DNA of 64,000 bases, from the NCBI GenBank assembly GCA_029864805.1, contig JAOTSS010000001.1, positions 1-64,000 of the forward strand, given 5' to 3'. The notes beneath the pieces are model-generated. The model saw only the letters and a program-made list of their open reading frames with translations, was not told the origin of the DNA and did not search any database. This document shows, piece by piece, positions 1 to 64,000 of the stretch. The position numbers were made by a program, and so were the translations under genes. Numbering within the stretch: the stretch's first letter is position 1; each line of letters begins with the position of its first letter. This DNA comes from Candidatus Nitrosopumilus sp. (lineage in GTDB: Archaea; Thermoproteota; Nitrososphaeria; Nitrososphaerales; Nitrosopumilaceae).

Positions 1-113
1 GTCTCTTAGGAGCTGCTTTCTTTGCTGCAGTTCGTCTCTTAGGAGCTGCTTTCTTTGCTGCAGTTCGTCTCTTAGGAGCTGCTTTCTTTGCTGCAGTTCG
101 TCTCTTAGGAGAT
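1..113 (-). repeat. 33-bp tandem repeat inside the Lys/Ala-rich gene
   Basis: Positions 1-33, 34-66 and 67-99 are three identical 33-nt units, followed by a partial fourth unit from 100. Each encodes the 11 residues KRRTAAKKAAP in frame. The array runs off the left edge, so the copy number is unknown. Nucleotide-level identity between units indicates recent expansion or homogenisation. Confidence 0.9.
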
Positions 114-259
114 ACCTTAGCGTTTTTCCTTCTAGTTGCTGCTGCCTTTCTCTTACGAGCTGCCGCTGCTTTTAGTGCTTCAGCTTTTGATGCATTTCTC
201 TTACGAGTTCTTGCTGCTTTCTTTGCTGCTTCGACTCTCTTGGCTTTGGATGTTACCAT
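1..259 (-). CDS. Lys/Ala/Arg-rich histone-H1-like protein, partial
   Basis: The ATG at 259 opens a reading frame that runs off the left edge of the window, so the C-terminus is missing. About 86 codons are visible and almost all are Lys, Arg or Ala, with motifs such as KRRTAAKKAAP repeated. The composition matches eukaryotic/bacterial histone H1-type tails (HC1-like, AlgP-like) that bind DNA without sequence specificity, so chromatin binding is an inference from composition only. A TATA-like box (CCATATAAC on the minus strand, 283-291) sits about 28 nt before the ATG, suggesting a leaderless message. The 3' part consists of 33-bp tandem repeats. Confidence 0.7.
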   Translation of the reverse strand, partial: MVTSKAKRVEAAKKAARTRKRNASKAEALKAAAARKRKAAATRRKNAKVSPKRRTAAKKAAPKRRTAAKKAAPKRRTAAKKAAPKR

Positions 260-350
260 AATTTTTTGCAAAAACCATGTGTGTTATATGGTAAAAGTCA
301 TACATTACTACACAAACTATAGAAAAATTTGACACAATTCTATTCTTCGA

Positions 351-836
351 TCAACAATTTGTAATGCAAACAACAGCTGTATCAACAGTTGATTGATCTT
401 TTTGTGGTCGAATAATTATTTTATATTGTTTTTCTTCATCAAATGGAATGTCAAACTGTGTTGTTCTCTCAATTGGTTTGTTTGGTTCTAGAGTTTCTAA
501 AAATAAATCTTTTGAAGAAAATTCACCATACACTGCTTTGTGTTTTTGCTCTTTTTCATCGACAATGTAAAACTGTCCTCCTGAAATTATTGTTTTTTCA
601 TCACTTGTGTTTTTTGCAGTTACTCCTATCATCACAAATGTATTTTCTGGCATAACTTCTTTACTTCCTTCATGTGTTCCCTCGAAAGTTACGATATATT
701 CTACTGGTCCCACAGTTACTGTTTCTCCAATTGTGGACTCTATGAAATTAGTTGTATATTGTGTGTACATTATCATTGCAAATCCCATTGAACCTATGAT
801 TGCTCCAATTACTATTATGATGCCAATTCCTCCCAT
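351..836 (-). CDS. membrane-anchored DUF4352-like protein
   Basis: A 161-residue protein with a glycine/isoleucine-rich N-terminal transmembrane anchor (about residues 3-25), followed by an extracytoplasmic domain with beta-rich character and a short Cys-containing tail (CITNC). The phrase pattern (TVGPVEYIV, VTAKNTSDEK, FDIPFDEEKQYKI) resembles the immunoglobulin-like DUF4352 fold used by secreted/lipid-anchored proteins, but this is a weak resemblance. The start at 836 is supported by a TATA-like CTATATATC at 858-866, about 26 nt upstream. Specific function is unknown. Confidence 0.7.
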   Translation of the reverse strand: MGGIGIIIVIGAIIGSMGFAMIMYTQYTTNFIESTIGETVTVGPVEYIVTFEGTHEGSKEVMPENTFVMIGVTAKNTSDEKTIISGGQFYIVDEKEQKHKAVYGEFSSKDLFLETLEPNKPIERTTQFDIPFDEEKQYKIIIRPQKDQSTVDTAVVCITNC

Positions 837-1039
837 GATTAATCTGATTTATTTTGATATATAGTTGAAACTGCTCGTTTCGTGTAATTCTGTACTAAAA
901 ACCCTCTTATTTTGAGCCAAATTGGGATCCTTTTTTGAGATTTACTATGTAAAAACAGACCCATGGTTATCTGTTAATTAATTCTAGAATGTTTGATCAA
1001 GCCTAGAGACAATTTCGTCATTGTTCTTTGTCTCTTGAC

Positions 1040-1064
1040 TTTTGATCTTTTTTTGCGATCAAAA
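1040..1064. promoter_or_regulatory. inverted repeat TTTTGATC/GATCAAAA upstream of secreted-protein gene
   Basis: TTTTGATC (1040-1047) and GATCAAAA (1057-1064) form a perfect 8-bp inverted repeat separated by 9 nt. It lies about 36 nt upstream of the TATA-like GTTAAATATC (1100-1109) of the gene at 1132. This spacing is compatible with a dimeric regulator site; the regulator is unknown. Confidence 0.35.
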
Positions 1065-1131
1065 TGATGAATATCGTATTTTCATGAATATGTAATATTA
1101 GTTAAATATCACATATTTGGGACTTGTACCA

Positions 1132-1881
1132 ATGACTAACACAAAAACAATTTTGGGCATTTCATTAGCTGCCGTATTTGCAGTATCTATGATTTTTGCT
1201 CAAAATGCAGTTGCTGATCCTCCAGCCAACCGTCATCTCATAATTGACGAGTTCAATTTTGAGACTTTTGATGGTATGGCTAAAGTTGACCTCAGGGCAG
1301 CCAGCCCCATTCCAAATAATGGTGGTGCATTTGGCTTTGCTGTATTCACAGATGAATCCGTGATCACAAATAATGTCTTGTCATTCACTGGACATATCTG
1401 TGCTGCAGATTCACCAGTTCAAGGAGACACTGCTAATGAAATTAAGAGATGTCCATTTAACCCAGAAGGTTCTATTGGCGTTTTAGAATTCCTTAGAGAT
1501 AACGTCCCAGGTTATGGTGGACTACCTGAAGGTGAAATTGATCAAGCAAATGATGGTGGAAAAATACATCCTCACATACTGGATTTGAAACCAATGGAAT
1601 CTGATTGTTCTGCTGCCCTTGCCGCAAACAATCTTGACGCTGGTGAAGGTATTGCTGTTGAGGTCGATGTAGCAAACTCTGTTGAAAACAACATTTCTCC
1701 AAGTGACTATCTAGTAAAACACTCCGGTAAAAACCTGACAGTTGGAAATATTCCAATTAGCGATATAGGTGGTGATGGGGTACAAGCAGTAGCATCATTC
1801 AACATATTCCCTCTACATGATGGAAAATCTAACATTACAAACCTCTGTTTGTATGATGTAGATTTCCAAGAATTCTCTTAG
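1132..1881 (+). CDS. secreted protein of unknown function
   Basis: A 249-residue protein from the ATG at 1132, beginning MTNTKTILGISLAAVF: a basic N-terminus, a hydrophobic core and a small-residue stretch ending near ADPPANRH, so a Sec-type signal peptide with cleavage after about residue 28. The mature part is acidic, Asn/Asp-rich and has few cysteines, as in archaeal surface or secreted proteins. A TTG at 1117 could extend the frame by five codons, but the TATA-like box at 1100-1109 is about 26 nt before the ATG, favouring 1132. Family not recognised. Confidence 0.8.
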   Translation: MTNTKTILGISLAAVFAVSMIFAQNAVADPPANRHLIIDEFNFETFDGMAKVDLRAASPIPNNGGAFGFAVFTDESVITNNVLSFTGHICAADSPVQGDTANEIKRCPFNPEGSIGVLEFLRDNVPGYGGLPEGEIDQANDGGKIHPHILDLKPMESDCSAALAANNLDAGEGIAVEVDVANSVENNISPSDYLVKHSGKNLTVGNIPISDIGGDGVQAVASFNIFPLHDGKSNITNLCLYDVDFQEFS

Positions 1882-2241
1882 AGGAATCTCTTTATTTTTT
1901 CTAAAATAAAGGGGTTTAGCTTTTACGCCTAGATAAAAAACTTGATACATGTTTAGCTGGGAGAGCTTGGTGGTTTGACGGTTGCATTTCATATTCAGGC
2001 ACAAGTGTTACACCCCCCCTCAAAACCGCTATTTTTCAAAATATCACATTATGCCTAAACACACTAATTTTTAGGGGGGGGTTTAGCGGCTAGGCTTGTT
2101 TTTAAGAAATTGTTTATTTTAAAAAAATTTTAGAAATTGATGTAGGGTGTATGTTTAGTCTGTATTTTTTAGTAATCTGGTACGCCTTTACTTAGCAATA
2201 TGGTCTCTATCTCTGGGTATAACTAGTTGTCATTTACACTC
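1882..2241. other. gene-free stretch with C7/G8 runs
   Basis: No convincing gene in 360 nt. It holds a run of 7 C (2013-2019) and a run of 8 G (2074-2081) that could pair across a loop of about 50 nt, and two copies of GGGGTTTAGC (1911-1920 and 2078-2087). GC-rich runs are unusual in this AT-rich sequence. An RNA gene, a long terminator hairpin or a decayed element are all possible. Confidence 0.4.
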
Positions 2242-2325
2242 TTACTGTTTCAATTCTTTTTGAATTGTTTTTACAATAAAATGTACTGCCAATGCTAATC
2301 CAATCATTTTGAAAAAATTATTCAT
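2242..2325 (-). CDS. 27-aa hydrophobic peptide, last ORF of micro-operon
   Basis: A 27-residue ORF from the ATG at 2325 (MNNFFKMIGLALAVHF...) with one short hydrophobic segment (residues 6-18) and a basic tail. Its start overlaps the stop codon of the preceding tiny ORF within ATGAATAA, typical of translational coupling. It is the last of four overlapping small ORFs on the minus strand. Function unknown. A decayed, frameshifted ancestor is an alternative reading. Confidence 0.4.
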   Translation of the reverse strand: MNNFFKMIGLALAVHFIVKTIQKELKQ

Positions 2326-2395
2326 GTGGCCCAGCCTCTTTCTTATCATACGTATCAAGAATTTCATCTATTATTTTGGTAATGTTCAATTTCAA
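2318..2395 (-). CDS. 25-aa peptide, third ORF of micro-operon
   Basis: A 25-residue acidic/amphipathic peptide from a TTG at 2395, overlapping the stop of the upstream ORF (TTGA). A GGAGG motif (2400-2404) sits four bases before the TTG and may serve as the ribosome binding site. The sequence NITKIIDEILDTYDKK reads like a real helix, arguing against random ORF. It could also be the frameshifted continuation of the 38-aa ORF before it. Confidence 0.4.
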   Translation of the reverse strand: MKLNITKIIDEILDTYDKKEAGPHE

Positions 2396-2508
2396 ATTGC
2401 CTCCCATTTTGTAGTTGCATCTTCAAGTTTGAATTTGCTAACATTTATGCTAACACTAATCTCAAAGTTCTTTGTTGCATGTCTGAATAAAATGTTGTAA
2501 ACATTCAT
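2392..2508 (-). CDS. 38-aa peptide, second ORF of micro-operon
   Basis: A 38-residue ORF from the ATG at 2508, sharing an ATGA overlap with the stop of the first ORF. The sequence has alternating hydrophobic residues (NFEISVSINVSKFKLED) suggesting a beta hairpin. No family recognised. Its position between two other overlapping ORFs suggests one polycistronic message. Confidence 0.45.
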   Translation of the reverse strand: MNVYNILFRHATKNFEISVSINVSKFKLEDATTKWEAI

Positions 2509-2630
2509 TTTACAAACTCCATCAAAGTTGCAATAGTTGTCAAAACAAAAACTTTGTTTTTTGCAGCCTTGAATTTAACAATTTGATTTCCCATCAAACT
2601 TGATTTTGTTGTAAATTTTATTGGTTTCAT
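2505..2630 (-). CDS. 41-aa peptide, first ORF of micro-operon
   Basis: A 41-residue basic peptide from the ATG at 2630 with alternating hydrophobic residues (QIVKFKAAKNKVFVLTT). A clear TATA-like box (CTTATATCT on the minus strand, about 2651-2659) lies 25-26 nt upstream of the ATG, the usual distance for a leaderless archaeal transcript, which is the best evidence that the chain is expressed. The stop overlaps the next start. No family recognised. Confidence 0.5.
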   Translation of the reverse strand: MKPIKFTTKSSLMGNQIVKFKAAKNKVFVLTTIATLMEFVK

Positions 2631-2691
2631 ACTATATCCTGGTAAATTTTAGATATAAGAACCGCGTATAACTGATAAATCATCTATTTTT

Positions 2692-3141
2692 TTAAAATGT
2701 TTTTAATAAAAATCTAGATGTTTTTTCATGTTTTTCTGATACACTTTCTATTGCATCAAATACTGTTTGTTGGTTGATGTTCTCTTTGTCATCTAGAACA
2801 ACGTACACTCCAATTTTCTGTTTTCCATCCTCAGTGATGTTTTTGTTAATTGCTTGAATTGAGTAACAAAAATCTGTGACTTTTTTTTCAAATCTTTCTT
2901 TTTCTTGCTGATTAAATCCCAAATAACGTGCAATTTGGCTGTTTTTCATTACAACTTTGGCTCCTATTACTAGAATGCCTGGCTGACCTTTTGGTTCAAA
3001 TATTTCTACAGGAATTCCTGTCTTACCTGCATGCTTTACTAACATTTGGAAAATGTTTTCTGTACTTTTGATTGATTCAAAAGAAAGTCCTTCGTGAATT
3101 AACCATCTCTCGACACTATCTCGTAGTCTAGATTCGCCCAT
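2692..3141 (-). CDS. DUF2299-like protein
   Basis: A protein of 149 residues with N-terminal MGESRLRDSVERWLIHEGLSF, then a central beta-rich segment (PGILVIGAKVVMKNSQ) and a C-terminal half with VGVYVVL-like strands. The pattern fits the small archaeal DUF2299 family as I remember it; biochemical role unknown. The ATG at 3141 is preferred over a TTG at 3150, because a TATA-like CATATAG (about 3162-3168) lies 24 nt upstream. A perfect palindrome at 3208-3231, shared with the next gene cluster, lies further upstream. Confidence 0.7.
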   Translation of the reverse strand: MGESRLRDSVERWLIHEGLSFESIKSTENIFQMLVKHAGKTGIPVEIFEPKGQPGILVIGAKVVMKNSQIARYLGFNQQEKERFEKKVTDFCYSIQAINKNITEDGKQKIGVYVVLDDKENINQQTVFDAIESVSEKHEKTSRFLLKTF

Positions 3142-3207
3142 TAAATACAATTGAAATTGGTTCTATATGATTCTAAATTAGTTAGTTTAATACTCTAAAT
3201 TTTTAAT

Positions 3208-3231
3208 ATTTCTAAATTCGAATTTAGAAAT
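3208..3231. promoter_or_regulatory. 24-bp perfect palindrome, copy A
   Basis: The half-site TTTCTAAATTC is followed directly by its reverse complement, with one extra pairing base each side. It lies 67 nt upstream of the DUF2299 start and about 40 nt upstream of its TATA-like box. The same 22-nt core recurs at 3847-3868 before the next gene cluster, suggesting one regulator for both. Confidence 0.6.
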
Positions 3232-3268
3232 GTTTGAAATTGCTACATGTAAACAAGATAATTTGTAC

Positions 3269-3496
3269 CTAGATGTTTACATTAAATCCTGAATCCATAT
3301 AAGGAATTGACGAAGCTACCACGATGTTAAATATGATTCCAATTACCATTAACACTAGACCTAGATACAAACAACTCTTTGCCTTTCGAGGATCATCTTG
3401 ACGCAAAACAAAGAATGCAATTATTCCTCCAACAATTCCTAAAAAAACTGGTAACAAAAACCATGCATTACTCCTTGGTTTTTCAGCATATCCCAT
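3269..3496 (-). CDS. small two-TM membrane protein
   Basis: A 75-residue protein with two transmembrane helices (about residues 12-31 and 42-64) joined by a polar loop containing RQDDPRKAKSC. Its start lies 7 nt after the stop of the upstream zinc-ribbon gene, so the two are probably co-transcribed. The loop arrangement is common in short archaeal membrane proteins of unknown role. No family-specific motif seen. Confidence 0.75.
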   Translation of the reverse strand: MGYAEKPRSNAWFLLPVFLGIVGGIIAFFVLRQDDPRKAKSCLYLGLVLMVIGIIFNIVVASSIPYMDSGFNVNI

Positions 3497-3503
3497 ACTT
3501 TAC

Positions 3504-3755
3504 CTAGTTTTTTTGCATTATTGATTTTTTCTGTAATTGTGTGATCTCGATTTCAACTGTTTCTAATGGATCCTCGACTTGATTTCTTCTTATTGAAAAC
3601 ATTTTTGGTTTTTCAAAGTCATCAGTACAATCAGGACATGCATAAACTAATACTCTGTGTTCATTCGGTGCTTTTGGATTAGATAGTCTTGGGTAATACA
3701 CTAGTCTTGCGCCACAATCTACACAATACCTATTGGCCCTTCTAGTTCTGACCAA
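3504..3755 (-). CDS. zinc-ribbon protein
   Basis: An 83-residue protein with a CxxC pair near the N-terminus (YCVDCGARLVYYP) and a second CxxC (YACPDC) about 30 residues later, a four-cysteine zinc ribbon. The rest is charged and may bind nucleic acid or protein. The start is a TTG at 3755 preceded by a good GGAGG site. A 20-codon ORF in another frame overlaps this start from upstream. The gene is first in a pair with the membrane protein at 3269. Confidence 0.75.
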   Translation of the reverse strand: MVRTRRANRYCVDCGARLVYYPRLSNPKAPNEHRVLVYACPDCTDDFEKPKMFSIRRNQVEDPLETVEIEITQLQKKSIMQKN

Positions 3756-3804
3756 TGTAAACCTCCTGCATTATTTTAGATATGCGATCATCTATTAGAT
3801 CCAT
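3742..3804 (-). CDS. 20-aa leaderless upstream ORF
   Basis: ATG at 3804 opens a 20-codon ORF (MDLIDDRISKIMQEVYIGQN) that ends 13 nt inside the zinc-ribbon gene in another frame. A TATA-like AGTAAATAG (3824-3832) lies about 24 nt before the ATG, so the message probably starts at this codon. It may couple translation to the TTG start downstream, or be the N-terminal part of a frameshifted gene. Confidence 0.35.
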   Translation of the reverse strand: MDLIDDRISKIMQEVYIGQN

Positions 3805-3846
3805 GTTGTCTAATAGTCTAAACTATTTACTATCAATCGATCAATA

Positions 3847-3868
3847 TTTCTAAATTCGAATTTAGAAA
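3847..3868. promoter_or_regulatory. 22-bp perfect palindrome, copy B
   Basis: Same core as copy A (TTTCTAAATTC and its complement, no spacer). It lies about 20 nt upstream of the TATA-like box of the zinc-ribbon/membrane-protein transcript and next to a TTGATCGAT motif on the minus strand (3836-3844). Probably an operator. Confidence 0.6.
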
Positions 3869-3875
3869 CATTACG

Positions 3876-3949
3876 CGCCTCCCATCAGACTTGAACTGAT
3901 GACCATCCGATTAACAGTCGGATGCTCTACCACGCTGAGCTAGGGAGGC
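3876..3949 (-). tRNA. trnN: tRNA-Asn (GTT)
   Basis: Minus strand folds as a full cloverleaf: acceptor GCCTCCC pairs with GGGAGGC, D arm GCTC...GAGC, anticodon arm TCCGA-CTGTTAA-TCGGA with anticodon GTT, and T arm ATCAG-TTCAAGT-CTGAT. The discriminator base is G. No intron and no encoded CCA. Confidence 0.95.
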
Positions 3950-4079
3950 ACAAGGTTGTACCTTAACAAAAGTGATTTAATCTTTGCGAAATACCCTATA
4001 TGTTAGAAATTTGTTTTTGACTAATTTTTGACACATTACAGGTGCAATCAAGTGGAATTTTGTCAATATGTTGGCTAGT

Positions 4080-4307
4080 TTATTTTTTTATTTCTTCTCT
4101 GATCCATTCAATAGTTTTTTGTTTTTTATAACATTTACTACATTTATAATAATCTTCTGCAAGATACCCTTTCACTGGAACTAACACCCAATCATGTCCT
4201 TTTTTCCTACACATTGATTTGCCAATATCTTTGATCGATTTGAAGGCATACTCAAATGAAAAAATATTATTTGAAAACGAGGAGACTGCTTTTTTATCCT
4301 TATTCAT
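4080..4307 (-). CDS. small Cys/His zinc-binding-type protein
   Basis: A 75-residue basic protein with a CxxC pair (KCSKC) and an upstream C and H (SMCRKKGHDW) that could complete a zinc site. A GTG at 4343 would extend it by twelve codons, but a TATA-like GTTTATAC (about 4332-4339) lies 28 nt before the ATG at 4307, which I prefer. The frame contains one of the four local TTGATCGAT copies. Function unknown. Confidence 0.6.
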   Translation of the reverse strand: MNKDKKAVSSFSNNIFSFEYAFKSIKDIGKSMCRKKGHDWVLVPVKGYLAEDYYKCSKCYKKQKTIEWIREEIKK

Positions 4308-4882
4308 GAGATAATGAAATGAAATTAAATTGTATAAACTCACGTATTTGTTTTTATTTAATTCATTGTCAAGGATTTGTAAACTATTAATTGATCGATC
4401 ATTTTTCTAAAAATAAATTTGTTTTGAAATTTTTCATTTTTTACTCATGAATATTTTTTTACATGCATTTTTAGAATTTTTTTACAGATCGCTTTTCTGA
4501 AACTAAAAATAAAAAAATCATGTTCTTGACGATTTTGTTGTTGTTATTTCTAAAATAATTCTAATTTGTTTAGCCTTTCAAAAATAATATTATTTTTAAT
4601 TTGTTTTTACCATTATTACTTTTAGATGAATCTAATAATCTTTTGATCGTTTATTTTTAGTTGATCGATAATTATGATGTAATATTTTACAAATTGATTT
4701 TGAATTAGTTTCATTGTAATCCATTCATGAGCATGGTTTTAGAATGTGGATTTTTTCAATTCATTCATTTGTAATCTAAATGTGTAAAAATATCTTTTTG
4801 ATTATACTCTGTTTCTGTGCGTTACGACAAATAATTCCCACTATTGATTCTTTATACGCTTAAGTCAGACGATTTTCATAGT
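4308..4882. other. gene-free AT-rich stretch with TTGATCGAT motifs
   Basis: No gene supported in about 570 nt. It contains TTGATCGAT at 4391-4399 and 4661-4669; further copies lie at 4231-4239 (inside the neighbouring gene) and, inverted, at 3836-3844. Otherwise poly-A/T runs and stop codons in all frames. Confidence 0.4.
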
Positions 4883-5170
4883 TTAATTAAATTTACTGAA
4901 AAACCCTTTGATTTCTTTTGCATGGCTCTCAACTAACTCAATAATTTCTAAATGCTCGTCTGCTGTGGGTTCCCTTTTATGCACAATCTGAAATGCACTA
5001 AGTGCTGAACCGACCATCTCTCCAACAAAAAATCCACACAGAAAATCACCAATATTTGCACAATCCCACGTTTCACCAACTCTGGGAGATGCGCCTGCTG
5101 TTTTATACAATTCAAGGGTCTGTTCAATTAAATTTGTTGTTTGTTTTTGAAATTCAGGATCAAGAGTCAT
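4883..5170 (-). CDS. conserved hypothetical protein
   Basis: A 95-residue acidic, mostly helical protein with a central CANIGDFLCGFFVGEMVGSAL segment and a C-terminal helix. Two cysteines flank the hydrophobic centre. It lies 17 nt downstream of rpl6 on the same strand and may be the last gene of the ribosomal transcript. No recognised family. Confidence 0.7.
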   Translation of the reverse strand: MTLDPEFQKQTTNLIEQTLELYKTAGASPRVGETWDCANIGDFLCGFFVGEMVGSALSAFQIVHKREPTADEHLEIIELVESHAKEIKGFFSKFN

Positions 5171-5187
5171 TAGGAAAACTTAAGATC

Positions 5188-5745
5188 TTATTTTTCTAAA
5201 CCTTTCTTTTTCTCAAATGAATATATGCCATCAAGAAAAACTCTGTGGTCTTTGTTTTTTACTTTCGTTTTAAGTTCTATGTTTGCCGCAGTTTGAGTAA
5301 TGTCTGTCCAAACTTCACCAGTTAGAATTACGTCTTCTCCTTTAGGGATTACTTTGGTATTGCCTACAATTTTTGTAACTCTTGGTGCTCTTTCTCCCTG
5401 GAAGTTTTCAATTAGAATTTTTTTGCCCTCTACTTTTAATGTAATTGGAAAATGTGCATAGACAATTTTCATTTTAATTGTGTAACCATCTACTAGGCCT
5501 TCACAAATATTTCTGATAATGGATCTTGCAGTATGTAAAATTGCATAATCTCTCTTTCTACTTCCAATTGCATTTAGGATGACTTTGTTTTCTGTAATCT
5601 CGATGTTAATTGGAATACTTCGAAAACTTTTGAATGTTTTACCTAGAGGTCCCACAAATGATAACATGTGTTTGTTTAGTGTAAGTTTGACTCCTTCTGG
5701 GATGATGACCTCGTCTTGAAATTTTTCCATCTGCTTAGTAGACAT
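5188..5745 (-). CDS. rpl6: ribosomal protein uL6
   Basis: A 185-residue archaeal uL6, with the two alpha/beta repeats of the family (HMLSFVGPLGKTFKSF near residue 27 and a second copy after mid-protein). It binds 23S rRNA near the sarcin-ricin/GTPase centre. The ATG at 5745 overlaps the 3' end of rps8 by 11 nt. It is the last ribosomal gene of this transcript, whereas many archaea continue with rpl32e, rpl19e, rpl18 and rps5. Confidence 0.95.
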   Translation of the reverse strand: MSTKQMEKFQDEVIIPEGVKLTLNKHMLSFVGPLGKTFKSFRSIPINIEITENKVILNAIGSRKRDYAILHTARSIIRNICEGLVDGYTIKMKIVYAHFPITLKVEGKKILIENFQGERAPRVTKIVGNTKVIPKGEDVILTGEVWTDITQTAANIELKTKVKNKDHRVFLDGIYSFEKKKGLEK

Positions 5746-6127
5746 ATCCTATCAAAAACCCTCCAATTCCTTTTTCTGATGCGTCATGATGTGACATTAC
5801 TCCTTGATTTGTTGTAACTAGTAACATTCCTCTATCATAAGCGGGCAAGTACTGCTGTTCCCAATTATTATATTCGTCAGTTTTCACTTTGAATCTCGGT
5901 GAAATAGCTCCACATTTTGTAATTTTTGCCAATAATTTAATCTTGAATTTACCTCCCCTTTTATCGTCAATATGCTCAAACTCTCCAATGTATCCGTCTT
6001 TTTGGAGTGTCTTTAGAACCTCAATTCCTAACTTTGATGTTGGAAGAATCACACAGTCACCCTTTCTTCTTGTTTCATTGTTGTATAATGTGACAAATAG
6101 ATTTGCTAAAATGTTAGTTGCTGGCAT
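5735..6127 (-). CDS. rps8: ribosomal protein uS8
   Basis: A 130-residue archaeal uS8: N-terminal NILANLFVTLYNNETRRKG and a C-terminal segment GMLLVTTNQGVMSHHDASEK, the conserved rRNA-binding region of the family. It binds the central domain of 16S rRNA early in 30S assembly. Located 7 nt after rps14, overlapping rpl6. Confidence 0.95.
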   Translation of the reverse strand: MPATNILANLFVTLYNNETRRKGDCVILPTSKLGIEVLKTLQKDGYIGEFEHIDDKRGGKFKIKLLAKITKCGAISPRFKVKTDEYNNWEQQYLPAYDRGMLLVTTNQGVMSHHDASEKGIGGFLIGYVY

Positions 6128-6133
6128 CTTATA

Positions 6134-6313
6134 TCACTTATTTTTCCTAAACCCTAAAGATGTTGCGACTTCTCTGAAGCATCGTCTGCATAACATTAAA
6201 TCATATTTTTGAATAACAGCTGTATAATCCCCACACCTTTTACACCATCGTGAACCTCGTCCAAAGTCGTGTTTTTTTCTTCCAGTGGCTTCATATGATC
6301 TATCTTTTGCCAT
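6134..6313 (-). CDS. rps14: ribosomal protein uS14 (zinc-binding form)
   Basis: A 59-residue protein read from the ATG at 6313, which overlaps the rpl5 stop (TAATG). Four cysteines, C24, C27, C42 and C45, form the zinc ribbon of the archaeal-type uS14, and the basic N-terminus plus C-terminal GFRKNK fit the family. It is in its usual place between rpl5 and rps8. Confidence 0.95.
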   Translation of the reverse strand: MAKDRSYEATGRKKHDFGRGSRWCKRCGDYTAVIQKYDLMLCRRCFREVATSLGFRKNK

Positions 6314-6834
6314 TATGCTACTGTCACTCCAAATTCTTTAACTAGATAATCCTTTGCTTCTTGACTGCTAATGATGTGTTTTTTTCCAACACTTGCTTTG
6401 TGTTTACTTCTGGTTCTAATCCCGTATCCTGGTCTTGTAAGTGTGATGGAAATTCCTAAACCTAAAATTCCTATCTGTGGATCGTATTTTACTCCTGGTA
6501 TGTCTATGTGCTCTTTAATTCCAAATGAATAATTTCCAAAATTGTCAAATGATTTTCCGTTAACTACATTACCTTTTGCTTCTAACAATCTTTTTAGCAA
6601 TTCTTTTGCATCATTACCTCGAATTGTAACTGCTGCACCTATTGGTTCTCCCTTTCTAACCCCCCAATCTCTTTGTGTTTCTTTTGCAGCTCTTGAGGAT
6701 GATTTTTTTCCTGATATCTGATCAAGTGCTCTTTTTGCAATATCGATAATATCTCCTGATTTTCCTACTCCCATGTTAAGAACTACTTTCTCAAGGGAAA
6801 TTTTTTTCATTATTGGTTCTGTTGTTTGAGACAT
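6313..6834 (-). CDS. rpl5: ribosomal protein uL5
   Basis: A 173-residue archaeal uL5 with KVVLNMGVGKSGD at the N-terminus and the GIKEHIDIPGVKYDP and GLGISITLTRPGYGI segments of the family. It binds 5S rRNA and helix 84 of 23S rRNA in the central protuberance. The stop overlaps the start of rps14, and rps4e lies 4 nt upstream. Confidence 0.95.
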   Translation of the reverse strand: MSQTTEPIMKKISLEKVVLNMGVGKSGDIIDIAKRALDQISGKKSSSRAAKETQRDWGVRKGEPIGAAVTIRGNDAKELLKRLLEAKGNVVNGKSFDNFGNYSFGIKEHIDIPGVKYDPQIGILGLGISITLTRPGYGIRTRSKHKASVGKKHIISSQEAKDYLVKEFGVTVA

Positions 6835-6838
6835 ATTA

Positions 6839-7555
6839 TCACTTGATTTGAATTACTGGCTCTCCTTTACCAATTGACATTATGATATCTGCCGGAATCT
6901 CAATTTTTCTGTCTTCTAATGATAATATGACTCTTTTTGGAAGAATGAATGTTCCTTCTTCGATTGTCTCAATCTTTCCAATTCTGCCTGTGTTATTCCC
7001 ACGTGTTACTAGTCCTTGACTGTCTTCTTCTAATTTTATTATTTCAAGAATTTTTACATCTGGAATTTGAATTAAACATGTATCTCCAACATTTACCTTT
7101 TCATCTGAAATAATTGATCGTCCATCATGAAATCCTATCTGGATTTGTCCTTTATTGATCGTAGTTTTGCTGGTGACTATAACTAGTTTTTTTGATTTCT
7201 CTGATTCATTAATCTTTATTGGTTGCAGTAATTTTTCTTTAGTTGGAACCAGACGATAAATATCTGAAACATTTTCCAATTCCACAACATCCATCAATCC
7301 AATTGCATGATGAAGTGATTTTCTTACGATTCCATCAACTTTTACTTTACCTGAATAAATTGCAGTTTTTGCTTCCCTAAGACTTGTTACTATGTTTAAC
7401 ATGTCTCTTAGAAATACTGCTGTTGGTACAGCACGACTTTTTTTATGTGGGCCTGGCTTTACTGTAACTACAAATCTTTTGTTTTTTCTATTAATTCCCC
7501 AAAACTGCGGGGCCATTTGACGTTTGAGTTTTTTACTTCCTGCTATACTTACCAT
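6839..7555 (-). CDS. rps4e: ribosomal protein eS4
   Basis: A 238-residue archaeal/eukaryotic eS4. The N-terminus (GSKKLKRQMAPQFW) and the S4 RNA-binding domain (about residues 40-100) are followed by a C-terminal KOW-type segment. Absent from bacteria, so this gene alone marks the operon as archaeal. Its start overlaps the stop of rpl24 by one base. Confidence 0.95.
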   Translation of the reverse strand: MVSIAGSKKLKRQMAPQFWGINRKNKRFVVTVKPGPHKKSRAVPTAVFLRDMLNIVTSLREAKTAIYSGKVKVDGIVRKSLHHAIGLMDVVELENVSDIYRLVPTKEKLLQPIKINESEKSKKLVIVTSKTTINKGQIQIGFHDGRSIISDEKVNVGDTCLIQIPDVKILEIIKLEEDSQGLVTRGNNTGRIGKIETIEEGTFILPKRVILSLEDRKIEIPADIIMSIGKGEPVIQIK

Positions 7556-7968
7556 TAATTCTCATCTTCCTTTTTTTCAGTTTTTTCTACCTCTTTTGTT
7601 TCTTTAGGCTGGTTACTAGGATTCTTACCCTCTAGTTTTGAAATTCTCCACTTGTCATCAGTATTAAGCGAAGTTACTAGCAGATTAGATGTGTGAATAT
7701 ATACGTCAAATTTATCTCCTTTTGTTTTCTCTTTCTTAATTCCTTCAATTGCAACACTATTTTTTTGAGTAGACACTTTGGATATTTTTCCTTCAACTCC
7801 TTTGAACTCTCCTCTGAGTATGGTTACACTGTCGCCTTCAATTGCACGAACACTTCTTTTTCCGTATTTTTTACGGAGATCTTTCGACAATGTACTTCCA
7901 AGTTGCTTACTTCTTGTATGGAATGTTGCACGATAAATCATATTGTTGCGCATCTTTGTTGGTTTCAT
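7555..7968 (-). CDS. rpl24: ribosomal protein uL24
   Basis: A 137-residue archaeal uL24, with the KOW motif ([23 protein letters not shown], about residues 40-62) that starts 50S assembly at the 5' end of 23S rRNA. The C-terminal 25 residues are a Lys/Glu-rich tail. Placed between rpl14 and rps4e as in other archaea. Confidence 0.95.
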
Positions 7969-7972
7969 TTTC

Positions 7973-8395
7973 TTATACCACCATTGATGCCAAATTAGCT
8001 ACTCTTGGCCATTTTTCAGAAGCTTCTGCTGCTACTGGTCCTTTGATGTCTGTTCCTTTTGTTTCTCCCTCAGGGGTGATTAACACGGCTGCATTATCTT
8101 CAAAACAAACTCTTACACCATTTAACCTGCGAACTGCATATTTTTGTCTAATAATTACTGCTCCGTAGACTTGCTTTCTTAATTCTGCTGGTCCTTTTTT
8201 TACTACCACATTACAGAAATCCCCTACTGCTGCTGCAGGAAGTCTGGACACTCTTGTTTTGTGTCTTGGAACATTGATAATTTCTAAAATTTTAGCACCA
8301 GAGTTATCTGCACATACAATATTTGCACCTACAGGAATTGATCTGGTAACATATGGGCGGAATTCTTCTACTCCTTTACCTGCTTGTTTTGCCAT
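7973..8395 (-). CDS. rpl14: ribosomal protein uL14
   Basis: A 140-residue uL14, with the [11 protein letters not shown] motif near residue 30 and VVVKKGP in the middle, hallmarks of the family. It sits at the subunit interface and contacts 16S rRNA helix 14. The start overlaps the rps17 stop by one base, so coupled translation is likely. Confidence 0.95.
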
Positions 8396-8718
8396 TATGC
8401 TTTAACCTCTACAACAACATATGAGACTGATTTTGAGATAGGTCTACATTCTGCAGTTAAAACATGATTTCCTGTTTCAACATCAATACACTCTGGTACA
8501 TGTGCATGAATGTTGCTTGTCCCTCTGGCATATCTCTTAAATTTACTAAAGTAAATTGGTGCATCTTTTTGTAATGTGATAGTTTGCTTTGCCTTACTTC
8601 CTGTTACTTTACCGTCAAAGAGTTTTCCTCTGATTGATAGATTTCCGTGGAATGGACAATGCTTGTCTGTGCATTGCTCTTTTGGTTCTTTTACTTTAAG
8701 TCCTATATCACGTGTCAT
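8395..8718 (-). CDS. rps17: ribosomal protein uS17
   Basis: A 107-residue archaeal uS17, longer than the bacterial form, with an N-terminal extension (LKVKEPKEQCTDKHCPFHGNL) carrying Cys residues, and the OB-fold core (LFDGKVTGSKAKQTI). It binds the 5' domain of 16S rRNA. Overlaps rnp1 by 4 nt. Confidence 0.95.
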   Translation of the reverse strand: MTRDIGLKVKEPKEQCTDKHCPFHGNLSIRGKLFDGKVTGSKAKQTITLQKDAPIYFSKFKRYARGTSNIHAHVPECIDVETGNHVLTAECRPISKSVSYVVVEVKA

Positions 8719-8981
8719 GCCTTTGCCCCTAATCTGTCAAATGGTCTTTTGGTAATTTTAGTTCCTTCTACAATCACATCTTTGTTCTCAATTGAGAATT
8801 TCCAGCTGTTTGTAGATTTTGCAATTGATTTGACCCCATTTTCTGTATTTATTGTAAGCATTGATTTTGTTTCATTTATGATTCTTCCATTTAATCCTAT
8901 AACTTGAGGATTTGTAGATTTGACAATCTCTGTGTTCAACCCAATGAATTCATGTGATGTTATGTTGTCTGCTGTAATCAT
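8715..8981 (-). CDS. rnp1: ribonuclease P protein component 1 (Rpp29/Pop4)
   Basis: An 88-residue protein of the Rpp29 family: a small Sm-like beta barrel with the conserved HEFIGLNTEIVKSTNPQ and GLNGRIINETKSML segments. It is one of the archaeal protein subunits of RNase P, which removes the 5' leader of pre-tRNAs. Its place between rpl29 and rps17 is the usual archaeal one. Many Euryarchaeota carry a SUI1/eIF1 gene just before it; none is seen here. Confidence 0.85.
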   Translation of the reverse strand: MITADNITSHEFIGLNTEIVKSTNPQVIGLNGRIINETKSMLTINTENGVKSIAKSTNSWKFSIENKDVIVEGTKITKRPFDRLGAKA

Positions 8982-9184
8982 TTTTGTTTTTTCATCTCAT
9001 TTACTCTGGTTAGCATTCTTGCAATGTCGTGACGAAGTGGTTTTAGTTTACCACTCTCTTTTCTTAGTGTGCCTTTTGAAGCGTCAACTCTGAGTTTTGC
9101 TAGTTCACTACGTGCTTCTTGAATCTTACTTTTAAGATCTTTTTCATTTAATTGGTTAATTGTCTTCATGCTTATTCTGGTCAT
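8978..9184 (-). CDS. rpl29: ribosomal protein uL29
   Basis: A 68-residue two-helix uL29 ([21 protein letters not shown], then [21 protein letters not shown]), close to the peptide exit tunnel where it helps dock chaperones and the translocon. Overlaps both neighbours by 4 nt, so it is translated within a tightly coupled series. Confidence 0.93.
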
Positions 9185-9936
9185 TTTAGTCTGACCTCTT
9201 CTTCTTCTAGGGTTTCAAGTTCTTTCATCTTTTCTTCTTCAAGTGCAATCTGTTCTGATTCTGTTCTTGCTTTAGTCTCTGCTGCAGTTTCGTCTCTCAT
9301 TTTTCCTGTTCCTTTATCTTTGATTTGTTTCGTCTCCATAGCTTTTTCGGTCTTCATTTCAAATTCTGGAACGAGTTTGGCTTTATTGGCAATTCTTATC
9401 CTAATTCCGATTAAACCCATTGCTGTTTTTACATGTGCAATGTCTTCTGCAACAATTACTTCTGCATGGTGACCTGCTCTGGGCAATATCCCTGCTGTAT
9501 GTTTTTCAAATGCAGATCTGTCACCTCTAAGTTTGCCTGAAATGGTAATTTGAACTCCCATAGCACCATTTTCCATAATTTGTTTTAATGTCCACATTGT
9601 TGCCCTTCTAAAAGCAGTGCCTCTTTCAAGATGAGCTGCCATTCTATTACACATTACACTTGGAGCTAATTCTGGTTTTTCAATTTCTACTACTGAAATT
9701 TGTGGATTTTTCAATCCAAAGTCTGCTGCAAGTTTGTCTGTAAGTGCTCTGATTCCAGAACCTTTTCTTCCAATAACAATGCCTGGTCTAGTAACATGTA
9801 GTGCAACTCTTGTACCTACTGGGGTCTTTGCAATCTCTGCATGTGAGAATCCTGCATCCTTAATTGCCTCTCTGAGATAATCTTTGAGAAGCATCATGTT
9901 GTAGTTATCTTTGATTACGTTTTTGACTGCTGACAT
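9181..9936 (-). CDS. rps3: ribosomal protein uS3
   Basis: A 251-residue archaeal uS3. The KH domain GxxG motif appears in [18 protein letters not shown] (about residues 53-70), followed by the C-terminal S3 domain and an unusually Glu/Lys-rich tail from about residue 205. Binds 16S rRNA at the mRNA entry site. Overlaps rpl29 and lies one base after rpl22. Confidence 0.95.
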
Positions 9937-9937
9937 G

Positions 9938-10396
9938 TTATACCTCCTGTGCCACCAACTCTACGTGAGTCAATACATTATTTTTGGGAGTTGCTCTTCC
10001 CATAGCCCTTGGAATGAATCTTTTTACAATAACGCCCTTGTGAACAGTAGCATTTACAATTCTTAATCTGTCTAAATCCATTCCCTTGTATTCTGCATTT
10101 GATTCTAAATTGTCTAAAACTTTAATGAATTCCTTTGCTGTTTTTTGTGGATAACGTCCTGCCATCATTCCAGGATCTGCTTTGTGTCCAACCTGATTTT
10201 TATATCTTCTAAATGCGACAGCTCTTTTTTTGTTAATCACTGCAATAAGATAGTCTCTTGCTTTTTCAATTGATAACCCTTTGATGGAAACTGCTACTTC
10301 ACGTGCATGTTTGTGTGAAATGTCTTTTTCTCTTAATGCGGAACGGACATGTTTTGTTGCGTCATAGTTTTGGAAAGCGTAATTGAATCTACTCAT
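9938..10396 (-). CDS. rpl22: ribosomal protein uL22
   Basis: An archaeal uL22 of 152 residues from the ATG at 10396 ([19 protein letters not shown]); a GTG at 10405 overlapping the rps19 stop as GTGA would add three codons and cannot be excluded. The family signature [18 protein letters not shown] is present, and the beta hairpin reaching the exit tunnel lies near the C-terminus. Confidence 0.93.
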
Positions 10397-10401
10397 AATA
10401 A

Positions 10402-10797
10402 TCACTTTAGTGGCACGTAGAGACTGGATCTTGATGCGCCTACACCTGGTGCACCGTGTGAAACTCTCTTGTTTGTTATTACATATTCTCCTAAATAATG
10501 TCCAATCATTTCAGATGTGATGCTTACTGGACGAAATTCTTTTCCTGAAAATACATTTACTGTAACACCTACCATATATGGTAAGACGATCAAATCCCTA
10601 ACATGAGTTTTGATTGGATTTTTTACTTTGCCTGCTTTTGCAGCTTTGATTTCCTCAATTAACTTTCTCTTTCCGTCAGTAATTCCTCTTGTAAGGGATC
10701 TTCTTTGTCTAGAGTTGAATAACAAGAATAATTTTTCTAGGGACAAACCATCAAGCTCCTCTTTTGGAATACCTCTGTATAGAAATTCTTTAACCAT
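10402..10797 (-). CDS. rps19: ribosomal protein uS19
   Basis: A 131-residue archaeal uS19 with the conserved core (KTHVRDLIVLPYMVGVTVNV and FRPVSITSEMIGHYLGEYVITNKRVSHGAPGVGAS). Located in the head of the 30S subunit, near the A site. It follows rpl23 after 44 nt; rpl2, normally between them in archaea, is missing here. Confidence 0.95.
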   Translation of the reverse strand: MVKEFLYRGIPKEELDGLSLEKLFLLFNSRQRRSLTRGITDGKRKLIEEIKAAKAGKVKNPIKTHVRDLIVLPYMVGVTVNVFSGKEFRPVSITSEMIGHYLGEYVITNKRVSHGAPGVGASRSSLYVPLK

Positions 10798-10841
10798 CCT
10801 TTTTCTCCTCTGTTAGTGTACTTCGAGTTTTCTGGTCCATA

Positions 10842-11108
10842 TTATAGCATTCCTATCTTTGTTGCCAAATCTCTGGCTTTTGCAGTGTTTTCGAATTGAA
10901 CAAATGCTTTTTTGCCATAAATTGTTCTTGCAGTATTGACGTCAGTGACATTTTCTTTGTAAAGTGCTTTTACAGCTTCGGCAATTTCCGGTTTACTTGC
11001 TGATCGTTCTACAATAAAACAAATCTTGCTTTCGTTTTCTACCATTGCAAACGTTTTTTCAGTAATGTATGGTTTAAGAATAATCTTACCTGCCTGATCT
11101 ATATTCAT
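10842..11108 (-). CDS. rpl23: ribosomal protein uL23
   Basis: An 88-residue uL23 with the typical start IILKPYITEKTFAMVE and the closing NTARTIYGKKAFVQF strand region. It surrounds the peptide exit and is the docking site for SRP. Overlaps rpl4 by 4 nt. Confidence 0.95.
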   Translation of the reverse strand: MNIDQAGKIILKPYITEKTFAMVENESKICFIVERSASKPEIAEAVKALYKENVTDVNTARTIYGKKAFVQFENTAKARDLATKIGML

Positions 11109-11917
11109 TGTATTTTCACCATGACCTCAAGATGCGTTGATTTGATTTTTCCGATTTCTTCAATTGCAGATTTGGAATACACTGTTAATCTAATTGGATC
11201 TGAACCAGGTGCTAAATCCAATACACTCAAATTTTTAACACTCTTTGCTTCTACCCCCGGTAATACTCCTATTGCTTTTTTAATACTTGAATCATCTTTG
11301 GTAACAAACAAAACACTTTTTCCAACTTTTTTACTTCTTCCCCTAAGTCTTGATTGCCCTGAACGTGATTTTCTTGCTTCTAACCTTTTCACATCTTGTG
11401 TTAGTTTTAGAGCATCAAGTATTTTGGTCATTTCGTTTGTTTTTGAAATCGATTCAATGTCATCTGATACGATAATTGGAAACGATTCAATGCCTTCTAT
11501 TTTGTGACCACGTAGTTCGACTAGATCTTTTGATGCAGTTGCAGCAATTGCAGAACACAATGCGAGTTTGTTTTCCTTTTTGTTTAATTTTTTGTAAATT
11601 ACTTTGCCAACAATTGGTGGATGTGCTTGCCTTCCGCCTCTAGTTGATGCGACTTCTGCGCCTTGACCTTGTCTTCCTCCTCCGCCACCACTGCTTCTTG
11701 CAACACGTGAAACACCTTGGCCTGTTGGAGGATCGTTTGAATCTGCAACTACGTCCTGACCTGCAGAAGGATGTCTTCCTTGTGGTTGGAATTTGTGTGA
11801 AGTTAAATTTGTAAAAGCCTTGTGTATTAGTTCTCGTCTAAATGGGGTTGAAAATAATAGTGGTAGTTCTACTTCTCCATCTTTTGTTCCAGTAGTGGTG
11901 TATGTTGCTGTCTTCAT
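11105..11917 (-). CDS. rpl4: ribosomal protein uL4
   Basis: A 270-residue archaeal uL4. The N-terminal part matches the family (VELPLLFSTPFRRELIHKAF); the long loop around residues 60-95 (GGGGGRQGQGAEV) is the extension that lines the exit tunnel. C-terminal domain is standard. Overlaps rpl3 by one base and rpl23 by 4 nt. Confidence 0.95.
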   Translation of the reverse strand: MKTATYTTTGTKDGEVELPLLFSTPFRRELIHKAFTNLTSHKFQPQGRHPSAGQDVVADSNDPPTGQGVSRVARSSGGGGGRQGQGAEVASTRGGRQAHPPIVGKVIYKKLNKKENKLALCSAIAATASKDLVELRGHKIEGIESFPIIVSDDIESISKTNEMTKILDALKLTQDVKRLEARKSRSGQSRLRGRSKKVGKSVLFVTKDDSSIKKAIGVLPGVEAKSVKNLSVLDLAPGSDPIRLTVYSKSAIEEIGKIKSTHLEVMVKIQ

Positions 11918-12909
11918 TATACTACTACCTCCAAAATGTTCGGCTTGTTGACTTTGGCTGGAACATTTCTGATTTGACTTCTCAGTTTGATTAGTCTTCT
12001 ATATGTTCCTGGAACTGAACCTTTTAGAATAATGAAATCTCCCTTCACCAATCCAAAATGCTTGTATCCTCCATCTGGATTGATTTTGATCTTTTCATCA
12101 TCTGTATTTCCCATAATCATAATTCGTTTATCGTATTCTGTTCTTTGATGGAATCCCATTTGTCCTGCCCTCGGTACTGTGTACATGACACTCTGTGGTG
12201 AAATTGGACCTAATGAACCGACTTCTCTGACTGTCTTTCTTGATTTGTGTTGTTTCTTTTTTACTCCCCATCTTTGAATTACTCCTTGCCATCCTTTGCC
12301 TTTGGTAATTGCAGCAACGTCCACACTTGCACCTGTTTCAAAAATTTGATCAATCTTGATTTCTTTTCCAAGCAGTTCTTTTACGTGGGCAAATTGTTTT
12401 TGTATGTCTCCTCCGCTAACTGAAGCTTCAAAAATGTAGGGTTTTTTCTGTTCGAGTCCTGCTGCATGTGGCGAAACTGCAACTATTGCAAAAATCTCTT
12501 TTATTTTTCGAAGGGATTTTTCTGCATTGTCTAATGCCCCTTCTTTGTTTTTTACTGTAATCTCTTTTGATATGTATTTTGGAATATCATCTGCATACAC
12601 ATCAAACTCTGCATGCATTCCATCATGATCTTTTGAATAACCTCTGACTCCTAAAATCAGTACCGGTGGAGTCACTAGAACTGTTCCAAGACTTACAAGC
12701 TGCTTTCCTGCATTTGGAACTTTGTCTCTATCATCAATACTTACTATCTGAACGCATCCTGCCTTGAAACCACAATGAGCCAGAATCTTTGGCTCTTCTG
12801 AATCTAATTTTGGCCATGCTCTAATGCGAGCCTCCATACTTTTTGCACGTACTCTTGGTGAATATGCAAGACTTCCTCTACGTGGTTGATGGTTTTTTCT
12901 AGCGCCCAT
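11917..12909 (-). CDS. rpl3: ribosomal protein uL3, first gene of ribosomal operon
   Basis: A 330-residue archaeal uL3 starting MGARKNHQPRRGSLAYSPRVRAK, with the GKGWQGVIQRWGV and AGQMGFHQRTEYDKRI segments of the peptidyl-transferase-proximal extension. First gene of a 16-gene minus-strand transcript. The ATG at 12909 is preceded by a TATA-like GTTTAATAG (12935-12943) about 28 nt upstream, so the mRNA is probably nearly leaderless; a 14-nt-spaced GTTAACC inverted repeat lies just beyond it. Confidence 0.95.
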   Translation of the reverse strand: MGARKNHQPRRGSLAYSPRVRAKSMEARIRAWPKLDSEEPKILAHCGFKAGCVQIVSIDDRDKVPNAGKQLVSLGTVLVTPPVLILGVRGYSKDHDGMHAEFDVYADDIPKYISKEITVKNKEGALDNAEKSLRKIKEIFAIVAVSPHAAGLEQKKPYIFEASVSGGDIQKQFAHVKELLGKEIKIDQIFETGASVDVAAITKGKGWQGVIQRWGVKKKQHKSRKTVREVGSLGPISPQSVMYTVPRAGQMGFHQRTEYDKRIMIMGNTDDEKIKINPDGGYKHFGLVKGDFIILKGSVPGTYRRLIKLRSQIRNVPAKVNKPNILEVVV

Positions 12910-12951
12910 AGATAAAACGCGTCTCGATTTCCCTCTATTAAACCATGTGAG

Positions 12952-12989
12952 ACATCGTTAACCACAATAATTTTTATGGTTAACGATGT
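12952..12989. promoter_or_regulatory. BirA-box-like inverted repeat upstream of rpl3
   Basis: A 13-bp perfect inverted repeat (ACATCGTTAACCA ... TGGTTAACGATGT) with a 12-nt centre. Aligned to the BirA-type form it reads TCGTTAACC-N14-GGTTAACGA (12955-12986). It ends about 12 nt upstream of the TATA-like box of rpl3 and 46 nt upstream of its ATG, almost the same geometry as the element before bioB (26400-26431). A terminator for the gene at 13002 is a less likely alternative. Confidence 0.6.
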
Positions 12990-13001
12990 GAGCCTAAAAT
13001 G

Positions 13002-13133
13002 TTATGGCTTTAGCAGATCTGATGCCATGTTCCAAATGGTGATTCCACCAATAATTATTCCTGCAACCCCTAGTACAATTGCAAACAAAAGAAAGTTCTT
13101 TCTTTCTGGCACACTATGAAATACGTTTGACAT
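13002..13133 (-). CDS. 43-aa single-TM protein
   Basis: A 43-residue protein from the ATG at 13133: a polar N-terminus (SNVFHSVPERKN), one hydrophobic helix (about residues 14-35, rich in Ile/Gly) and a short tail. The size and topology resemble small subunits of membrane complexes, but no family is recognised. TATA-like CATAAAA lies about 20-24 nt upstream. It ends just before the operator/promoter of rpl3. Confidence 0.65.
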   Translation of the reverse strand: MSNVFHSVPERKNFLLFAIVLGVAGIIIGGITIWNMASDLLKP

Positions 13134-13314
13134 TAATTATAGTTAGGTGTTTTATGCTGTCGCATTGATTGTTGTTTTTTTAAATATTTGATGACTAACA
13201 TACAAGAAGAAAACGTAGCAAAGAAAGAGACAAAGACCTCAAACCTCGAAACTTTCCACTACATACAATGAAGATCCTACCACAATTCAGAAACAAATCT
13301 CATGAAGTTAGATA

Positions 13315-13473
13315 ATGAATACTGGCAAAGAGTTAGTCGGCATCATTGAAAAGTCAGGTATGATGAAAGGCGCATTGGGATATAGAATCGGAGAGCAGAT
13401 GACTAATTTTGTAGGACATTATCTTGAAAATAAAGGGAGCAATGTAAGAATTAAAAAAATTGATTATCACTGA
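13315..13473 (+). CDS. 52-aa hypothetical protein
   Basis: A 52-residue basic protein from the ATG at 13315 (MNTGKELVGIIEKSGMMKGAL...). Two shorter ORFs precede it in other frames, of 26 codons (13191-13271) and 15 codons (13268-13315), joined by ATGA and TAATG overlaps. A TATA-like TTTAAATATT lies at 13179-13188. Either a coupled micro-operon or a single gene with frameshifts. No family seen. Confidence 0.4.
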   Translation: MNTGKELVGIIEKSGMMKGALGYRIGEQMTNFVGHYLENKGSNVRIKKIDYH

Positions 13474-13555
13474 TCACGAGATTTTTCTCAAATTGCATCA
13501 TGCATGATATTTCTTTTTGTCATAATTTGTATTTGTTAAATCATTTTTTGATTTC

Positions 13556-13737
13556 TTATATTGTCAATACTTCCTTGACGATAAATGCGCCAATTCCAAT
13601 GCCAATAACTATGCCTATCCCGATACAGACAAGATCAAACTTGACTATTTTCTTAAATGGTGCATGCACCATCTTATCCCATGTACTGATCGGATCTTCT
13701 TCAATTTTGTTTTGCCAGCAACATGATCAAAAGTCAT
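13556..13737 (-). pseudogene. small TM protein gene with probable frameshift
   Basis: The ATG at 13737 starts MTFDHVAGK, but the frame soon closes. One frame over, from the A4 run at 13710-13713, an open frame reads NKIEEDPISTWDKMVHAPFKK and then a Gly/Ile-rich transmembrane helix ending at 13556. Adding one A would give one continuous 60-residue membrane protein. Without it, the only intact product is 38 residues from the ATG at 13672. Confidence 0.45.
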
Positions 13738-13741
13738 TTTA

Positions 13742-14026
13742 TTATACAGCCAGCCCCGTTTTCTTTTGCTTTTTTGCAACACATGAACAGCACAATGTTT
13801 CATAAGTCATGCTGTTTTTTGGAACAAACTTGATGCCACAGTTTGTACATGTGTTAAGCAAAATCACACCACTAATGAGTTCGCGGTTGTTTTGTACTTG
13901 AACATCGTTATCTTCATTCCTGATTTTTTCATCTATATTGTCGATATCCTCACTTGAGAGAGATATCTTGAATTCGTCATCTTTTGTAGTGATGTTTGGT
14001 TTGTTGTTATGCTGTTCTTTTGCCAA
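13742..14026 (-). CDS. small zinc-finger-type protein
   Basis: A 94-residue protein with an acidic N-terminal half and two CxxC pairs in the C-terminal half (CTNC ... CCSC, about 25 residues apart), a probable zinc site. Its start overlaps the end of the previous gene by 20 nt, so it is likely co-transcribed with 14007-14336. Family not recognised. Confidence 0.65.
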   Translation of the reverse strand: MAKEQHNNKPNITTKDDEFKISLSSEDIDNIDEKIRNEDNDVQVQNNRELISGVILLNTCTNCGIKFVPKNSMTYETLCCSCVAKKQKKTGLAV

Positions 14027-14336
14027 AATATTTCTCCATTATTTGTAAGACTTCATCAGCGATTATTCCATGTTCGCCTTTATCCCACATTGTCTCTAAC
14101 TCTGCTATCATCTTCTGATTTTCAAGAATTTGTTGCTTTAACATTTCAAGATTTTCTTTGGGATATGCCAATCTTGGAATCATGAAATAGTTATAGTTCA
14201 TCCCAACTACAATAAAGTCATCTTTGTTCAGTTTTATTTTAGAAGAGTGTTTCATTACCTGATTTCCATTGTTGACTTGCATACAACCAGATTCATCAAA
14301 GACAGGTACATTCTTGACTCTAGACATGTTAAGCAT
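14007..14336 (-). CDS. hypothetical protein, possibly C-terminal part of a frameshifted gene
   Basis: A 109-residue ORF from the ATG at 14336 (MLNMSRVKNVPVFDES), ending in a predicted helical region (ENLEMLKQQILENQKMIAEL). The 14255-14455 ORF overlaps its first 82 nt in another frame, and its sequence flows naturally into this one if a −1 shift occurs at the AAAA just before the ATG. Upstream partners in the same operon are the 45-aa gene and the fragment. No family recognised. Confidence 0.6.
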   Translation of the reverse strand: MLNMSRVKNVPVFDESGCMQVNNGNQVMKHSSKIKLNKDDFIVVGMNYNYFMIPRLAYPKENLEMLKQQILENQKMIAELETMWDKGEHGIIADEVLQIMEKYFGKRTA

Positions 14337-14455
14337 TTTACAATCGAAATGCCATCGCTGTTTGGCAACAATGCAAACTTGTGGTCTCCGTACTTGTAGT
14401 TTAATTCATTGTCATCCCAGATACCATTTACAAGTGTCATTTTGCTATAATCCAA
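14255..14455 (-). CDS. upstream ORF overlapping 14007-14336 out of frame
   Basis: A 66-codon ORF with a TTG start at 14455 or ATG at 14440. Its first 45 residues (VNGIWDDNELNYKYGDHKF ... NSDGISIVK) look gene-like, while the last 20, which overlap the next gene, do not. Best read as the 5' part of the gene at 14007-14336, split by a one-base loss or by −1 frameshifting at AAAA (about 14336-14339). Confidence 0.35.
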   Translation of the reverse strand: MDYSKMTLVNGIWDDNELNYKYGDHKFALLPNSDGISIVKCLTCLESRMYLSLMNLVVCKSTMEIR

Positions 14456-14486
14456 AAATGTATCTTCACGTTAGATAGATGTTCCC

Positions 14487-14624
14487 TCATGCTTGTTGGC
14501 TTGCTCTGACATCTTTTTTTAATTTGTCATAGGATTCCAAATATTCTTTCTTCTTCAGATTCTCTGGAATTGTCTTGTTGTTCTTGTTTACTTGTGGTCT
14601 TTTTTCTTTTTTTGATTTTGTCAT
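14487..14624 (-). CDS. 45-aa basic protein
   Basis: A 45-residue highly charged protein from the ATG at 14624 (MTKSKKEKRPQVNKNN ... KKEYLESYDKLKKDV). A TATA-like GATATATGC (about 14645-14653) lies 25 nt before the ATG, supporting a leaderless transcript. A longer 66-codon ORF in another frame over the same DNA (14527-14727) was rejected in its favour. Function unknown; first gene of a small minus-strand operon. Confidence 0.55.
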   Translation of the reverse strand: MTKSKKEKRPQVNKNNKTIPENLKKKEYLESYDKLKKDVRASQQA

Positions 14625-14790
14625 AGTGTAAGTATGCGAATCTAGCATATATCGTTGATCTATTTGTCATGAGAGTATAATTCCTCGGATTAATCTTGTT
14701 TAATGTGAATAGAGGGCCATTAAACATATCACGGGAAAGTCAACAAAAGAAAATATCACAAATCCATTCAATGAAACTCCCAAAATGAAT

Positions 14791-15411
14791 CTAGTGAAAG
14801 ATTTCGCTTATTCCATTTATCATGAACTGAATTGCAAAAGCGGCCAGAAAAATCGCAAAGACTCGAGTCACAATCAATGAACCACGCTTTCCCAGAATTT
14901 TGTTTATGGGTTCAGAAGATAGCAATACAAGGTAGGTTATTGCAGTTACAACCAGGATTGCAATCAGGGTCACCAGACCTCCAGATGTTTGAAACGATAT
15001 TAGCGCAATAGTCAATGCCCCTGGACCAGAAAGCAATGGAAATGCCAATGGTACTATCCCTTGCTCTTGTTCTATGTTGCCTCCACCCATTCTCCATTCG
15101 CCATGAGTCAGAAATTCAATGGCAACTATGAATAGCAGTACTCCTCCTGCTATCATGAAACTGGAGATTTGAATCTCGAAAATTGAGAGAAGTTCATTTC
15201 CTGCAAATGCAAAGACTAGCAACAAAATGACCACCACCATAACAGTATTTTTGAAAAGTGATCTTTTCTTGCCTTTCTCCATGTTTTTAGTCACGCCAAT
15301 TGTAATTGGAATTGTTCCAATGGGGTCAATCACCACAAAAAGGATGATGATCGTTCGGATTAGATCTATAGAAAAATTTTCTGGGATAAAAAACAGATTC
15401 TCAAATGACAT
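14791..15411 (-). CDS. MarC-family integral membrane protein
   Basis: A 206-residue protein with six hydrophobic segments and the signature VVIDPIGTIPI near residue 27 and FPLLSGPGALT near residue 120, typical of the MarC/UPF0056 family. Despite the name, MarC proteins are not proven drug pumps; the substrate is unknown. Full length, single gene, transcribed opposite to the winged-helix gene downstream. Confidence 0.9.
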   Translation of the reverse strand: MSFENLFFIPENFSIDLIRTIIILFVVIDPIGTIPITIGVTKNMEKGKKRSLFKNTVMVVVILLLVFAFAGNELLSIFEIQISSFMIAGGVLLFIVAIEFLTHGEWRMGGGNIEQEQGIVPLAFPLLSGPGALTIALISFQTSGGLVTLIAILVVTAITYLVLLSSEPINKILGKRGSLIVTRVFAIFLAAFAIQFMINGISEIFH

Positions 15412-15969
15412 TCATTACTTTACAATGCAATCAAGTCTATAAAGCAACTATCATTTTGTATTGTGAGTTAAGTTGCCTTGATTGGGAATTTGCCTTGATG
15501 TATTGTATATTTCACAAAAATGGAGTGTTGGTTTGTGGTACTGTCAGGCATTAAAAATAAACCCACAACAATAATCCATGTTTCATCAAACTTTCCATCT
15601 ACAGTTTCGCGAAAATCTCCGAATTAATATCGAAAAACATTATTTCTGAAAAACAATTCTGAAAAACACTTGTTGTTCTAATCAGACATGCCCAAGATCA
15701 AGAAGATGGTCTAGGAATCTGGTATTGGTTATTATATGATCCTTTTTACGTGCATCTTTTGCACCTTTTACAAATCTCACAAAAGTTTTCACTTTTATGC
15801 TAATGGTTTTGTACTCTTTTCTTGGCAGGCTTACTATGACTCATCATGTGTATTAAGCATTGGTTCTGAAAATTTGAGAATATTTCTTTTTACACCTACA
15901 GATATTTGCATTATGCCTAGATCTGTTAAATAAGGTGTCCCGTACATGTTATTGAGGAAGGATTGGTAA
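15412..15969. other. intergenic stretch, no gene supported
   Basis: 558 nt between the divergent marC-like and winged-helix genes. It presumably holds both promoters; a TATA-like GTTAAATAAGG (15924-15934) precedes the winged-helix gene. The 83-codon minus ORF over the right part is antisense to that gene and is not supported. Confidence 0.4.
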
Positions 15970-16254
15970 TTGGTTGTACAAATAACAGACATTAAGCGTA
16001 TAAAATTAGAATCAGGCTTTAAACCAAGCATGAAATCTCTATTACGTATTTTCAAAGTCCTGACAGAAAATGGCGCTAAAGGCAAGACTCAGCTGTCACA
16101 GGATACTCGCCTAAACTATTCAAGACTTGCAAAACATGTTCTCTGGATGGAGAAAAAAGGCCTTGCCAAATCAACAATTAAGGATAGTAAAATCAATGTG
16201 GTCCTGACTAAAAGTGGCCAAGAATTTTCCTATATGATTGCAGAGACTGTCTGA
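15970..16254 (+). CDS. winged-helix transcriptional regulator
   Basis: A 94-residue protein with helix-turn-helix character in residues 25-75 (LLRIFKVLTENGAKGKTQLSQ ... LAKHVLWMEKKGLAKS), closing with a beta wing (KINVVLTKSGQEF). It matches small MarR/ArsR-like archaeal single-domain regulators that bind operators near their own genes. The start is uncertain: a TTG at 15970, or the ATG at 16030 before MKSLLRIFK. Target unknown. Confidence 0.8.
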   Translation: MVVQITDIKRIKLESGFKPSMKSLLRIFKVLTENGAKGKTQLSQDTRLNYSRLAKHVLWMEKKGLAKSTIKDSKINVVLTKSGQEFSYMIAETV

Positions 16255-17363
<1,109 letters not shown>

Positions 17364-17405
17364 TTTTGTTTTATTGTAAAATGTAATCTAAGAAAAATTT
17401 AATCA

Positions 17406-17666
17406 TCATACATCTATTTCTTGGTCAATGCTTCCACCTTGTCCATACAACACGTGCATGATGTCAGTTTTGACAACACCGGGATGATTTCTTATTCTCT
17501 TGACAATCTCGTCTACTCTTCGAGTATCATATGTCTCAATCTTTAAAATGATGTCATGCTTCCCCCAGACTCCATTTATTTCTGTTATTTCTGGCAGTTC
17601 CTTAAACTCTGAAATAAGACTATTCTCACTTCCCGTATTGCAATTGATGATAAGGTATGCTTACAT
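17406..17666 (-). pseudogene. Lrp/AsnC ligand-binding-domain gene with stop at codon 2
   Basis: From ATG at 17666 the second codon is TAA (17661-17663), and then 84 codons read a full stand-alone Lrp ligand-binding (RAM) domain: AYLIINCNTGSENSLISEF, ITEINGVWGKHDIILKIET and the closing VVKTDIMHVLYG. A TATA-like box (CACCTTTATCTATG, about 17685-17698) lies 26 nt before this ATG, exactly where a leaderless start is expected. No other in-frame ATG, GTG or TTG occurs near the 5' end. A point mutation or a sequencing error is likely. Confidence 0.65.
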
Positions 17667-17759
17667 ACATTAAGTAGCGTACAACATAGATAAAGGTGAC
17701 AAAATCTCAAAAGTATCAAAAAATATGAGAAAAAAATGTCAAATTAAAAAATTGAATCA

Positions 17760-17934
17760 TTATAATTTTTTAACGTCTATTGAAAGATCTGCAATAGAAA
17801 GTGACTTTCCACACAAAGTGCATCTGTTAGAAAATTCCTCATCGTATCTTTTAATGATCTGAGTAGTTTCATGGTTTTTTTATTTTTTCACAATTACCAC
17901 ATTCAATATCTACTGACAGGATGTAACTAGTCAA
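17760..17934 (-). pseudogene. small zinc-ribbon gene with frameshift
   Basis: A TTG at 17934 opens TSYILSVDIECGNCEKIKKP and stops; the +1 frame continues ETTQIIKRYDEEFSNRCTLCGKSLS to a stop at 17760. Together the parts give a 58-residue protein with two CxxC knuckles. The break is at a T7 run on the plus strand (17875-17881), so one extra base explains it. A TATA-like CCTTAAAAC lies about 25 nt before the TTG. Confidence 0.55.
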
Positions 17935-18262
17935 TATGGTATTTAATTTTGATTAGTTTTAAGGAATCAGTAAAAAATTTCCAATTGGTGTCTTTTGGTC
18001 AGCAAAAAAACTTACACGTGGGTCCGAAATACACTTCCCTAACTATATCCCCATACACGTTGTGCTCCCAGTCAAATTTGAACCAAAAATATCTCAAGAA
18101 TGAAGAATCATATTTACATTATTTTGTTTAGTCTGGACTAGTCGATTTCATTCCCACATATGCACAAAAAAATCTCTTGAATGATACATATTCAAAAACC
18201 AGTTCATTATTTAATGAAAGATAACACATTTTAGGATTTACAGATACATTTTGTGAACATAC
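17935..18262. other. intergenic stretch, no gene supported
   Basis: 328 nt between the broken zinc-ribbon gene and the 3' end of the SPOUT methylase gene. A 60-codon ORF on the plus strand (17949-18131) has no recognisable features and unlikely composition. No hairpin or repeat was noticed. Confidence 0.35.
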
Positions 18263-19069
18263 CTAGTTTGATGCGTTAAGTATGGCCAGTGTTCCAAGCA
18301 AGGCTTCCTCTAATCGCACAGTTTCAGTGGCCTGATTGGGAAAAAAGTTCAATGCCTTTGCATTCTGAACATTTTTCATTTTGCTCCCAAGGATTTCATG
18401 AACGCCTTTTTCTGGAGAGCCAAAAACTACGAGTGTAGGCTGATCTGACTTGACATATTTGGAAATCTGCTCTCTTGTTGCGGTCTTGCCTTTTCTGGAT
18501 GTGATGATAATGTTTCCCTTCCATTCAGATACCACTGAAAACAAGTTTGCCCTCTCTTTTACTGAATATCCCCAATAAGATTTGACTTCACTTTTGTCAA
18601 TCTCCTTTACAGATAATTTTGGATAGCCCTCTTTGAATTGTATTGTGACTCTTTTGCCAATTGATGTCTTTCCAAAAAATGGGATTAACTGATTAATTCC
18701 TACATCTACAAATCGTTTGCCCTTTACACTCATTACAATTCCTTCTCGAACATCTCCTGGAATGATCTTTTTAGCATTGGCTGGAGTTACATGACTTGGA
18801 ATTCTAAGGGGTTGGAGAACTCCTGCAAATTTTAGATCATTCATTTTTGGAAACAATCTTCTTCTCAAAAACTGCGGCGTCTCCAAATATCTCAATATCA
18901 TTATCATTAAATTTCCGTCTGTCCTGTTGTTTCCTTCTTGGTATACGTATATCGTATCAATTTTGAAAATCGCGCACGCTCTTGCCAGAACTGAAATTTT
19001 TCTTGTCTTGTCTATCTTGAGTGATTCATCAGATAGTGCAGATTCTGGAATAGCAACAGATAATTTCAA
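18263..19069 (-). CDS. SPOUT-fold RNA methyltransferase (DUF171/MTH1-like)
   Basis: A 268-residue protein of the archaeal/eukaryotic SPOUT family represented by human SPOUT1 (C9orf114). N-terminal half VLARACAIFKIDTIYVYQEG and the C-terminal knot region (TLVVFGSPEKGVHEIL) are characteristic; an OB-like insert (about residues 95-165) lies between them. Predicted to methylate RNA with S-adenosylmethionine. The start appears to be a TTG at 19069, 32 nt after the psmA stop, so the two are likely co-transcribed. Confidence 0.85.
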   Translation of the reverse strand: MKLSVAIPESALSDESLKIDKTRKISVLARACAIFKIDTIYVYQEGNNRTDGNLMIMILRYLETPQFLRRRLFPKMNDLKFAGVLQPLRIPSHVTPANAKKIIPGDVREGIVMSVKGKRFVDVGINQLIPFFGKTSIGKRVTIQFKEGYPKLSVKEIDKSEVKSYWGYSVKERANLFSVVSEWKGNIIITSRKGKTATREQISKYVKSDQPTLVVFGSPEKGVHEILGSKMKNVQNAKALNFFPNQATETVRLEEALLGTLAILNASN

Positions 19070-19101
19070 TATAATTTGTTCTCCCAGGCCAACCTTTGTA
19101 A

Positions 19102-19839
19102 TTATTTTTGGTCGTGTGGGTATTTCTCTTTAGCAGATTTTGCATAGTTTGCAATCTGCTCATCGGAAACTAGTTCATACAAACCAGTTTCTGTTTTAAT
19201 GTGTGCCATTCTGATGTGGTTTGTACCTTCCTTATCTTCACTTGATAGATAGATTCCTGCCGCAGCTAGTGTGGCAGCATCATCTAATGAAAGCTCATCT
19301 TTGTATGTTTTTTCTAAAAAGTCTGTAACTTGATCTGAGCCTGAACCGATTGCAATTGCATCATATGATATGTATGTTCCACTAGGATCTGTCAGATACA
19401 GTTGTGGAGTGCCATTTACAACTCCACCGAGAATTAATGCAACGCCATATGGTCTTACCCCTGCGAATTGTGTATATTGCTGACATTGATCAGCTAGGTG
19501 TTTTGCGATAGTTTCAACTTCTACTGCCTCATCGTAAATCATTTTATTACTCTGAGAAAAGAATCGTGCATTGTCTACCTGACTTCTTGCATCTGGGATA
19601 TATCCCGCTGCTGCAACTCCCACATGATCATCAATCTGGAAAATCTTTTGAGCGGTATTTGAGATTTGTAATTTTCTTGGTTTTTCTTCAACTGCAATGA
19701 TAATTCCATCTTTGCATTTTATGCCGACAGCTATTGTTCCTCTTCGTACTGTTTCTATTGCATATTCTACTTGGTATAGTCTACCATCTGGAGAGAATAC
19801 TGTAATTGCTCTATCATAACCTTGTTGTGCAGGAAGCAT
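19102..19839 (-). CDS. psmA: proteasome alpha subunit
   Basis: A 245-residue archaeal proteasome alpha subunit starting MLPAQQGYDRAITVFSPDGRL, followed by QVEYAIETVRRGTIAVGIK, the family signature. It forms the outer heptameric rings that gate the 20S core; there is no catalytic N-terminal threonine. A TATA-like GTTTAAATT (about 19863-19872) lies 28 nt before the ATG, giving a leaderless message. Confidence 0.97.
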   Translation of the reverse strand: MLPAQQGYDRAITVFSPDGRLYQVEYAIETVRRGTIAVGIKCKDGIIIAVEEKPRKLQISNTAQKIFQIDDHVGVAAAGYIPDARSQVDNARFFSQSNKMIYDEAVEVETIAKHLADQCQQYTQFAGVRPYGVALILGGVVNGTPQLYLTDPSGTYISYDAIAIGSGSDQVTDFLEKTYKDELSLDDAATLAAAGIYLSSEDKEGTNHIRMAHIKTETGLYELVSDEQIANYAKSAKEKYPHDQK

Positions 19840-20041
19840 TTGATTCCAATGCTTTGAATGTACAATTTAAACCGTACTCTCTTTGAGAAATATTTCTCAA
19901 TTTTAAGCAGGCTCAATGAAATGCTGATCGTATGTTTCATTTTTGAAAAAAATGATTTTGACACCTATTATCCTGTGTATTAAAATAAAACATCTTGTTT
20001 TCATTGCATCTGCTGTATTATAGATCTAGAAAATCAATTCG

Positions 20042-20209
20042 ATGCTTGGTTTTTCTGTTTATGGTTTGAATGGTGAAAGTAATTGTGGTTTGCTGTGTTT
20101 GATATTATTCGTGTCATTGATTTTGGCATTCTTTGAAATTCCAAAAGAAGCAAATTCTACACAAAACATGGAAAGGTCAAAAATGTGTATAATGTCTGAT
20201 AATCAATAA
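20042..20209 (+). CDS. 55-aa putative membrane or secreted peptide
   Basis: A 55-residue ORF from the ATG at 20042 with one hydrophobic segment (LLCLILFVSLILAFF, residues 17-31) and a polar tail. A TATA-like GTATTATAG (20012-20020) lies 26 nt before the ATG, the leaderless distance. No family recognised. Confidence 0.45.
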   Translation: MLGFSVYGLNGESNCGLLCLILFVSLILAFFEIPKEANSTQNMERSKMCIMSDNQ

Positions 20210-20389
20210 TGTATGAACAATTTTACATATTGTAGAATGTCATATGTTTGTCCTATTTTGAACACAAAAAATTGATTTGCTATCTGAGTGTTTTTTGTAA
20301 ATTCTAAAGCACAAAAATAGAATCGATGAATTTGACTGTGACGCATTGCCTGTGAAAGTTTAATTTGAGTTTTCTTGTCTTGTTTGATA

Positions 20390-20806
20390 ATGAAATTTGA
20401 AATTCAGTTCACAGGTCATGAAAACATCAGGTCAAACCATCAAAAAACAATAGAGATTACAAAGGAATCACATCTAACACCACGAGGTGACTGTATAATT
20501 GGTGTTAATGCAACATCTAGTTGTTCTGACTTGCCTTTAGAATTAAAAGAGAAATTAAAAAATACTGACTCGAAAATTAATTTCTCAATTCGTGTTGGTG
20601 ATTATGAGTTTCTTTTGGAAGGGAAAGGACACCCTGAATTGATTCTTTCTCATACAGAAGACATTGTAATTAGAAAAAGTGATTTTATCTGCCCGAGAAC
20701 TCTGGCAATAAAATGCGATAAGGCCTCTGATCTATTGCCTAGAGAAATGGTCACATTGCTACAAAACCCAAAAATCAAAGGAATCCTTGCTATCAATATT
20801 GATTAA
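20390..20806 (+). CDS. DUF371-family protein
   Basis: A 138-residue protein from the ATG at 20390 (MKFEIQFTGHENIRSNHQKT); an in-frame TTG at 20375 is less likely. The motif HENIRSNHQKTIEIT followed by HLTPRGDCIIGVNA is the signature of archaeal DUF371, a small beta-rich family of unknown biochemistry. Full length. Confidence 0.9.
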   Translation: MKFEIQFTGHENIRSNHQKTIEITKESHLTPRGDCIIGVNATSSCSDLPLELKEKLKNTDSKINFSIRVGDYEFLLEGKGHPELILSHTEDIVIRKSDFICPRTLAIKCDKASDLLPREMVTLLQNPKIKGILAINID

Positions 20807-20845
20807 GACTGTCACAATTTTATATGCACTAGTTTAATTTTGAAC

Positions 20846-20965
20846 ATGGGTCTTAAAACTAAAGTTTTCATTTTGATTCCGTTAGTTGTCTTTGCATCAA
20901 TTATTTTCGGGTTTGGCATGTATAACACATTATGTAAAAATACTAACATCCCTCTTAATTGCTGA
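20846..20965 (+). CDS. 39-aa single-TM peptide
   Basis: A 39-residue ORF from the ATG at 20846 (MGLKTKVFILIPLVVF...), one transmembrane helix (residues 7-25) and a short tail with two cysteines. A TATA-like TTTTATATG (20817-20825) is 25 nt upstream. Unknown function. Confidence 0.55.
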   Translation: MGLKTKVFILIPLVVFASIIFGFGMYNTLCKNTNIPLNC

Positions 20966-21054
20966 TTTTACGTCAAAAGAATCTTAATTATTCTTCATTT
21001 TAGTTAATTCTGATTTAGCACGATTCTCTTAAAGCATTAGAAAACACATTGTTC

Positions 21055-21396
21055 ATGATAAAAAATACCGTTGAGTTGCCCCTTTCTGGAAAAGCCACTG
21101 ACGCGGAACTGAAGAAACTTAAAGAATATTTCAAAGAAATGCCCTTGACTGAGATTCTTACAGGTTTAAAATTTGCAAAAAACAGATGGTCTGCAAAAGA
21201 TGCAGGAACTCTCAAGGTGGGCAGAAAAAGCATCATCCAGAAAGAAGTGCATTCTGTTACTACAGAGCAAGCTCAATGGAGATTGAAAAATTGGAAGATG
21301 ATGATTGCAAATTATCGTCGACGTGGATACAGCTATCCTACAATTTCTAGAATAAAAAAAATATTGATTCAAAAAAGCAAAACAAAATCAAAATAA
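21055..21396 (+). CDS. conserved hypothetical basic protein
   Basis: A 113-residue basic protein from the ATG at 21055 (MIKNTVELPLSGKATDAEL). Predicted helical, with Lys/Arg-rich C-terminus (YRRRGYSYPTISRIKKIL). The composition suggests nucleic-acid binding, but no domain is recognised. Transcribed convergently with the CdvB-like gene. Confidence 0.65.
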   Translation: MIKNTVELPLSGKATDAELKKLKEYFKEMPLTEILTGLKFAKNRWSAKDAGTLKVGRKSIIQKEVHSVTTEQAQWRLKNWKMMIANYRRRGYSYPTISRIKKILIQKSKTKSK

Positions 21397-21480
21397 AAAA
21401 ATTTGTATTAAATCCTAGGAACAATCTTCATCTTTACACTGATTTCTTAGAATGCGCTCAGAATTTTTTAAAATTAAACA

Positions 21481-22131
21481 CTAGATGAATACGTCTGATT
21501 GTCTCTTGATACTCTGACTTTTAAGACTCTCTGGAACATCTGGGATGGATGATTTTGTTTGTCCTGCAATGACATTGTGAGCTTCTTCAAGAATTGCCAA
21601 TGTGTCTGCGTTTGTTCCGGTGCTCACATCCATGGTATCTACCATGTTTACTGATGAGCCTGACATGACATCGCCTAGAATTTCTGACAAGTCCTGCATT
21701 GAAGCGTTTGCCTCTGGCATAATTCCGTTAAGTGAAGGACTAAGACCTTTAATGATCGACATGCATGGGCTAAGAGTTACTACCACGTCTCCTAGTTCTG
21801 AAACAGTGTCTAGTCTGAGCTTGACTTGCTCCATTGAGAGTTTGGCACCACTGACCATGTTTTTCATTTTTCTTACTTGGGTTAACTCCCCTGCATATGC
21901 CTGGGCATAACTTGGCTTGTTATTTCTTTGTGCATTTACAATCTTTTCAAAGATAACATCGTGTTTTTTCTGTAATTTTTCATTAATTGATTCTAATTTT
22001 GATATCTGAAATTGTAATTTTTTCTGTGCAAAGTCGATTTTATTCCTTAATGGCTCATCTGGCCTTACCTTACCCATTACTTTTTGAGAAATACTTTCCC
22101 CCGCTGCTTTATTCCAAGAGTTGCTGATCAA
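21481..22131 (-). CDS. ESCRT-III/CdvB-family protein
   Basis: A 216-residue Snf7/CdvB-like protein. Residues 25-105 form long charged helices (RNKIDFAQKKLQFQISKLESI...) and the later part (PSLNGIMPEANASMQDLSEILGDV) matches the helix 5 region and auto-inhibitory tail of archaeal ESCRT-III. Such proteins drive membrane scission at division in Cdv archaea. No CdvA or CdvC/Vps4 gene is adjacent, so this looks like one of the dispersed paralogues. Start is a TTG at 22131. Confidence 0.85.
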   Translation of the reverse strand: MISNSWNKAAGESISQKVMGKVRPDEPLRNKIDFAQKKLQFQISKLESINEKLQKKHDVIFEKIVNAQRNNKPSYAQAYAGELTQVRKMKNMVSGAKLSMEQVKLRLDTVSELGDVVVTLSPCMSIIKGLSPSLNGIMPEANASMQDLSEILGDVMSGSSVNMVDTMDVSTGTNADTLAILEEAHNVIAGQTKSSIPDVPESLKSQSIKRQSDVFI

Positions 22132-22225
22132 ATCTTAATTTCCTTGATATAACTGAAAATATTTGTTTTAAAGAGATCTGTCACCGTAGCCAGTGTAACT
22201 GGGGTGACAACAGGCTTTGGTTACA

Positions 22226-23329
22226 CTATCCAAACGTGAATGTGAATATTTGAAAGTCCTTGCCAGTTACCTTGATTTCCATCGTATGCGATGAACTAGT
22301 GGCACTGTTTATGATGTTGTATAGTCCTGCATCTGAAACTGTAAGTTTGTTTTTGGATGTAATGTCTTTTCCAGCATATCCTGGTGGGAGTGGTTCTCCA
22401 TCTAGAAATATCTCTAGTTCTGCATCATTGTCTGTGACAATATTTACCTCTTTTGCATTGTACAACAGTTTGATGGAGCCCTTCTCAGATATCAATTCCA
22501 TGCTGTCTTCGTTATTTTTCCAATCGCCTACCATGTAAAATTCATGCAAGTCAATTTTGTCAGGTTCTGAATATGTCACAATTTCTTCTGGTTGGAACCC
22601 CTCACTGCTTCCCAGCTGATTTCTGTTTTGAGCAAAATTATAACCAAAGTATAATTCGGGTGTTCTGAAAGTTGTATGCTCAAATTCTTTTATCTCAACA
22701 AGTGACGTATCTGATGCCATCTGAATTCCAAGTGCTGATGCTCTTTCTTCTAAAAGCTGCTGAATCATTTTTTCAGTCTCTTGGTATCTGCCCTCGCCAA
22801 TGTGATCATACCTGATGTATCCTTCATGGTCTGCAATGTATTTTCTTGGCCAGTATCTGTTTTCAAAGGCTTTCCATGTTTCCATGTCATTATCCATCAC
22901 AACAGGATAATCTATTCCGTGCTTTTCAATTGCCATTTTGACATTTTCTGGATCTTTTTCAAATTCAAATTCAGGTGAATGTATTCCCACAATCAACAAT
23001 CCTTGTTCCCCGTATCTATCATCCCATGCAGTAATGTATGGGAGTGTTCTTACACAGTTGATACAGCTGTATGTCCAAATGTCATAAAGCACAACTTTGT
23101 CTTTGATCTGTTTTTTCAATTCTTCAGGAGTCGTATTGAGATAATGGACGATTCCTACCAGGTCTGGTGCGGGTTTGAAGTCTGATTTGTCTATTTTAAC
23201 ATTCGAGTTTACATCCTGAGTTATCGCTGTTTCAGATTTATCCAGAGTTGAGAGTGCAATGCTTGTAACTGCAAGACCTATCATAATCACAACTCCTAGG
23301 ATTAATGCTGTCTTAATTTCTGATTTCAT
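22226..23329 (-). CDS. membrane-anchored thioredoxin-fold protein (DipZ C-terminal-like)
   Basis: A 367-residue protein: a signal anchor (about residues 8-28), a TlpA/ResA-type thioredoxin domain with the CxxC motif SCINC near residue 92, a middle region, and a C-terminal beta-sandwich (from about residue 250) like that of bacterial DipZ. Probably passes electrons from the CcdA partner encoded 4 nt upstream to extracytoplasmic thiols. In DipZ the two parts are one protein; here they are split. Confidence 0.85.
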   Translation of the reverse strand: MKSEIKTALILGVVIMIGLAVTSIALSTLDKSETAITQDVNSNVKIDKSDFKPAPDLVGIVHYLNTTPEELKKQIKDKVVLYDIWTYSCINCVRTLPYITAWDDRYGEQGLLIVGIHSPEFEFEKDPENVKMAIEKHGIDYPVVMDNDMETWKAFENRYWPRKYIADHEGYIRYDHIGEGRYQETEKMIQQLLEERASALGIQMASDTSLVEIKEFEHTTFRTPELYFGYNFAQNRNQLGSSEGFQPEEIVTYSEPDKIDLHEFYMVGDWKNNEDSMELISEKGSIKLLYNAKEVNIVTDNDAELEIFLDGEPLPPGYAGKDITSKNKLTVSDAGLYNIINSATSSSHTMEIKVTGKDFQIFTFTFG

Positions 23330-23333
23330 CTAT

Positions 23334-24068
23334 TCACCCTAGAAATATCAGTTCGTTGAGAAGTGGAAAATTTGCAATATATGCTAATTGATTTGTGAAT
23401 ACCAAAACTCCTAGAATTACAATAAATCCCCCCAAGATGACATTATAATATTTTAGATGTTTGCTCATAGAGCGAATGACTCTGTTTGCCCTAGAATAAA
23501 ACACTCCAATCAAAATGAATGGTATTCCCAACCCTAGTGAATAAACCAGCAGTAAGTTAAATGCAACAGATGGTGTCGTTGCGGCCAGTGTCAGTATTGT
23601 TCCAAGTATAGGTCCTACACATGGCGTCCACCCCACTGCAAATGCCAGTCCAAAAACAAATGACATTGGATAACTTGCCTTGTTTCTTTTAGGAAAGAAT
23701 TTCTTTTCCATGTTTAGCTTGTTAATCCTTGTGGATAGAACTAAAAATATTCCAAAACTTATGATGATTATTCCTCCCACCTGATTTAATATCTCTACAA
23801 ATTCCCCAGCTACAGTTCCAAGTACGCTGTTAATTATTACTCCCAGTATGGAAAACACTACTGAAAACCCTAAAACAAAAAATATTGAATTTAATACAAT
23901 GTTTGTTCTGTTTATGACAAGTGATTTTGAATTTCCTTTTTGATTTAATTCCGAAAGTGTGGCTCCTGAAATATATGCCAAAAATGCCGGAATCATTGGC
24001 AGAATACATGGTGCTACAAATGATCCTAGTCCTGCAAGTGCAGCAACTGCAAGAGTAACTTCGCCCAT
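23334..24068 (-). CDS. ccdA: CcdA-family thiol-disulfide electron transporter
   Basis: A 244-residue membrane protein with six hydrophobic helices. Two conserved cysteines sit in the CcdA motifs FVAPCILPMIPAFL (near residue 20) and GWTPCVGPILG (near residue 146). It carries reducing equivalents across the membrane from cytoplasmic thioredoxin. The stop is 4 nt before its thioredoxin-fold partner, so this is a two-gene operon. Confidence 0.92.
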   Translation of the reverse strand: MGEVTLAVAALAGLGSFVAPCILPMIPAFLAYISGATLSELNQKGNSKSLVINRTNIVLNSIFFVLGFSVVFSILGVIINSVLGTVAGEFVEILNQVGGIIIISFGIFLVLSTRINKLNMEKKFFPKRNKASYPMSFVFGLAFAVGWTPCVGPILGTILTLAATTPSVAFNLLLVYSLGLGIPFILIGVFYSRANRVIRSMSKHLKYYNVILGGFIVILGVLVFTNQLAYIANFPLLNELIFLG

Positions 24069-24162
24069 GCATTAAATTTACAATTTTTCCTTTAAAGCAT
24101 TCTTCCATTTCTGTTCCAAAAGGTTACAATCCATTTTTATCTGGGATTATGTAATTTTTAGC

Positions 24163-24267
24163 ATGAATAAGCGATTCATTATTGTAGGGATTGCCTTGGG
24201 CATAGTTATCACACTTGCCGTGATTATTGGTTCTCCTGCAATTGGTGGATTTGATTCTATGCGCTAG
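24163..24267 (+). CDS. 34-aa single-TM peptide
   Basis: A 34-residue ORF from the ATG at 24163 (MNKRFIIVGIALGIVITLAV...), basic N-terminus and one transmembrane helix. The TATA-like CATTTTTATC (about 24131-24141) is 26 nt upstream. It ends at the bioF stop on the other strand. Unknown role. Confidence 0.45.
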   Translation: MNKRFIIVGIALGIVITLAVIIGSPAIGGFDSMR

Positions 24268-25398
24268 TCATCTGAATTTTCTAAAAGCTTTTTCAAAAAT
24301 CACGAGCGATTTCTCTATGTCTTTATTTGTTAGCCATGATGTGACTGAAATTCTCAGTCTTGCTTGATTTTTTGGAACTGTGGGATATCTGATTGGTTGC
24401 GCAAATACCCCGTTGTCCATCAAAAATTTCCCAAATTTCATTGCATTTTTTTCATTCCCTATGACTATGGGAATTATGTGTGTTGTAGAAAAAATCTCAA
24501 ATCCTATCTCCTTTAATCCTTTGATTAATTGGTTTGTGTTTTTTTCTAATTTTTCCTTTTGTTTTTCTCTATTTGATTTAAATCTCTTTGTGGAATATTC
24601 GATTAGAAAAGATGGAAGCGCTGAGGTATAGATGAATGATTTTGATTTATTTATGCATAAATCTACTACATTGTTTTTTGATGCAACATATCCTCCAAAA
24701 GATCCTAGGCCTTTGCTTAAACTGCTAATGTACAAATCAATCTTTTTTTCAACATTAAAATAATTTGGCGTTCCTTTTCCATCTTTACCAATCACAAAAT
24801 CACCGTGTGCATCGTCTACTATTGTGATTACATTGTGTTTTTCTGATAATTCAGTAATCTCTTTTAGTGGCGAAAGATCGCCGTCCATGCTGAATACCCC
24901 TTCAGTAATTACAAACTTGTTTTTTCCTTTTAATTTTAACTTTTTTTCTAAATCCTGAACGTCGTTATGTTTGTAAACAATTATTCTTGCATCTGATAAT
25001 TTACATGATTCAATTATGCTTGCATGGTTTAACTCATCACTTAGAATAAGATCCCCTTTTTTTGCAATTGCAGTAATTGCACCTAAATTTGCCATATATC
25101 CTGTAGGATAAACAAGACTTTTCTCCTGTGATTTGTGTTTTGCAAGAATTTCTTCTAATTTCTTGTATGATTCATCATTACCCGATACTAGTCTGGAGCT
25201 TGATTGAAGTTGATTAGTCTGAACATCTGCTGTAACAATTCCCAAATAATCATTTGAGCACAGGTTTAGTAGTTTTTTGTTGTTGATTGTAATGTAGGCG
25301 CCATTTGACTTTCCGTATCGTAATTTTCTATAGATATTTTGTTTCTTTAGTTTTTCTAATTCAGAATCAATAAAGTCTAGTTTATGATTGGAGGCCAA
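24268..25398 (-). CDS. bioF: 8-amino-7-oxononanoate synthase
   Basis: A 376-residue PLP enzyme of the alpha-oxoamine synthase family. It condenses pimeloyl-thioester with L-alanine to 8-amino-7-oxononanoate. Visible features are the NDYLG substrate/PLP region (CSNDYLGIV), the Asp-His pair in VDDAHGD and the PLP lysine in SSLSKGLGSFGG. The start lies inside the bioB 3' end (17-nt overlap), so it is in the same operon. Confidence 0.93.
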   Translation of the reverse strand: MASNHKLDFIDSELEKLKKQNIYRKLRYGKSNGAYITINNKKLLNLCSNDYLGIVTADVQTNQLQSSSRLVSGNDESYKKLEEILAKHKSQEKSLVYPTGYMANLGAITAIAKKGDLILSDELNHASIIESCKLSDARIIVYKHNDVQDLEKKLKLKGKNKFVITEGVFSMDGDLSPLKEITELSEKHNVITIVDDAHGDFVIGKDGKGTPNYFNVEKKIDLYISSLSKGLGSFGGYVASKNNVVDLCINKSKSFIYTSALPSFLIEYSTKRFKSNREKQKEKLEKNTNQLIKGLKEIGFEIFSTTHIIPIVIGNEKNAMKFGKFLMDNGVFAQPIRYPTVPKNQARLRISVTSWLTNKDIEKSLVIFEKAFRKFR

Positions 25399-26359
25399 TT
25401 CTTTCTATTAATTCACGGTCCTTTTTAGCGTCGTTTCCACCCATTGTCAAATACCCCTCAGTGATTATTCCGTTTGCACCGCTTTGCAGTAGTTCTTCAC
25501 CGGAATCATCTAGTTTTGATTCCCTGCCTCCAGAAATTTTGATTACTGATTCTGGCAGTAAAAATCGTATGACTGAAAAAATTCTTACTATCTCAGAATT
25601 TGGAAGATCTGTCTGCAATTCTAGTGGTGTTCCTGGCATTGGAACTAGAATGTTAATTGTTACTTCTTCTGGATACAGTCTCCCTAATTCAAGTGCTAAT
25701 TCCAATCTTTGTTCTCTTGTTTCTCCCAATCCAATAATCCCGCCAGTACACAATTCCAATCCTGCTTCTCTTGCAATGCCTAATGTCTTTAGCCTATCTT
25801 CGTAAGTGTGGGTTGTACAAATTTCTGGAAATTTAGATCTTGCAGTTTCTAAATTATGGTTGTATCTTCTGACTTTGAGTTCTTTTAGTTTTGTTGCTTG
25901 CTCTGGTGTCAAAAAACCTAAACTACACTCAACGCTAATGCCCACTTTGTCATTAATCTCAGAAATGATTTTGCAAACTTTTTCAAAATCTTTTGACGAT
26001 GGCTCTCTCCATGCAGCGACAAGACAATATGATTCTGCACCGTCTTCTTTTGCTTTTTGTGCTTTGCTTACCACTTCGTCTGGTGATGGTAATTGATATG
26101 TCTCTATACCCGTATCAAAAAATGCTGATTGCCCACAAAATGTGCAATCCTCACTACATGCATTTTTTTTAATGTTGTTTAATTGCTCCACATCGACTTT
26201 TCTTCCGTTATATTCCCGGGTAATTCCGTTTGCACATGACGCAAGCTCTTTCAAATCATCTTCTGGAATATTCAATAGTTTTTTTGCATCGTCTGCAGAA
26301 ATACCGACTCCTGAAAATACTCTTTCTTGACATTCTTTGATAAACTCCAGAGTGCTCAT
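25382..26359 (-). CDS. bioB: biotin synthase
   Basis: A 325-residue radical-SAM biotin synthase that inserts sulfur into dethiobiotin. The C68-x3-C72-x2-C75 cluster motif is visible, followed by the TIM-barrel with NHNLETA and GLGETREQRLE. A TATA-like GTTATAAAT (26381-26389) is about 26 nt before the ATG, so the message is leaderless, and a BirA-box-like inverted repeat lies 11 nt beyond the TATA. bioF overlaps its 3' end. Confidence 0.95.
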   Translation of the reverse strand: MSTLEFIKECQERVFSGVGISADDAKKLLNIPEDDLKELASCANGITREYNGRKVDVEQLNNIKKNACSEDCTFCGQSAFFDTGIETYQLPSPDEVVSKAQKAKEDGAESYCLVAAWREPSSKDFEKVCKIISEINDKVGISVECSLGFLTPEQATKLKELKVRRYNHNLETARSKFPEICTTHTYEDRLKTLGIAREAGLELCTGGIIGLGETREQRLELALELGRLYPEEVTINILVPMPGTPLELQTDLPNSEIVRIFSVIRFLLPESVIKISGGRESKLDDSGEELLQSGANGIITEGYLTMGGNDAKKDRELIERIGLQS

Positions 26360-26399
26360 AATGAGAATAAGAAATACTCCATTTATAACAATAATGGAA

Positions 26400-26431
26400 A
26401 GGTTAACCTAATCTTGCATGGGAGTTAACAA
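26400..26431. promoter_or_regulatory. BirA-box-like operator upstream of bioB
   Basis: AGGTTAACC (26400-26408), a 14-nt spacer, and AGTTAACAA (26423-26431). The bacterial/archaeal BirA-box consensus, from memory, is TTGTWAACC-N14/15-GGTTWACAA; the half-sites match at 7/9 and 8/9 positions. It fills the gap between the bioA stop and the bioB TATA-like box. Confidence 0.75.
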
Positions 26432-27754
26432 TCAAATCACTTTTGACTTTGCTGATTCAATAGTAGATATGGTTTTCTCTAAGAGCAAACTCAGTTCTGT
26501 TTCTGTTATTACCAGAGGTGGCACCAACATGACTATGTTTCCAAGGGTTCTAAGGTAGATTCCATTCTTTTTTCCTTCATCAAAAAATATCTTGTTGATT
26601 GATTTTTTGGTATGGATTGCCGTCTTTTTTTCCTTATTTGATACTATTTCTATCCCCATAAGCATTCCTTTATGCCTGATGTCTCCTACAACATCAATTT
26701 CTGAAATCTTTTGATAGTACTCTTCAAAAATTTTGGATGTATTTTGGATTTTTTTAATCAGGTTGTATTTTTTATACATTTTGAGATTTTCTAAAGCAAC
26801 AGCTGCTGCAATGGGGTTTCCAGTGTATGTGTGTCCATGAAACAGATGTTTCCAATCATTAAATTCACCTAAAAATGAATCGTATACTGTCTTGTTTGTC
26901 AATGTGGCAGCCATTGTCAGATATCCACCGGTCAACATTTTGCCGTATGCTACTATGTCTGGAACGCTTTTTTGTTCTTCATATTGAAACATAGAACCTA
27001 GCCTTCCAAAACCAGTTGCTATCTCATCTAAGACAAAAAGTACGTTGTATTTTTTACATAGTTGACTTATTTTTTTCTGAAATCCTTTTGGATAAATTAT
27101 TACGCCTCCTGCTACTTGCGCACCACTTTCCATGATAAATGCCGCAATGTCATTTCTTTGTAAAAATCTCGTTTCAATTTTTTCCAAGCAATGATTTTGA
27201 TAATCTGAAAAAGTAAATCCAGTTGGAACTCTGTATTTATTTGGTACGGGAAATTGCAATGTTGTAAACAATTGTTTTTTAAATTTGCCAAAAAATTCTG
27301 GTACATACCCTACTGACATTGCTCCAAATGTATCTCCATGATACCCATTTTCTAGTGTTGCAATCTTTGTTCTCTTTTTCTCACCAATATTTTTCCAATA
27401 CTGAAGTGCTAATTTGATAGCTATCTCCATTGCTGATGAGCCATTGTCTGAATAAAAGACCTTGTGCATTTCTGGAGATATTTTTACAAGATTTCCTGCT
27501 AGTTTTTCTGCAGGTTCGTTAGTTAGATTAAACATCGATGAATGCTGTAGTTTTTTACTTTGAGTCTTTATTGCACGGATTAATTCTGGATTGGAATGTC
27601 CCCAGACATTACACCACATTGAACCTACCGCATCAACAATTTTTCTCCCTTTTGAATCTGTTAGCCATATCCCTTTGGCGCTCCTTATTTCATCAAAAGA
27701 ATCCCATTCACTCATCTGAGTGTTTGGATGCCAAACAAAACTAGTTTTCTTCAA
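26432..27754 (-). CDS. bioA: adenosylmethionine-8-amino-7-oxononanoate aminotransferase
   Basis: A 440-residue class III aminotransferase that turns 8-amino-7-oxononanoate into diaminopelargonate, normally with SAM as amino donor. VWHPNTQM near the start is the substrate-binding region typical of BioA, and LDEIATGFGRLG with the PLP lysine in YGKMLTGGYLT are present. The start is a TTG at 27754. A TATA-like GGTTATTAAG lies about 26 nt upstream. Divergent to bioD. Confidence 0.93.
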   Translation of the reverse strand: MKKTSFVWHPNTQMSEWDSFDEIRSAKGIWLTDSKGRKIVDAVGSMWCNVWGHSNPELIRAIKTQSKKLQHSSMFNLTNEPAEKLAGNLVKISPEMHKVFYSDNGSSAMEIAIKLALQYWKNIGEKKRTKIATLENGYHGDTFGAMSVGYVPEFFGKFKKQLFTTLQFPVPNKYRVPTGFTFSDYQNHCLEKIETRFLQRNDIAAFIMESGAQVAGGVIIYPKGFQKKISQLCKKYNVLFVLDEIATGFGRLGSMFQYEEQKSVPDIVAYGKMLTGGYLTMAATLTNKTVYDSFLGEFNDWKHLFHGHTYTGNPIAAAVALENLKMYKKYNLIKKIQNTSKIFEEYYQKISEIDVVGDIRHKGMLMGIEIVSNKEKKTAIHTKKSINKIFFDEGKKNGIYLRTLGNIVMLVPPLVITETELSLLLEKTISTIESAKSKVI

Positions 27755-27828
27755 ACAAATCTGGTATCTTTGATCTTCTTAATAACCAAACGATAAGATT
27801 AATCAATTATTGTTTTAGACGATATTTG

Positions 27829-28512
27829 ATGAATTCCTTCTTTATCACTGGAACTGACACTGATGTGGGCAAGACATACGTTACTGCTGGTTTAGCCGTG
27901 ACTCTAAGAAAAATGGGTATTAATGTTGGTGTTATGAAGCCTTTTGCAGCAGGAATTGCTCAGAGGAATGGCTTCAAATCTGAAGATGTTGAAATTTTAT
28001 CCAACGCCGCACAAGTAAATGATCCTGAAAGTTTAGTAAATCCACAATTTTTTCCAATTCCTGCATCACCTTATACTGCTTACAAGAAATTAAAAATAAA
28101 GCCGAAAATCTCAATCGTACTTACAAATTTCAAAAAACTATCAAAACTTCATGATCTGATTCTGGTGGAGGGAATGGGCGGGGTGATGACTCCAATTTTG
28201 AAACATTACTATATTTCTAGTTTGATAAAAGATATGAAAATTCCAACTGTTATTGTCACAAGTAGCAGGATTGGTACTGTAAATCACACCTTGATGACCT
28301 GCATGATGTGCAAAAAATACAAAATTTCAATTAAAGGAATAATCATCAATAATTTTGAAAACGGTTATTCTGTTCCTCAATTAAAAAAAGATCTGGAGGG
28401 TCTCACCGGTGTCAAAGTTTTGGGTTCGATACCGTTCATTAAAAACATGAGCGACGCTTCATTGAATAGAATATTTAAAAAAAATCTTGATATAAATCGC
28501 CTTCTAAAATAA
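27829..28512 (+). CDS. bioD: dethiobiotin synthetase
   Basis: A 227-residue ATP-dependent carboxylase-type enzyme from the ATG at 27829 that closes the ureido ring of dethiobiotin using CO2 and ATP. The P-loop GTDTDVGKTYV is at the N-terminus and the EGMGGV loop near residue 113. Divergently transcribed from bioA; together with bioF and bioB the late biotin pathway is complete in this window. Confidence 0.93.
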   Translation: MNSFFITGTDTDVGKTYVTAGLAVTLRKMGINVGVMKPFAAGIAQRNGFKSEDVEILSNAAQVNDPESLVNPQFFPIPASPYTAYKKLKIKPKISIVLTNFKKLSKLHDLILVEGMGGVMTPILKHYYISSLIKDMKIPTVIVTSSRIGTVNHTLMTCMMCKKYKISIKGIIINNFENGYSVPQLKKDLEGLTGVKVLGSIPFIKNMSDASLNRIFKKNLDINRLLK

Positions 28513-28522
28513 CATTACAAAA

Positions 28523-29071
28523 TCATATTCGTAAAATTTTGAATTTATTTGTACCACCTACATTACTGAACTGTGCAATCTCAAAGATGATTTTTGAAAA
28601 CGAGTTGTTTTCTTTAGATAAAATGAATGATTTTTTTGCAACTGGGATATTTTTTGACAGGACCAACCAAATGTTTTCTTTTTCATGTTGGATCTTTTCT
28701 AATAGTTCTATTTTTTTATTAATTATGCTGATGTCTGACGATTTTGGTATGCAAATTAATAACGTCTTTTTTTGATCTTTTTCCAATGTTTTGATATCTG
28801 GGATTACTATGTCTAATTCAATCCCATGGTATTCTATTTTTCTTTGGCTAGTGATCAATGCGTTTGTTAACAAATAATGGAGTAATCCTGTAGCTAAAAC
28901 CCCGACTGCTTCATCTTCTTCGGCCATTGAAGTTATTTTGTCATAACAATTATTGGTAACATCCTCGATTATCTGATCAAATTTTTTCTCAGAAATTAAT
29001 TTGGGAATGGACTGTGATTTTTCTATATAATCAAATATGTGATCTTTAATCGGATTTGAATCTTCTGACAA
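28523..29071 (-). CDS. conserved hypothetical protein
   Basis: A 182-residue soluble protein with a helical N-terminal half and a beta/alpha C-terminal half (KTLLICIPKSSDISIIN and NIWLVLSKNIP). The second half resembles a small Rossmann-like fold, but no motif identifies a family. It is convergent with bioD, ending 10 nt from it. Function unknown. Confidence 0.7.
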   Translation of the reverse strand: MSEDSNPIKDHIFDYIEKSQSIPKLISEKKFDQIIEDVTNNCYDKITSMAEEDEAVGVLATGLLHYLLTNALITSQRKIEYHGIELDIVIPDIKTLEKDQKKTLLICIPKSSDISIINKKIELLEKIQHEKENIWLVLSKNIPVAKKSFILSKENNSFSKIIFEIAQFSNVGGTNKFKILRI

Positions 29072-29225
29072 TGTATTGTATTAATGAGATGTCACTTGTA
29101 TTTGGATTTACCCTAAAATCCCATCTGTTTTTTCTGGACGTGTGGCAAAACGAATCTGAATTTACGCGATGATTTTTTTACAATCCACGACAGGCTTAAT
29201 TTACGTCTTCATACACACATGATTG

Positions 29226-29372
29226 TTGGCTAGAATTGAGAATGAAAGACATCTGGAACTATTAAAACAAAAAGAAGAGTTAGAAAGGAATCGCCCCCAT
29301 GATATTGATGCGATGAGGAAATGGAAACATTCTATGGGTAAAATCTTGCAAGAATTGGAATTATTCAAGTAA
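29226..29372 (+). CDS. 48-aa charged helical protein
   Basis: A 48-residue protein with a TTG start at 29226 (or 29223), rich in Glu, Lys, Arg and Leu, predicted to be one long helix with a Trp in the centre (MRKWKHSMGKIL). TATA-like CTTAATTTAC about 26-30 nt upstream. Unknown function. Confidence 0.5.
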   Translation: MARIENERHLELLKQKEELERNRPHDIDAMRKWKHSMGKILQELELFK

Positions 29373-29407
29373 CAACACGCTTAAGTCCATACAAAATTCA
29401 GTTAACC

Positions 29408-29557
29408 ATGAACTGTAATCAAAAAAGTGAAGCCCATGTTTGGAGGTTTTCAAAGTACACTAAAATGTGTAGATGTGTTAAATGTAAATCTAGAATTCCA
29501 ATTACCAAAGAAGAGTTTGCTCAAAAATGGGGTACCAAAACCCCTTTGGCCAAATAG
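29408..29557 (+). CDS. 49-aa zinc-finger-type protein
   Basis: A 49-residue basic protein from the ATG at 29408, with cysteines at positions 3, 21, 23 and 26 (CRCVKC), a possible single zinc knuckle. A longer ORF in another frame over the same DNA (29427-29615) is judged a shadow. It follows the 48-aa gene and may share its transcript. Confidence 0.55.
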   Translation: MNCNQKSEAHVWRFSKYTKMCRCVKCKSRIPITKEEFAQKWGTKTPLAK

Positions 29558-29656
29558 GCTATTTTTTTTATTTGTTAATAATCCTGTTGTTAATCCTGTT
29601 TGCAGAATTCTTTAATTAAATTAATTATGCAAAATTTGAAATTATTTTTTAAAACT

Positions 29657-31051
29657 TTATTCGTTAAAGACGTAACGCCTTTCGCCTCTTGATTCCCTAT
29701 CTGTATTTACATTGACTAGCACAAACTCTTTCTTTGAATGAACCATGGATTCTTCTGGAAGTAGCTTGTTTTCATGTAGTTCCTCATACTCTTCCAATGT
29801 CAATCTCCTTCTCTCTCCAATTTCTGCTTCTAGGTTCATGTTTTTTACAATCTCCTTGTATTCAGGCTGAATTACTCCACTGAATACCATTGCACTACTT
29901 CCACTTCCATAAGATCCGAATCCTACTCTTTTTGCTTCCAAGTCAATTCCTTTCTGAAATTCATACTCTAAACTGCTTCTAAATCCTAAATACAATGATG
30001 CAGTATACAGATTTCCAATCATACTTGACGCAATCAGTGAACTTGAAAGTTTTGCTTCATACACTTCTTGATATTCACGAGTATTGGTAAAGAGTTTTGT
30101 AAACTCGTGATCTTTCGCCATGAATTCTTCATCAGCCAATACTGATTCAATTGTTCCACGCGGATCTTTTGGTTTTGGTTCTTCAACGCCTATCTCTTGT
30201 AAAATTCTTTTCCATCTTGGTAGCTGACGCCATTCATGTCTTATCAAATATGCCAACGCTTTCTTTCCCATGTTACTATAAGGCAAATGCATGTTGATGT
30301 AATCCATATGGTCCAAAATTGTCTCCCCTGGTTCTATTTTTATTAGTCCTGAAGAAATAACTTTTCTCTTATATGCTTCCAATGCTTTTCTGACTTGAAT
30401 CATGTAAAGTAAATTAGAATATTGCCCATGTACAATTGGCGTTTCTTTTCCAAAAGGTCTGTAAAAATCATATTCGTCTTTAATTGATGTGGCGGTAACT
30501 TTAGGATCAAATGCTAATAATCGTGGATTATCATTTAGCAACATGACTACTGCTCCTGCACCCTGAGTCATCTCTCCACTAGAACCCATGTCATATTTTG
30601 CAATATCTGATACTACGACTAGAGCATGTTTTCCTTCTGCCTCTCCTGCTCTAATCCAATTTGTATTGTCATAAAGTGCATATGAGCCACTGACGCATGC
30701 AAATTTGGTTTCAACTCCGCCACAATGCTCAAAAGCACCTTGACCATAAACTTGCTCCAGCATTCCAACAACGTATGAATTCATTGCTTTTGATTCATCA
30801 AATGCCGATTCTGTAGAAACATATAATCTTCCAATATCTTCTGGAGATAATTTGTTTTTTTGCATGATTCTCAAACAGGCATTTGCTGCAAGACATGCTG
30901 GGTCTTGATTGGCATCAACAATTGCCATTTGGGATACTCCTAGACCTTTTTGTAATTTTACTGGGTCTAGGCCTCTAGCTCTTGCAAAATCAGACGCGTC
31001 AATATACAGTCTAGGAATGTATATTGCAATGTCATCTATGCCAGCTGCCAT
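29657..31051 (-). CDS. mvaS: hydroxymethylglutaryl-CoA synthase
   Basis: A 464-residue thiolase-fold enzyme that joins acetyl-CoA and acetoacetyl-CoA to HMG-CoA, the second step of the mevalonate route to archaeal isoprenoid lipids. Catalytic residues visible are E81 (STESAFDES), C119 (FACVSGSYAL) and a His in NMHLPYSNMGKKA. Length and the long C-terminal region resemble the eukaryote-like form more than the about 350-residue form common in Euryarchaeota. Confidence 0.93.
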   Translation of the reverse strand: MAAGIDDIAIYIPRLYIDASDFARARGLDPVKLQKGLGVSQMAIVDANQDPACLAANACLRIMQKNKLSPEDIGRLYVSTESAFDESKAMNSYVVGMLEQVYGQGAFEHCGGVETKFACVSGSYALYDNTNWIRAGEAEGKHALVVVSDIAKYDMGSSGEMTQGAGAVVMLLNDNPRLLAFDPKVTATSIKDEYDFYRPFGKETPIVHGQYSNLLYMIQVRKALEAYKRKVISSGLIKIEPGETILDHMDYINMHLPYSNMGKKALAYLIRHEWRQLPRWKRILQEIGVEEPKPKDPRGTIESVLADEEFMAKDHEFTKLFTNTREYQEVYEAKLSSSLIASSMIGNLYTASLYLGFRSSLEYEFQKGIDLEAKRVGFGSYGSGSSAMVFSGVIQPEYKEIVKNMNLEAEIGERRRLTLEEYEELHENKLLPEESMVHSKKEFVLVNVNTDRESRGERRYVFNE

Positions 31052-31155
31052 AAGCTTGGCTCCGATTTTTCATTAATAAGGTTATTGTGTAAATTCTAAA
31101 TAACTAGGAAGGAAATTTCCCTGATTCTATAAATTATTAATAAATAATTTGATCG

Positions 31156-31923
31156 CTATTTTGTTCTTTCAAGTTCTTCTTCAAAAATTTTTTCAAATAC
31201 TTCAAAAGGCTGAGCACCAAAAACTCGAGATGTTTTTCCATCCTGTCCTACGACAAAAAATGCGGGAGTGCCTGTCAATCCAAGAGATTTTGCATCCTCA
31301 TTACTTGCTAGAATAATCTGTGAATGTTTTTTACTATTCATGCATTCAGACCACTCACTCATATCCAATTTTATTTCTTGTGCAAACTTTGCAAGATTCT
31401 CAGACGATGCCCATCCATTATTTTCTCCAGTCCAATTTGAATATAGTATATCATGATATTCCCAAAATAAGTTTTGATCATTTGCACAGTGAGCACCGTG
31501 TGATGCAGTTACTGAATCAGGACCAATGATGTTGTAATCTTTGAAAATCATTCTAACTTTTCCTGTTTCAACATATTTTTCTAATATCTTATCTTCGGTT
31601 GTGTGAAAAAATACGTTACAGAAATGACATTGATAATCTCCAAATTCTACTAATGTAACTGACGCATTTGGATTTCCAAGTAACGGTGAACCATTTGCCA
31701 AAAATGTATTCATGGTAATTTTTGGTGGCCCTGACTCTTGAATTTGAGGCGTTGGTTCTATTTTTAATTCTGGCTGATTACTATCCTGAAATCCTAAAAA
31801 TACTACAATGATCACTATGGATGCAACAGCAGCACCTATTCCAAGTGATGGTCCATGTATCAATAAAAAAATAAATTTTCTGACCCATTTAGTCTTTTGT
31901 GCTATCTTAATGAAAACTTTCAA
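31156..31923 (-). CDS. DsbA-family disulfide oxidoreductase, membrane-anchored
   Basis: A 255-residue protein: an N-terminal signal anchor (about residues 20-45), then a DsbA/DsbG-type thioredoxin domain with the CxxC motif YQCHFC (near residue 97) and cis-Pro in TGTPAFFV (near residue 216). It likely oxidises or isomerises disulfides outside the membrane. Start is a TTG at 31923. No DsbB-like gene nearby; the CcdA pair at 22-24 kb is the reducing counterpart. Confidence 0.88.
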   Translation of the reverse strand: MKVFIKIAQKTKWVRKFIFLLIHGPSLGIGAAVASIVIIVVFLGFQDSNQPELKIEPTPQIQESGPPKITMNTFLANGSPLLGNPNASVTLVEFGDYQCHFCNVFFHTTEDKILEKYVETGKVRMIFKDYNIIGPDSVTASHGAHCANDQNLFWEYHDILYSNWTGENNGWASSENLAKFAQEIKLDMSEWSECMNSKKHSQIILASNEDAKSLGLTGTPAFFVVGQDGKTSRVFGAQPFEVFEKIFEEELERTK

Positions 31924-32408
31924 TTATCTGTTATTTGCTCAAACTAAACATTTGTAAAATTTTACATGATTTTGAATTTTCATTTTCTGTAGTTATTGTA
32001 ACTGTAGTATCTTCCTTAGAATTTTCTAGAATCTTGAATTTTGTTCAAAAATACTGTTTTTATTTGCAATTCCATTAGACAAGACTTCTTAATCATCTTC
32101 GTTAATTGATAAAATACTCATTGTATTTTCCAAATGGTCATAATTCTAATAAAAATTGTTTTACTTGTTTCTTGTTTACCAAAAATTTCAATATTTTAAT
32201 GATCTCCCATTTCAATTTTTTTACGTTTTGTAGTTAATTAAATCCAGATTAAGGAAACTAAATTGATCTTTTTCAGCTAATCTTTATTCCGTTTTAGATT
32301 CTTCATTAATATTGTATCTGGTAGTTTTTCTCAAAGTATATTACATCTGAATTGGTGAGATCTATTAACCATGATTGTTACACACTGTAATGAACATACT
32401 ATTGTGTT
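31924..32408. other. intergenic stretch, no gene supported
   Basis: 485 nt between the divergent DsbA-like and 104-aa genes. AT-rich with stops in all frames. Only an 18-codon ORF overlapping the next start (near 32371) was seen; not accepted. Confidence 0.4.
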
Positions 32409-32723
32409 ATGCTGGAATTTGAAATGATTTCTTTTGAATATAGAATTCTCAGTGAATTTAAAATAAAAAAAGCGAAAATTGACACATTATCTAATTTCAT
32501 TCTAGGACATGCAGATCCTAAAGGGATTGAGGCAAAAGAGGCTTCAGAATTCCTTGATGTCTTAATTGATGAAATCGATAAATTCTATGTGTCCAATAGT
32601 GAAATTCTATCAAATAATGGCAAAAAACCTCACCATAGATCACGTTTACCTGAAACAAAACAATGGAATGAAAACATAGAAATTTTTTATGAAAAAAATC
32701 CCCGCAGAAGACCTAGAAAATAA
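32409..32723 (+). CDS. hypothetical protein with basic C-terminus
   Basis: A 104-residue protein: mixed alpha/beta N-terminal half (FEYRILSEFKIKKAKID), an acidic helical middle and a very basic tail (EKNPRRRPRK). An ATG at 32424 is an alternative start. It is followed 52 nt later by GAPDH, which has its own TATA-like box, so the two may be separately transcribed. No family recognised. Confidence 0.6.
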   Translation: MLEFEMISFEYRILSEFKIKKAKIDTLSNFILGHADPKGIEAKEASEFLDVLIDEIDKFYVSNSEILSNNGKKPHHRSRLPETKQWNENIEIFYEKNPRRRPRK

Positions 32724-32775
32724 ATGAGATTTTCACTACACTAATCTAAATAAATGGGTAGAATATATCGAGTTT

Positions 32776-33825
32776 ATGAAAAAAATCTTTGTTAATGGAT
32801 ATGGTTCCATAGGCAGTAGAATTACTTCTTTTTTAAAAGATGATCCTGAAATTACAGTTATTGGCGTGGGCAAGTATTCTCCTGATGAAAAAGTTGAAAT
32901 TGCAATTTCACGAGGTTTGGATGTATATGTTCCTGAAAAAAAGATTGATGATTTTTCAAATTATAAAATTAAAGGCTCAATAGAATCTGCACTTGATAAT
33001 TGTGATTTAGTAATTGATGCTGCTCCTGGGGGACATGGTTATAAAAATAAAATAAATCTATATGAACCAAAAAACATCCCTGCAATTTATCAGGGAGGGG
33101 AATCCGTTATGGGTTCAGAGTCTGTTTCTGATTTATTGTTTAATTCGAGAGCAAATTATGATCAAGCCATAGGTAAACATCATGTAATGCAAGGAAGCTG
33201 TAATGTTACTGGAATGGGTAGAATTTTAGAACCATTACGTGACAAGTTTGGAGACAAATTGATTCGTTTTGATGTTACTCTTGTTAGAAGATGGGCCGAC
33301 ATTGAACAAACAGAAAAAAAACTTGATGATACTATAGAAATGTCTGAAAAACCTCATCATGGTGATGATGTCAAGATGTATTTTGGAAAAGATGCCCCCC
33401 TTTATGTTAGGGCAATCAAAGTACCAACGAGACAAATGCATTTGCATATAATGGATATACGATTCAAAGATGTCGCTCCAAAACCCTCTGAAATTCATGA
33501 ACTTTTTACAAATGAATTTGGTGTTGCAACCGTTTGGACTGCTAAAGGAACTAAAGACATTCGAGATTATGCACAAAATATGGGCTTTAATTTTACAGAC
33601 ACAAATATGATCCACATTCATGCAAACATGACTACATCAATCGGTGATACCGTTCAAATGATGTATTCTGATGACCAAACAGGTATTGTTATTCCTGAAA
33701 ATCATATGCTTTTACAAGCAATGTTATTTGAAAAATCATACGAAGAAGCATTCAATCACACTGAATCCATTTTCAATATGAAAGAAAAAAAGCAAAAATT
33801 ACAAGAGCATTTTGCTAAAAAATAA
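32776..33825 (+). CDS. gap: type II glyceraldehyde-3-phosphate dehydrogenase
   Basis: A 349-residue archaeal-type GAPDH. The Rossmann motif VNGYGSIGSRI is at the N-terminus and the catalytic cysteine in MQGSCNVTGMGRI near residue 142. It interconverts glyceraldehyde 3-phosphate and 1,3-bisphosphoglycerate with NAD(P); in this autotroph-like background mainly in the gluconeogenic direction (inference). TCTAAATAAAT (about 32744-32754) 26 nt before the ATG fits a leaderless promoter. Confidence 0.95.
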   Translation: MKKIFVNGYGSIGSRITSFLKDDPEITVIGVGKYSPDEKVEIAISRGLDVYVPEKKIDDFSNYKIKGSIESALDNCDLVIDAAPGGHGYKNKINLYEPKNIPAIYQGGESVMGSESVSDLLFNSRANYDQAIGKHHVMQGSCNVTGMGRILEPLRDKFGDKLIRFDVTLVRRWADIEQTEKKLDDTIEMSEKPHHGDDVKMYFGKDAPLYVRAIKVPTRQMHLHIMDIRFKDVAPKPSEIHELFTNEFGVATVWTAKGTKDIRDYAQNMGFNFTDTNMIHIHANMTTSIGDTVQMMYSDDQTGIVIPENHMLLQAMLFEKSYEEAFNHTESIFNMKEKKQKLQEHFAKK

Positions 33826-33827
33826 TT

Positions 33828-35081
33828 TTATTTTCTAATCCGTTCTATTCTGATCTTTATCGGCAGGTTCTTTACAACTTTCTCAACCACTATTCTTATT
33901 TTTCCTAATTCTAATTTGTCGCCTTCTTGGGGGATATCTTGTAATTTTTCATGTAATAATCCATTAAGTGTACTATAATCGTCTCCTTCTGGTAATTCCG
34001 ATTTAAAAATTTCATTAATCTCTTCAATTTCTATCTCCCCGGATGTAATGATTGTATCTTTATCGATAGAATGGTAATGAACTGATTGAGGAGAATCTGT
34101 TTCATCTTCAATGTCTCCAATTATCTCTTCAATAAGATCTTCGAGTGTGACTAACCCTTCCACTCCTCCATGCTCGTCAATCACTATCGCCATGTGGGTT
34201 TTTCTACCCTTCATCTCTCTTAGCAGGGAACTGACCATTTTTTCTTGTGATGCAAATACTGGTTCTCTAGAAATTTGCTCCAAAGTTTTCATTTTGTTAT
34301 CTGACTCCATTTCTCTTAACACATCTCTGACATGAATAAATCCCACAATGTCATCATTTGTTTTACCATAAATTGGAATTCTAGAATGTGAGTTTTGATT
34401 AATTATTGGAAGTGCCTCAAACAATAACATTTTTGCAGGAAGTATTTGCATTTTTGTTCTAGGGGTCATAACCGCACGAATTACTGTGTCGTCAAATTCT
34501 AATGCCCTATGAACTAAATCTCGTTCATGAGATTCTAATGCTTCATCTCTGTGACCTTGATCAATAATTCCTTTGATTTCATTTTCAGTCAATGCTGGTG
34601 GATGGTAACCACTTCCAGTAAGTTTGATCATCACACGAGTGATTCTCTCCAAAACCCAGACTACTGGATACGTTACATAACTAAACATTAGTAGAATTCC
34701 GCTTGAACGAAGTGCAACTTTAGTTGCATTTGCATTACAATATGTTTTTGGGGTAACTTCTCCAAAAATAATAATCAAAAAGGTCATAATCCCTACTGCA
34801 ATTCCAAGTCCACTATCTCCAAATAATTTTATTGCGACTACTGTTGCCAACGCAGATGATCCTATGTTTACTAAATTATTGCCAAGATTTACAGCGGACA
34901 TCATCCATCCTGGATTTGATTTAAGTTTTTGAAGTGCTTTGGACCCTCGTCTTTTTTCTTTTACTAATTGTTCTACCGTAGCTTGACTGGTACCTACTAA
35001 TGATACTTCTAATCCACTAAAAAAACCCGATAATCCAATTAAACCTGCTAATGCAGCCAGCTCCAACCATAATTCTACCAT
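33828..35081 (-). CDS. CorC/HlyC-family protein (DUF21 plus CBS pair)
   Basis: A 417-residue protein from the ATG at 35081 (MVELWLELAALAGLIG); an in-frame GTG at 35114 would add 11 codons. Four hydrophobic segments (DUF21/CNNM domain, about residues 5-170) precede two CBS domains (VIRAVMTPRTKMQIL and EQISREPVFAS..., about 200-320) and a C-terminal CorC_HlyC domain. Family members are linked to Mg2+/Co2+ transport. Full length. Confidence 0.9.
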   Translation of the reverse strand: MVELWLELAALAGLIGLSGFFSGLEVSLVGTSQATVEQLVKEKRRGSKALQKLKSNPGWMMSAVNLGNNLVNIGSSALATVVAIKLFGDSGLGIAVGIMTFLIIIFGEVTPKTYCNANATKVALRSSGILLMFSYVTYPVVWVLERITRVMIKLTGSGYHPPALTENEIKGIIDQGHRDEALESHERDLVHRALEFDDTVIRAVMTPRTKMQILPAKMLLFEALPIINQNSHSRIPIYGKTNDDIVGFIHVRDVLREMESDNKMKTLEQISREPVFASQEKMVSSLLREMKGRKTHMAIVIDEHGGVEGLVTLEDLIEEIIGDIEDETDSPQSVHYHSIDKDTIITSGEIEIEEINEIFKSELPEGDDYSTLNGLLHEKLQDIPQEGDKLELGKIRIVVEKVVKNLPIKIRIERIRK

Positions 35082-35231
35082 GATAACATCCTCACAAATA
35101 TTTTCAAAATACACGTAGCACTCATTTAGTTATTTTGCACCATCTTTTGGCTGTAATATTTTTACAAAGCATGGATTTAACTCTTGATATATTAAAAATA
35201 TTCTTTCTTGTCTGTGTGTTAAAAAACAGGC

Positions 35232-36569
35232 TTAATTTTTTGGAGGCTTTGCAAATATATTTTTTGGATTCTGATGATATTCTACTGGCAACATTGCATC
35301 TTTTTGTCTACCTGTAAGAATTCCTACAACAACATCATCTTTCTTGATTATTTCTTCACTGATTAATTTCCTTATTCCAACCACTGATGCTCCAGATGCC
35401 ATCTCACAATCAAATCCATTTAGACCCACAACGGACATTCCGTCAAGCATTTCAGAATCTGAAACAGTGGTTGCTATACCATTTGTAAACTCTAATGCAC
35501 GTAAGCCTTTTAAAATATTTGCAGGCCGTCCAATTTGAATTGCAGTTGCTTTAGTTTTCGGTCGTATTCCTTCTTTATCTAAATGATCATAATACCTAGA
35601 AATTAATTCAGTATTGGGATTTCCTTTATTCCATCTGAGCTCTTCACCATCAAATTTACCATTATACAAATCTGATAATGTACTTGCACCCTCCGAATTT
35701 ATCACAGCTATTCTTGGAATTTTTTTAATCCATCCCCATTCATACAATTCCATGAGTGCTTTTCCACAACTTGAAGTATTTCCCAAAGCTCCTCCAGGAT
35801 AAACAATCCAATCAGGGGATTCCCAGTTAAGATATTCCAATGCTCTAAATGGAATTGTTTTCTGCCCTTCAATTCTAAATGGATTTACTGAGTTTACAGT
35901 ATATCCTTCATGATTCTGTGCATCTTCTAATGATTGTTTTAATGCATCATCAAAATTCCCATCAATTTCTAAAATCTGAGCTCCAAATTGATATGCTTGA
36001 CTTAACTTTCCTGGTGCTATTTGTCCTGCAGGGATGTAGACATCACAATTAATCCCTTCATTTGCCGCAAACATTCCTGCTGATGCAGATGTATTGCCAG
36101 TTGATGCACAAACAATTTTTTTTGCCCCTACCATCTTTGCATGTGTAACAGCTGTTGCCATTCCATTATCCTTGAAGGATCCACTGGGATTGTATCCTTC
36201 AGGCTGTAACCATAAATTTTTAGTTGAGATTTCTATGAACTCTGCGGCTTTTGACATTTGATATGGTTTTGATTGTCTTCCTTCTGCACCATCTAAAGAT
36301 ACTAGATATTTTGAACATTCTTCAAGATTTTCAGTATCTATCTGACAAAAATTTAATAATTCTCTAAATCTCCAAACTCCGCTTTCATTAAAAATACTGC
36401 CTTCTGAATTACGCCTTTTGTAAAATACTTCTTTCAGATCAGTTGAAGGCTTGTTTTTGTATTTTACATCTAATAGATGCCCTTCGGTACATTGCACATT
36501 TGTGCTTTTAATAGGATATTCTAAACCACATTGTGGATTAATACACTTTAGATATGCATCTCCTTGCAT
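35232..36569 (-). CDS. thrC: threonine synthase
   Basis: About 445 residues from the ATG at 36569 (MQGDAYLKCINPQCG); an in-frame start at 36623 is less likely. PLP enzyme converting O-phosphohomoserine to threonine. The N-terminal zinc-ribbon-like stretch (C-x4-C ... C) is typical of archaeal ThrC. PLP lysine lies in NPSGSFKDNGM, phosphate loop in ASTGNTSASAGMFA. Threonine ammonia-lyase at 47 kb is a relative. Confidence 0.93.
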   Translation of the reverse strand: MQGDAYLKCINPQCGLEYPIKSTNVQCTEGHLLDVKYKNKPSTDLKEVFYKRRNSEGSIFNESGVWRFRELLNFCQIDTENLEECSKYLVSLDGAEGRQSKPYQMSKAAEFIEISTKNLWLQPEGYNPSGSFKDNGMATAVTHAKMVGAKKIVCASTGNTSASAGMFAANEGINCDVYIPAGQIAPGKLSQAYQFGAQILEIDGNFDDALKQSLEDAQNHEGYTVNSVNPFRIEGQKTIPFRALEYLNWESPDWIVYPGGALGNTSSCGKALMELYEWGWIKKIPRIAVINSEGASTLSDLYNGKFDGEELRWNKGNPNTELISRYYDHLDKEGIRPKTKATAIQIGRPANILKGLRALEFTNGIATTVSDSEMLDGMSVVGLNGFDCEMASGASVVGIRKLISEEIIKKDDVVVGILTGRQKDAMLPVEYHQNPKNIFAKPPKN

Positions 36570-36674
36570 TGCTCTTTCAAATAAAAGGTGATAATTTAAA
36601 GCAAAGGTGCAGAAAATAAACAAAGCAAATCTGTGTTTCCTAAACTTTAGATTAGATACAACTCAAAATTCATT

Positions 36675-37049
36675 GTGGTTACCTATATCGATCATTTGAA
36701 AAATATCCTGATTCAGGTGCATCAATCATATTCTAATCTCAAAGAAGTAAAAGATAAGCCAGGAGACCTTGAAAATATCAAAAAAGAGATGTTAAAAATA
36801 AGCGGATTTCTAAAAGTTATTACAAATAAAATCGATGTCGAAAAGATCCCATCATCTGATTTCAAACCATTAAAATCCAAATTTCAACAATATTTACAAA
36901 ATTATTCTTTTGAACAAGAAATTGAAACAATGATTCCATTATATTCTGACGATACACATAGAATAAAAAATATGAGATTGAAAATATTAGAAGCCCTAGA
37001 AGATAAAAAAATGATGGACGATGTTGTGAATCTAATTGAAAAAATATGA
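36675..37049 (+). CDS. conserved hypothetical helical protein
   Basis: A 124-residue all-helical protein with a GTG start at 36675. Charged, no cysteines, no motif of a known enzyme. The stop overlaps the ATG of the 37-aa Cys-rich protein (ATGA), so the two are translationally coupled. The pairing suggests a protein plus a small metal-binding partner, but this is inference. Confidence 0.65.
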   Translation: MVTYIDHLKNILIQVHQSYSNLKEVKDKPGDLENIKKEMLKISGFLKVITNKIDVEKIPSSDFKPLKSKFQQYLQNYSFEQEIETMIPLYSDDTHRIKNMRLKILEALEDKKMMDDVVNLIEKI

Positions 37050-37159
37050 CTGACAAAAAGAAATGTATTTTGTGTGGGTGCAAAGATCACAAATTATTTG
37101 GTTGCTCAAGACACATTTCACAAAAATGTAGTTGTTACAAAGAGATCGATAAACCTTAA
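37046..37159 (+). CDS. 37-aa Cys/His-rich microprotein
   Basis: A 37-residue protein starting within the stop of the previous gene (ATGA). It holds six cysteines and two histidines in CILCGCKDHKLFGCSRH and QKCSCYKE, enough for one or two zinc (or FeS) sites. It faces a second protein of the same size and pattern on the other strand (37166-37282). Confidence 0.6.
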   Translation: MTDKKKCILCGCKDHKLFGCSRHISQKCSCYKEIDKP

Positions 37160-37165
37160 AAATTA

Positions 37166-37282
37166 TTATTTTCTTTTAGGACCTGATCTTTCATGAAAAT
37201 TTAAACAACATTTGCATTCTTTTTCACGGCATTCTGATTCGCTATGGTGACCACAAATGCCACATTGACAACTTTTTGACAT
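37166..37282 (-). CDS. 38-aa Cys/His-rich microprotein
   Basis: A 38-residue protein from the ATG at 37282, with seven cysteines and three histidines (CQCGICGHH ... CREKECKCCLNFHE). Same size and Cys/His order as the protein on the opposite strand 7 nt away (37046-37159), so the two may be inverted paralogues. Probable zinc-binding; role unknown. Confidence 0.6.
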   Translation of the reverse strand: MSKSCQCGICGHHSESECREKECKCCLNFHERSGPKRK

Positions 37283-37350
37283 ACCGAGAATAATTTCTTT
37301 AAGAATATAATTTATACCTCAAATTTTTATGAGTTTATAGTCAAATGAGA

Positions 37351-37674
37351 CTATTTTTTCAATTTCGATTTTGATTTCTTTTTAGGTTTTTTTTTCTCTT
37401 CTAACTCTTTTTTAATTTCATCTGCTTTGTTGTTCACGGCTTTGATGATCTCTTGAATAAGTCCATCAAGATCACTGTCCTCTGCTGGGGGTTCCACTGT
37501 GCTTGCAATCTCGTTAATGGTGCTTGAAATTTCGGCACTTACATCTTCAAAGCTTTCGGGGTCTTCATATGCAGCGTTATATAGTGATTTGAGATTATTT
37601 ACGTGACTGATTACTTGTTCCGTTAACACAATTCTGTAGTCTGTTCCATTCACATCAAATTCTTTTGAACTCAT
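37351..37674 (-). CDS. hypothetical acidic/helical protein with Lys-rich tail
   Basis: A 107-residue protein from the ATG at 37674 (MSSKEFDVNGTDYRIVL); a start at 37686 would add four codons. Helical and acidic in the middle (DVSAEISSTINEIAS), ending in a Lys/Ser-rich tail (KKKPKKKSKSKLKK) like those used for nucleic-acid contact. No family recognised. Confidence 0.65.
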   Translation of the reverse strand: MSSKEFDVNGTDYRIVLTEQVISHVNNLKSLYNAAYEDPESFEDVSAEISSTINEIASTVEPPAEDSDLDGLIQEIIKAVNNKADEIKKELEEKKKPKKKSKSKLKK

Positions 37675-37686
37675 GATGTTTTTCAA

Positions 37687-38087
37687 ATTCTTTTGTTTAT
37701 AATGTTTTTCAGATGATCAAAACTAAAAATCATTAATAGGATAAATGTAATAATTTGTTTGATTGGACATATTTATCACACCAAGTATTTTTTGTTATTT
37801 GGATTGAAATCCACTTCAGATTGAGTAATTCTAAACAATAACGAGTCAGATACAAAAAAAACTTTGTACTGAACGTTATCAATCACTGGTTTTTATGCAA
37901 ATAGTAAGCAATATTCTTCAGACATCACTCAACATGTATTTTAAAACAATGTTGGTTCGATATTTATTGGATATGAGATCTTTTCAATACATACAACATA
38001 TCTAAAATTTCTAATAATCTTTGATATTCCTAATAATGAACCTAAATATTCTGAAAATACTGTAATGGCATGATTTTGAAATTAATT
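37687..38087. other. intergenic stretch, no gene supported
   Basis: About 400 nt, AT-rich, no ORF with gene-like content, no hairpin or repeat noticed. Confidence 0.4.
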
Positions 38088-38585
38088 TCACCACAATCTA
38101 CCTTTCTTTTTTAATGTGGATTTAGCATTGCCTGATATTGTTTTTAGTGTGTGAACATCATAATTTGCATTAGTAAAGTTAGATGATGTAAAAATTGCAC
38201 CTTCAAAATTTGTATGTCTAATATTTGCTCCACTTAGATTAACATCACTCAAATCTGCATTTCTCAAATCTGTATAAAATAGGTCTACTCCGTTCATGTC
38301 TGCACCTTGAAGATCAACTCCATACATCTCTGCATTCCATAGTTTTGCATTAGAAAGATTCACACCTCTCATGTCTGCACCTCTTAATTTTACATGAAAT
38401 AAGATAGAATCACTTAGGTCAGCTTCTCTAAGGTCCGTACAACTCAAATCTGCATTATGTATATCTCTATTTTTGAGATTAACTCTACTCATGTTGGAAT
38501 CCGAGAAATTCCTTCCAATCAAATCCTCATAATCAAAATTTACTTTTCTAAGATCTCGTTTACGAAAAACATCTGAAGTATTCAT
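38088..38585 (-). CDS. pentapeptide-repeat protein
   Basis: A 165-residue protein made mostly of pentapeptide repeats of A(D/N)LXX type (DLREADLSDSILFHVKLRGAD...), from about residue 25 to 135, giving a right-handed quadrilateral beta helix. Short non-repeat caps at both ends. Some relatives mimic DNA and protect gyrase; there is no evidence for that here. Confidence 0.85.
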   Translation of the reverse strand: MNTSDVFRKRDLRKVNFDYEDLIGRNFSDSNMSRVNLKNRDIHNADLSCTDLREADLSDSILFHVKLRGADMRGVNLSNAKLWNAEMYGVDLQGADMNGVDLFYTDLRNADLSDVNLSGANIRHTNFEGAIFTSSNFTNANYDVHTLKTISGNAKSTLKKKGRLW

Positions 38586-38656
38586 AACAAATAAAAATTG
38601 GAAATCATGTATTTGAATTTTACATCAATAACTTGTTCTCTTATTGAATTTTAAAT

Positions 38657-39109
38657 TTAAAACACAATATAGTCTAATGCTGCAGCGTCGCTGATTAATC
38701 TGGTATGTTTTGATCCTATCACATAACCATTTTTTACATCACTTGCTGGTATCCATCTATTCGTAGAAGTATAATGTCGTTTTTCTGCTAATTCTCTTTC
38801 AATAGCTTCAATGTCAAATTCTCCTTCTTCAACTTGTTGTGTCGTGAGATGCTTGATGGTAACGAGTATTTTTGTTACTTTAACACGATCTCCAAATTTC
38901 CATTTTGAGGGAGGATTTTCATCAGATACTTCGAGAACTTTGATTTTCATTTGTTTATTTCCAAACGCATCATGACTAATCAATGTCCTCTCATCTGTGA
39001 ATTCTTCAAAACTAATACGTGAGTTCACTTCTGCATCTGAAACTGTCTCTAGTAATGCTTCTGGAATTATGTCCTTTGATTCTACATTAGTTTTTTCTTC
39101 AGACAACAA
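38657..39109 (-). CDS. conserved hypothetical protein
   Basis: A 150-residue acidic protein with a beta-rich middle (KVLEVSDENPPSKWKFGDRVKVTKILVTI) resembling a small OB- or Sm-like barrel, and a C-terminal part (NGYVIGSKHTRLISDAAALDYI). It lies 71 nt before the pentapeptide gene and 47 nt after the Hjc-like gene on the same strand. Not recognised. Confidence 0.65.
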   Translation of the reverse strand: MLSEEKTNVESKDIIPEALLETVSDAEVNSRISFEEFTDERTLISHDAFGNKQMKIKVLEVSDENPPSKWKFGDRVKVTKILVTIKHLTTQQVEEGEFDIEAIERELAEKRHYTSTNRWIPASDVKNGYVIGSKHTRLISDAAALDYIVF

Positions 39110-39156
39110 TTTTATTCGTATTTCATCCTTAAAAAACGATTTGCAATTATGTGTGA

Positions 39157-39729
39157 TTAGGCACTAGTTCTTTGCTTTGTCTTAAAAGGCATTGGACATT
39201 CTTCTAAAAATAATTCTTTTCTCTTACCATCTGTTTTTGCAAAAAATTTACCATCATATGTACAAACACAGTCTGTAATCTCTAAGGATTCATCCCAAAT
39301 CTTAAAAAATTCTCTCAGTTCTCGACTTTCGTATTTGTCAATATCAATTCTTTTCTTTGACAGAAATTTGAATGCCAGCAGTACATTCCTTTTTTTATAA
39401 ATATCGAAAGTCTTAATCCATGACATGCATCTTTCAATTTGATCGGCAGGCACTGGAAGCGATGTACTAGTTCCAGACTTTGCTTCTATTGTAAAAATTG
39501 TACTGTTATCTGTATTCACTGCTAATACGTCAGGTAATGCAACACTTGGAGAACCTAAACGAAAAGCTTTCCACTTGCCAGTGTTATTGAATCGTTTCAC
39601 AATAGTATCTTCCCACTGATATCCTCTTTGTCTTCGTATTCTAGCTGATTTTTGATTGTTTTTTGATGTTTTTTCTGTATCTCTTTGCTTTGTAATTGTA
39701 AGTGATGATGTTTTTCTTCTCATTGACAT
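39157..39729 (-). CDS. hjc: Hjc-like Holliday junction resolvase
   Basis: A protein of about 190 residues; ATG at 39729 or 39723, because the TATA-like CTATATG overlaps an upstream ATG at 39747. The PD-(D/E)xK nuclease motifs of Hjc are visible: GYQWEDTIVKRF (Glu), LGSPSVALPDVLAV (Asp) and TIEAKSG (Glu-Lys). Hjc cuts four-way junctions in recombination. The family core is about 125 residues, so N- and C-terminal extensions are present. Confidence 0.8.
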   Translation of the reverse strand: MSMRRKTSSLTITKQRDTEKTSKNNQKSARIRRQRGYQWEDTIVKRFNNTGKWKAFRLGSPSVALPDVLAVNTDNSTIFTIEAKSGTSTSLPVPADQIERCMSWIKTFDIYKKRNVLLAFKFLSKKRIDIDKYESRELREFFKIWDESLEITDCVCTYDGKFFAKTDGKRKELFLEECPMPFKTKQRTSA

Positions 39730-39942
39730 TTGATTCTGAATATACATATAGAAAAGAAGGTAATTACATAATAACTCAATAAAATATCAGATCGAAGTCA
39801 TTTTTATATCAACATTTTTAAAAATTGTCGAATTATCAGAAATGATTCAGAAATGAGTCTCGGTGGCTTTTGATAAATCAACGATTCTGAAGTCATCGAA
39901 CACTATCTAATCGATAAATACCTGTATTTTTTAGATCTATTG

Positions 39943-40143
39943 ATGACGGAGATTATAATTGAAAAATTATTTGAACAAAGAGATTTTTATCTAAATACTA
40001 TCAAACACTTAGAATTTCAATTAATTCTGGATCCAACCCTAGATGAAGTTCAACACAATGAAAAATTAAAAATTACCACTATGAATGAATTAAAAAAAGT
40101 TGAAGATGAAATTCGATTAATTTTATCTAAAAAAACTCTATAA
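39943..40143 (+). CDS. hypothetical helical protein
   Basis: A 66-residue charged coiled-coil-like protein from the ATG at 39943 (MTEIIIEKLFEQRDFYLN); the TTG at 39940 is in frame. Transcribed in the same direction as the methyltransferase-like gene 41 nt later. Unknown. Confidence 0.55.
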   Translation: MTEIIIEKLFEQRDFYLNTIKHLEFQLILDPTLDEVQHNEKLKITTMNELKKVEDEIRLILSKKTL

Positions 40144-40184
40144 ATCACAATGAGTTTATCTGTATCCTTAATTTTACAAAAACA

Positions 40185-41012
40185 ATGCTGAATAAAATAA
40201 CCTCGAATTTGATTCTAATCAAACAAGAGTTTGCAAAAAATTACACTGGTTGCGCTCACATTCAAGAGGTAATTCCCTCACATCCATCCGAAGAATTTCC
40301 ATTAGATGATAATCATTTGAAAATGCTGCATAATTTTGCAAACAAAAACCCGATTTATCATAATTCGTTCAAACAAGAAATTTCAGGAGTATCGTGTATT
40401 GTTTATGAGGGCGACATAAATGAATACTGGCTAAATAGTATCAAACATGGTACCAGTTGTCAGCCGTTTTATCCTACATGGATAATGTCTGCGTATGTAA
40501 TGTCATTTTTTGCAAAGCAATTAGGATATGTGGAACTGGTGGATATTGGTTCTGGGGATGGCCGAATTGCTTTTTGTGGTTCTCTTCTGGGATTACTTTC
40601 ACATAGTATTGAAATTGACGATGTATTAGTAAAATTACAAGAGACTATCTGTAAATCAACAAATCAAAATTTTGATCCAAGATGTGAAGATGCGTTGGAA
40701 TTTAATTACTCGCAAATCAAATTAAAACATCCTATATTTTTTATCGGAGGACTACCTCAAATGGGAGGCGATGTTTTGGCAACTAATATTATTGATAAAA
40801 TAAATTCAATTTCTGATCTAAAAAATAATACTGGTTTAGTATTTGCTGGAACACATTCCAAAAGACAATTATCTGGTAATCTGGGGAATGGAGGATGGAG
40901 TTCACTTATTGAAAAACACAATCTTGATGTTATTGAGACCATTTCACTTCCAACTGTTTGGACCTTTGATCAGCAAATCGAAACGCCTTACATTTATACA
41001 AAATTCAGATGA
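40185..41012 (+). CDS. class I SAM-dependent methyltransferase-like protein
   Basis: A 275-residue protein with SAM-binding motif I LVDIGSGDGRIAFCG near residue 118, followed by an acidic IEIDDVL (motif II). N-terminal 110 residues are not part of the core and may set substrate choice. Substrate unknown. Overlaps the DUF35 gene on the opposite strand by 8 nt. Confidence 0.78.
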   Translation: MLNKITSNLILIKQEFAKNYTGCAHIQEVIPSHPSEEFPLDDNHLKMLHNFANKNPIYHNSFKQEISGVSCIVYEGDINEYWLNSIKHGTSCQPFYPTWIMSAYVMSFFAKQLGYVELVDIGSGDGRIAFCGSLLGLLSHSIEIDDVLVKLQETICKSTNQNFDPRCEDALEFNYSQIKLKHPIFFIGGLPQMGGDVLATNIIDKINSISDLKNNTGLVFAGTHSKRQLSGNLGNGGWSSLIEKHNLDVIETISLPTVWTFDQQIETPYIYTKFR

Positions 41013-41313
41013 TGTGAAAAAAGTAATTCCCATTAGAAATCCCACATCTTAAAATTTTCACTATTTGTCCAATTTTGGGCATATTGAGTATTTTTGCCAT
41101 GACTCTAATTTCTTTTTCAAATTCAACTAAGCAAAAATATGCTTCATCTTGTCTTGAAAATTCAATAATTTTGCCCTCAAATACCTTCTTTTTTAATAAT
41201 ACTTCTCCAAAACAATAATTGCAAAATTCCGATGGAGGCCAAACAACTTTCATGCATTTGGCACATTCAGGAATGTAAAAATTCCCTAGTGACAATTCTG
41301 TTTCAAAATTCAT
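41005..41313 (-). CDS. DUF35 OB-fold acyl-CoA-binding protein
   Basis: A 102-residue DUF35 protein with a rubredoxin-like zinc motif (C-x2-C in PECAKCMKVVWPPS, then C-x2-C in FCNYC) and an OB-fold (EGKIIEFSRQDEAYF). DUF35 proteins bridge thiolase and HMG-CoA synthase in archaeal mevalonate complexes. Here the partner is the thiolase gene that overlaps its start by 4 nt. Confidence 0.88.
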   Translation of the reverse strand: MNFETELSLGNFYIPECAKCMKVVWPPSEFCNYCFGEVLLKKKVFEGKIIEFSRQDEAYFCLVEFEKEIRVMAKILNMPKIGQIVKILRCGISNGNYFFHII

Positions 41314-42419
41314 TTTTCTAAAATCAGTACTGTTGAGGAAGTGGCAGCGGCTGACATGTTGTGAACTAATCCTACATTGACATTGTCAACTTGTCGATTG
41401 TCTGCTTTTGATTGAAGTTGTTGAGTGATTTCAATAGTTTGAGCTATGCCTGTTGCGCCAAGAGGATGTCCTGATCCAATTAATCCTCCTCTTGGATTTA
41501 TTTTAAAATTATTTGTTTCATGTAGATCTTTTATAGTATTGATACCCTTCCCTAAATTGGAAAAACCTAATGACTCCAATGCAATAGGTTCACAAACAGA
41601 AAATGCGTCATGAATTTCTGCAACGTCAATATCGTTAATAGTTCGATTTGCCATTTTTAATGCTGTGCATCCTGCTAATTTTGTAGATTCCATGGAACTC
41701 AACGAAATATTTTTTGTAAAACCTGCAGATGTTGTCTTTTGACCAATTCCTGTTATCCATACTGATTCATAATTGTTTTCTCTTACAATTTCTTCTGAAG
41801 CAAGAATAACTGATGCACTGCCAGTACATGGTCTTGAACAATCTAATAATCTTATATCTTCTGTTAATCGTTTAGAGTTAACTACGTCTTGTATTGAAAA
41901 AGTTTTATCTGACATTGCATTTGGATTTTCTTTAGCCTGTTTGTGATTCTTTACTGGCACTATTGCTAAGTCTTCATCTGAAATAGAGAATTGGCGCTTG
42001 TATGATTTTGTAAAAATCGATGCCCAAAAAATCGGATGTTTGTATTCTCCTCTAGAATTATCCCATTCTAAAATTTGCCCTGGACTGTCATACCTTTCTG
42101 CCCCTGAAATGAGTACCATATCTGCTAAACCTGATACAATATACGAATATGCTGAAACTATCGAATTTGTACCTGAATTACACAAGCTTTCTACTGAATG
42201 TGCTATCTTAGGCTGAATACCTATCATTTCTGATAAAACCGGAGATAGGTATTTTGAATTGTCGTTTGTAGATACTAACACTGCATTTATGTCATTTCGG
42301 TTAATATGGAGATTATTTTCAAAGAGATTTTTCATGGATTTGAGTAAAACTGATTCTATTTTTTGATCCTCTTTTGTAAATGGTGTAATTCCATATGCAA
42401 TGATTCCTACTTTTTTCAT
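41310..42419 (-). CDS. SCP2-like thiolase/acetyl-CoA acetyltransferase
   Basis: A 369-residue thiolase-superfamily protein from the ATG at 42419 (MKKVGIIAYGITPF), with catalytic Cys in SLCNSGTNSI (near residue 87) and His residues in AEIHDAFSV and SGHPLGATGIAQ. Could make or cleave 3-oxoacyl-CoA. In archaea this type often pairs with DUF35 and HMG-CoA synthase. Here the other operon member is an LLM oxidoreductase, so a role besides the mevalonate path is possible. Confidence 0.85.
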   Translation of the reverse strand: MKKVGIIAYGITPFTKEDQKIESVLLKSMKNLFENNLHINRNDINAVLVSTNDNSKYLSPVLSEMIGIQPKIAHSVESLCNSGTNSIVSAYSYIVSGLADMVLISGAERYDSPGQILEWDNSRGEYKHPIFWASIFTKSYKRQFSISDEDLAIVPVKNHKQAKENPNAMSDKTFSIQDVVNSKRLTEDIRLLDCSRPCTGSASVILASEEIVRENNYESVWITGIGQKTTSAGFTKNISLSSMESTKLAGCTALKMANRTINDIDVAEIHDAFSVCEPIALESLGFSNLGKGINTIKDLHETNNFKINPRGGLIGSGHPLGATGIAQTIEITQQLQSKADNRQVDNVNVGLVHNMSAAATSSTVLILEK

Positions 42420-42420
42420 A

Positions 42421-43386
42421 TTATTCATCCAAAAATGTTTTTTTAAATAAACTAAAAGATTTAGACACATCACCTACAGGGTTAAATTGAACTATTGGTA
42501 AATCAATACCTGAATTTCTAAAGTTTGTAATCTGTTTTCTACATTCTTCAGATGTACCAGCTATTGCAAGAGTTTGTAACATTGAATCCGAAATAAATTC
42601 ATGATTTGATTTGAAACCTGATTTTTTATATTCTTCATATACTTCTTCTGTTTCATTTTTAAAACCATTATTTGCAAGAAAATCTCTATATATTTTTCCT
42701 ACAGATACATAAAATGCCAATGTTTTTTTTGCTCGTTTAATTGCATCATCAGAATCTTCTGCAACACTAGTAATTATTTGGCATGTGACATCTATTTTTT
42801 TACTTGATTGCATTTTTGAAATTGTTTTTTTCATTTCATTTATCGGTCTTAAATAAAAAATCACGCCATCACCCATAGTCCATGCTAAATCCACCATTTT
42901 TTTATTTACAGCTGCTACATAGATTGGAATGGATGATCTTTTTGGCTTAATTAAGAGCGTAAAATTTTTCAAATTAAAAATTTGTCCTTTGAAATTTACT
43001 ACTTTACCTGATAAAATTAACCTAATGATATCTACATATTCTTTCATTCGCTGTAACGGCATTTCAAATTTATTTCCATGAAAATCCTCTACGATGGGCA
43101 AACTGCTTGTTCCAAGACCTAGAACTAATCTTCCATTGGATAATACATCTACAGTCGCTGCACCCATTGCAATCGTTGCAGGGCTTCTTGAGTAAATGTT
43201 GATAATCGATGATCCAATTTTTTGAGTATTTGTTCTATTTGAGATTGTACTGAGCATTGAAAAATTCTCCATACCCCATGTTTCAGGTACCCAGATGGTA
43301 TCTACATTAGTTTTTGAAAGAATTTCTGAGCATTCTAATATGTTATTAATTGATAGTAATGAGCCTAGGCTGCATCCAATACGCAT
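42421..43386 (-). CDS. luciferase-like (LLM) flavin/F420 oxidoreductase
   Basis: A 321-residue TIM-barrel protein of the bacterial-luciferase superfamily, like methylene-tetrahydromethanopterin reductase (Mer): N-terminal SINNILECSEILSKTNVDTIWVPE and LVLGLGTSSLPIVEDFHGN. It uses F420 or FMN. First gene of an operon with a thiolase and a DUF35 protein (stop one base before the thiolase ATG). Substrate unknown. Confidence 0.85.
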   Translation of the reverse strand: MRIGCSLGSLLSINNILECSEILSKTNVDTIWVPETWGMENFSMLSTISNRTNTQKIGSSIINIYSRSPATIAMGAATVDVLSNGRLVLGLGTSSLPIVEDFHGNKFEMPLQRMKEYVDIIRLILSGKVVNFKGQIFNLKNFTLLIKPKRSSIPIYVAAVNKKMVDLAWTMGDGVIFYLRPINEMKKTISKMQSSKKIDVTCQIITSVAEDSDDAIKRAKKTLAFYVSVGKIYRDFLANNGFKNETEEVYEEYKKSGFKSNHEFISDSMLQTLAIAGTSEECRKQITNFRNSGIDLPIVQFNPVGDVSKSFSLFKKTFLDE

Positions 43387-43486
43387 GAAAATATTATGTT
43401 GAATGTATATTCTAGTGTATCTCTTTTAGTAATAAGTTAATTTTCATTGAGGTGGAGTATTATGAGATTAAAAAAGCATTCAAAGT

Positions 43487-43633
43487 ATGACTGAACAAAT
43501 CTTTTTTGAAAAAACCACTCAGGCAAAGACATTTTGGAATGATGCTACAAAATATGCTTCAATTAGCAAAGATGAAGCATTTGTTGAAGAAGTAGCATAC
43601 ATGATGGTTACACTTCACAGAACAGGAGCATAA
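43487..43633 (+). CDS. 48-aa hypothetical protein
   Basis: A 48-residue acidic protein from the ATG at 43487 (MTEQIFFEKTTQAKTFWND...). TATA-like AGTATTATG is 26 nt upstream, so it is probably a leaderless gene. Not recognised. Confidence 0.55.
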   Translation: MTEQIFFEKTTQAKTFWNDATKYASISKDEAFVEEVAYMMVTLHRTGA

Positions 43634-43642
43634 AATTAAATT

Positions 43643-44311
43643 TTATTTGATTATTTTTTCTATTTCTAATGAACACTCTTCCATATCTTTGAAGGAATCA
43701 ATTGAATACCATTTTACATTTTTAAATTTGACTGTGCAGAGTTTTCCTTTTTTGGCATAATCTGGAAAGACCGTTTTTTCAATATCTCCTTTACTTGGCA
43801 AATCTTTAAGAATTCCTTTTTCTAAATAATAAATTCCAGCATTCATCCAACTATCTGGAATCTCTTTCTTCTCTCTAAATTTTGTTATTTTATCACTGCT
43901 AGTTTCTAAAACTCCGAAATTAGTTCTAAGTTCAATTGATGCTATCGCATTTGGTTTTTTTGCAAGTTCATTCAAATCTATATTTGTAAGAACATCTCCA
44001 TTAATGACAAAAAAAGATTTTTCATTGATCATTTTTCCTGCTTTTTTGATTGCTCCTCCAGTACCTAAGGGAGATTTTTCGATAGAAAATTTTATTTTAA
44101 TCCCTATTTTTTTTACATCTAGGTGATTTTCAATAGTTTCTTGTTTATATCCAGTACAAATAATTATTTCATCAATTCCAAATTTTTTTAGATATTTTAT
44201 TTGCCATTCAATAATTGGGATATTTTTTATTGGAACTAGAGGTTTTGGTACATAATCTGTTATGGGTCTTAGTCTTTTTCCACGTCCACCTGCTAAAATT
44301 ACCGCTTTCAA
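43643..44311 (-). CDS. sugar-phosphate nucleotidyltransferase
   Basis: A 222-residue protein with the signature AVILAGGRGKRLRPITDYVPKP at the N-terminus and the metal-binding VINGDVL (near residue 102). It transfers NTP to a sugar 1-phosphate, giving NDP-sugars for surface glycans. It lacks the left-handed helix of GlmU and is shorter than RfbA. Sugar specificity not set by sequence. Confidence 0.9.
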   Translation of the reverse strand: MKAVILAGGRGKRLRPITDYVPKPLVPIKNIPIIEWQIKYLKKFGIDEIIICTGYKQETIENHLDVKKIGIKIKFSIEKSPLGTGGAIKKAGKMINEKSFFVINGDVLTNIDLNELAKKPNAIASIELRTNFGVLETSSDKITKFREKKEIPDSWMNAGIYYLEKGILKDLPSKGDIEKTVFPDYAKKGKLCTVKFKNVKWYSIDSFKDMEECSLEIEKIIK

Positions 44312-44347
44312 TAATGCTAGTTTATTTTTAGAGTATATGTAAATTCT

Positions 44348-44584
44348 CTATTTTGGTTTTTTAATTTCATCTGTTTTCACAACCTCTTCTATTTTCTTTG
44401 CGAATTCGTTGTAAATTTTTTCAAGATCTTTTAAAGACATATCTATTCCAAGCATTTTCATTGTTTTTTTCCAAGATTCAATGTATTTTTCGTCATCCAA
44501 TCCTTTTCCAAGCGTTTCTGCAATTGAGTGAACTCCTTCTGTTTTTCCTAGGGCATAAATTGCAATTTCTTTATCTGTGGGCAT
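44348..44584 (-). CDS. hypothetical helical protein
   Basis: A 78-residue charged, helical protein (MPTDKEIAIYALGKTEGVHSI). It lies 4 nt after the zinc-finger gene 44589-44714 on the same strand; probably one operon. No family recognised. Confidence 0.6.
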   Translation of the reverse strand: MPTDKEIAIYALGKTEGVHSIAETLGKGLDDEKYIESWKKTMKMLGIDMSLKDLEKIYNEFAKKIEEVVKTDEIKKPK

Positions 44585-44588
44585 TATC

Positions 44589-44714
44589 TTATTCCTTTTC
44601 TGTTAGATAATAATGTAATTCGGTATAACACTCTACACAATATTCTTCAAAATTGGTATGATCACAATCGTAAACTTTTGGTACTTCATTACTGCATTTT
44701 GTACAAATAGCCAT
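44589..44714 (-). CDS. 41-aa double-CxxC zinc-finger protein
   Basis: A 41-residue protein from the ATG at 44714 with CTKC at residues 4-7 and CVEC near 27-30, a single zinc ribbon. It starts 6 nt after the membrane-protein gene 44721-45107 and ends 4 nt before the next gene, so it is in the middle of a three-gene operon. Confidence 0.7.
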   Translation of the reverse strand: MAICTKCSNEVPKVYDCDHTNFEEYCVECYTELHYYLTEKE

Positions 44715-44720
44715 GACAAC

Positions 44721-45107
44721 CTATGAAGAAAATGATTTTCTTATTTTTATTCCGCCTAATGCTGCAATTATTGCTCCCACTGCAATTAAGCCGCCGCCTT
44801 CACCTGCCATTCTTGCAGCATTTTCAGATTCACCAGCACTAGCCATAGATATTGCACCACCAATAATGATTAACGCACCTGTAATTATCAACATTATTCC
44901 TAGTCCTTTGAATGGGGGTTTCTTAGAAATAAAAAATGCAATAAATGATAAAATTATTGGAGGCATGCCAAATCCAATACCTCGTGTCATGGCATCAAAT
45001 GGTAGGAATCCATTACCTGCACCTCCACCACCTACCATTACATCAGCACCATAAATTACTAAAAGAATAATCGAAATTCCTGATAATACGTGTGGAATTG
45101 AGACCAT
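44721..45107 (-). CDS. Gly-rich multi-TM membrane protein
   Basis: A 128-residue membrane protein with four hydrophobic helices and glycine runs (VMVGGGGAGNGF, AGEGGGLIAVGAIIAALGG). Some resemblance to small archaeal integral proteins of unknown role. First gene of an operon with the zinc-finger protein and the helical protein downstream. Confidence 0.7.
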   Translation of the reverse strand: MVSIPHVLSGISIILLVIYGADVMVGGGGAGNGFLPFDAMTRGIGFGMPPIILSFIAFFISKKPPFKGLGIMLIITGALIIIGGAISMASAGESENAARMAGEGGGLIAVGAIIAALGGIKIRKSFSS

Positions 45108-45175
45108 GCTTGTCGTACTTTTTTATTAATTAATAAACCTATAACGGTAATTAGAATTAGAGGTAACTAGTGAAT

Positions 45176-46321
45176 TTACGAATAAGGTTTGACAACTATT
45201 TTTTCTTTTAGAGACTCGAGTTTTTTTAACAATTGTTCTATTGACTCTCCTTCTTTTGAAACTAAATTCAAATGACCCAATTTTCTTAATGGTTTTGAAA
45301 TTTCTTTTCCATACATTTTTAAAAAAACATTTTCTTCTGAGATTTTTAATGGAATGTATTTTCCTTCAAATGATCTATCGCCTAAAATATTGTACATTAT
45401 TGTAGGATGGATAAGTTTAGTGTCTCCAAGATCAAGCCCCAAAATTGCTCGTAGATGTTGTTCGAACTGGGATGTTTTGCTTGACTGTAATGTATGATGT
45501 CCTGAATTATGAACTCTGGGAGCAATCTCATTAATTAGAACCTCATCGTTTTGTGTCACAAACATTTCAATTCCAAAAATCCCAGCACCTCTCAGAACTT
45601 GCATTGTTCTTTCAGCAATACATTCTGCTTTTTTTGTAATCTCTTGAGATACTCTTGCTGGCGCAATAGTTTCACGTAAAATATTTTCCTCATGAATATT
45701 TTCAACTAGAGGGTATGTCTTGATTTGTCCTTTGGTGTTTCTTGAAGCTATAACGGAAACTTCCATTTTAAACTGTACAAATTTCTCCAACATTAGTTTT
45801 TGTCCTTTAAAATAATCAAATGCTTTCTCAACATCTCTCTCTGAATTAATTTTAAAATTCCCTCTTCCGTCATAGGCATCTCTTCTTGCTTTGAGTAATG
45901 CGGGATACCCAAAATCCTTCAATCCATTTTTTAAATCCTCAATAGTTTTTATTTCGATAAATTTTGAAACAGGAATCTTGTTTTCTTTTAAAAAGGATTT
46001 TTGTAAAAATTTATCTTGAATAATCCTCAATGTTTCAGGTGATGGATTGACATCTGCATTCTTTTCGACAGATTTTAACACTGTGCTATCACCTGATTCA
46101 ATTTCATAAGTGATTATGTCTGATTTATTAGCCAAATCAATTATGGCGTTTTTATCTTTAAAATCAGCTATGATCTGCTCTGCACCGACCTGTGATGCAG
46201 GGCAATTTTCAGTTGGATCTAGAACAATAATTTTTGATATATGTTCTGGCATTTTCTTTGCTGCCTCGGTTATCATCATTCCAAGTTGTCCTCCTCCAAT
46301 AATGCCCAGAATTTTTGCCAT
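45176..46321 (-). CDS. purK: N5-carboxyaminoimidazole ribonucleotide synthase
   Basis: A 381-residue ATP-grasp enzyme from the ATG at 46321 (MAKILGIIGGGQLGMMI). It carboxylates aminoimidazole ribonucleotide on N5 with ATP and bicarbonate in purine synthesis. ATP-grasp lysines and the Asn-His motif EIAPRVHNSGHHT are visible. Divergent to purE, which takes its product. Confidence 0.93.
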   Translation of the reverse strand: MAKILGIIGGGQLGMMITEAAKKMPEHISKIIVLDPTENCPASQVGAEQIIADFKDKNAIIDLANKSDIITYEIESGDSTVLKSVEKNADVNPSPETLRIIQDKFLQKSFLKENKIPVSKFIEIKTIEDLKNGLKDFGYPALLKARRDAYDGRGNFKINSERDVEKAFDYFKGQKLMLEKFVQFKMEVSVIASRNTKGQIKTYPLVENIHEENILRETIAPARVSQEITKKAECIAERTMQVLRGAGIFGIEMFVTQNDEVLINEIAPRVHNSGHHTLQSSKTSQFEQHLRAILGLDLGDTKLIHPTIMYNILGDRSFEGKYIPLKISEENVFLKMYGKEISKPLRKLGHLNLVSKEGESIEQLLKKLESLKEKIVVKPYS

Positions 46322-46429
46322 TACAATAACCATCAATCATCGATTAAAAATAGCTAATGTTGATTTGGACAATTTTGTTGGATTTTTCTACTAGTTATAG
46401 ATAATTACTCTCATGTTTTTTCTATTGTC

Positions 46430-47005
46430 ATGACATATTCTGAAAAACCCTTAGTTGGAATAATTATGGGATCTAGCTCAGATAGCCGAATTATGCAAGG
46501 TGCATCAGAAATATTGGATCAATTTAAAATTAAACATGAAGATCAAATCATTTCAGCACATCGTACACCTTCTAGATTATCAGAATATGCACAACATGCA
46601 GAAAAAATGGGGTTTAGTGTAATTATTGCAGGTGCTGGTGGTGCTGCACATTTGCCTGGAATGATAGCGTCGCATACAATAATTCCAGTAATCGGAGTTC
46701 CAATTCTAGTCTATAATGACAAACATCCAAAAAAAAATGACACTTCAAAATTTTCAGCATTTGGGGGATTGGATTCATTACTATCTATTACTGAAATGCC
46801 ATCAGGTTCTCCAGTAGTTGCGGTTGGGATAAACAAAGCTGGAAATGCTGCAATTTATGCTCTAAAAATCATTGCTAATGAATTTCCAGAACTAAAAAAG
46901 AAGATAAAACTATACAAACTAAACCAACATGATTCTGTCATTAAAGAATCGGAGCAATTAAAGAAAGAAGGACTTTCTAAATTTGCAAAAAAAAAATTCA
47001 AATGA
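46430..47005 (+). CDS. purE: N5-carboxyaminoimidazole ribonucleotide mutase
   Basis: A 191-residue class I PurE with the GIIMGSSSDSRIM phosphate-binding loop, SAHRTPSRL and the IAGAGGAAHLPGM motif. Moves the carboxylate from N5 to C4 of the imidazole. The C-terminal extension of about 25 residues is Lys-rich. Faces purK across a short shared promoter region. Confidence 0.95.
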   Translation: MTYSEKPLVGIIMGSSSDSRIMQGASEILDQFKIKHEDQIISAHRTPSRLSEYAQHAEKMGFSVIIAGAGGAAHLPGMIASHTIIPVIGVPILVYNDKHPKKNDTSKFSAFGGLDSLLSITEMPSGSPVVAVGINKAGNAAIYALKIIANEFPELKKKIKLYKLNQHDSVIKESEQLKKEGLSKFAKKKFK

Positions 47006-47007
47006 AA

Positions 47008-48216
47008 TTATGTCATTAACGTAAATTGGATATTTCTTTTTCTTAATGATTCTATTAACAAATTTGCTTGCGCTTGACCCTGAGTTTCTAGACTTAATGT
47101 TACTCCTGCTGAACCTGCATTGATATTTGAACTTAGTCTGTCATGAACCACTTCTACGATATTTGCATTTGCAAGTGTTATTTCATCTACTATTTCCTTG
47201 AATGCCCCTGGCCTATCTGGAAGCAATATGGATAATTTTAGTAGTCTGCCCATCGCAGCCAGCCCTTTGTCTACTATTTGACCCAAAAGATACATGTCCA
47301 CATTTCCCCCTGCCAAAACTGCTACAACCTTCTTTCCAGGGGAGGGTTTCTTTGAAATCAAATATGCTAAACTTACAGCACCTGCTGGTTCTACCACAAA
47401 TTTCATACGCTCCATTAGAAGAAACATCGTTTTTGTAATTTCTGTGTCATCTACAAGGACAATGTCATCGATTAACTCTTTGATTATTCCAAAAGTTATC
47501 TGTCCGGGAACTTTTACAGAAATTCCATCTGCAATGGTTCGCGCACCTCCACTTGCAGTAATTGAACCTTTTTTCAATGAATCATACATTGAAGGAAATG
47601 ATCTTGATTGAACACCAATGACTTTGATATCTGGATTTTTTTCTTTTATTGCAATAAGGATGCCTGCAGCTAATCCGCCACCACCTATTGGAACATATAC
47701 TTCATCAACATCTGGCAAATCTTCTAGAATTTCTAATCCTATCACTCCCTGTGCGGCAATTATCTGAGGATCATCAAATGCATGTATCATTGTAGATCTT
47801 GTTTCTTTTGCTATCTCTTTTGCTTTGGCAGATGATTCATCATAATTTGTTCCCTCCAAGATAACATTTGCACCATATTCTTTTGTAGCAGCTACTTTTG
47901 CAGGGGATGCATTCTTTGGCATTACTATAGTGCATGGGATTTTTTCCAATGCGGATGCAAATGCAACTCCTTGTGCATGATTGCCAGCTGAGGCGGCAAC
48001 AACTCCGTATTTTTTTTCTTCAGGTGACAGTGATTGAATTTTGTAATATGCTCCTCGAATTTTAAATGAACCTGTTTTCTGTCTAAATTCTGCTTTTAGA
48101 AAAACATGGGATTCTGTAAACTCACTAAACGTACTTGAATGTATTAGAGGGGTCTTTCTAATTTCATTTCCTCGTAATGAACTTGCCTTTACAATTTCCC
48201 TATATGATGGATTCAT
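47008..48216 (-). CDS. ilvA: threonine ammonia-lyase
   Basis: A 402-residue PLP enzyme of the serine/threonine dehydratase family; PLP lysine in KTGSFKIRGAYYK near residue 50, phosphate loop PIGGGGLAAG, and a C-terminal ACT domain (from about residue 330, LSILLPDRPGAFKEIV). Makes 2-oxobutyrate for isoleucine; the ACT domain suggests feedback control by amino acid. Confidence 0.92.
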   Translation of the reverse strand: MNPSYREIVKASSLRGNEIRKTPLIHSSTFSEFTESHVFLKAEFRQKTGSFKIRGAYYKIQSLSPEEKKYGVVAASAGNHAQGVAFASALEKIPCTIVMPKNASPAKVAATKEYGANVILEGTNYDESSAKAKEIAKETRSTMIHAFDDPQIIAAQGVIGLEILEDLPDVDEVYVPIGGGGLAAGILIAIKEKNPDIKVIGVQSRSFPSMYDSLKKGSITASGGARTIADGISVKVPGQITFGIIKELIDDIVLVDDTEITKTMFLLMERMKFVVEPAGAVSLAYLISKKPSPGKKVVAVLAGGNVDMYLLGQIVDKGLAAMGRLLKLSILLPDRPGAFKEIVDEITLANANIVEVVHDRLSSNINAGSAGVTLSLETQGQAQANLLIESLRKRNIQFTLMT

Positions 48217-48393
48217 TGGAATTGTTGCTAATGAAATGCCGTATTTGACTTCTTCTATAGAAAAATTACAATTTTAGTCAAATTTCATGCTTAAATTTAC
48301 AGGAAAACGTAAATAGTTTAAAAATGTGGTTTAAATTATATCCAGGGATCGGAACCCCTCTTTGAGAAACACTCATTTTCTGATTCCTTGGTC

Positions 48394-49242
48394 TTAACTT
48401 AAAATTTCTTCAAATTCTTCTAAACGTTTTAGAATATTTTCTTTTGTTGTATCCGACATTTTTCTAGGATCAAACAATCCTTCCCTTGTTTCATTTTTTA
48501 CAAATTCTAGATCAATTGTGCATAAACAACCTTCTTCGCCTGAAACTAATCTTGAATCATCAATTATAACCGGACTTGTTTGGTATGTTTCAACTAAAAG
48601 AGAATCTAATTCATTAAACAATTGTGTTTTTTTTTCAGACAATTTTTTAAAATCAACTCCTGCATCTTTTTCAATTTCAGCATATATTTTTTCTCTAAAC
48701 TCGTCATTTTCGTAAAACACTTCAAATAATTTTTGATGATCAAAATCTTTGTATCCCATTTCTTTTAATTTATTTAATACAAATTGATCACTATTGTCTG
48801 AAAGTTTCTGCTCTTGATTTTTTGTTAAATCCACAATTCTTGCTAATTCTTTTTGAGAATCAATCACTCGTTGATCTGGTTTGTAATATAATAAAACATG
48901 AAATTGTAAAGATATGTGTCCTGAAATCAAATAATTTCCTTCTAAAATCTCAAATTTTGTAAAAATTCTTCGTATGTCATCATTATTTGAAATTGACACG
49001 TCATGTACAGACCAATCTTTAAGTGAATCATTAATTTTTTGAAAATAGTTCACCACTAGTTTAGGATCAAATGTTTTTTGTTCTGTAATGGTTGAATCAC
49101 CCAACATGACTTTGACATCAATATTTTTTGTTAAATCCTTAATTTTTTCAAGGCATTTTTTTTGAATTATTTCGTTTTTTTGATTTAGTACTTGAATGAA
49201 TTCATTAGGTGTTCTTGTTCCTAAACGCACAAAAATAAACAA
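48394..49242 (-). CDS. conserved hypothetical protein
   Basis: A 282-residue soluble protein, mixed alpha/beta, with charged helical middle (KNQEQKLSDNSDQFVLNKLKE). The pattern GEEGCLCTIDLEFVKNE near the C-terminus is distinctive, but no family is recognised. Single gene transcribed opposite to the cyclase operon. Confidence 0.65.
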   Translation of the reverse strand: MFIFVRLGTRTPNEFIQVLNQKNEIIQKKCLEKIKDLTKNIDVKVMLGDSTITEQKTFDPKLVVNYFQKINDSLKDWSVHDVSISNNDDIRRIFTKFEILEGNYLISGHISLQFHVLLYYKPDQRVIDSQKELARIVDLTKNQEQKLSDNSDQFVLNKLKEMGYKDFDHQKLFEVFYENDEFREKIYAEIEKDAGVDFKKLSEKKTQLFNELDSLLVETYQTSPVIIDDSRLVSGEEGCLCTIDLEFVKNETREGLFDPRKMSDTTKENILKRLEEFEEILS

Positions 49243-49376
49243 AATATTGCTCTCCTTAAACCTTCATTAGTATTACGTTACTATCCAAACAATATTCACG
49301 CCTAAAAGATTCTTGAATAATGGTTGATGGTGAAATACTCATAAATCTCTAAATATTCAAAATGCCTATTCTAGGC

Positions 49377-49493
49377 ATGGTTGAAACTCCTATTTTATAC
49401 CTTCAATGTTATCAAGAAATCACTGAAAATATTGATAATCTGTATAGGGGGATTAAGGGCAAATATCACCATGTTGGATTGATTTTCTTCTAG
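49377..49493 (+). CDS. 38-aa small protein upstream of cyclase
   Basis: A 38-residue ORF from the ATG at 49377 (an in-frame ATG at 49362 would add five codons). TATA-like CTAAATATTC (49349-49358) about 24-26 nt upstream supports a leaderless start. The stop is 15 nt before the cyclase ATG, suggesting co-transcription. A 7-bp palindrome ATGCCTA-TTC-TAGGCAT spans the start. Confidence 0.4.
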   Translation: MVETPILYLQCYQEITENIDNLYRGIKGKYHHVGLIFF

Positions 49494-49508
49494 AGTGATG
49501 ATATTAAG

Positions 49509-50312
49509 ATGACTAAAAATATTGATAAAAACCAAGAATTCAACAAAACATCTGTGCAAAATAATGATGTGGTCGATATGCTTCTAAGCAAAAATGAGGA
49601 TCAAACAGTTGATTTTGAAACTATGATTTTAGAAACTCAAAAACGTGTTTGGGGATCTCTCAAAAAAGGTTATGAATATTCAGGAATGGCAGATGAATCT
49701 GAAAAATTCCTAAGAAAAAACGTATTTTTAAAATTAGATATGGTTGTACTGTATGTTGATTTGGTAGGTTCAACTACCATGACATTAGAAATGCCTGCTG
49801 AAAAAATTGCGATTATTGTTAGTTCATTTTCACAAGAGATGGCATCAGTAATTAGACAACATCAAGGATACGTGTTAAAATTTGTAGGTGATGCAGTAAT
49901 TGGATATTTTGTTGCAGAAGGTAATTCATTGTTGGCAGCTGATAATGCTGTAAATTGTGCAAAATCAATGATATCTGTAATTCAAAAAGGGATCAATCCA
50001 ATTCTAAATCAATATGATTACCCAGACTTGATGGTGAAAATTGGAATAGATTTTGGACAAAACATTGTTGTAAGATATGGTTCGGATGCAGAACACTCTC
50101 ATGTAGATTTAATGGGCCCAGCTATGAATATTGCAGCAAAAATTCAAAATATGGCAAAACCAAATCAGATTTTAATTGGAAGTGATGTATATCAAAAATT
50201 ACACCCAACATCTCAAAAACAATTTCTTGAAATCATTTGGAAAAATAACGAATGGAGATTCAGATCCAGATTAACTGGAGATGTTTACAAAGTATATGAA
50301 TTAAAGGGATAA
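49509..50312 (+). CDS. class III adenylate/guanylate cyclase
   Basis: A 267-residue protein whose residues 75-230 form a class III nucleotidyl cyclase domain. Metal-binding D84 (YVDLVGSTT) and D128 (KFVGDAVIG) are present; the adenine-specifying pair appears as K124 and D200 (VDLMG), suggesting ATP as substrate. N207 is in place, but the transition-state Arg seen in most active members is K211 (NIAAKIQ). N-terminal 70 residues have no known sensor domain. Soluble. Confidence 0.88.
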   Translation: MTKNIDKNQEFNKTSVQNNDVVDMLLSKNEDQTVDFETMILETQKRVWGSLKKGYEYSGMADESEKFLRKNVFLKLDMVVLYVDLVGSTTMTLEMPAEKIAIIVSSFSQEMASVIRQHQGYVLKFVGDAVIGYFVAEGNSLLAADNAVNCAKSMISVIQKGINPILNQYDYPDLMVKIGIDFGQNIVVRYGSDAEHSHVDLMGPAMNIAAKIQNMAKPNQILIGSDVYQKLHPTSQKQFLEIIWKNNEWRFRSRLTGDVYKVYELKG

Positions 50313-50326
50313 TTTTTCAATAACCC

Positions 50327-50473
50327 CTAAACAGTAAATTTGTCTGGGCATTCAACATGTTCATAATGATGTTCTGTAAATTTTTCTTGAATTACATAAA
50401 TTACAATTTTATGAAGATCTTTTTCTTTGATATCTTTTTTACATTTGAGACACATCTTTTTAGAATCACTCAT
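50327..50473 (-). CDS. 48-aa Cys/His protein
   Basis: A 48-residue protein from the ATG at 50473 with CxxC at MCLKCKKD, and a late HHYEHVEC group, a probable zinc site. TATA-like CTTATAGATTCG about 27 nt upstream. Convergent with the cyclase gene (14 nt between stops). Confidence 0.55.
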   Translation of the reverse strand: MSDSKKMCLKCKKDIKEKDLHKIVIYVIQEKFTEHHYEHVECPDKFTV

Positions 50474-50587
50474 GTGTAATACCGACTAAATATCGAATCT
50501 ATAAGGATCAGCGATCAGCTCAATTTGAGTAAAAACACCTGATGTTTTACTAAACACTATATCAAACGCCTAAAGCAATGCAGAAAT

Positions 50588-50617
50588 ATGGCAAATTTCA
50601 ATCATTTTTGTGGATAA
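50588..50617 (+). CDS. 9-aa leaderless upstream ORF
   Basis: ATG at 50588, 26 nt after the centre of TATA-like ACTATATCA, opens MANFNHFCG and stops, overlapping the GTG start of the next gene (50610) by 8 nt. Either a leader peptide or the split N-terminus of that gene. Confidence 0.3.
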   Translation: MANFNHFCG

Positions 50618-50987
50618 TTTAACAATAAAGCACCTGCAAAACCTGTATGGATTAAATCCCGATATTCCTCACATGGCATTTCAATTTCCAAGATTGCCTC
50701 CTGGACTAACTAATCCTATGTTCAAAATTTATGAAAATCCTATGAAAGAACAATTTTTAAAGAATGCTGAAACAATAAATCAAAAACTTCGAGGATTCCA
50801 ACAAATGTATCAGCAACATGCAGCAGGATTACTGACAATGAATTCTGGAATAATTCCTCCAGGACACCCGCTATACACTAGACACAATTCTGTTGAAACT
50901 CTTCAGAATGAAAATGATAAATTATTAAAAGAAAACTTGGAATTGAAGAAAAAATTAGATAAAGAATCAAAATCAAATAATAGTTGA
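50610..50987 (+). CDS. hypothetical coiled-coil protein
   Basis: A 125-residue protein from a GTG at 50610. The N-terminal half is Pro-rich and unusual (QFPRLPPGLTNPMFKIYENP), the C-terminal third is a strong coiled coil (LQNENDKLLKENLELKKKLDKE). The layout resembles accessory subunits such as PhaE, but there is no specific match. Its transcript appears to start at the 9-codon ORF upstream. Confidence 0.6.
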   Translation: MDNLTIKHLQNLYGLNPDIPHMAFQFPRLPPGLTNPMFKIYENPMKEQFLKNAETINQKLRGFQQMYQQHAAGLLTMNSGIIPPGHPLYTRHNSVETLQNENDKLLKENLELKKKLDKESKSNNS

Positions 50988-51055
50988 AAAATAATTTGTT
51001 TCTTCTAAATTTTCATCGTAAGAATCCTTATTAGTTTCATGAATCAATTTGCTTT

Positions 51056-51439
51056 ATGGTAAAAACTCCTGCTGATAAATGGAAAGATGCGGTAATTAAA
51101 TACCGAAAGCAATGTCAAAATATTCTAAAATTATCTAATAGTATACGATATGCTGGAGTTATTAACGCATATGGTAGGACATTAACCGGAATGGTTAAGC
51201 CCAATCTAAAGCCATTATTAAAATCTGAACAAGTGAAGAATGAGTTTTTCATTATATCTACATTAATGTCATTACGAAAAGAGACCGTCAGTACAATTGG
51301 AAGACTAGAGCATGTAATTTTACAACATCAAAAAGTTACAATCATCATCTTACAAAAAAATGATGTGACATTTTATGTTTCAATAGATAGAAAAGAAAAC
51401 TTGGCAAAAATTCTTTCTTCTATCAAAAAAGTAATCTGA
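51056..51439 (+). CDS. conserved hypothetical protein
   Basis: A 127-residue protein with helices in the first half (KWKDAVIKYRKQCQNILKLS) and a beta-rich second half (KVTIIILQKNDVTFYVSIDRKE), which resembles a small roadblock- or PAS-like fold. Not recognised. Next to other small lineage-type genes on the same strand. Confidence 0.65.
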   Translation: MVKTPADKWKDAVIKYRKQCQNILKLSNSIRYAGVINAYGRTLTGMVKPNLKPLLKSEQVKNEFFIISTLMSLRKETVSTIGRLEHVILQHQKVTIIILQKNDVTFYVSIDRKENLAKILSSIKKVI

Positions 51440-51476
51440 TAGTTGTCTTTTAATAAGATCCAACATTTTAGCAAAT

Positions 51477-51809
51477 ATGAACAAATCTTTAGGCGATTAT
51501 AATGTAGAAAAATCTTCGTCACATAACATTAGAAATATCATATGGACAAAAAAAAATCAAGTTGATCCTGAAAAATCAAAAAACAAGAAAACTAACTCAG
51601 ATAAAAAATTCCAAAATTCCTCTGCATCAAATATCATTTATTGCCATAAACCAAAACTGAAATCCAATTTTGTAAAAGTCATCAAAATTAAAATAGTCAC
51701 CAATACTGAAAAATCAAAAAACAAGAAAACTAACTCAGATAAAAAATTCCAAAATTCCTCTGCATCATATTGTAGTATCAAACAAGGTTTCAAAAGACCT
51801 GGAAGATAA
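51477..51809 (+). CDS. Lys-rich protein with internal 62-nt duplication
   Basis: A 110-residue very basic, low-complexity protein. A 20-residue segment (EKSKNKKTNSDKKFQNSSAS) occurs twice, encoded by two identical 62-nt DNA segments 138 nt apart, in frame. The duplication and composition point to a disordered, fast-changing protein. No family. Confidence 0.5.
   Translation: MNKSLGDYNVEKSSSHNIRNIIWTKKNQVDPEKSKNKKTNSDKKFQNSSASNIIYCHKPKLKSNFVKVIKIKIVTNTEKSKNKKTNSDKKFQNSSASYCSIKQGFKRPGR
51568..51629 (+). repeat. 62-nt perfect direct repeat, copy 1
   Basis: Identical over 62 nt to 51706-51767; the copies start 138 nt (46 codons) apart, so the reading frame is preserved. Both lie inside the gene 51477-51809. 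Confidence 0.92.
51706..51767 (+). repeat. 62-nt perfect direct repeat, copy 2
   Basis: Second copy of the 62-nt repeat at 51568-51629. The base after the repeat differs, so the copy ends sharply. Identity at DNA level indicates recent duplication. Confidence 0.92.
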
Positions 51810-51891
51810 CTGACTCAAAACCAAATCAGCATACTTTTAAAAATTATGAAAAATAAAAGATTCAGATTATTCTTTCTATTGAAAAGATAAT

Positions 51892-52305
51892 CTAAGAAGG
51901 TGTAAATCCATGGTATCCGCCTGTTTGTTGAGCCTTATCTTCAAAGTTTGGTTCAAACAATGAAATTAGATAGTCATCAGGATCTAAAATTACGGCATTT
52001 TTTCCTGCATCTCTCTCAACAATATCTCGATGTATTCTTACGCCTTTTTCTTTTAATTCATCAATTGCAGATTTTACATCGCCGACTAGAAATCCTATTG
52101 TAATTCCATTGTCAATGGAACTTCCAACATGTTGTGCTGTCAATGATGCTGGATGTAAACTCAACATGGCTCCAGAAGTACCCAAATCAACCCAAGATCT
52201 TCTTTGATTTTTGATTGGAAGTCCGATGAGTTCATGATAGAATTGTATGGATCTGTCTATGTCTTTTACAGCCAATATGACATTTCCAACTTTTTTGATA
52301 TTCAC
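51892..52305 (-). CDS. VOC-superfamily (glyoxalase-like) protein
   Basis: A 137-residue protein with the paired beta-alpha-beta-beta-beta modules of the vicinal oxygen chelate fold (VGNVILAVKDIDRSIQFYHELIGLP ... VILDPDDYLISLFEP). A lactoylglutathione-lyase-like His/Glu metal site may be present, but substrate cannot be set. Full length. Confidence 0.82.
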   Translation of the reverse strand: MNIKKVGNVILAVKDIDRSIQFYHELIGLPIKNQRRSWVDLGTSGAMLSLHPASLTAQHVGSSIDNGITIGFLVGDVKSAIDELKEKGVRIHRDIVERDAGKNAVILDPDDYLISLFEPNFEDKAQQTGGYHGFTPS

Positions 52306-52339
52306 AGATACTCTACCTCAAAGTTGTTTAAATCCATTG

Positions 52340-52558
52340 TCATTGAACTTCTATCATGGTTTCAGTTCTTTCAACCCCGTTAATTTTTTGAATAAGCGTG
52401 GCTATTTCCTTAATTTTTCCAAGTTGTTCCACATCAATTATGGCAACAGCGTCGAATTGACCGCTTGTAGGAAATGAATCTGTTATTGAGGCTATTTTTC
52501 TTAATCTGGCAGCAATGAGTTTTTTTGGAGATTTCACTAAAATTATTGCCCTTACCAT
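52340..52558 (-). CDS. stand-alone Lrp/AsnC ligand-binding domain, copy 2
   Basis: A 72-residue RAM domain with no DNA-binding part: RAIILVKSPKK at the start and VERTETMIEVQ at the end. It overlaps the upstream RAM gene by 7 nt, so the pair is co-translated and may form a heteromer. Such stand-alone domains bind amino acids and modify full-length Lrp proteins. Confidence 0.82.
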   Translation of the reverse strand: MVRAIILVKSPKKLIAARLRKIASITDSFPTSGQFDAVAIIDVEQLGKIKEIATLIQKINGVERTETMIEVQ

Positions 52559-52791
52559 CCTAGATTAACCTCTACTTCAATTAGGGTCTCAGTTGTAACA
52601 ATGTCTTTTATTTTTTTAAAATCAATCACCATTCCATTAATTTCATCAATATTCCCTTGTAAAATTACACTGATGTCTGCTCTTCCTGTAACAACCATGA
52701 TTTGTTTTACGATCTTCCGTTTTTTCTTTAATATTTCGACCACAGAGTCAACTTTGCCTGGTTTTACAGTAATCAGACATAATGCACGCAT
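52552..52791 (-). CDS. stand-alone Lrp/AsnC ligand-binding domain, copy 1
   Basis: A 79-residue RAM domain (RALCLITVKPGKVDSVVEIL ... VVTGRADISVILQG ... IVTTETLIEVE), first of the tandem pair. Same architecture as the broken gene at 17406-17666. No HTH domain. Confidence 0.82.
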   Translation of the reverse strand: MRALCLITVKPGKVDSVVEILKKKRKIVKQIMVVTGRADISVILQGNIDEINGMVIDFKKIKDIVTTETLIEVEVNLGW

Positions 52792-52825
52792 ATTTGATGT
52801 ATGTTATGGGATCGGATAAAGATTC

Positions 52826-53077
52826 CTAATCAAAGGCTTCTTGGGATCTTGCTTCCTCAAGATATGCTCTTCTTTCTTCATTTACCTTTTCTTGATCAAT
52901 TTCAATATCGTCATCAACTATGACAATTCCCATGTCACTGATTGTTTCCTCTTTTGGTTTTTTATTCTTTGATTTTACAGTTTTTGCTTTTGATTTAGAG
53001 GATTTTACCGTCTTTGTTGTTTTCGGTTTAGTTGTTTTCTTTGTTGATGCTTTCTTTGCAGCCTTTTTTTCAGCCAT
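52826..53077 (-). CDS. Lys-rich-tail small protein
   Basis: An 83-residue protein with a Lys/Thr/Ala-rich N-terminal tail (residues 3-43, like histone tails) and an acidic C-terminal part (IVIVDDDIEIDQEKVNEERR). The split charge suggests a nucleic-acid-binding tail on a small acidic body; function unknown. A TATA for it was not located with certainty. Confidence 0.6.
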   Translation of the reverse strand: MAEKKAAKKASTKKTTKPKTTKTVKSSKSKAKTVKSKNKKPKEETISDMGIVIVDDDIEIDQEKVNEERRAYLEEARSQEAFD

Positions 53078-53219
53078 GAATGTCGAAAAACAAGAGTTTG
53101 CCTTGTTTTTAAAGATTTTGTATGATTGAATAATTTTGAAAAAAGCCTACAAAATACTACAATTTTCTTCTGTACTATTTGTTTTTAAAATAACTTGTTG
53201 ATGCTGTATACATTTAAGA

Positions 53220-53293
53220 TGCCAGGGGCGGGATTTGAACGCGCGACAGCCCGGTCTTCAGCCGAGTGCTCTCCCAGGCTGAGCTACCCTGGC
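53220..53293 (-). tRNA. trnF: tRNA-Phe (GAA)
   Basis: Minus strand: acceptor GCCAGGG pairs with CCCTGGC, discriminator A, anticodon arm CTCGG-CTGAAGA-CCGGG with anticodon GAA. The T stem GCGCG/CCCGC has one C-C mismatch (position 52-62), unusual for a tRNA. No intron and no encoded CCA. Confidence 0.93.
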
Positions 53294-53336
53294 ACTTAGA
53301 AAAATGCAATCAGTTGAGGAATTAAAGTTTGTCTTT

Positions 53337-53873
53337 TTAGATCTTCCAAAGAATGTCATCTTTATCTTTTCGTTTATTGATTAAACGACTAATTATAAAA
53401 AATAAATCAGATAATCTATTAAGATAGATTATGCAATTTGAATTAATTTCATCTTTTTCACTTAGTTGTACCACTTGTGTTTCTGCTCTTCGAACAATTG
53501 TTCTTACATAGTGTAATTGCGCTGCTGCGATTTCTCCTCCTGGCAAGATAAAATTAGTCAATGGTGGCAGTTCAGATTCAAATTTGTCAATAGAAAATTC
53601 TAATTTTTGAATCATTTCCAAAGATATTCGATTTCTAATATCGTTTAGATTAGGATTTGAAAGATCTGCTCCTACTAGAAATAACTCATTTTGTATTCTT
53701 CTCAAAATGCTAACAATATCATCATCTAATAGATTTGTCAAAACAATCCCTAATGCAGCATTTGCTTCATCTATTGTCCCATATGCAATGATTCTAGGAT
53801 GAGATTTTGATATTCTCAAGTTTCCTTGAACGCCTGTATTTCCATCATCTCCTGTTTTAGTATAAATTTTCAA
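53337..53873 (-). CDS. ATP:cob(I)alamin adenosyltransferase (PduO type)
   Basis: A 178-residue adenosyltransferase that makes adenosylcobalamin. Motifs: TKTGDDGNTG near the N-terminus (ATP binding), GTIDEANAALG, RTIVRRAETQV and NRLSDLFFIISR. Ammonia-oxidising archaea make B12 and use it in methylmalonyl-CoA mutase and other enzymes. Confidence 0.93.
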   Translation of the reverse strand: MKIYTKTGDDGNTGVQGNLRISKSHPRIIAYGTIDEANAALGIVLTNLLDDDIVSILRRIQNELFLVGADLSNPNLNDIRNRISLEMIQKLEFSIDKFESELPPLTNFILPGGEIAAAQLHYVRTIVRRAETQVVQLSEKDEINSNCIIYLNRLSDLFFIISRLINKRKDKDDILWKI

Positions 53874-53957
53874 TATCCTTTCATATCAGAATTAACTATT
53901 ATGTTATTCGAAAAATATGAAAATTCATTAGTATAATCTAATGTATGACAAAATAAT

Positions 53958-54491
53958 ATGATATTGGATTTTTTAAAAATTGCTGCGAATCTCAAAAAAA
54001 TCCCTAGACAAGGATGGGTCGATAAACTATCATTAAATCATCCTGAATCCGTTGCAGAACATTCGTATTCCATGGCAATAATAAGCATGGTTGTCTCCGA
54101 CATGAGAAAATATGATTCAGAAAAAATACTCAAAATGGTTTTACTTCATGACTTGGCTGAAGCAAGAATTGGAGACTATACTCCAAATCAATTAAGTAAG
54201 GAGAAAAAGAAACTATTAGAAAATAATTCCTTTAACGAAATAATAGATAATTTACCTGATAACATTAAATCTCAGTATTTAGAAATTTGGAAAGATTATC
54301 AGGAAAATGTTTCTGCAGAATCAAAGTTTGTACATCAAATTGATAGATTAGAAATGGCACTTCAAGCAAAATTATACCAACAAGAAGGGTACTCAAAAAG
54401 TAAACTTAAACCATTTTTTGAATCTGCAAAAAAAGGCATAGATGATCCTAAATTAAAAGAATTATTTACAAAGATAATCAATGATGATTAA
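53958..54491 (+). CDS. HD-domain phosphohydrolase (HDDC2/YfbR-like)
   Basis: A 177-residue HD-domain protein; metal ligands in ESVAEHSYSMA, the HD pair in LLHDLAEARIGD and a downstream Asp in VHQIDRLEMALQ. Family members are 5'-deoxynucleotidases. Followed 7 nt later by a 74-aa gene on the same strand. Confidence 0.88.
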   Translation: MILDFLKIAANLKKIPRQGWVDKLSLNHPESVAEHSYSMAIISMVVSDMRKYDSEKILKMVLLHDLAEARIGDYTPNQLSKEKKKLLENNSFNEIIDNLPDNIKSQYLEIWKDYQENVSAESKFVHQIDRLEMALQAKLYQQEGYSKSKLKPFFESAKKGIDDPKLKELFTKIINDD

Positions 54492-54498
54492 ATAGAAA

Positions 54499-54723
54499 AT
54501 GTCTGAAAGAAGTAAAGATGAATTAATTGAAGCACAAAAACAAGTAATAGGCATATTGTTTGAAGTGATTAAAAAATTGCAAGCAAACAATGATCTTGAT
54601 GAAGAATATTTCCAGACAATATCCGAAGGCAGTAAAAACAATGCCCGTCTTAGAGAAATCCTAAATGAAAGAACTGAAAATGCAGAAATTGTTGGAAGGT
54701 TATTAGAAAAATTAGAAATTTAA
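54499..54723 (+). CDS. hypothetical helical protein
   Basis: A 74-residue acidic, helical protein (KDELIEAQKQVIGILFEVIKKL). Follows the HD gene at 7 nt. Its stop overlaps the end of the gene on the other strand. No family. Confidence 0.6.
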   Translation: MSERSKDELIEAQKQVIGILFEVIKKLQANNDLDEEYFQTISEGSKNNARLREILNERTENAEIVGRLLEKLEI

Positions 54724-55016
54724 TTTCCGCAACAATCATCATCAGAAATAATCCTTAGATGTGCTGTTTGCTGGTATTTATCCTGAACATAACTTGAAAG
54801 ATTAAAAATTCTAATTCTAGATTCTCTAGAATTCCAACTACCTTCATTTTCAAACCAAAATTCAATTTCATCTATATCGTATCTCTCATTATTTTCAACA
54901 AGATTTTGAAAAATCGATTTAATTTCTGTAATGTCTGACTCTGTTAATTTTGATTTGTTTTCTATCATTGTAGTAATCTCATTTAATTTCATTATGACAT
55001 TATTTGTCAAAGGCAT
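54720..55016 (-). CDS. hypothetical protein
   Basis: A 98-residue protein with a helical first half (NEITTMIENKSKLTESDITEI) and a C-terminal part ending in CCGN. Convergent overlap of 4 nt with the neighbour. Not recognised. Confidence 0.55.
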   Translation of the reverse strand: MPLTNNVIMKLNEITTMIENKSKLTESDITEIKSIFQNLVENNERYDIDEIEFWFENEGSWNSRESRIRIFNLSSYVQDKYQQTAHLRIISDDDCCGN

Positions 55017-55093
55017 ATTATGGTAAACATCAGGATTCTATAACTATCTTTTGAAGAGAAATTGTTTTTATAACAAATCAATAATTTGAGAAC

Positions 55094-55441
55094 ATGCAAT
55101 ATTTTCAAGCCTTAAAATTAGGACAAAAAAGAGTTGCTGAAGCTAGAGAATATCTCAATAAATTAACAGATGGGCGTGCAATGCCTGCATTAGCCTTATC
55201 TGACACAAAATCAAATGTATGGGAACCTGTAGGGGAAGAAAATCTATACGCTTTTGTAGATGAATCTGCAGGATTTGTTTTAACCGATAATAGTGGCTAC
55301 ATTCTTGCTTTGGTAGACAAAACAGGTTCTTCAAAAACTATTGTTCAGGGAGTAACCCAACAACAAAAAGAAATTTTAGAAAAAGCATTCAAAGAAGACA
55401 ATATATCAAAATTTGAGGGGAAGGTAATTCTGCCAGTATAA
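55094..55441 (+). CDS. hypothetical protein
   Basis: A 115-residue protein with N-terminal helix (ALKLGQKRVAEAREYLNKL) and a compact beta part (NLYAFVDESAGFVLTDNSGYILALVDKTG). No motif known. It lies 56 nt before the ornithine cyclodeaminase gene, on the same strand. Confidence 0.6.
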   Translation: MQYFQALKLGQKRVAEAREYLNKLTDGRAMPALALSDTKSNVWEPVGEENLYAFVDESAGFVLTDNSGYILALVDKTGSSKTIVQGVTQQQKEILEKAFKEDNISKFEGKVILPV

Positions 55442-55497
55442 TCCTTAGTTTAAAGAAAAACGTAACCTTTAGTTATCATAATGTTGAGGGAAATAAA

Positions 55498-56736
55498 ATG
55501 AGTAAATTTTCTCAAGAAATTGAAGTTAATGGTCATTTAATTGATTCTTCTATACTGACTAAGATCTTTGATAAAATAATGGATCTTCATGGAGAATTTC
55601 AAGTAGAAGAAATCAATATTGGTAAAAGAAAAAAAGATCAGTCTTATGTTCGATTACTTGTTAATGGAAAAAATCAGGAACACTTGGATGAGATTTTAAA
55701 AACAGTATATCGAGAAGGTGCTGTATCTAAAATACAACAAGAAATTACATTAAAAAAATCACCAAAAAACTATGTCATGCCAGATAATTTTTACAGTACA
55801 ACAAATAATCACACACAAGTTTTCTATAAAAAAAGATGGATTCAAGTTGAAAATATGATGATGGATAAGTGTATTGTTGTAAAACAAAACAAGGCGTTTT
55901 GTGTACCTGTTAGAGATGTACGAAAAGGAGATCAAATAATTGTTGGAGAAAAAGGAATTAAAATCACGCCTCCTGAACGTCCAAGAGAAGGAGTTAATGT
56001 TTTTGAATTTATGGGAAGTTCAAGTTCTAGTGAACGTCCTACACAACATATTGCAAAACAAGTTGCAGACGATATATACAATACCAAAAAGAATGGTGGA
56101 AAAATTGTCATTGTCGGAGGCCCTGCAATAGTTCATACAGGTGCAGATGATGCTGTTTCAGAATTAATTAGAGCAGGTTATATTGATGGGGTATTAGCTG
56201 GAAACGCCCTTGCAGTTCATGACATAGAGTATGCGACATTGGGCACATCTTTGGGCATGAATGTACATGATGCAACTTTGGCATATCGCGGTCATAGAAA
56301 TCATATGGATACAATCAACGCTGTATTCAAAGCTGGATCTATTGCAAACATGGTACGGTCCAAAAAGCTCAAAAAAGGAATAATGTATGAATGTATTAAA
56401 AATAATGTCCCATTTGTATTGGCAGGATCAATACGTGATGACGGACCATTGCCGGATGTAATTACAGACGTTGCACAAGCACAAAGAGAATACAAAAAAA
56501 TTGTAAAAGATGCAAGTATGGTGATCATGATTTCAACAATGCTTCATTCTATTGCAACTGGCAATATGCTTCCTGCAAATGTCAAAGTAATTGTAGTGGA
56601 TATCAATCAACCAACAGTTACAAAACTCATGGACAGAGGAACATGGCAAGCTTTGGGGATTGTTTCAGATGTTGGTGCATTTCTACCATTAGTTGCACAG
56701 CAACTCAGAAAAAAGAAAGGATCAACTAACAATTAA
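55498..56736 (+). CDS. archaeal-type ornithine cyclodeaminase (LOR/SDH, TIGR00300)
   Basis: A 412-residue protein: an N-terminal LOR/SDH bifunctional-conserved region (about residues 5-105), then a Rossmann-type domain with KIVIVGGPAIVHTGADD near residue 205. The family makes proline from ornithine without mu-crystallin homology, as characterised in Methanococcus (MMP1218). In cyanobacteria the same domain is fused to an arginine dihydrolase; here it stands alone. Confidence 0.85.
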   Translation: MSKFSQEIEVNGHLIDSSILTKIFDKIMDLHGEFQVEEINIGKRKKDQSYVRLLVNGKNQEHLDEILKTVYREGAVSKIQQEITLKKSPKNYVMPDNFYSTTNNHTQVFYKKRWIQVENMMMDKCIVVKQNKAFCVPVRDVRKGDQIIVGEKGIKITPPERPREGVNVFEFMGSSSSSERPTQHIAKQVADDIYNTKKNGGKIVIVGGPAIVHTGADDAVSELIRAGYIDGVLAGNALAVHDIEYATLGTSLGMNVHDATLAYRGHRNHMDTINAVFKAGSIANMVRSKKLKKGIMYECIKNNVPFVLAGSIRDDGPLPDVITDVAQAQREYKKIVKDASMVIMISTMLHSIATGNMLPANVKVIVVDINQPTVTKLMDRGTWQALGIVSDVGAFLPLVAQQLRKKKGSTNN

Positions 56737-56848
56737 CCACAGATAGAAATTGCCGTAACAAAATAAACTGTACATTTAACTTTTACGTACAAAAAAACTG
56801 AATTAGTGATACGTTCATTTTAAATCAAAAAAATACTTTGTTTATTGT

Positions 56849-57772
56849 ATGAATAAAAAAAGATATTATTCATTAGGGGCATTGTCCTTGTTACTGATCT
56901 TTGCTTTTTCTCCGGCATTTGGTGAAGTAACTGATCTTCAAATTGATTCTGAATCTTTTTACAATGCTAATCAAATAAAATTTTCAGGTAGCGTCGAGAA
57001 AAATTCAGTGGGTCTAGTAACAATAGTCATTCGTGATCATAATAATGAATTTGTAGAGTTAACACAAGCAAAAATTAATCACAATGATTCATTTGAAAAA
57101 ATAATAAAAATCAGCGATAGTTTTTCTGAACGTGGAGGGTATAGCGCAACAGGATTTATTTTGAACATGACAAAAGGAGTTACTACCAATTTTGAAGTTT
57201 CACCAAATGGACTTTTGATAATTCCCGAAGACTTAGTTGTGAAGAATTACGAAGAGACGGATAAAGTAGATTTTGCAGAAGATATTCCAATCCGTAAAAC
57301 TACCGATTTTGTAGATCCTAACAAAAACCCTCAACACTATATTGACAGATACTATAACGAAGCATCTTACAGGTCATGGTTTGACAGAAATTATCCTGAA
57401 TTAACGATAGAGGAAGCAGTAAATCATGATAATAAAATTAATTCTACAGTTCAAGAATTAATAGATAAAGAAATCATTCCTACGGCAGAAGCATCATCTA
57501 TAGTTCAAGACATACAAAAACAAAGTAATAATTCAGAAATTGCAGAGATTTTACTCGCAATAGCAGGATTGGGAATTTTATTCGGGGCTGTAATAGGAAT
57601 TAAGAAAAAAGTAGATAATAACTCAAAACAGATTTCAATCAACAGAGATGTTATTAGAAAAATCATTCAACCAATCATAGGAACACGTCCTAAAGAAATT
57701 CTCCAAACTAGATTAGTCAAAGGTGAAATTACCGTGGAGGAATATGAAAAATTAAAATCTAGATTAGATTAA
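56849..57772 (+). CDS. secreted/membrane protein with C-terminal SHOCT-like domain
   Basis: A 307-residue protein: signal peptide (YYSLGALSLLLIFAFSPAFG), beta-rich extracellular domain (FSGSVEKNSVGLVTIVIRDHNNE), a linker of charged helices, a transmembrane helix (about residues 228-250) and a cytoplasmic C-terminus ending VKGEITVEEYEKLKSRL, a short SHOCT-type helical pair. Function unknown. Confidence 0.75.
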   Translation: MNKKRYYSLGALSLLLIFAFSPAFGEVTDLQIDSESFYNANQIKFSGSVEKNSVGLVTIVIRDHNNEFVELTQAKINHNDSFEKIIKISDSFSERGGYSATGFILNMTKGVTTNFEVSPNGLLIIPEDLVVKNYEETDKVDFAEDIPIRKTTDFVDPNKNPQHYIDRYYNEASYRSWFDRNYPELTIEEAVNHDNKINSTVQELIDKEIIPTAEASSIVQDIQKQSNNSEIAEILLAIAGLGILFGAVIGIKKKVDNNSKQISINRDVIRKIIQPIIGTRPKEILQTRLVKGEITVEEYEKLKSRLD

Positions 57773-59124
57773 CTTGAAGTCATCATTGAACTTTTAGTCG
57801 GTGAGTTTTTGAAAGACGATTTTTTAATATTTTCAAAAAATTTGGTAATCATGTCTATTCCTGCAACTACCTTAGGAGCATTGTTCTTTACAAACTCAAC
57901 TTTCTCAGAAGACGATTTTGGTTTGTTTTTCAGATAATTTTGATATACTTGAGAACCGTTATAATCTACATAAGCAATTCTTGCACTAAAATCAGTCCTT
58001 TCTAAAACAAGACTGTCACCACCTACAATTGCAGTATGGTATGGATGAACAATTAATGATTCAGATAGTTTTTGGGATGTAAAAATTTTAGAATTTTGTA
58101 AATCTGTTGCATAATGATTGAAATCAGCTAAAAGATAGAACGTTGCATCGGGTTTAGTAGCTACTACTCCTTCGATTGCTGATAATGCATTATACGTATA
58201 TTCACCCATGATTTGATGAATGCTACGAGTTATCTCGAAATACTCGTTCATGTCTTTACTTATTTCAAATCCTGCTATTGCAGCATGTTGAATTGGGGTT
58301 GACACCGCAGTATATTCTGTTGCAAGAATCTTTTTGAATTGGGTTTTAAGTTCTATTGCATGTTGTGGAAAAATTACATACCCTAAACGATATCCTCCTG
58401 CAGCATGTGATTTTGACAAGCCATTTGTCACAAATGTACCTTCAGGGTAAATTTTTCCCATGCTGACAAATTTTGAAAAATCATATGTTGTTTGTGCATA
58501 AATTTCATCAGAAATAACTGTGATGTTTTGCTCTCTGCATACATCAGAAATTTCTTCTAATTCTAATTTATCATAAAGTAAACCGGTAGGATTATTTGGA
58601 TTATTTAGAATCAAAATCTTCTGCCTGTCATGTAATCGTAATGCCAATCTTCTCAAATTATTTGGAGATATTTTTTTGTTTGAACGAGTTGGAAGCATAT
58701 GATAATTTTTCTTTAAAAATCGGATTTGTGGAAGGTATCCTAACCACGCAGGAGTTGGTAAAATTACGGTTCCGTGCAAAATTTCCAATAGATTAAAGAT
58801 CAACTCCTTTGTTCCAGGTCCCACATGGATTCTTTCAGGTGATACATCCATTCCAAAATAATGTTTATTGTATTTTGATATAGCATTACGTAATTCTGGA
58901 ATTCCAGAAATAGGCGCATATGCTCCTTTGTCAGCGTTTTTTACCAGAGCCTCTTGAACAAGTTTGGGTACTGGAAATGGCGATTGTCCAAATGCAAAAC
59001 CATAAAATCCAAAGCTGCATTCAGGATGAGGACAATCTGAATGAAATTCTTGTAAAAATGTGTTTAATTTGAGATTCTCAGGCATCTCAATGTCTTCTAC
59101 TTGCTGATCAACTACAAATTTCAA
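57769..59124 (-). CDS. class I/II PLP aminotransferase
   Basis: A 451-residue aminotransferase. Motifs: LNNPNNPTGLLYD (near residue 195), SDEIYAQTTYD and the PLP lysine in TNGLSKSHAAGGYRLGYV (near residue 238). The donor/acceptor pair is not clear from sequence. A C-terminal tail of about 40 residues exceeds the usual length. Overlaps the end of the preceding gene by 4 nt. Confidence 0.85.
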   Translation of the reverse strand: MKFVVDQQVEDIEMPENLKLNTFLQEFHSDCPHPECSFGFYGFAFGQSPFPVPKLVQEALVKNADKGAYAPISGIPELRNAISKYNKHYFGMDVSPERIHVGPGTKELIFNLLEILHGTVILPTPAWLGYLPQIRFLKKNYHMLPTRSNKKISPNNLRRLALRLHDRQKILILNNPNNPTGLLYDKLELEEISDVCREQNITVISDEIYAQTTYDFSKFVSMGKIYPEGTFVTNGLSKSHAAGGYRLGYVIFPQHAIELKTQFKKILATEYTAVSTPIQHAAIAGFEISKDMNEYFEITRSIHQIMGEYTYNALSAIEGVVATKPDATFYLLADFNHYATDLQNSKIFTSQKLSESLIVHPYHTAIVGGDSLVLERTDFSARIAYVDYNGSQVYQNYLKNKPKSSSEKVEFVKNNAPKVVAGIDMITKFFENIKKSSFKNSPTKSSMMTSS

Positions 59125-59194
59125 TAATTTCCCTCATCAGAATCCAATTTAGATGCAAAGCGTGAAATAGTAAGTATCAAAAAGTGAGATTTTA

Positions 59195-61120
59195 TCAACC
59201 TAATTTTAGGATCTCATCTAACACATTAGGATTTTCTAGAGATGACAAATCTCCTAGATCACTTCCCAATAATTTTGATTTCAATAAACGACGCATTATT
59301 TTCCCTGTTCTGGTTTTTGGCAAATCCGATATTTGGAAAACAAATTTTGGCTTTGCAACTTTGCCAATTTTTTCAGATATATAGTTTGAAATTTCTGTTT
59401 CTATGTCCCTGTCAGATTTATCATGGGTGACACAAAAAATTACAATTGCCTCACCTGTTATTTCATCAGGAATGGCAATGGATGCAGCATCAGAAATTTT
59501 TTTGTGTGAAATAACAGTTTGCTCAATTTCAGCAGTACTCATCCTATGGCCAGATATGTTGATCACATCGTCAGTTCTGCCACGCATATACCATAAGTTG
59601 TCTTCATCAACAAAAACATAGTCTCCATGAAACCAGATGTTTTCAAATCTGGACCAGTATGTTTCAATATATCTGTCATCATTATTCAATAATCCTCGAG
59701 TCATTGCTGGCCATGGTGATTTGATAACCAAATATCCATTTTGTTTTCTTACAGAGTTACCATCATCATCATAGACATCCAAATTCATTCCGGGAACAGG
59801 GATTCCCACGGTGGATGGTTTTAATTTCATTCCAGGAAACACAGACAACATTGCGCCACCGATTTCAGTTCCTCCAGACAAATTCATTATTGGGATTTTT
59901 TTATTACCTACTTTTTCAAACAGCCAATTCCATGAATCTTCATCAAGTGGTTCTCCAGTAGTTGGAATATTTTTGATGCTATCTAATGAATATAATTTTA
60001 AAGGCTCTACATTATTTTTCTTAAACAATCGTACTGCAGTTGGTGATATTCCAAAGATAGACACCTTATAATCCGATAAGATTTTCCAGATTCTATCTAA
60101 TGTTGGAAAATTTAACGCGCCATCATAAATAACTGCGCTGGCTCCTACAATCAACAATCCATAGACGTTCCATACCTGCCCAGTAATCCAACCAATGTCT
60201 GCAGGCCAGAATAAGATGTCATTTTGGTGAGTGTCTACCAGATATGCTGCTTGATGTCCTGCAAAAACTGAAAACCCCCCATGGCTATGAACAACCCCTT
60301 TAGGATTACCAGTAGTTCCTGAAGTGTAAAGAATAAACAAAGGATCTTCTGAATCCATTATTTCGGTATCAGATGAATCAGTTTGAGAAGACATCATGTT
60401 TTCAAATAACATAATTTTTTCAGATTTAAGATGAGCATCTATTCTCTTATAAGACACAAGAATTATTTTTTCAACATCAGTGTTTTTTATTGCATTTTCC
60501 ATTATTTCTTTTTGAGAAACGGGTTTTCCTTTTCTGTAAAACCCATCTGAAATAAACAGAATTTTGGCTTTACAATCCTTTAGACGTATGTGTAATGACT
60601 GTGAACTGTATCCCGAAAAAATAGTGGTTTGAATTGCGCCAATCTTTGCCGCTGCCAGAATTGCTACTATTGCCTCTTCAATCATTGGAAGATAAATTGC
60701 AATCACATCCCCTTTTTTTACTCCAATTAATTTTAGAGCATTTGCAAGTTTTGATACTTTAGAGTCTAATTCAGAATATGAAATTTTTGACGTATGACCA
60801 TCTTCAGATACAAAATAATATGCAATTTTCTGTGGACATTGTTTTGCAAATTTTTCTACTGAAGACTTGTAAATGTTTGTCTTCCCATTTACAAACCATT
60901 TTGACCATGCAATACCTTTTGAAGCATCTAGAGTTTTTGTATAAGGTTCATCCCACACTATTCCGATATCTTTGTCAACTGATTTCCAAAACCAATCCAA
61001 ATCATTTTTTGCTTTTTGAGATAATTCATCTAATGAAGATATGTCATGCTTTTGCATAAAACAAAAAATATTTGATTCTCTGATCTGTTTTTCATTTGGG
61101 ATAAATTCAAAATTAGACAA
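59195..61120 (-). CDS. acs: AMP-forming acetyl-CoA/acyl-CoA synthetase
   Basis: A 641-residue ANL-family enzyme: A3 motif LYTSGTTGNPKGVVHSHGG, A8 region YMRGRTDDVINISGHRMST and the catalytic C-terminal Lys in TRTGKIMRRLLK. N-terminal ACS region present. Probably acetyl-CoA synthetase; 3-hydroxypropionate or propionate as substrate cannot be excluded in a 3HP/4HB-type archaeon. Confidence 0.88.
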   Translation of the reverse strand: MSNFEFIPNEKQIRESNIFCFMQKHDISSLDELSQKAKNDLDWFWKSVDKDIGIVWDEPYTKTLDASKGIAWSKWFVNGKTNIYKSSVEKFAKQCPQKIAYYFVSEDGHTSKISYSELDSKVSKLANALKLIGVKKGDVIAIYLPMIEEAIVAILAAAKIGAIQTTIFSGYSSQSLHIRLKDCKAKILFISDGFYRKGKPVSQKEIMENAIKNTDVEKIILVSYKRIDAHLKSEKIMLFENMMSSQTDSSDTEIMDSEDPLFILYTSGTTGNPKGVVHSHGGFSVFAGHQAAYLVDTHQNDILFWPADIGWITGQVWNVYGLLIVGASAVIYDGALNFPTLDRIWKILSDYKVSIFGISPTAVRLFKKNNVEPLKLYSLDSIKNIPTTGEPLDEDSWNWLFEKVGNKKIPIMNLSGGTEIGGAMLSVFPGMKLKPSTVGIPVPGMNLDVYDDDGNSVRKQNGYLVIKSPWPAMTRGLLNNDDRYIETYWSRFENIWFHGDYVFVDEDNLWYMRGRTDDVINISGHRMSTAEIEQTVISHKKISDAASIAIPDEITGEAIVIFCVTHDKSDRDIETEISNYISEKIGKVAKPKFVFQISDLPKTRTGKIMRRLLKSKLLGSDLGDLSSLENPNVLDEILKLG

Positions 61121-61165
61121 TACTCAATTCTTAAAAACCTAAAGAGAGTAAAAAGATTTTTAGAT

Positions 61166-61429
61166 TTATGATATATCTATTCCCAGACGTCTGGCACACG
61201 CAATTGCCGATTTTCCGTCATCCTCAGTGATCCCTGCTTTTAGAAATTTTTCCGTCCAACCAGTTTCAGCATTCATGGTGTTTTCTAGGTAGTATTCTCG
61301 TAAAATTCTGCCTATTTGTTCGTCTAACCTATGTCTGGTAGCATCATTCATGCCTTGTTGAAGAATCGATGCGTCAGAATTTGCAAGAATTTTGATAAAT
61401 TCTATATCTTCTAAGGACAAATCAGTCAT
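61166..61429 (-). CDS. small hypothetical protein after gatB
   Basis: An 87-residue acidic, helical protein whose ATG overlaps the gatB stop by 4 nt (ATGA). Its place at the end of the gatA-gatB series suggests co-transcription. I do not recognise it as GatC and do not assign a role. Confidence 0.6.
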   Translation of the reverse strand: MTDLSLEDIEFIKILANSDASILQQGMNDATRHRLDEQIGRILREYYLENTMNAETGWTEKFLKAGITEDDGKSAIACARRLGIDIS

Positions 61430-62835
61430 TGAATACCAATCTGTTTTTTCAATAAATCTAACGTTAATTTGGGATCTGCTTTTCCTTTTGTTTTTTGCAT
61501 GACTTTTCCTACTAAATAGTTAATTGTTTGAGGATTTGTTTTTGCTTGTTCAACTGCCTGTGGTTCTTCAGAAATCACTTGCTGTATAATGTCAGATAGT
61601 TCTGCAGTGTCTGAGACATTTCCCAAATCCAATTCCGAAATAACTATTGATAATTCTTTTCCTGTTTTTACTATTTCATACAATGCGTTTTTAGAAGAAT
61701 TTCTGGAAATTTTTCCTGATTGAATAGACTCTGCTAATTCCCTCAAGTGAGTTGCAGTAAGTTTTGAGGAATCACGTTTCTCTCTTGTATCAACTAATCC
61801 CATCAAATCAGTGGTAATTATATTTGCAATCTCTTTAGCTGTTTTTTCAGTATGAGCATCTTCAAATAAATCTGAATAAAATTTATCAGAGGACAATACA
61901 TCTGCCACTTGAGATGGAATACTGTATTTTGAAACGTATCTTTCTTTTTTGGAACTAATACTTTCAGGCATTTCTAATTTCAGTTGTTCTTGAATCTGAG
62001 ATTCAATCTTTATCCAGGGAATGTCGCCTTCCAAAAAGTAACGATAGTCAAGTTCTTCTTCTTTGGAGCGTGCAGACACAGTAATTTTTCGTTTGTCATC
62101 CCAATGACGTGTTTCTTGAATGATGGGAATATATCTAGAACTCAGACTCTCTTGTCTAGTTATTTCAAAATGAACTGCTTTTTCTAAATCATGAAACGAA
62201 CCAATGTTTTTAATTTCAACTTTTTTGCCTCCTTTAATCGAGACATTTGCATCTGCTCTCATTGCACCCTCTAAACTAGGATCAGACACACCCAAGTTTT
62301 CTAGCAAATCAGATAATATGTTTAGAAAATCTCGCACTTCTTTAGGGGTCTCAAAATCAGGCTCAGTGACAATCTCGACTAATGGTGTGCCTGCACGATT
62401 GTAATCTACCAAGGTGATTTGATTTTTAGATGAACTTCCTTCGTAAATCAGCCTTCCGGGATCCTCTTCTAATTGGATTCTGGTGATTCTGATTTTTTTG
62501 TTCCCCACCATAATAGAGCCAGGACCTCCAACGCTAGTATCACCATAAATATTGAGTTGAGTTATCTGAAAATTTTTTGGAAGATCAGGATAAAAATAAT
62601 TTTTTCTAAAGAAAGCAATTTTTTCAGGAGTGGAGCAATTTAGTGCCATGGCAATGATGGTAGCTTTCTTTACAGCTTCTTTATTCAATCTAGGTAAACT
62701 TCCAGGCAATCCCATACATATGGGGCAAATATTCTCATTGATTTCAAATTCTCTGTAATTGGCTTTACATGAACAAAATAATTTGCTTTGTAAATTAGTT
62801 AATTGACAGTGAATTTCTAAACCTATCATGGTCAT
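61426..62835 (-). CDS. gatB: Asp/Glu-tRNA amidotransferase subunit B
   Basis: A 469-residue GatB, which phosphorylates the mischarged Glu-tRNA(Gln)/Asp-tRNA(Asn) and receives ammonia from GatA. N-terminal MIGLEIHCQL and the zinc-type CPICMGLPGSLPRLN region are present, and the C-terminal YqeY-like tail near residue 400 fits. Archaea often use GatDE for Gln, so GatCAB likely serves Asn, Gln or both. Overlaps gatA by 4 nt. Confidence 0.95.
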   Translation of the reverse strand: MTMIGLEIHCQLTNLQSKLFCSCKANYREFEINENICPICMGLPGSLPRLNKEAVKKATIIAMALNCSTPEKIAFFRKNYFYPDLPKNFQITQLNIYGDTSVGGPGSIMVGNKKIRITRIQLEEDPGRLIYEGSSSKNQITLVDYNRAGTPLVEIVTEPDFETPKEVRDFLNILSDLLENLGVSDPSLEGAMRADANVSIKGGKKVEIKNIGSFHDLEKAVHFEITRQESLSSRYIPIIQETRHWDDKRKITVSARSKEEELDYRYFLEGDIPWIKIESQIQEQLKLEMPESISSKKERYVSKYSIPSQVADVLSSDKFYSDLFEDAHTEKTAKEIANIITTDLMGLVDTREKRDSSKLTATHLRELAESIQSGKISRNSSKNALYEIVKTGKELSIVISELDLGNVSDTAELSDIIQQVISEEPQAVEQAKTNPQTINYLVGKVMQKTKGKADPKLTLDLLKKQIGIQ

Positions 62836-64000
62836 ATTGGAACCTCCGGTAAGCTAACAGTTTGTTCTAAAGCATATGCTGCTTGAAGTAATAATTTATC
62901 TTTGCCTGAATCTGCAAGAATCTGGATTCCAATTGGCAATCCGTTTGAATGTGAGAAAGGAATGGAGATTGCAGGTTTTCCTGTAAGGTTTGCAGTTACT
63001 GTATTGATGTCAACTAGGAATAATGAAATTGGATCGTTAATTTTTTCACCTAACTTGAATGGAAGAACTGGCACTGTTGGTGCAATTAAAAGATCAAATT
63101 TCTCAAATGCCTCATTTACTTCTTTTGTAAGTTTACTTTTTACTTTTAATGCCTTTAGAAAATATTTTCCTGCATGACCTGCTGATGGAACAAATCCGCC
63201 AAGAATCATTCGTCTTTTAACCTCTGGACCAAAGTTGCGCCTTGCTTTTGAAATATAGGAATTAAACTCATACCCCTCAACTGGAAAATCATAACCGTAT
63301 CTTAGATTATCATATCTTGCAAGATTGCTTCCAGCCTCTGTTGCAGTAATAGTATAGTATGCTGCTACTGAATATTTCACCATATCTAGAGATATCTCTT
63401 CACAGATGGCCCCCAAACCTTCAAACTTTGAAATGGCCTCTTTTGTTGCACTCAATACTGCAGGATCAATCCCTTCTCCAATCATCTCTTTGATTATGCC
63501 TATTTTCTTTCCTTCAATGCCTGAATTTATGCCTAAAAGATAGTCTTCATTGTTGTTTTCTATGGTGGTGTTATCCTTTGAATCTACTCCAGAAATTAGA
63601 TTTAACATGAATGCTGTATCTTTTACAGTTCTAGTGAGAGGGCCGATTTGCTCGATACTATTGGCATATGAAATTAAGCCATATCTACTAATCAAACCAT
63701 ATGTTGGCTTGTAACCCACAGTTGAGCAAAAACTTGCAGGGTTCCTAACAGAACCTCCTGTATCAGAACCAAGAGAAGCCACACATTCAAAAGCACTGAC
63801 AGACACTGCACTACCGCCAGAGGATCCTCCTGGAACATACTCTAAATTCCAAGGATTTTTACTTGGACCAAATGCACTAAATTCAGTTGTAAGTCCCATT
63901 GCAAACTCATCCATGTTTACTTTTCCAACAAATATTGCATCTTGTTCTTTTAATTTTGTGATGACTGTAGCATCATAAGGCGCAATAAAACTTTCAAGCA
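62832..64000 (-). CDS. gatA: Asp/Glu-tRNA amidotransferase subunit A, N-terminally cut
   Basis: The frame enters from the right edge (the visible 5' end reads LESFIAPYDATVITKLKE before VNMDEFAMG), so the N-terminus with the first catalytic Lys is missing. The amidase signature with the Ser nucleophile, PGGSSGGSAVSV, is present about 45 residues in. It produces ammonia from glutamine for GatB. About 390 codons visible. Confidence 0.95.
   Translation of the reverse strand, partial: LESFIAPYDATVITKLKEQDAIFVGKVNMDEFAMGLTTEFSAFGPSKNPWNLEYVPGGSSGGSAVSVSAFECVASLGSDTGGSVRNPASFCSTVGYKPTYGLISRYGLISYANSIEQIGPLTRTVKDTAFMLNLISGVDSKDNTTIENNNEDYLLGINSGIEGKKIGIIKEMIGEGIDPAVLSATKEAISKFEGLGAICEEISLDMVKYSVAAYYTITATEAGSNLARYDNLRYGYDFPVEGYEFNSYISKARRNFGPEVKRRMILGGFVPSAGHAGKYFLKALKVKSKLTKEVNEAFEKFDLLIAPTVPVLPFKLGEKINDPISLFLVDINTVTANLTGKPAISIPFSHSNGLPIGIQILADSGKDKLLLQAAYALEQTVSLPEVPI

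Follow-up and report, generated by a model that had tools for sequence, protein, structure and literature searches.

A predicted BirA-type operator at the ribosomal-protein operon promoter of Nitrosopumilus, Nitrosarchaeum, and relatives

The rpl3 and bioB promoters

The window, the whole 64-kb stretch of DNA that was analysed, carries on its minus strand a run of ribosomal-protein genes headed by rpl3, encoding uL3 (11917..12909; Pfam PF00297), with the co-directional genes downstream of it occupying 5188..11917. Within this run, L4, L23, S19, L22, S3, L29, S17, L14, S4e, and L6 were identified by Pfam, and L24, L5, S8, and others were named by reading only. In ribosomal operons rpl2 usually sits between rpl23 and rps19; here rps19 directly follows rpl23 (10797-10842), with no rpl2 between them. 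The window also holds biotin genes: bioB, encoding biotin synthase (25382..26359, minus strand; Pfam Radical_SAM and BATS), a bioF-like aminotransferase gene that overlaps its end (24268..25398, minus strand; PF00155), a bioA-like aminotransferase gene (26432..27754, minus strand; PF00202), and a bioD-like dethiobiotin synthetase gene on the plus strand (27826..28512; AAA_26).

Upstream of rpl3, on the minus strand, lies TCGTTAACC-N14-GGTTAACGA, a predicted BirA-type operator (12955..12986) whose core, GTTAACC-N14-GGTTAAC, spans 12957-12984. The core is embedded in a perfect 13-bp inverted repeat (12952-12989) with arms ACATCGTTAACCA (12952-12964) and TGGTTAACGATGT (12977-12989), as an initial annotation of this DNA had described, and is followed after 13 nt by a TATA-like octamer, GTTTAATA (12936..12943, minus strand). 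A second predicted operator of the same type occupies the bioA-bioB gap (26400..26431, minus strand; core 26402-26429, one arm AGTTAAC), just downstream of the end of the bioA-like gene. It too lies 13 nt from a TATA-like octamer, TTATAAAT (26381..26388, minus strand). The cores are 47 nt from the rpl3 ATG (12909) and 42 nt from the bioB ATG (26359), in agreement, within about one base, with the 46 and 41 nt given in the initial annotation. Its further claim that no other GTTAAC pair with this spacing occurs in the window was borne out when gaps of 10 to 25 were scanned: the window has two GTTAAC-N10..25-GTTAAC matches, one at rpl3 and one at bioB, whereas 100 shuffles had none. With up to three mismatches allowed, the 14-base pattern had three matches in the window, and 18 of 100 shuffles yielded as many or more; matches with three mismatches are therefore at chance level, and only the two strong matches, at rpl3 and bioB, were counted.

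On the upstream side, a 43-residue ORF with one hydrophobic stretch (13002-13133, minus strand) stops 12 nt short of the rpl3 palindrome. Judged by eye, many relatives seem to have the C-terminal end of this ORF before their rpl3 as well.

Conservation of the rpl3 box and its likeness to BirA sites

Conservation was assessed in 80 rpl3 loci of relatives together with the window, the dyad being sought up to 140 nt upstream of the gene. A strict dyad was present in 69 of the 81 sequences, always with a gap of 16 nt between the two GTTAAC motifs. Since the count was defined by GTTAAC, those columns are perfect by design; outside the search pattern, T at -2 occurs in 68/69 and A at +29 in 69/69. 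In the spacer, C at 6 (93%) and G at 21 (86%) stand out from the remaining columns (39-84%), the 5′ flank from -25 to -3 is conserved at 39-83%, and the columns separating the box from the TATA are also rather well conserved, mostly at 70-83%. Column conservation among relatives thus gives a symmetric half-site T-S-GTTAACC at rpl3. Outside T-N-GTTAACC, the arms are mostly non-complementary in relatives (complementary in 18/69 at -1/28, 17/69 at -3/30, and 13/69 at -4/31); unlike these inner pairs, the pair -5/32 is complementary in 52/69. The 13-bp length of the repeat in the window is partly accidental. The distance from the rpl3 box to TTTAWWA is 14 nt in 60/69 relatives and 15 nt in 9/69, the element itself being mainly TTTAATA (44/69) or TTTATTA (23/69) in boxed promoters; many unboxed promoters have elements resembling TATATAAT or TTATAATG. 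At bioB, read by eye, Nitrosopumilus and the lineages with GTAAAC boxes have roughly 10-14 nt between the box and a TATA-like element, and Nitrosopelagicus-type genomes have 2 nt.

In a tree of 108 rpl3 proteins, which includes some near-duplicates (one genome contributes the same protein twice, as L066 and L265) and omits L292, L293, and L294 because the start was absent or the protein was too short, all 70 rows with the dyad fall within one 71-row clade comprising Nitrosopumilus, Nitrosarchaeum, and relatives (support 99/96). The 71st row, L041, has the rpl3 dyad with a single mismatch, so the simplest history is one gain and no full loss. The initial annotation had considered that the palindrome might be absent from close relatives; its retention in 70 of 71 clade rows is the opposite outcome. 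Beyond this clade, the rpl3 box is missing in Nitrosopelagicus, in G035 and G007, and in the GTAAAC lineages seen, despite their BirA helix-turn-helix (HTH). A lone GGTTAACGAC that some outgroups (L065, L068, L070, L072-L076, L267) carry immediately after the rpl3 TATA was considered as a relocated half-site and rejected. At the equivalent position, deeper lineages have GGTTTACGAC, GGTACTCGAC, or GCTTTTCGAC, and L079 has GGTAAACGAC; because the stretch varies in this way it resembles a drifting core-promoter segment, and no BirA site was counted. Outgroup rpl3 promoters (L267-L293) also show a recurring segment right after the TATA (GGGGTTWACGAC, GGGGTACTCGAC, GGGCTTTTCGAC), which may be a core-promoter element.

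Across 200 genomes of the family, the loose pattern GTTAAC-N15..17-GTTAAC was present in 109, with 0-3 matches per genome and 0-7 in the backwards control. As this is not above the control, frequency alone proves nothing, and it is placement that is informative. The two loose matches in each of G001-G005 are those at rpl3 and bioB, and the single match in G006, the genome of L061 (Nitrosarchaeum sp. BD3), is at rpl3. Fifty-eight dyad places (those returned, plus 20 regions chosen among the matches listed for the loose pattern) comprise 27 at rpl3, 26 at bioB, and five elsewhere. In 11 genomes, the strict 14-base pattern with at most one mismatch matched at 13 places, against five for the backwards control, and 12 of the 13 lie at rpl3 or bioB. 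Strict matches are therefore not spread over the 11 genomes searched in the way expected of a motif occurring at chance throughout the genome, an outcome the initial annotation had allowed for; the same 12 of 13 places disfavour its second reading, in which the motif belongs to a wider regulator of growth. The sole GTTAACC-N14-GGTTAAC within one mismatch outside rpl3 and bioB in these 11 genomes is L208 (G004:C25:58792-58819). G018 has one additional dyad at an unrelated place (L100). Another GTTAAC dyad, probably there by chance, precedes an ORF named by reading as Orc1/Cdc6-like (L309, G020:C108:60-87), in a genome whose BirA ORF leaves no room for an HTH.

The rpl3 box resembles the boxes found at bioB. 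A weight matrix was built from 24 bioB boxes of other genomes, using half-site columns only and leaving the window's own bioB box out of training. In the window it ranked the rpl3 box first, with a score of 29.99 of a possible 31.96, followed by the bioB box (22.47) and, far below, the next place (3.84); the best score in 200 first-order Markov sequences of 64 kb was 20.69. Similarity extends to bacterial operators, for which the published BirA consensus is TTGTAAACC-N14/15-GGTTTACAA, with the Geobacter metallireducens bioB site listed as TTGTtAACC-N14-aGTTgACAA (PMC545781). Each rpl3 half-site matches this consensus at 7/9 positions and differs at 2/9, and the spacing is exact. Compared with the bacterial operator, the inverted 9-bp half-sites, the AACC...GGTT inner ends, the N14 spacing, the one or two sites per genome, and the presence in relatives of a BirA with an HTH are shared (PMC545781). 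In contrast, half-sites at rpl3 mostly read T(C/G)GTTAACC, a ribosomal-protein operon is targeted, and the site lies upstream of an archaeal TATA-like element.

In sister lineages, the published BirA consensus core is itself present at bioB. Of 300 genomes from the class, 27 have a single GTAAACC-N13..15-GGTTTAC each, which precedes bioB in 20, follows bioA at the end of a contig in one, and lies elsewhere in six. By its sequence, the bioB box is a BirA box. Two instances of GTAAACC-N15-GGTTTAC (L212 in G322 and L213 in G309) lie about 640 nt from an ORF read as inositol-monophosphatase-like, away from bio genes and rpl3. The study of the archaeal BirA regulon by Rodionov et al. in 2002 is said to have placed BirA signals at bio genes in archaea, as in the present case, and reportedly differs from it in naming biotin and carboxylase targets and no ribosomal one. 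The classical biotin regulon comprises genes of biotin synthesis, transport, or use; bioB falls within it and the rpl3 operon outside. Targets of BirA beyond biotin genes are also described for E. coli O157, with the fur promoter and 55 potential ChIP-seq sites reported (PMC4382993). Those are ChIP peaks in one strain, whereas the rpl3 box is a single, predicted, clade-conserved box at one ribosomal operon. No earlier report linking a BirA box to a ribosomal operon was found in search listings of the open-licence literature.

BirA and the separation of its predicted targets

BirA was found in 36/36, 28/30, and 13/14 genomes in three sets that repeat some genomes, mostly as ORFs of about 335 residues. 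There was one BirA per genome in 35 of the 36, and the BirA of the 36th (G080) is in two pieces. An N-terminal HTH_11 domain and BPL domains were detected by Pfam in the two proteins of relatives that were scanned, and the BirA repressor model TIGR00122 matches three proteins of relatives, below its curated cut-off. The HTH motif could be read in 56 genomes of relatives. The recognition helix has SRVA (Val) in 26/26 genomes with a GTTAAC bioB box, a class that includes G060 with one mismatch in the box, and in 0/19 genomes with a GTAAAC bioB box, where 17 helices have R-A-A, one SRTA, and one SREA; the latter class numbers 21 genomes, with helices from 19 (none from G047 and G167), and includes G153, whose contig ends before bioB. 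G011 and G031, whose BirA frames each contain one stop in the draft genome so that the HTH motif alone was read, combine an Ala helix and GTAAAC boxes with an HTH otherwise mostly shared with the GTTAAC group. Mixed cases also occur: BirA of G008 and G080 is of the Val type, yet one half at bioB is GTAAAC, and G199 (L041) has a Val helix, yet a GTAAAC half at rpl3. In G008, the helix is altered to SRVAVREHI, and the boxes are degenerate at both rpl3 (ATTAACC..GATTAAC, L266) and bioB (GTAAACC..GGTTAAC, L188). The BirA recognition helix thus covaries with the bioB box; since the genomes are related, few evolutionary events may underlie this pattern. Every BirA helix read in the dyad clade is of the Val type, which leaves no contrast at rpl3, and the covariation is one measured at bioB.

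Three genomes that appear to have lost the HTH have no dyad at rpl3: G012, where it is decayed by eye, and G020 and G053, whose ORFs of 258 and 253 residues leave no room for it, the assignment of G053 being made by ORF length alone. G012, the sole HTH-loss genome in which the region upstream of bioB was seen, has no bioB box either. Many HTH-bearing genomes, however, are without an rpl3 box, and the HTH-less G020 has one dyad elsewhere.

The rpl3 and bioB boxes can occur without each other. In the Nitrosopelagicus/marine group I genomes G040 (L074), G152 (L072), G076, and G110, the bioB box is present and there is no rpl3 dyad. The reverse was seen in seven Nitrosarchaeum-type genomes (G006, G019, G036, G065, G073, G096, and G108) and in G018, where no bioB box was found in the 120 nt before bioB, and the rpl3 box and a BirA HTH with a Val-type helix are kept. 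In G006, G019, G036, and G108, scanning of the 17-20 kb that hold rpl3 and bioB returned the rpl3 dyad only, and outside the rpl3 box nothing in these genomes matches the strict pattern within one mismatch. The two targets are therefore separable, and the loss patterns of the two boxes and the HTH indicate that the rpl3 box is kept at least as strongly as the bioB box. We infer that in some lineages the rpl3 box is the sole recognisable reason for BirA to keep its DNA-binding domain. If BirA governs bio genes, the absence of a box at Nitrosarchaeum bioB calls for explanation; a diverged BirA site may conceivably be present there. The seven Nitrosarchaeum-type bioB promoters (L175-L178, L180, L182, L185) share ACGCAYRAA about 33 nt before TTTTTTAAT, in a conserved CTAATCTTTTTTAAT core, a candidate site for a replacement regulator. 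It is tentatively suggested that in the Nitrosarchaeum type and, as a separate case, in G018, BirA no longer targets biotin genes and would now be a dedicated regulator of the ribosomal operon, a vitamin ligase reading carboxylase demand to set ribosome synthesis.

Proposed control of the ribosomal operon

The rpl3 palindrome is quite likely to be an operator that is recognised by BirA, a biotin-protein ligase doubling as a DNA-binding repressor, and that was recruited once to the promoter of the ribosomal operon in the ancestor of Nitrosopumilus, Nitrosarchaeum, and relatives; BirA would most likely control this operon either alongside biotin synthesis or in its place. This prediction agrees with the first reading of the initial annotation, in which one regulator joins biotin supply to ribosome synthesis; that reading finds support at the level of sequence in the box, its spacing, its distance from the TATA, the BirA HTH in most relatives examined, and the helix covariation at bioB. 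In the mechanism proposed, BirA charged with biotinyl-5′-AMP would dimerise and occupy the two half-sites, and its footprint would extend to the BRE/TATA and hinder TBP/TFB. Expression of rpl3, and of bioB where it is boxed, would be repressed when biotin is ample and there is little apo-carboxylase to biotinylate, and would be released while new carboxylase is being made, thereby coupling ribosome synthesis to biotin and carboxylase (CO2-fixation) status.

The E. coli operator, which BirA binds with biotin to repress, measures 40 bp (PMC4382993), and on this scale a BirA dimer on a box so close to the TATA would come near the BRE. Because of this position, repression through hindered TBP/TFB is favoured as the direction of control at rpl3 and is judged the likelier of the two; activation is a lesser but serious prospect, kept in play by the near-fixed distance between box and TATA at rpl3 and by the change from a TATATAAT-like to a TTTAATA-like core. 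Spelled out as a full alternative, in which BirA on a dyad immediately before the BRE aids a weak core promoter by recruiting TBP/TFB, activation is on the whole unlikely, even though the TTTAATA/TTTATTA elements of boxed promoters, set beside the TATATAAT- and TTATAATG-like elements of unboxed ones, look as if a strong core had been swapped for a weaker one plus an operator. BirA is known as a repressor, and the 2-nt separation at Nitrosopelagicus-type bioB puts the same box in a blocking position. With either direction, the signal would be biotin supply versus carboxylase demand.

It is more doubtful still that another regulator binds at rpl3, and perhaps at bioB too, with the site being merely similar to a BirA box. 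Such a regulator would account for the persistence of the rpl3 box without a bioB box in Nitrosarchaeum-type genomes and G018, and for the reverse in the Nitrosopelagicus type. However, half-site, orientation, and spacing equal those of the bioB boxes, the weight matrix transfers from one to the other, the BirA HTH is retained where rpl3 holds the only box seen, and the three HTH-loss genomes are without an rpl3 dyad. A role in RNA, as a hairpin that terminates the upstream small gene or acts in a leader, is very improbable: although the repeat in the window is perfect over 13 bp and a 43-codon ORF ends 12 nt before it, arm complementarity outside the core is mostly lost in relatives, and the box lies outside the rpl3 transcript if the TATA element is rightly assigned. 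That the palindrome arose by chance in AT-rich DNA, where loose GTTAAC pairs occur at about control rates, is hardly credible for a box that stays near-invariant across a clade, next to a more variable spacer and 5′ flank, and whose weight-matrix score was reached by none of the 200 random 64-kb sequences.

Binding by BirA thus being the preferred reading, the promoter of the main ribosomal operon in this clade of ammonia-oxidising archaea probably shares with the bioB promoter a DNA signal read by BirA. Little is settled about the way archaea adjust ribosome synthesis to their growth, and ammonia-oxidising archaea fix CO2 via a biotin-dependent carboxylase. If true, the presence of a BirA box at this promoter would let biotin and carboxylase status act directly on ribosome output, and the question of how ribosomes are coupled to growth would become testable with one protein and one promoter.
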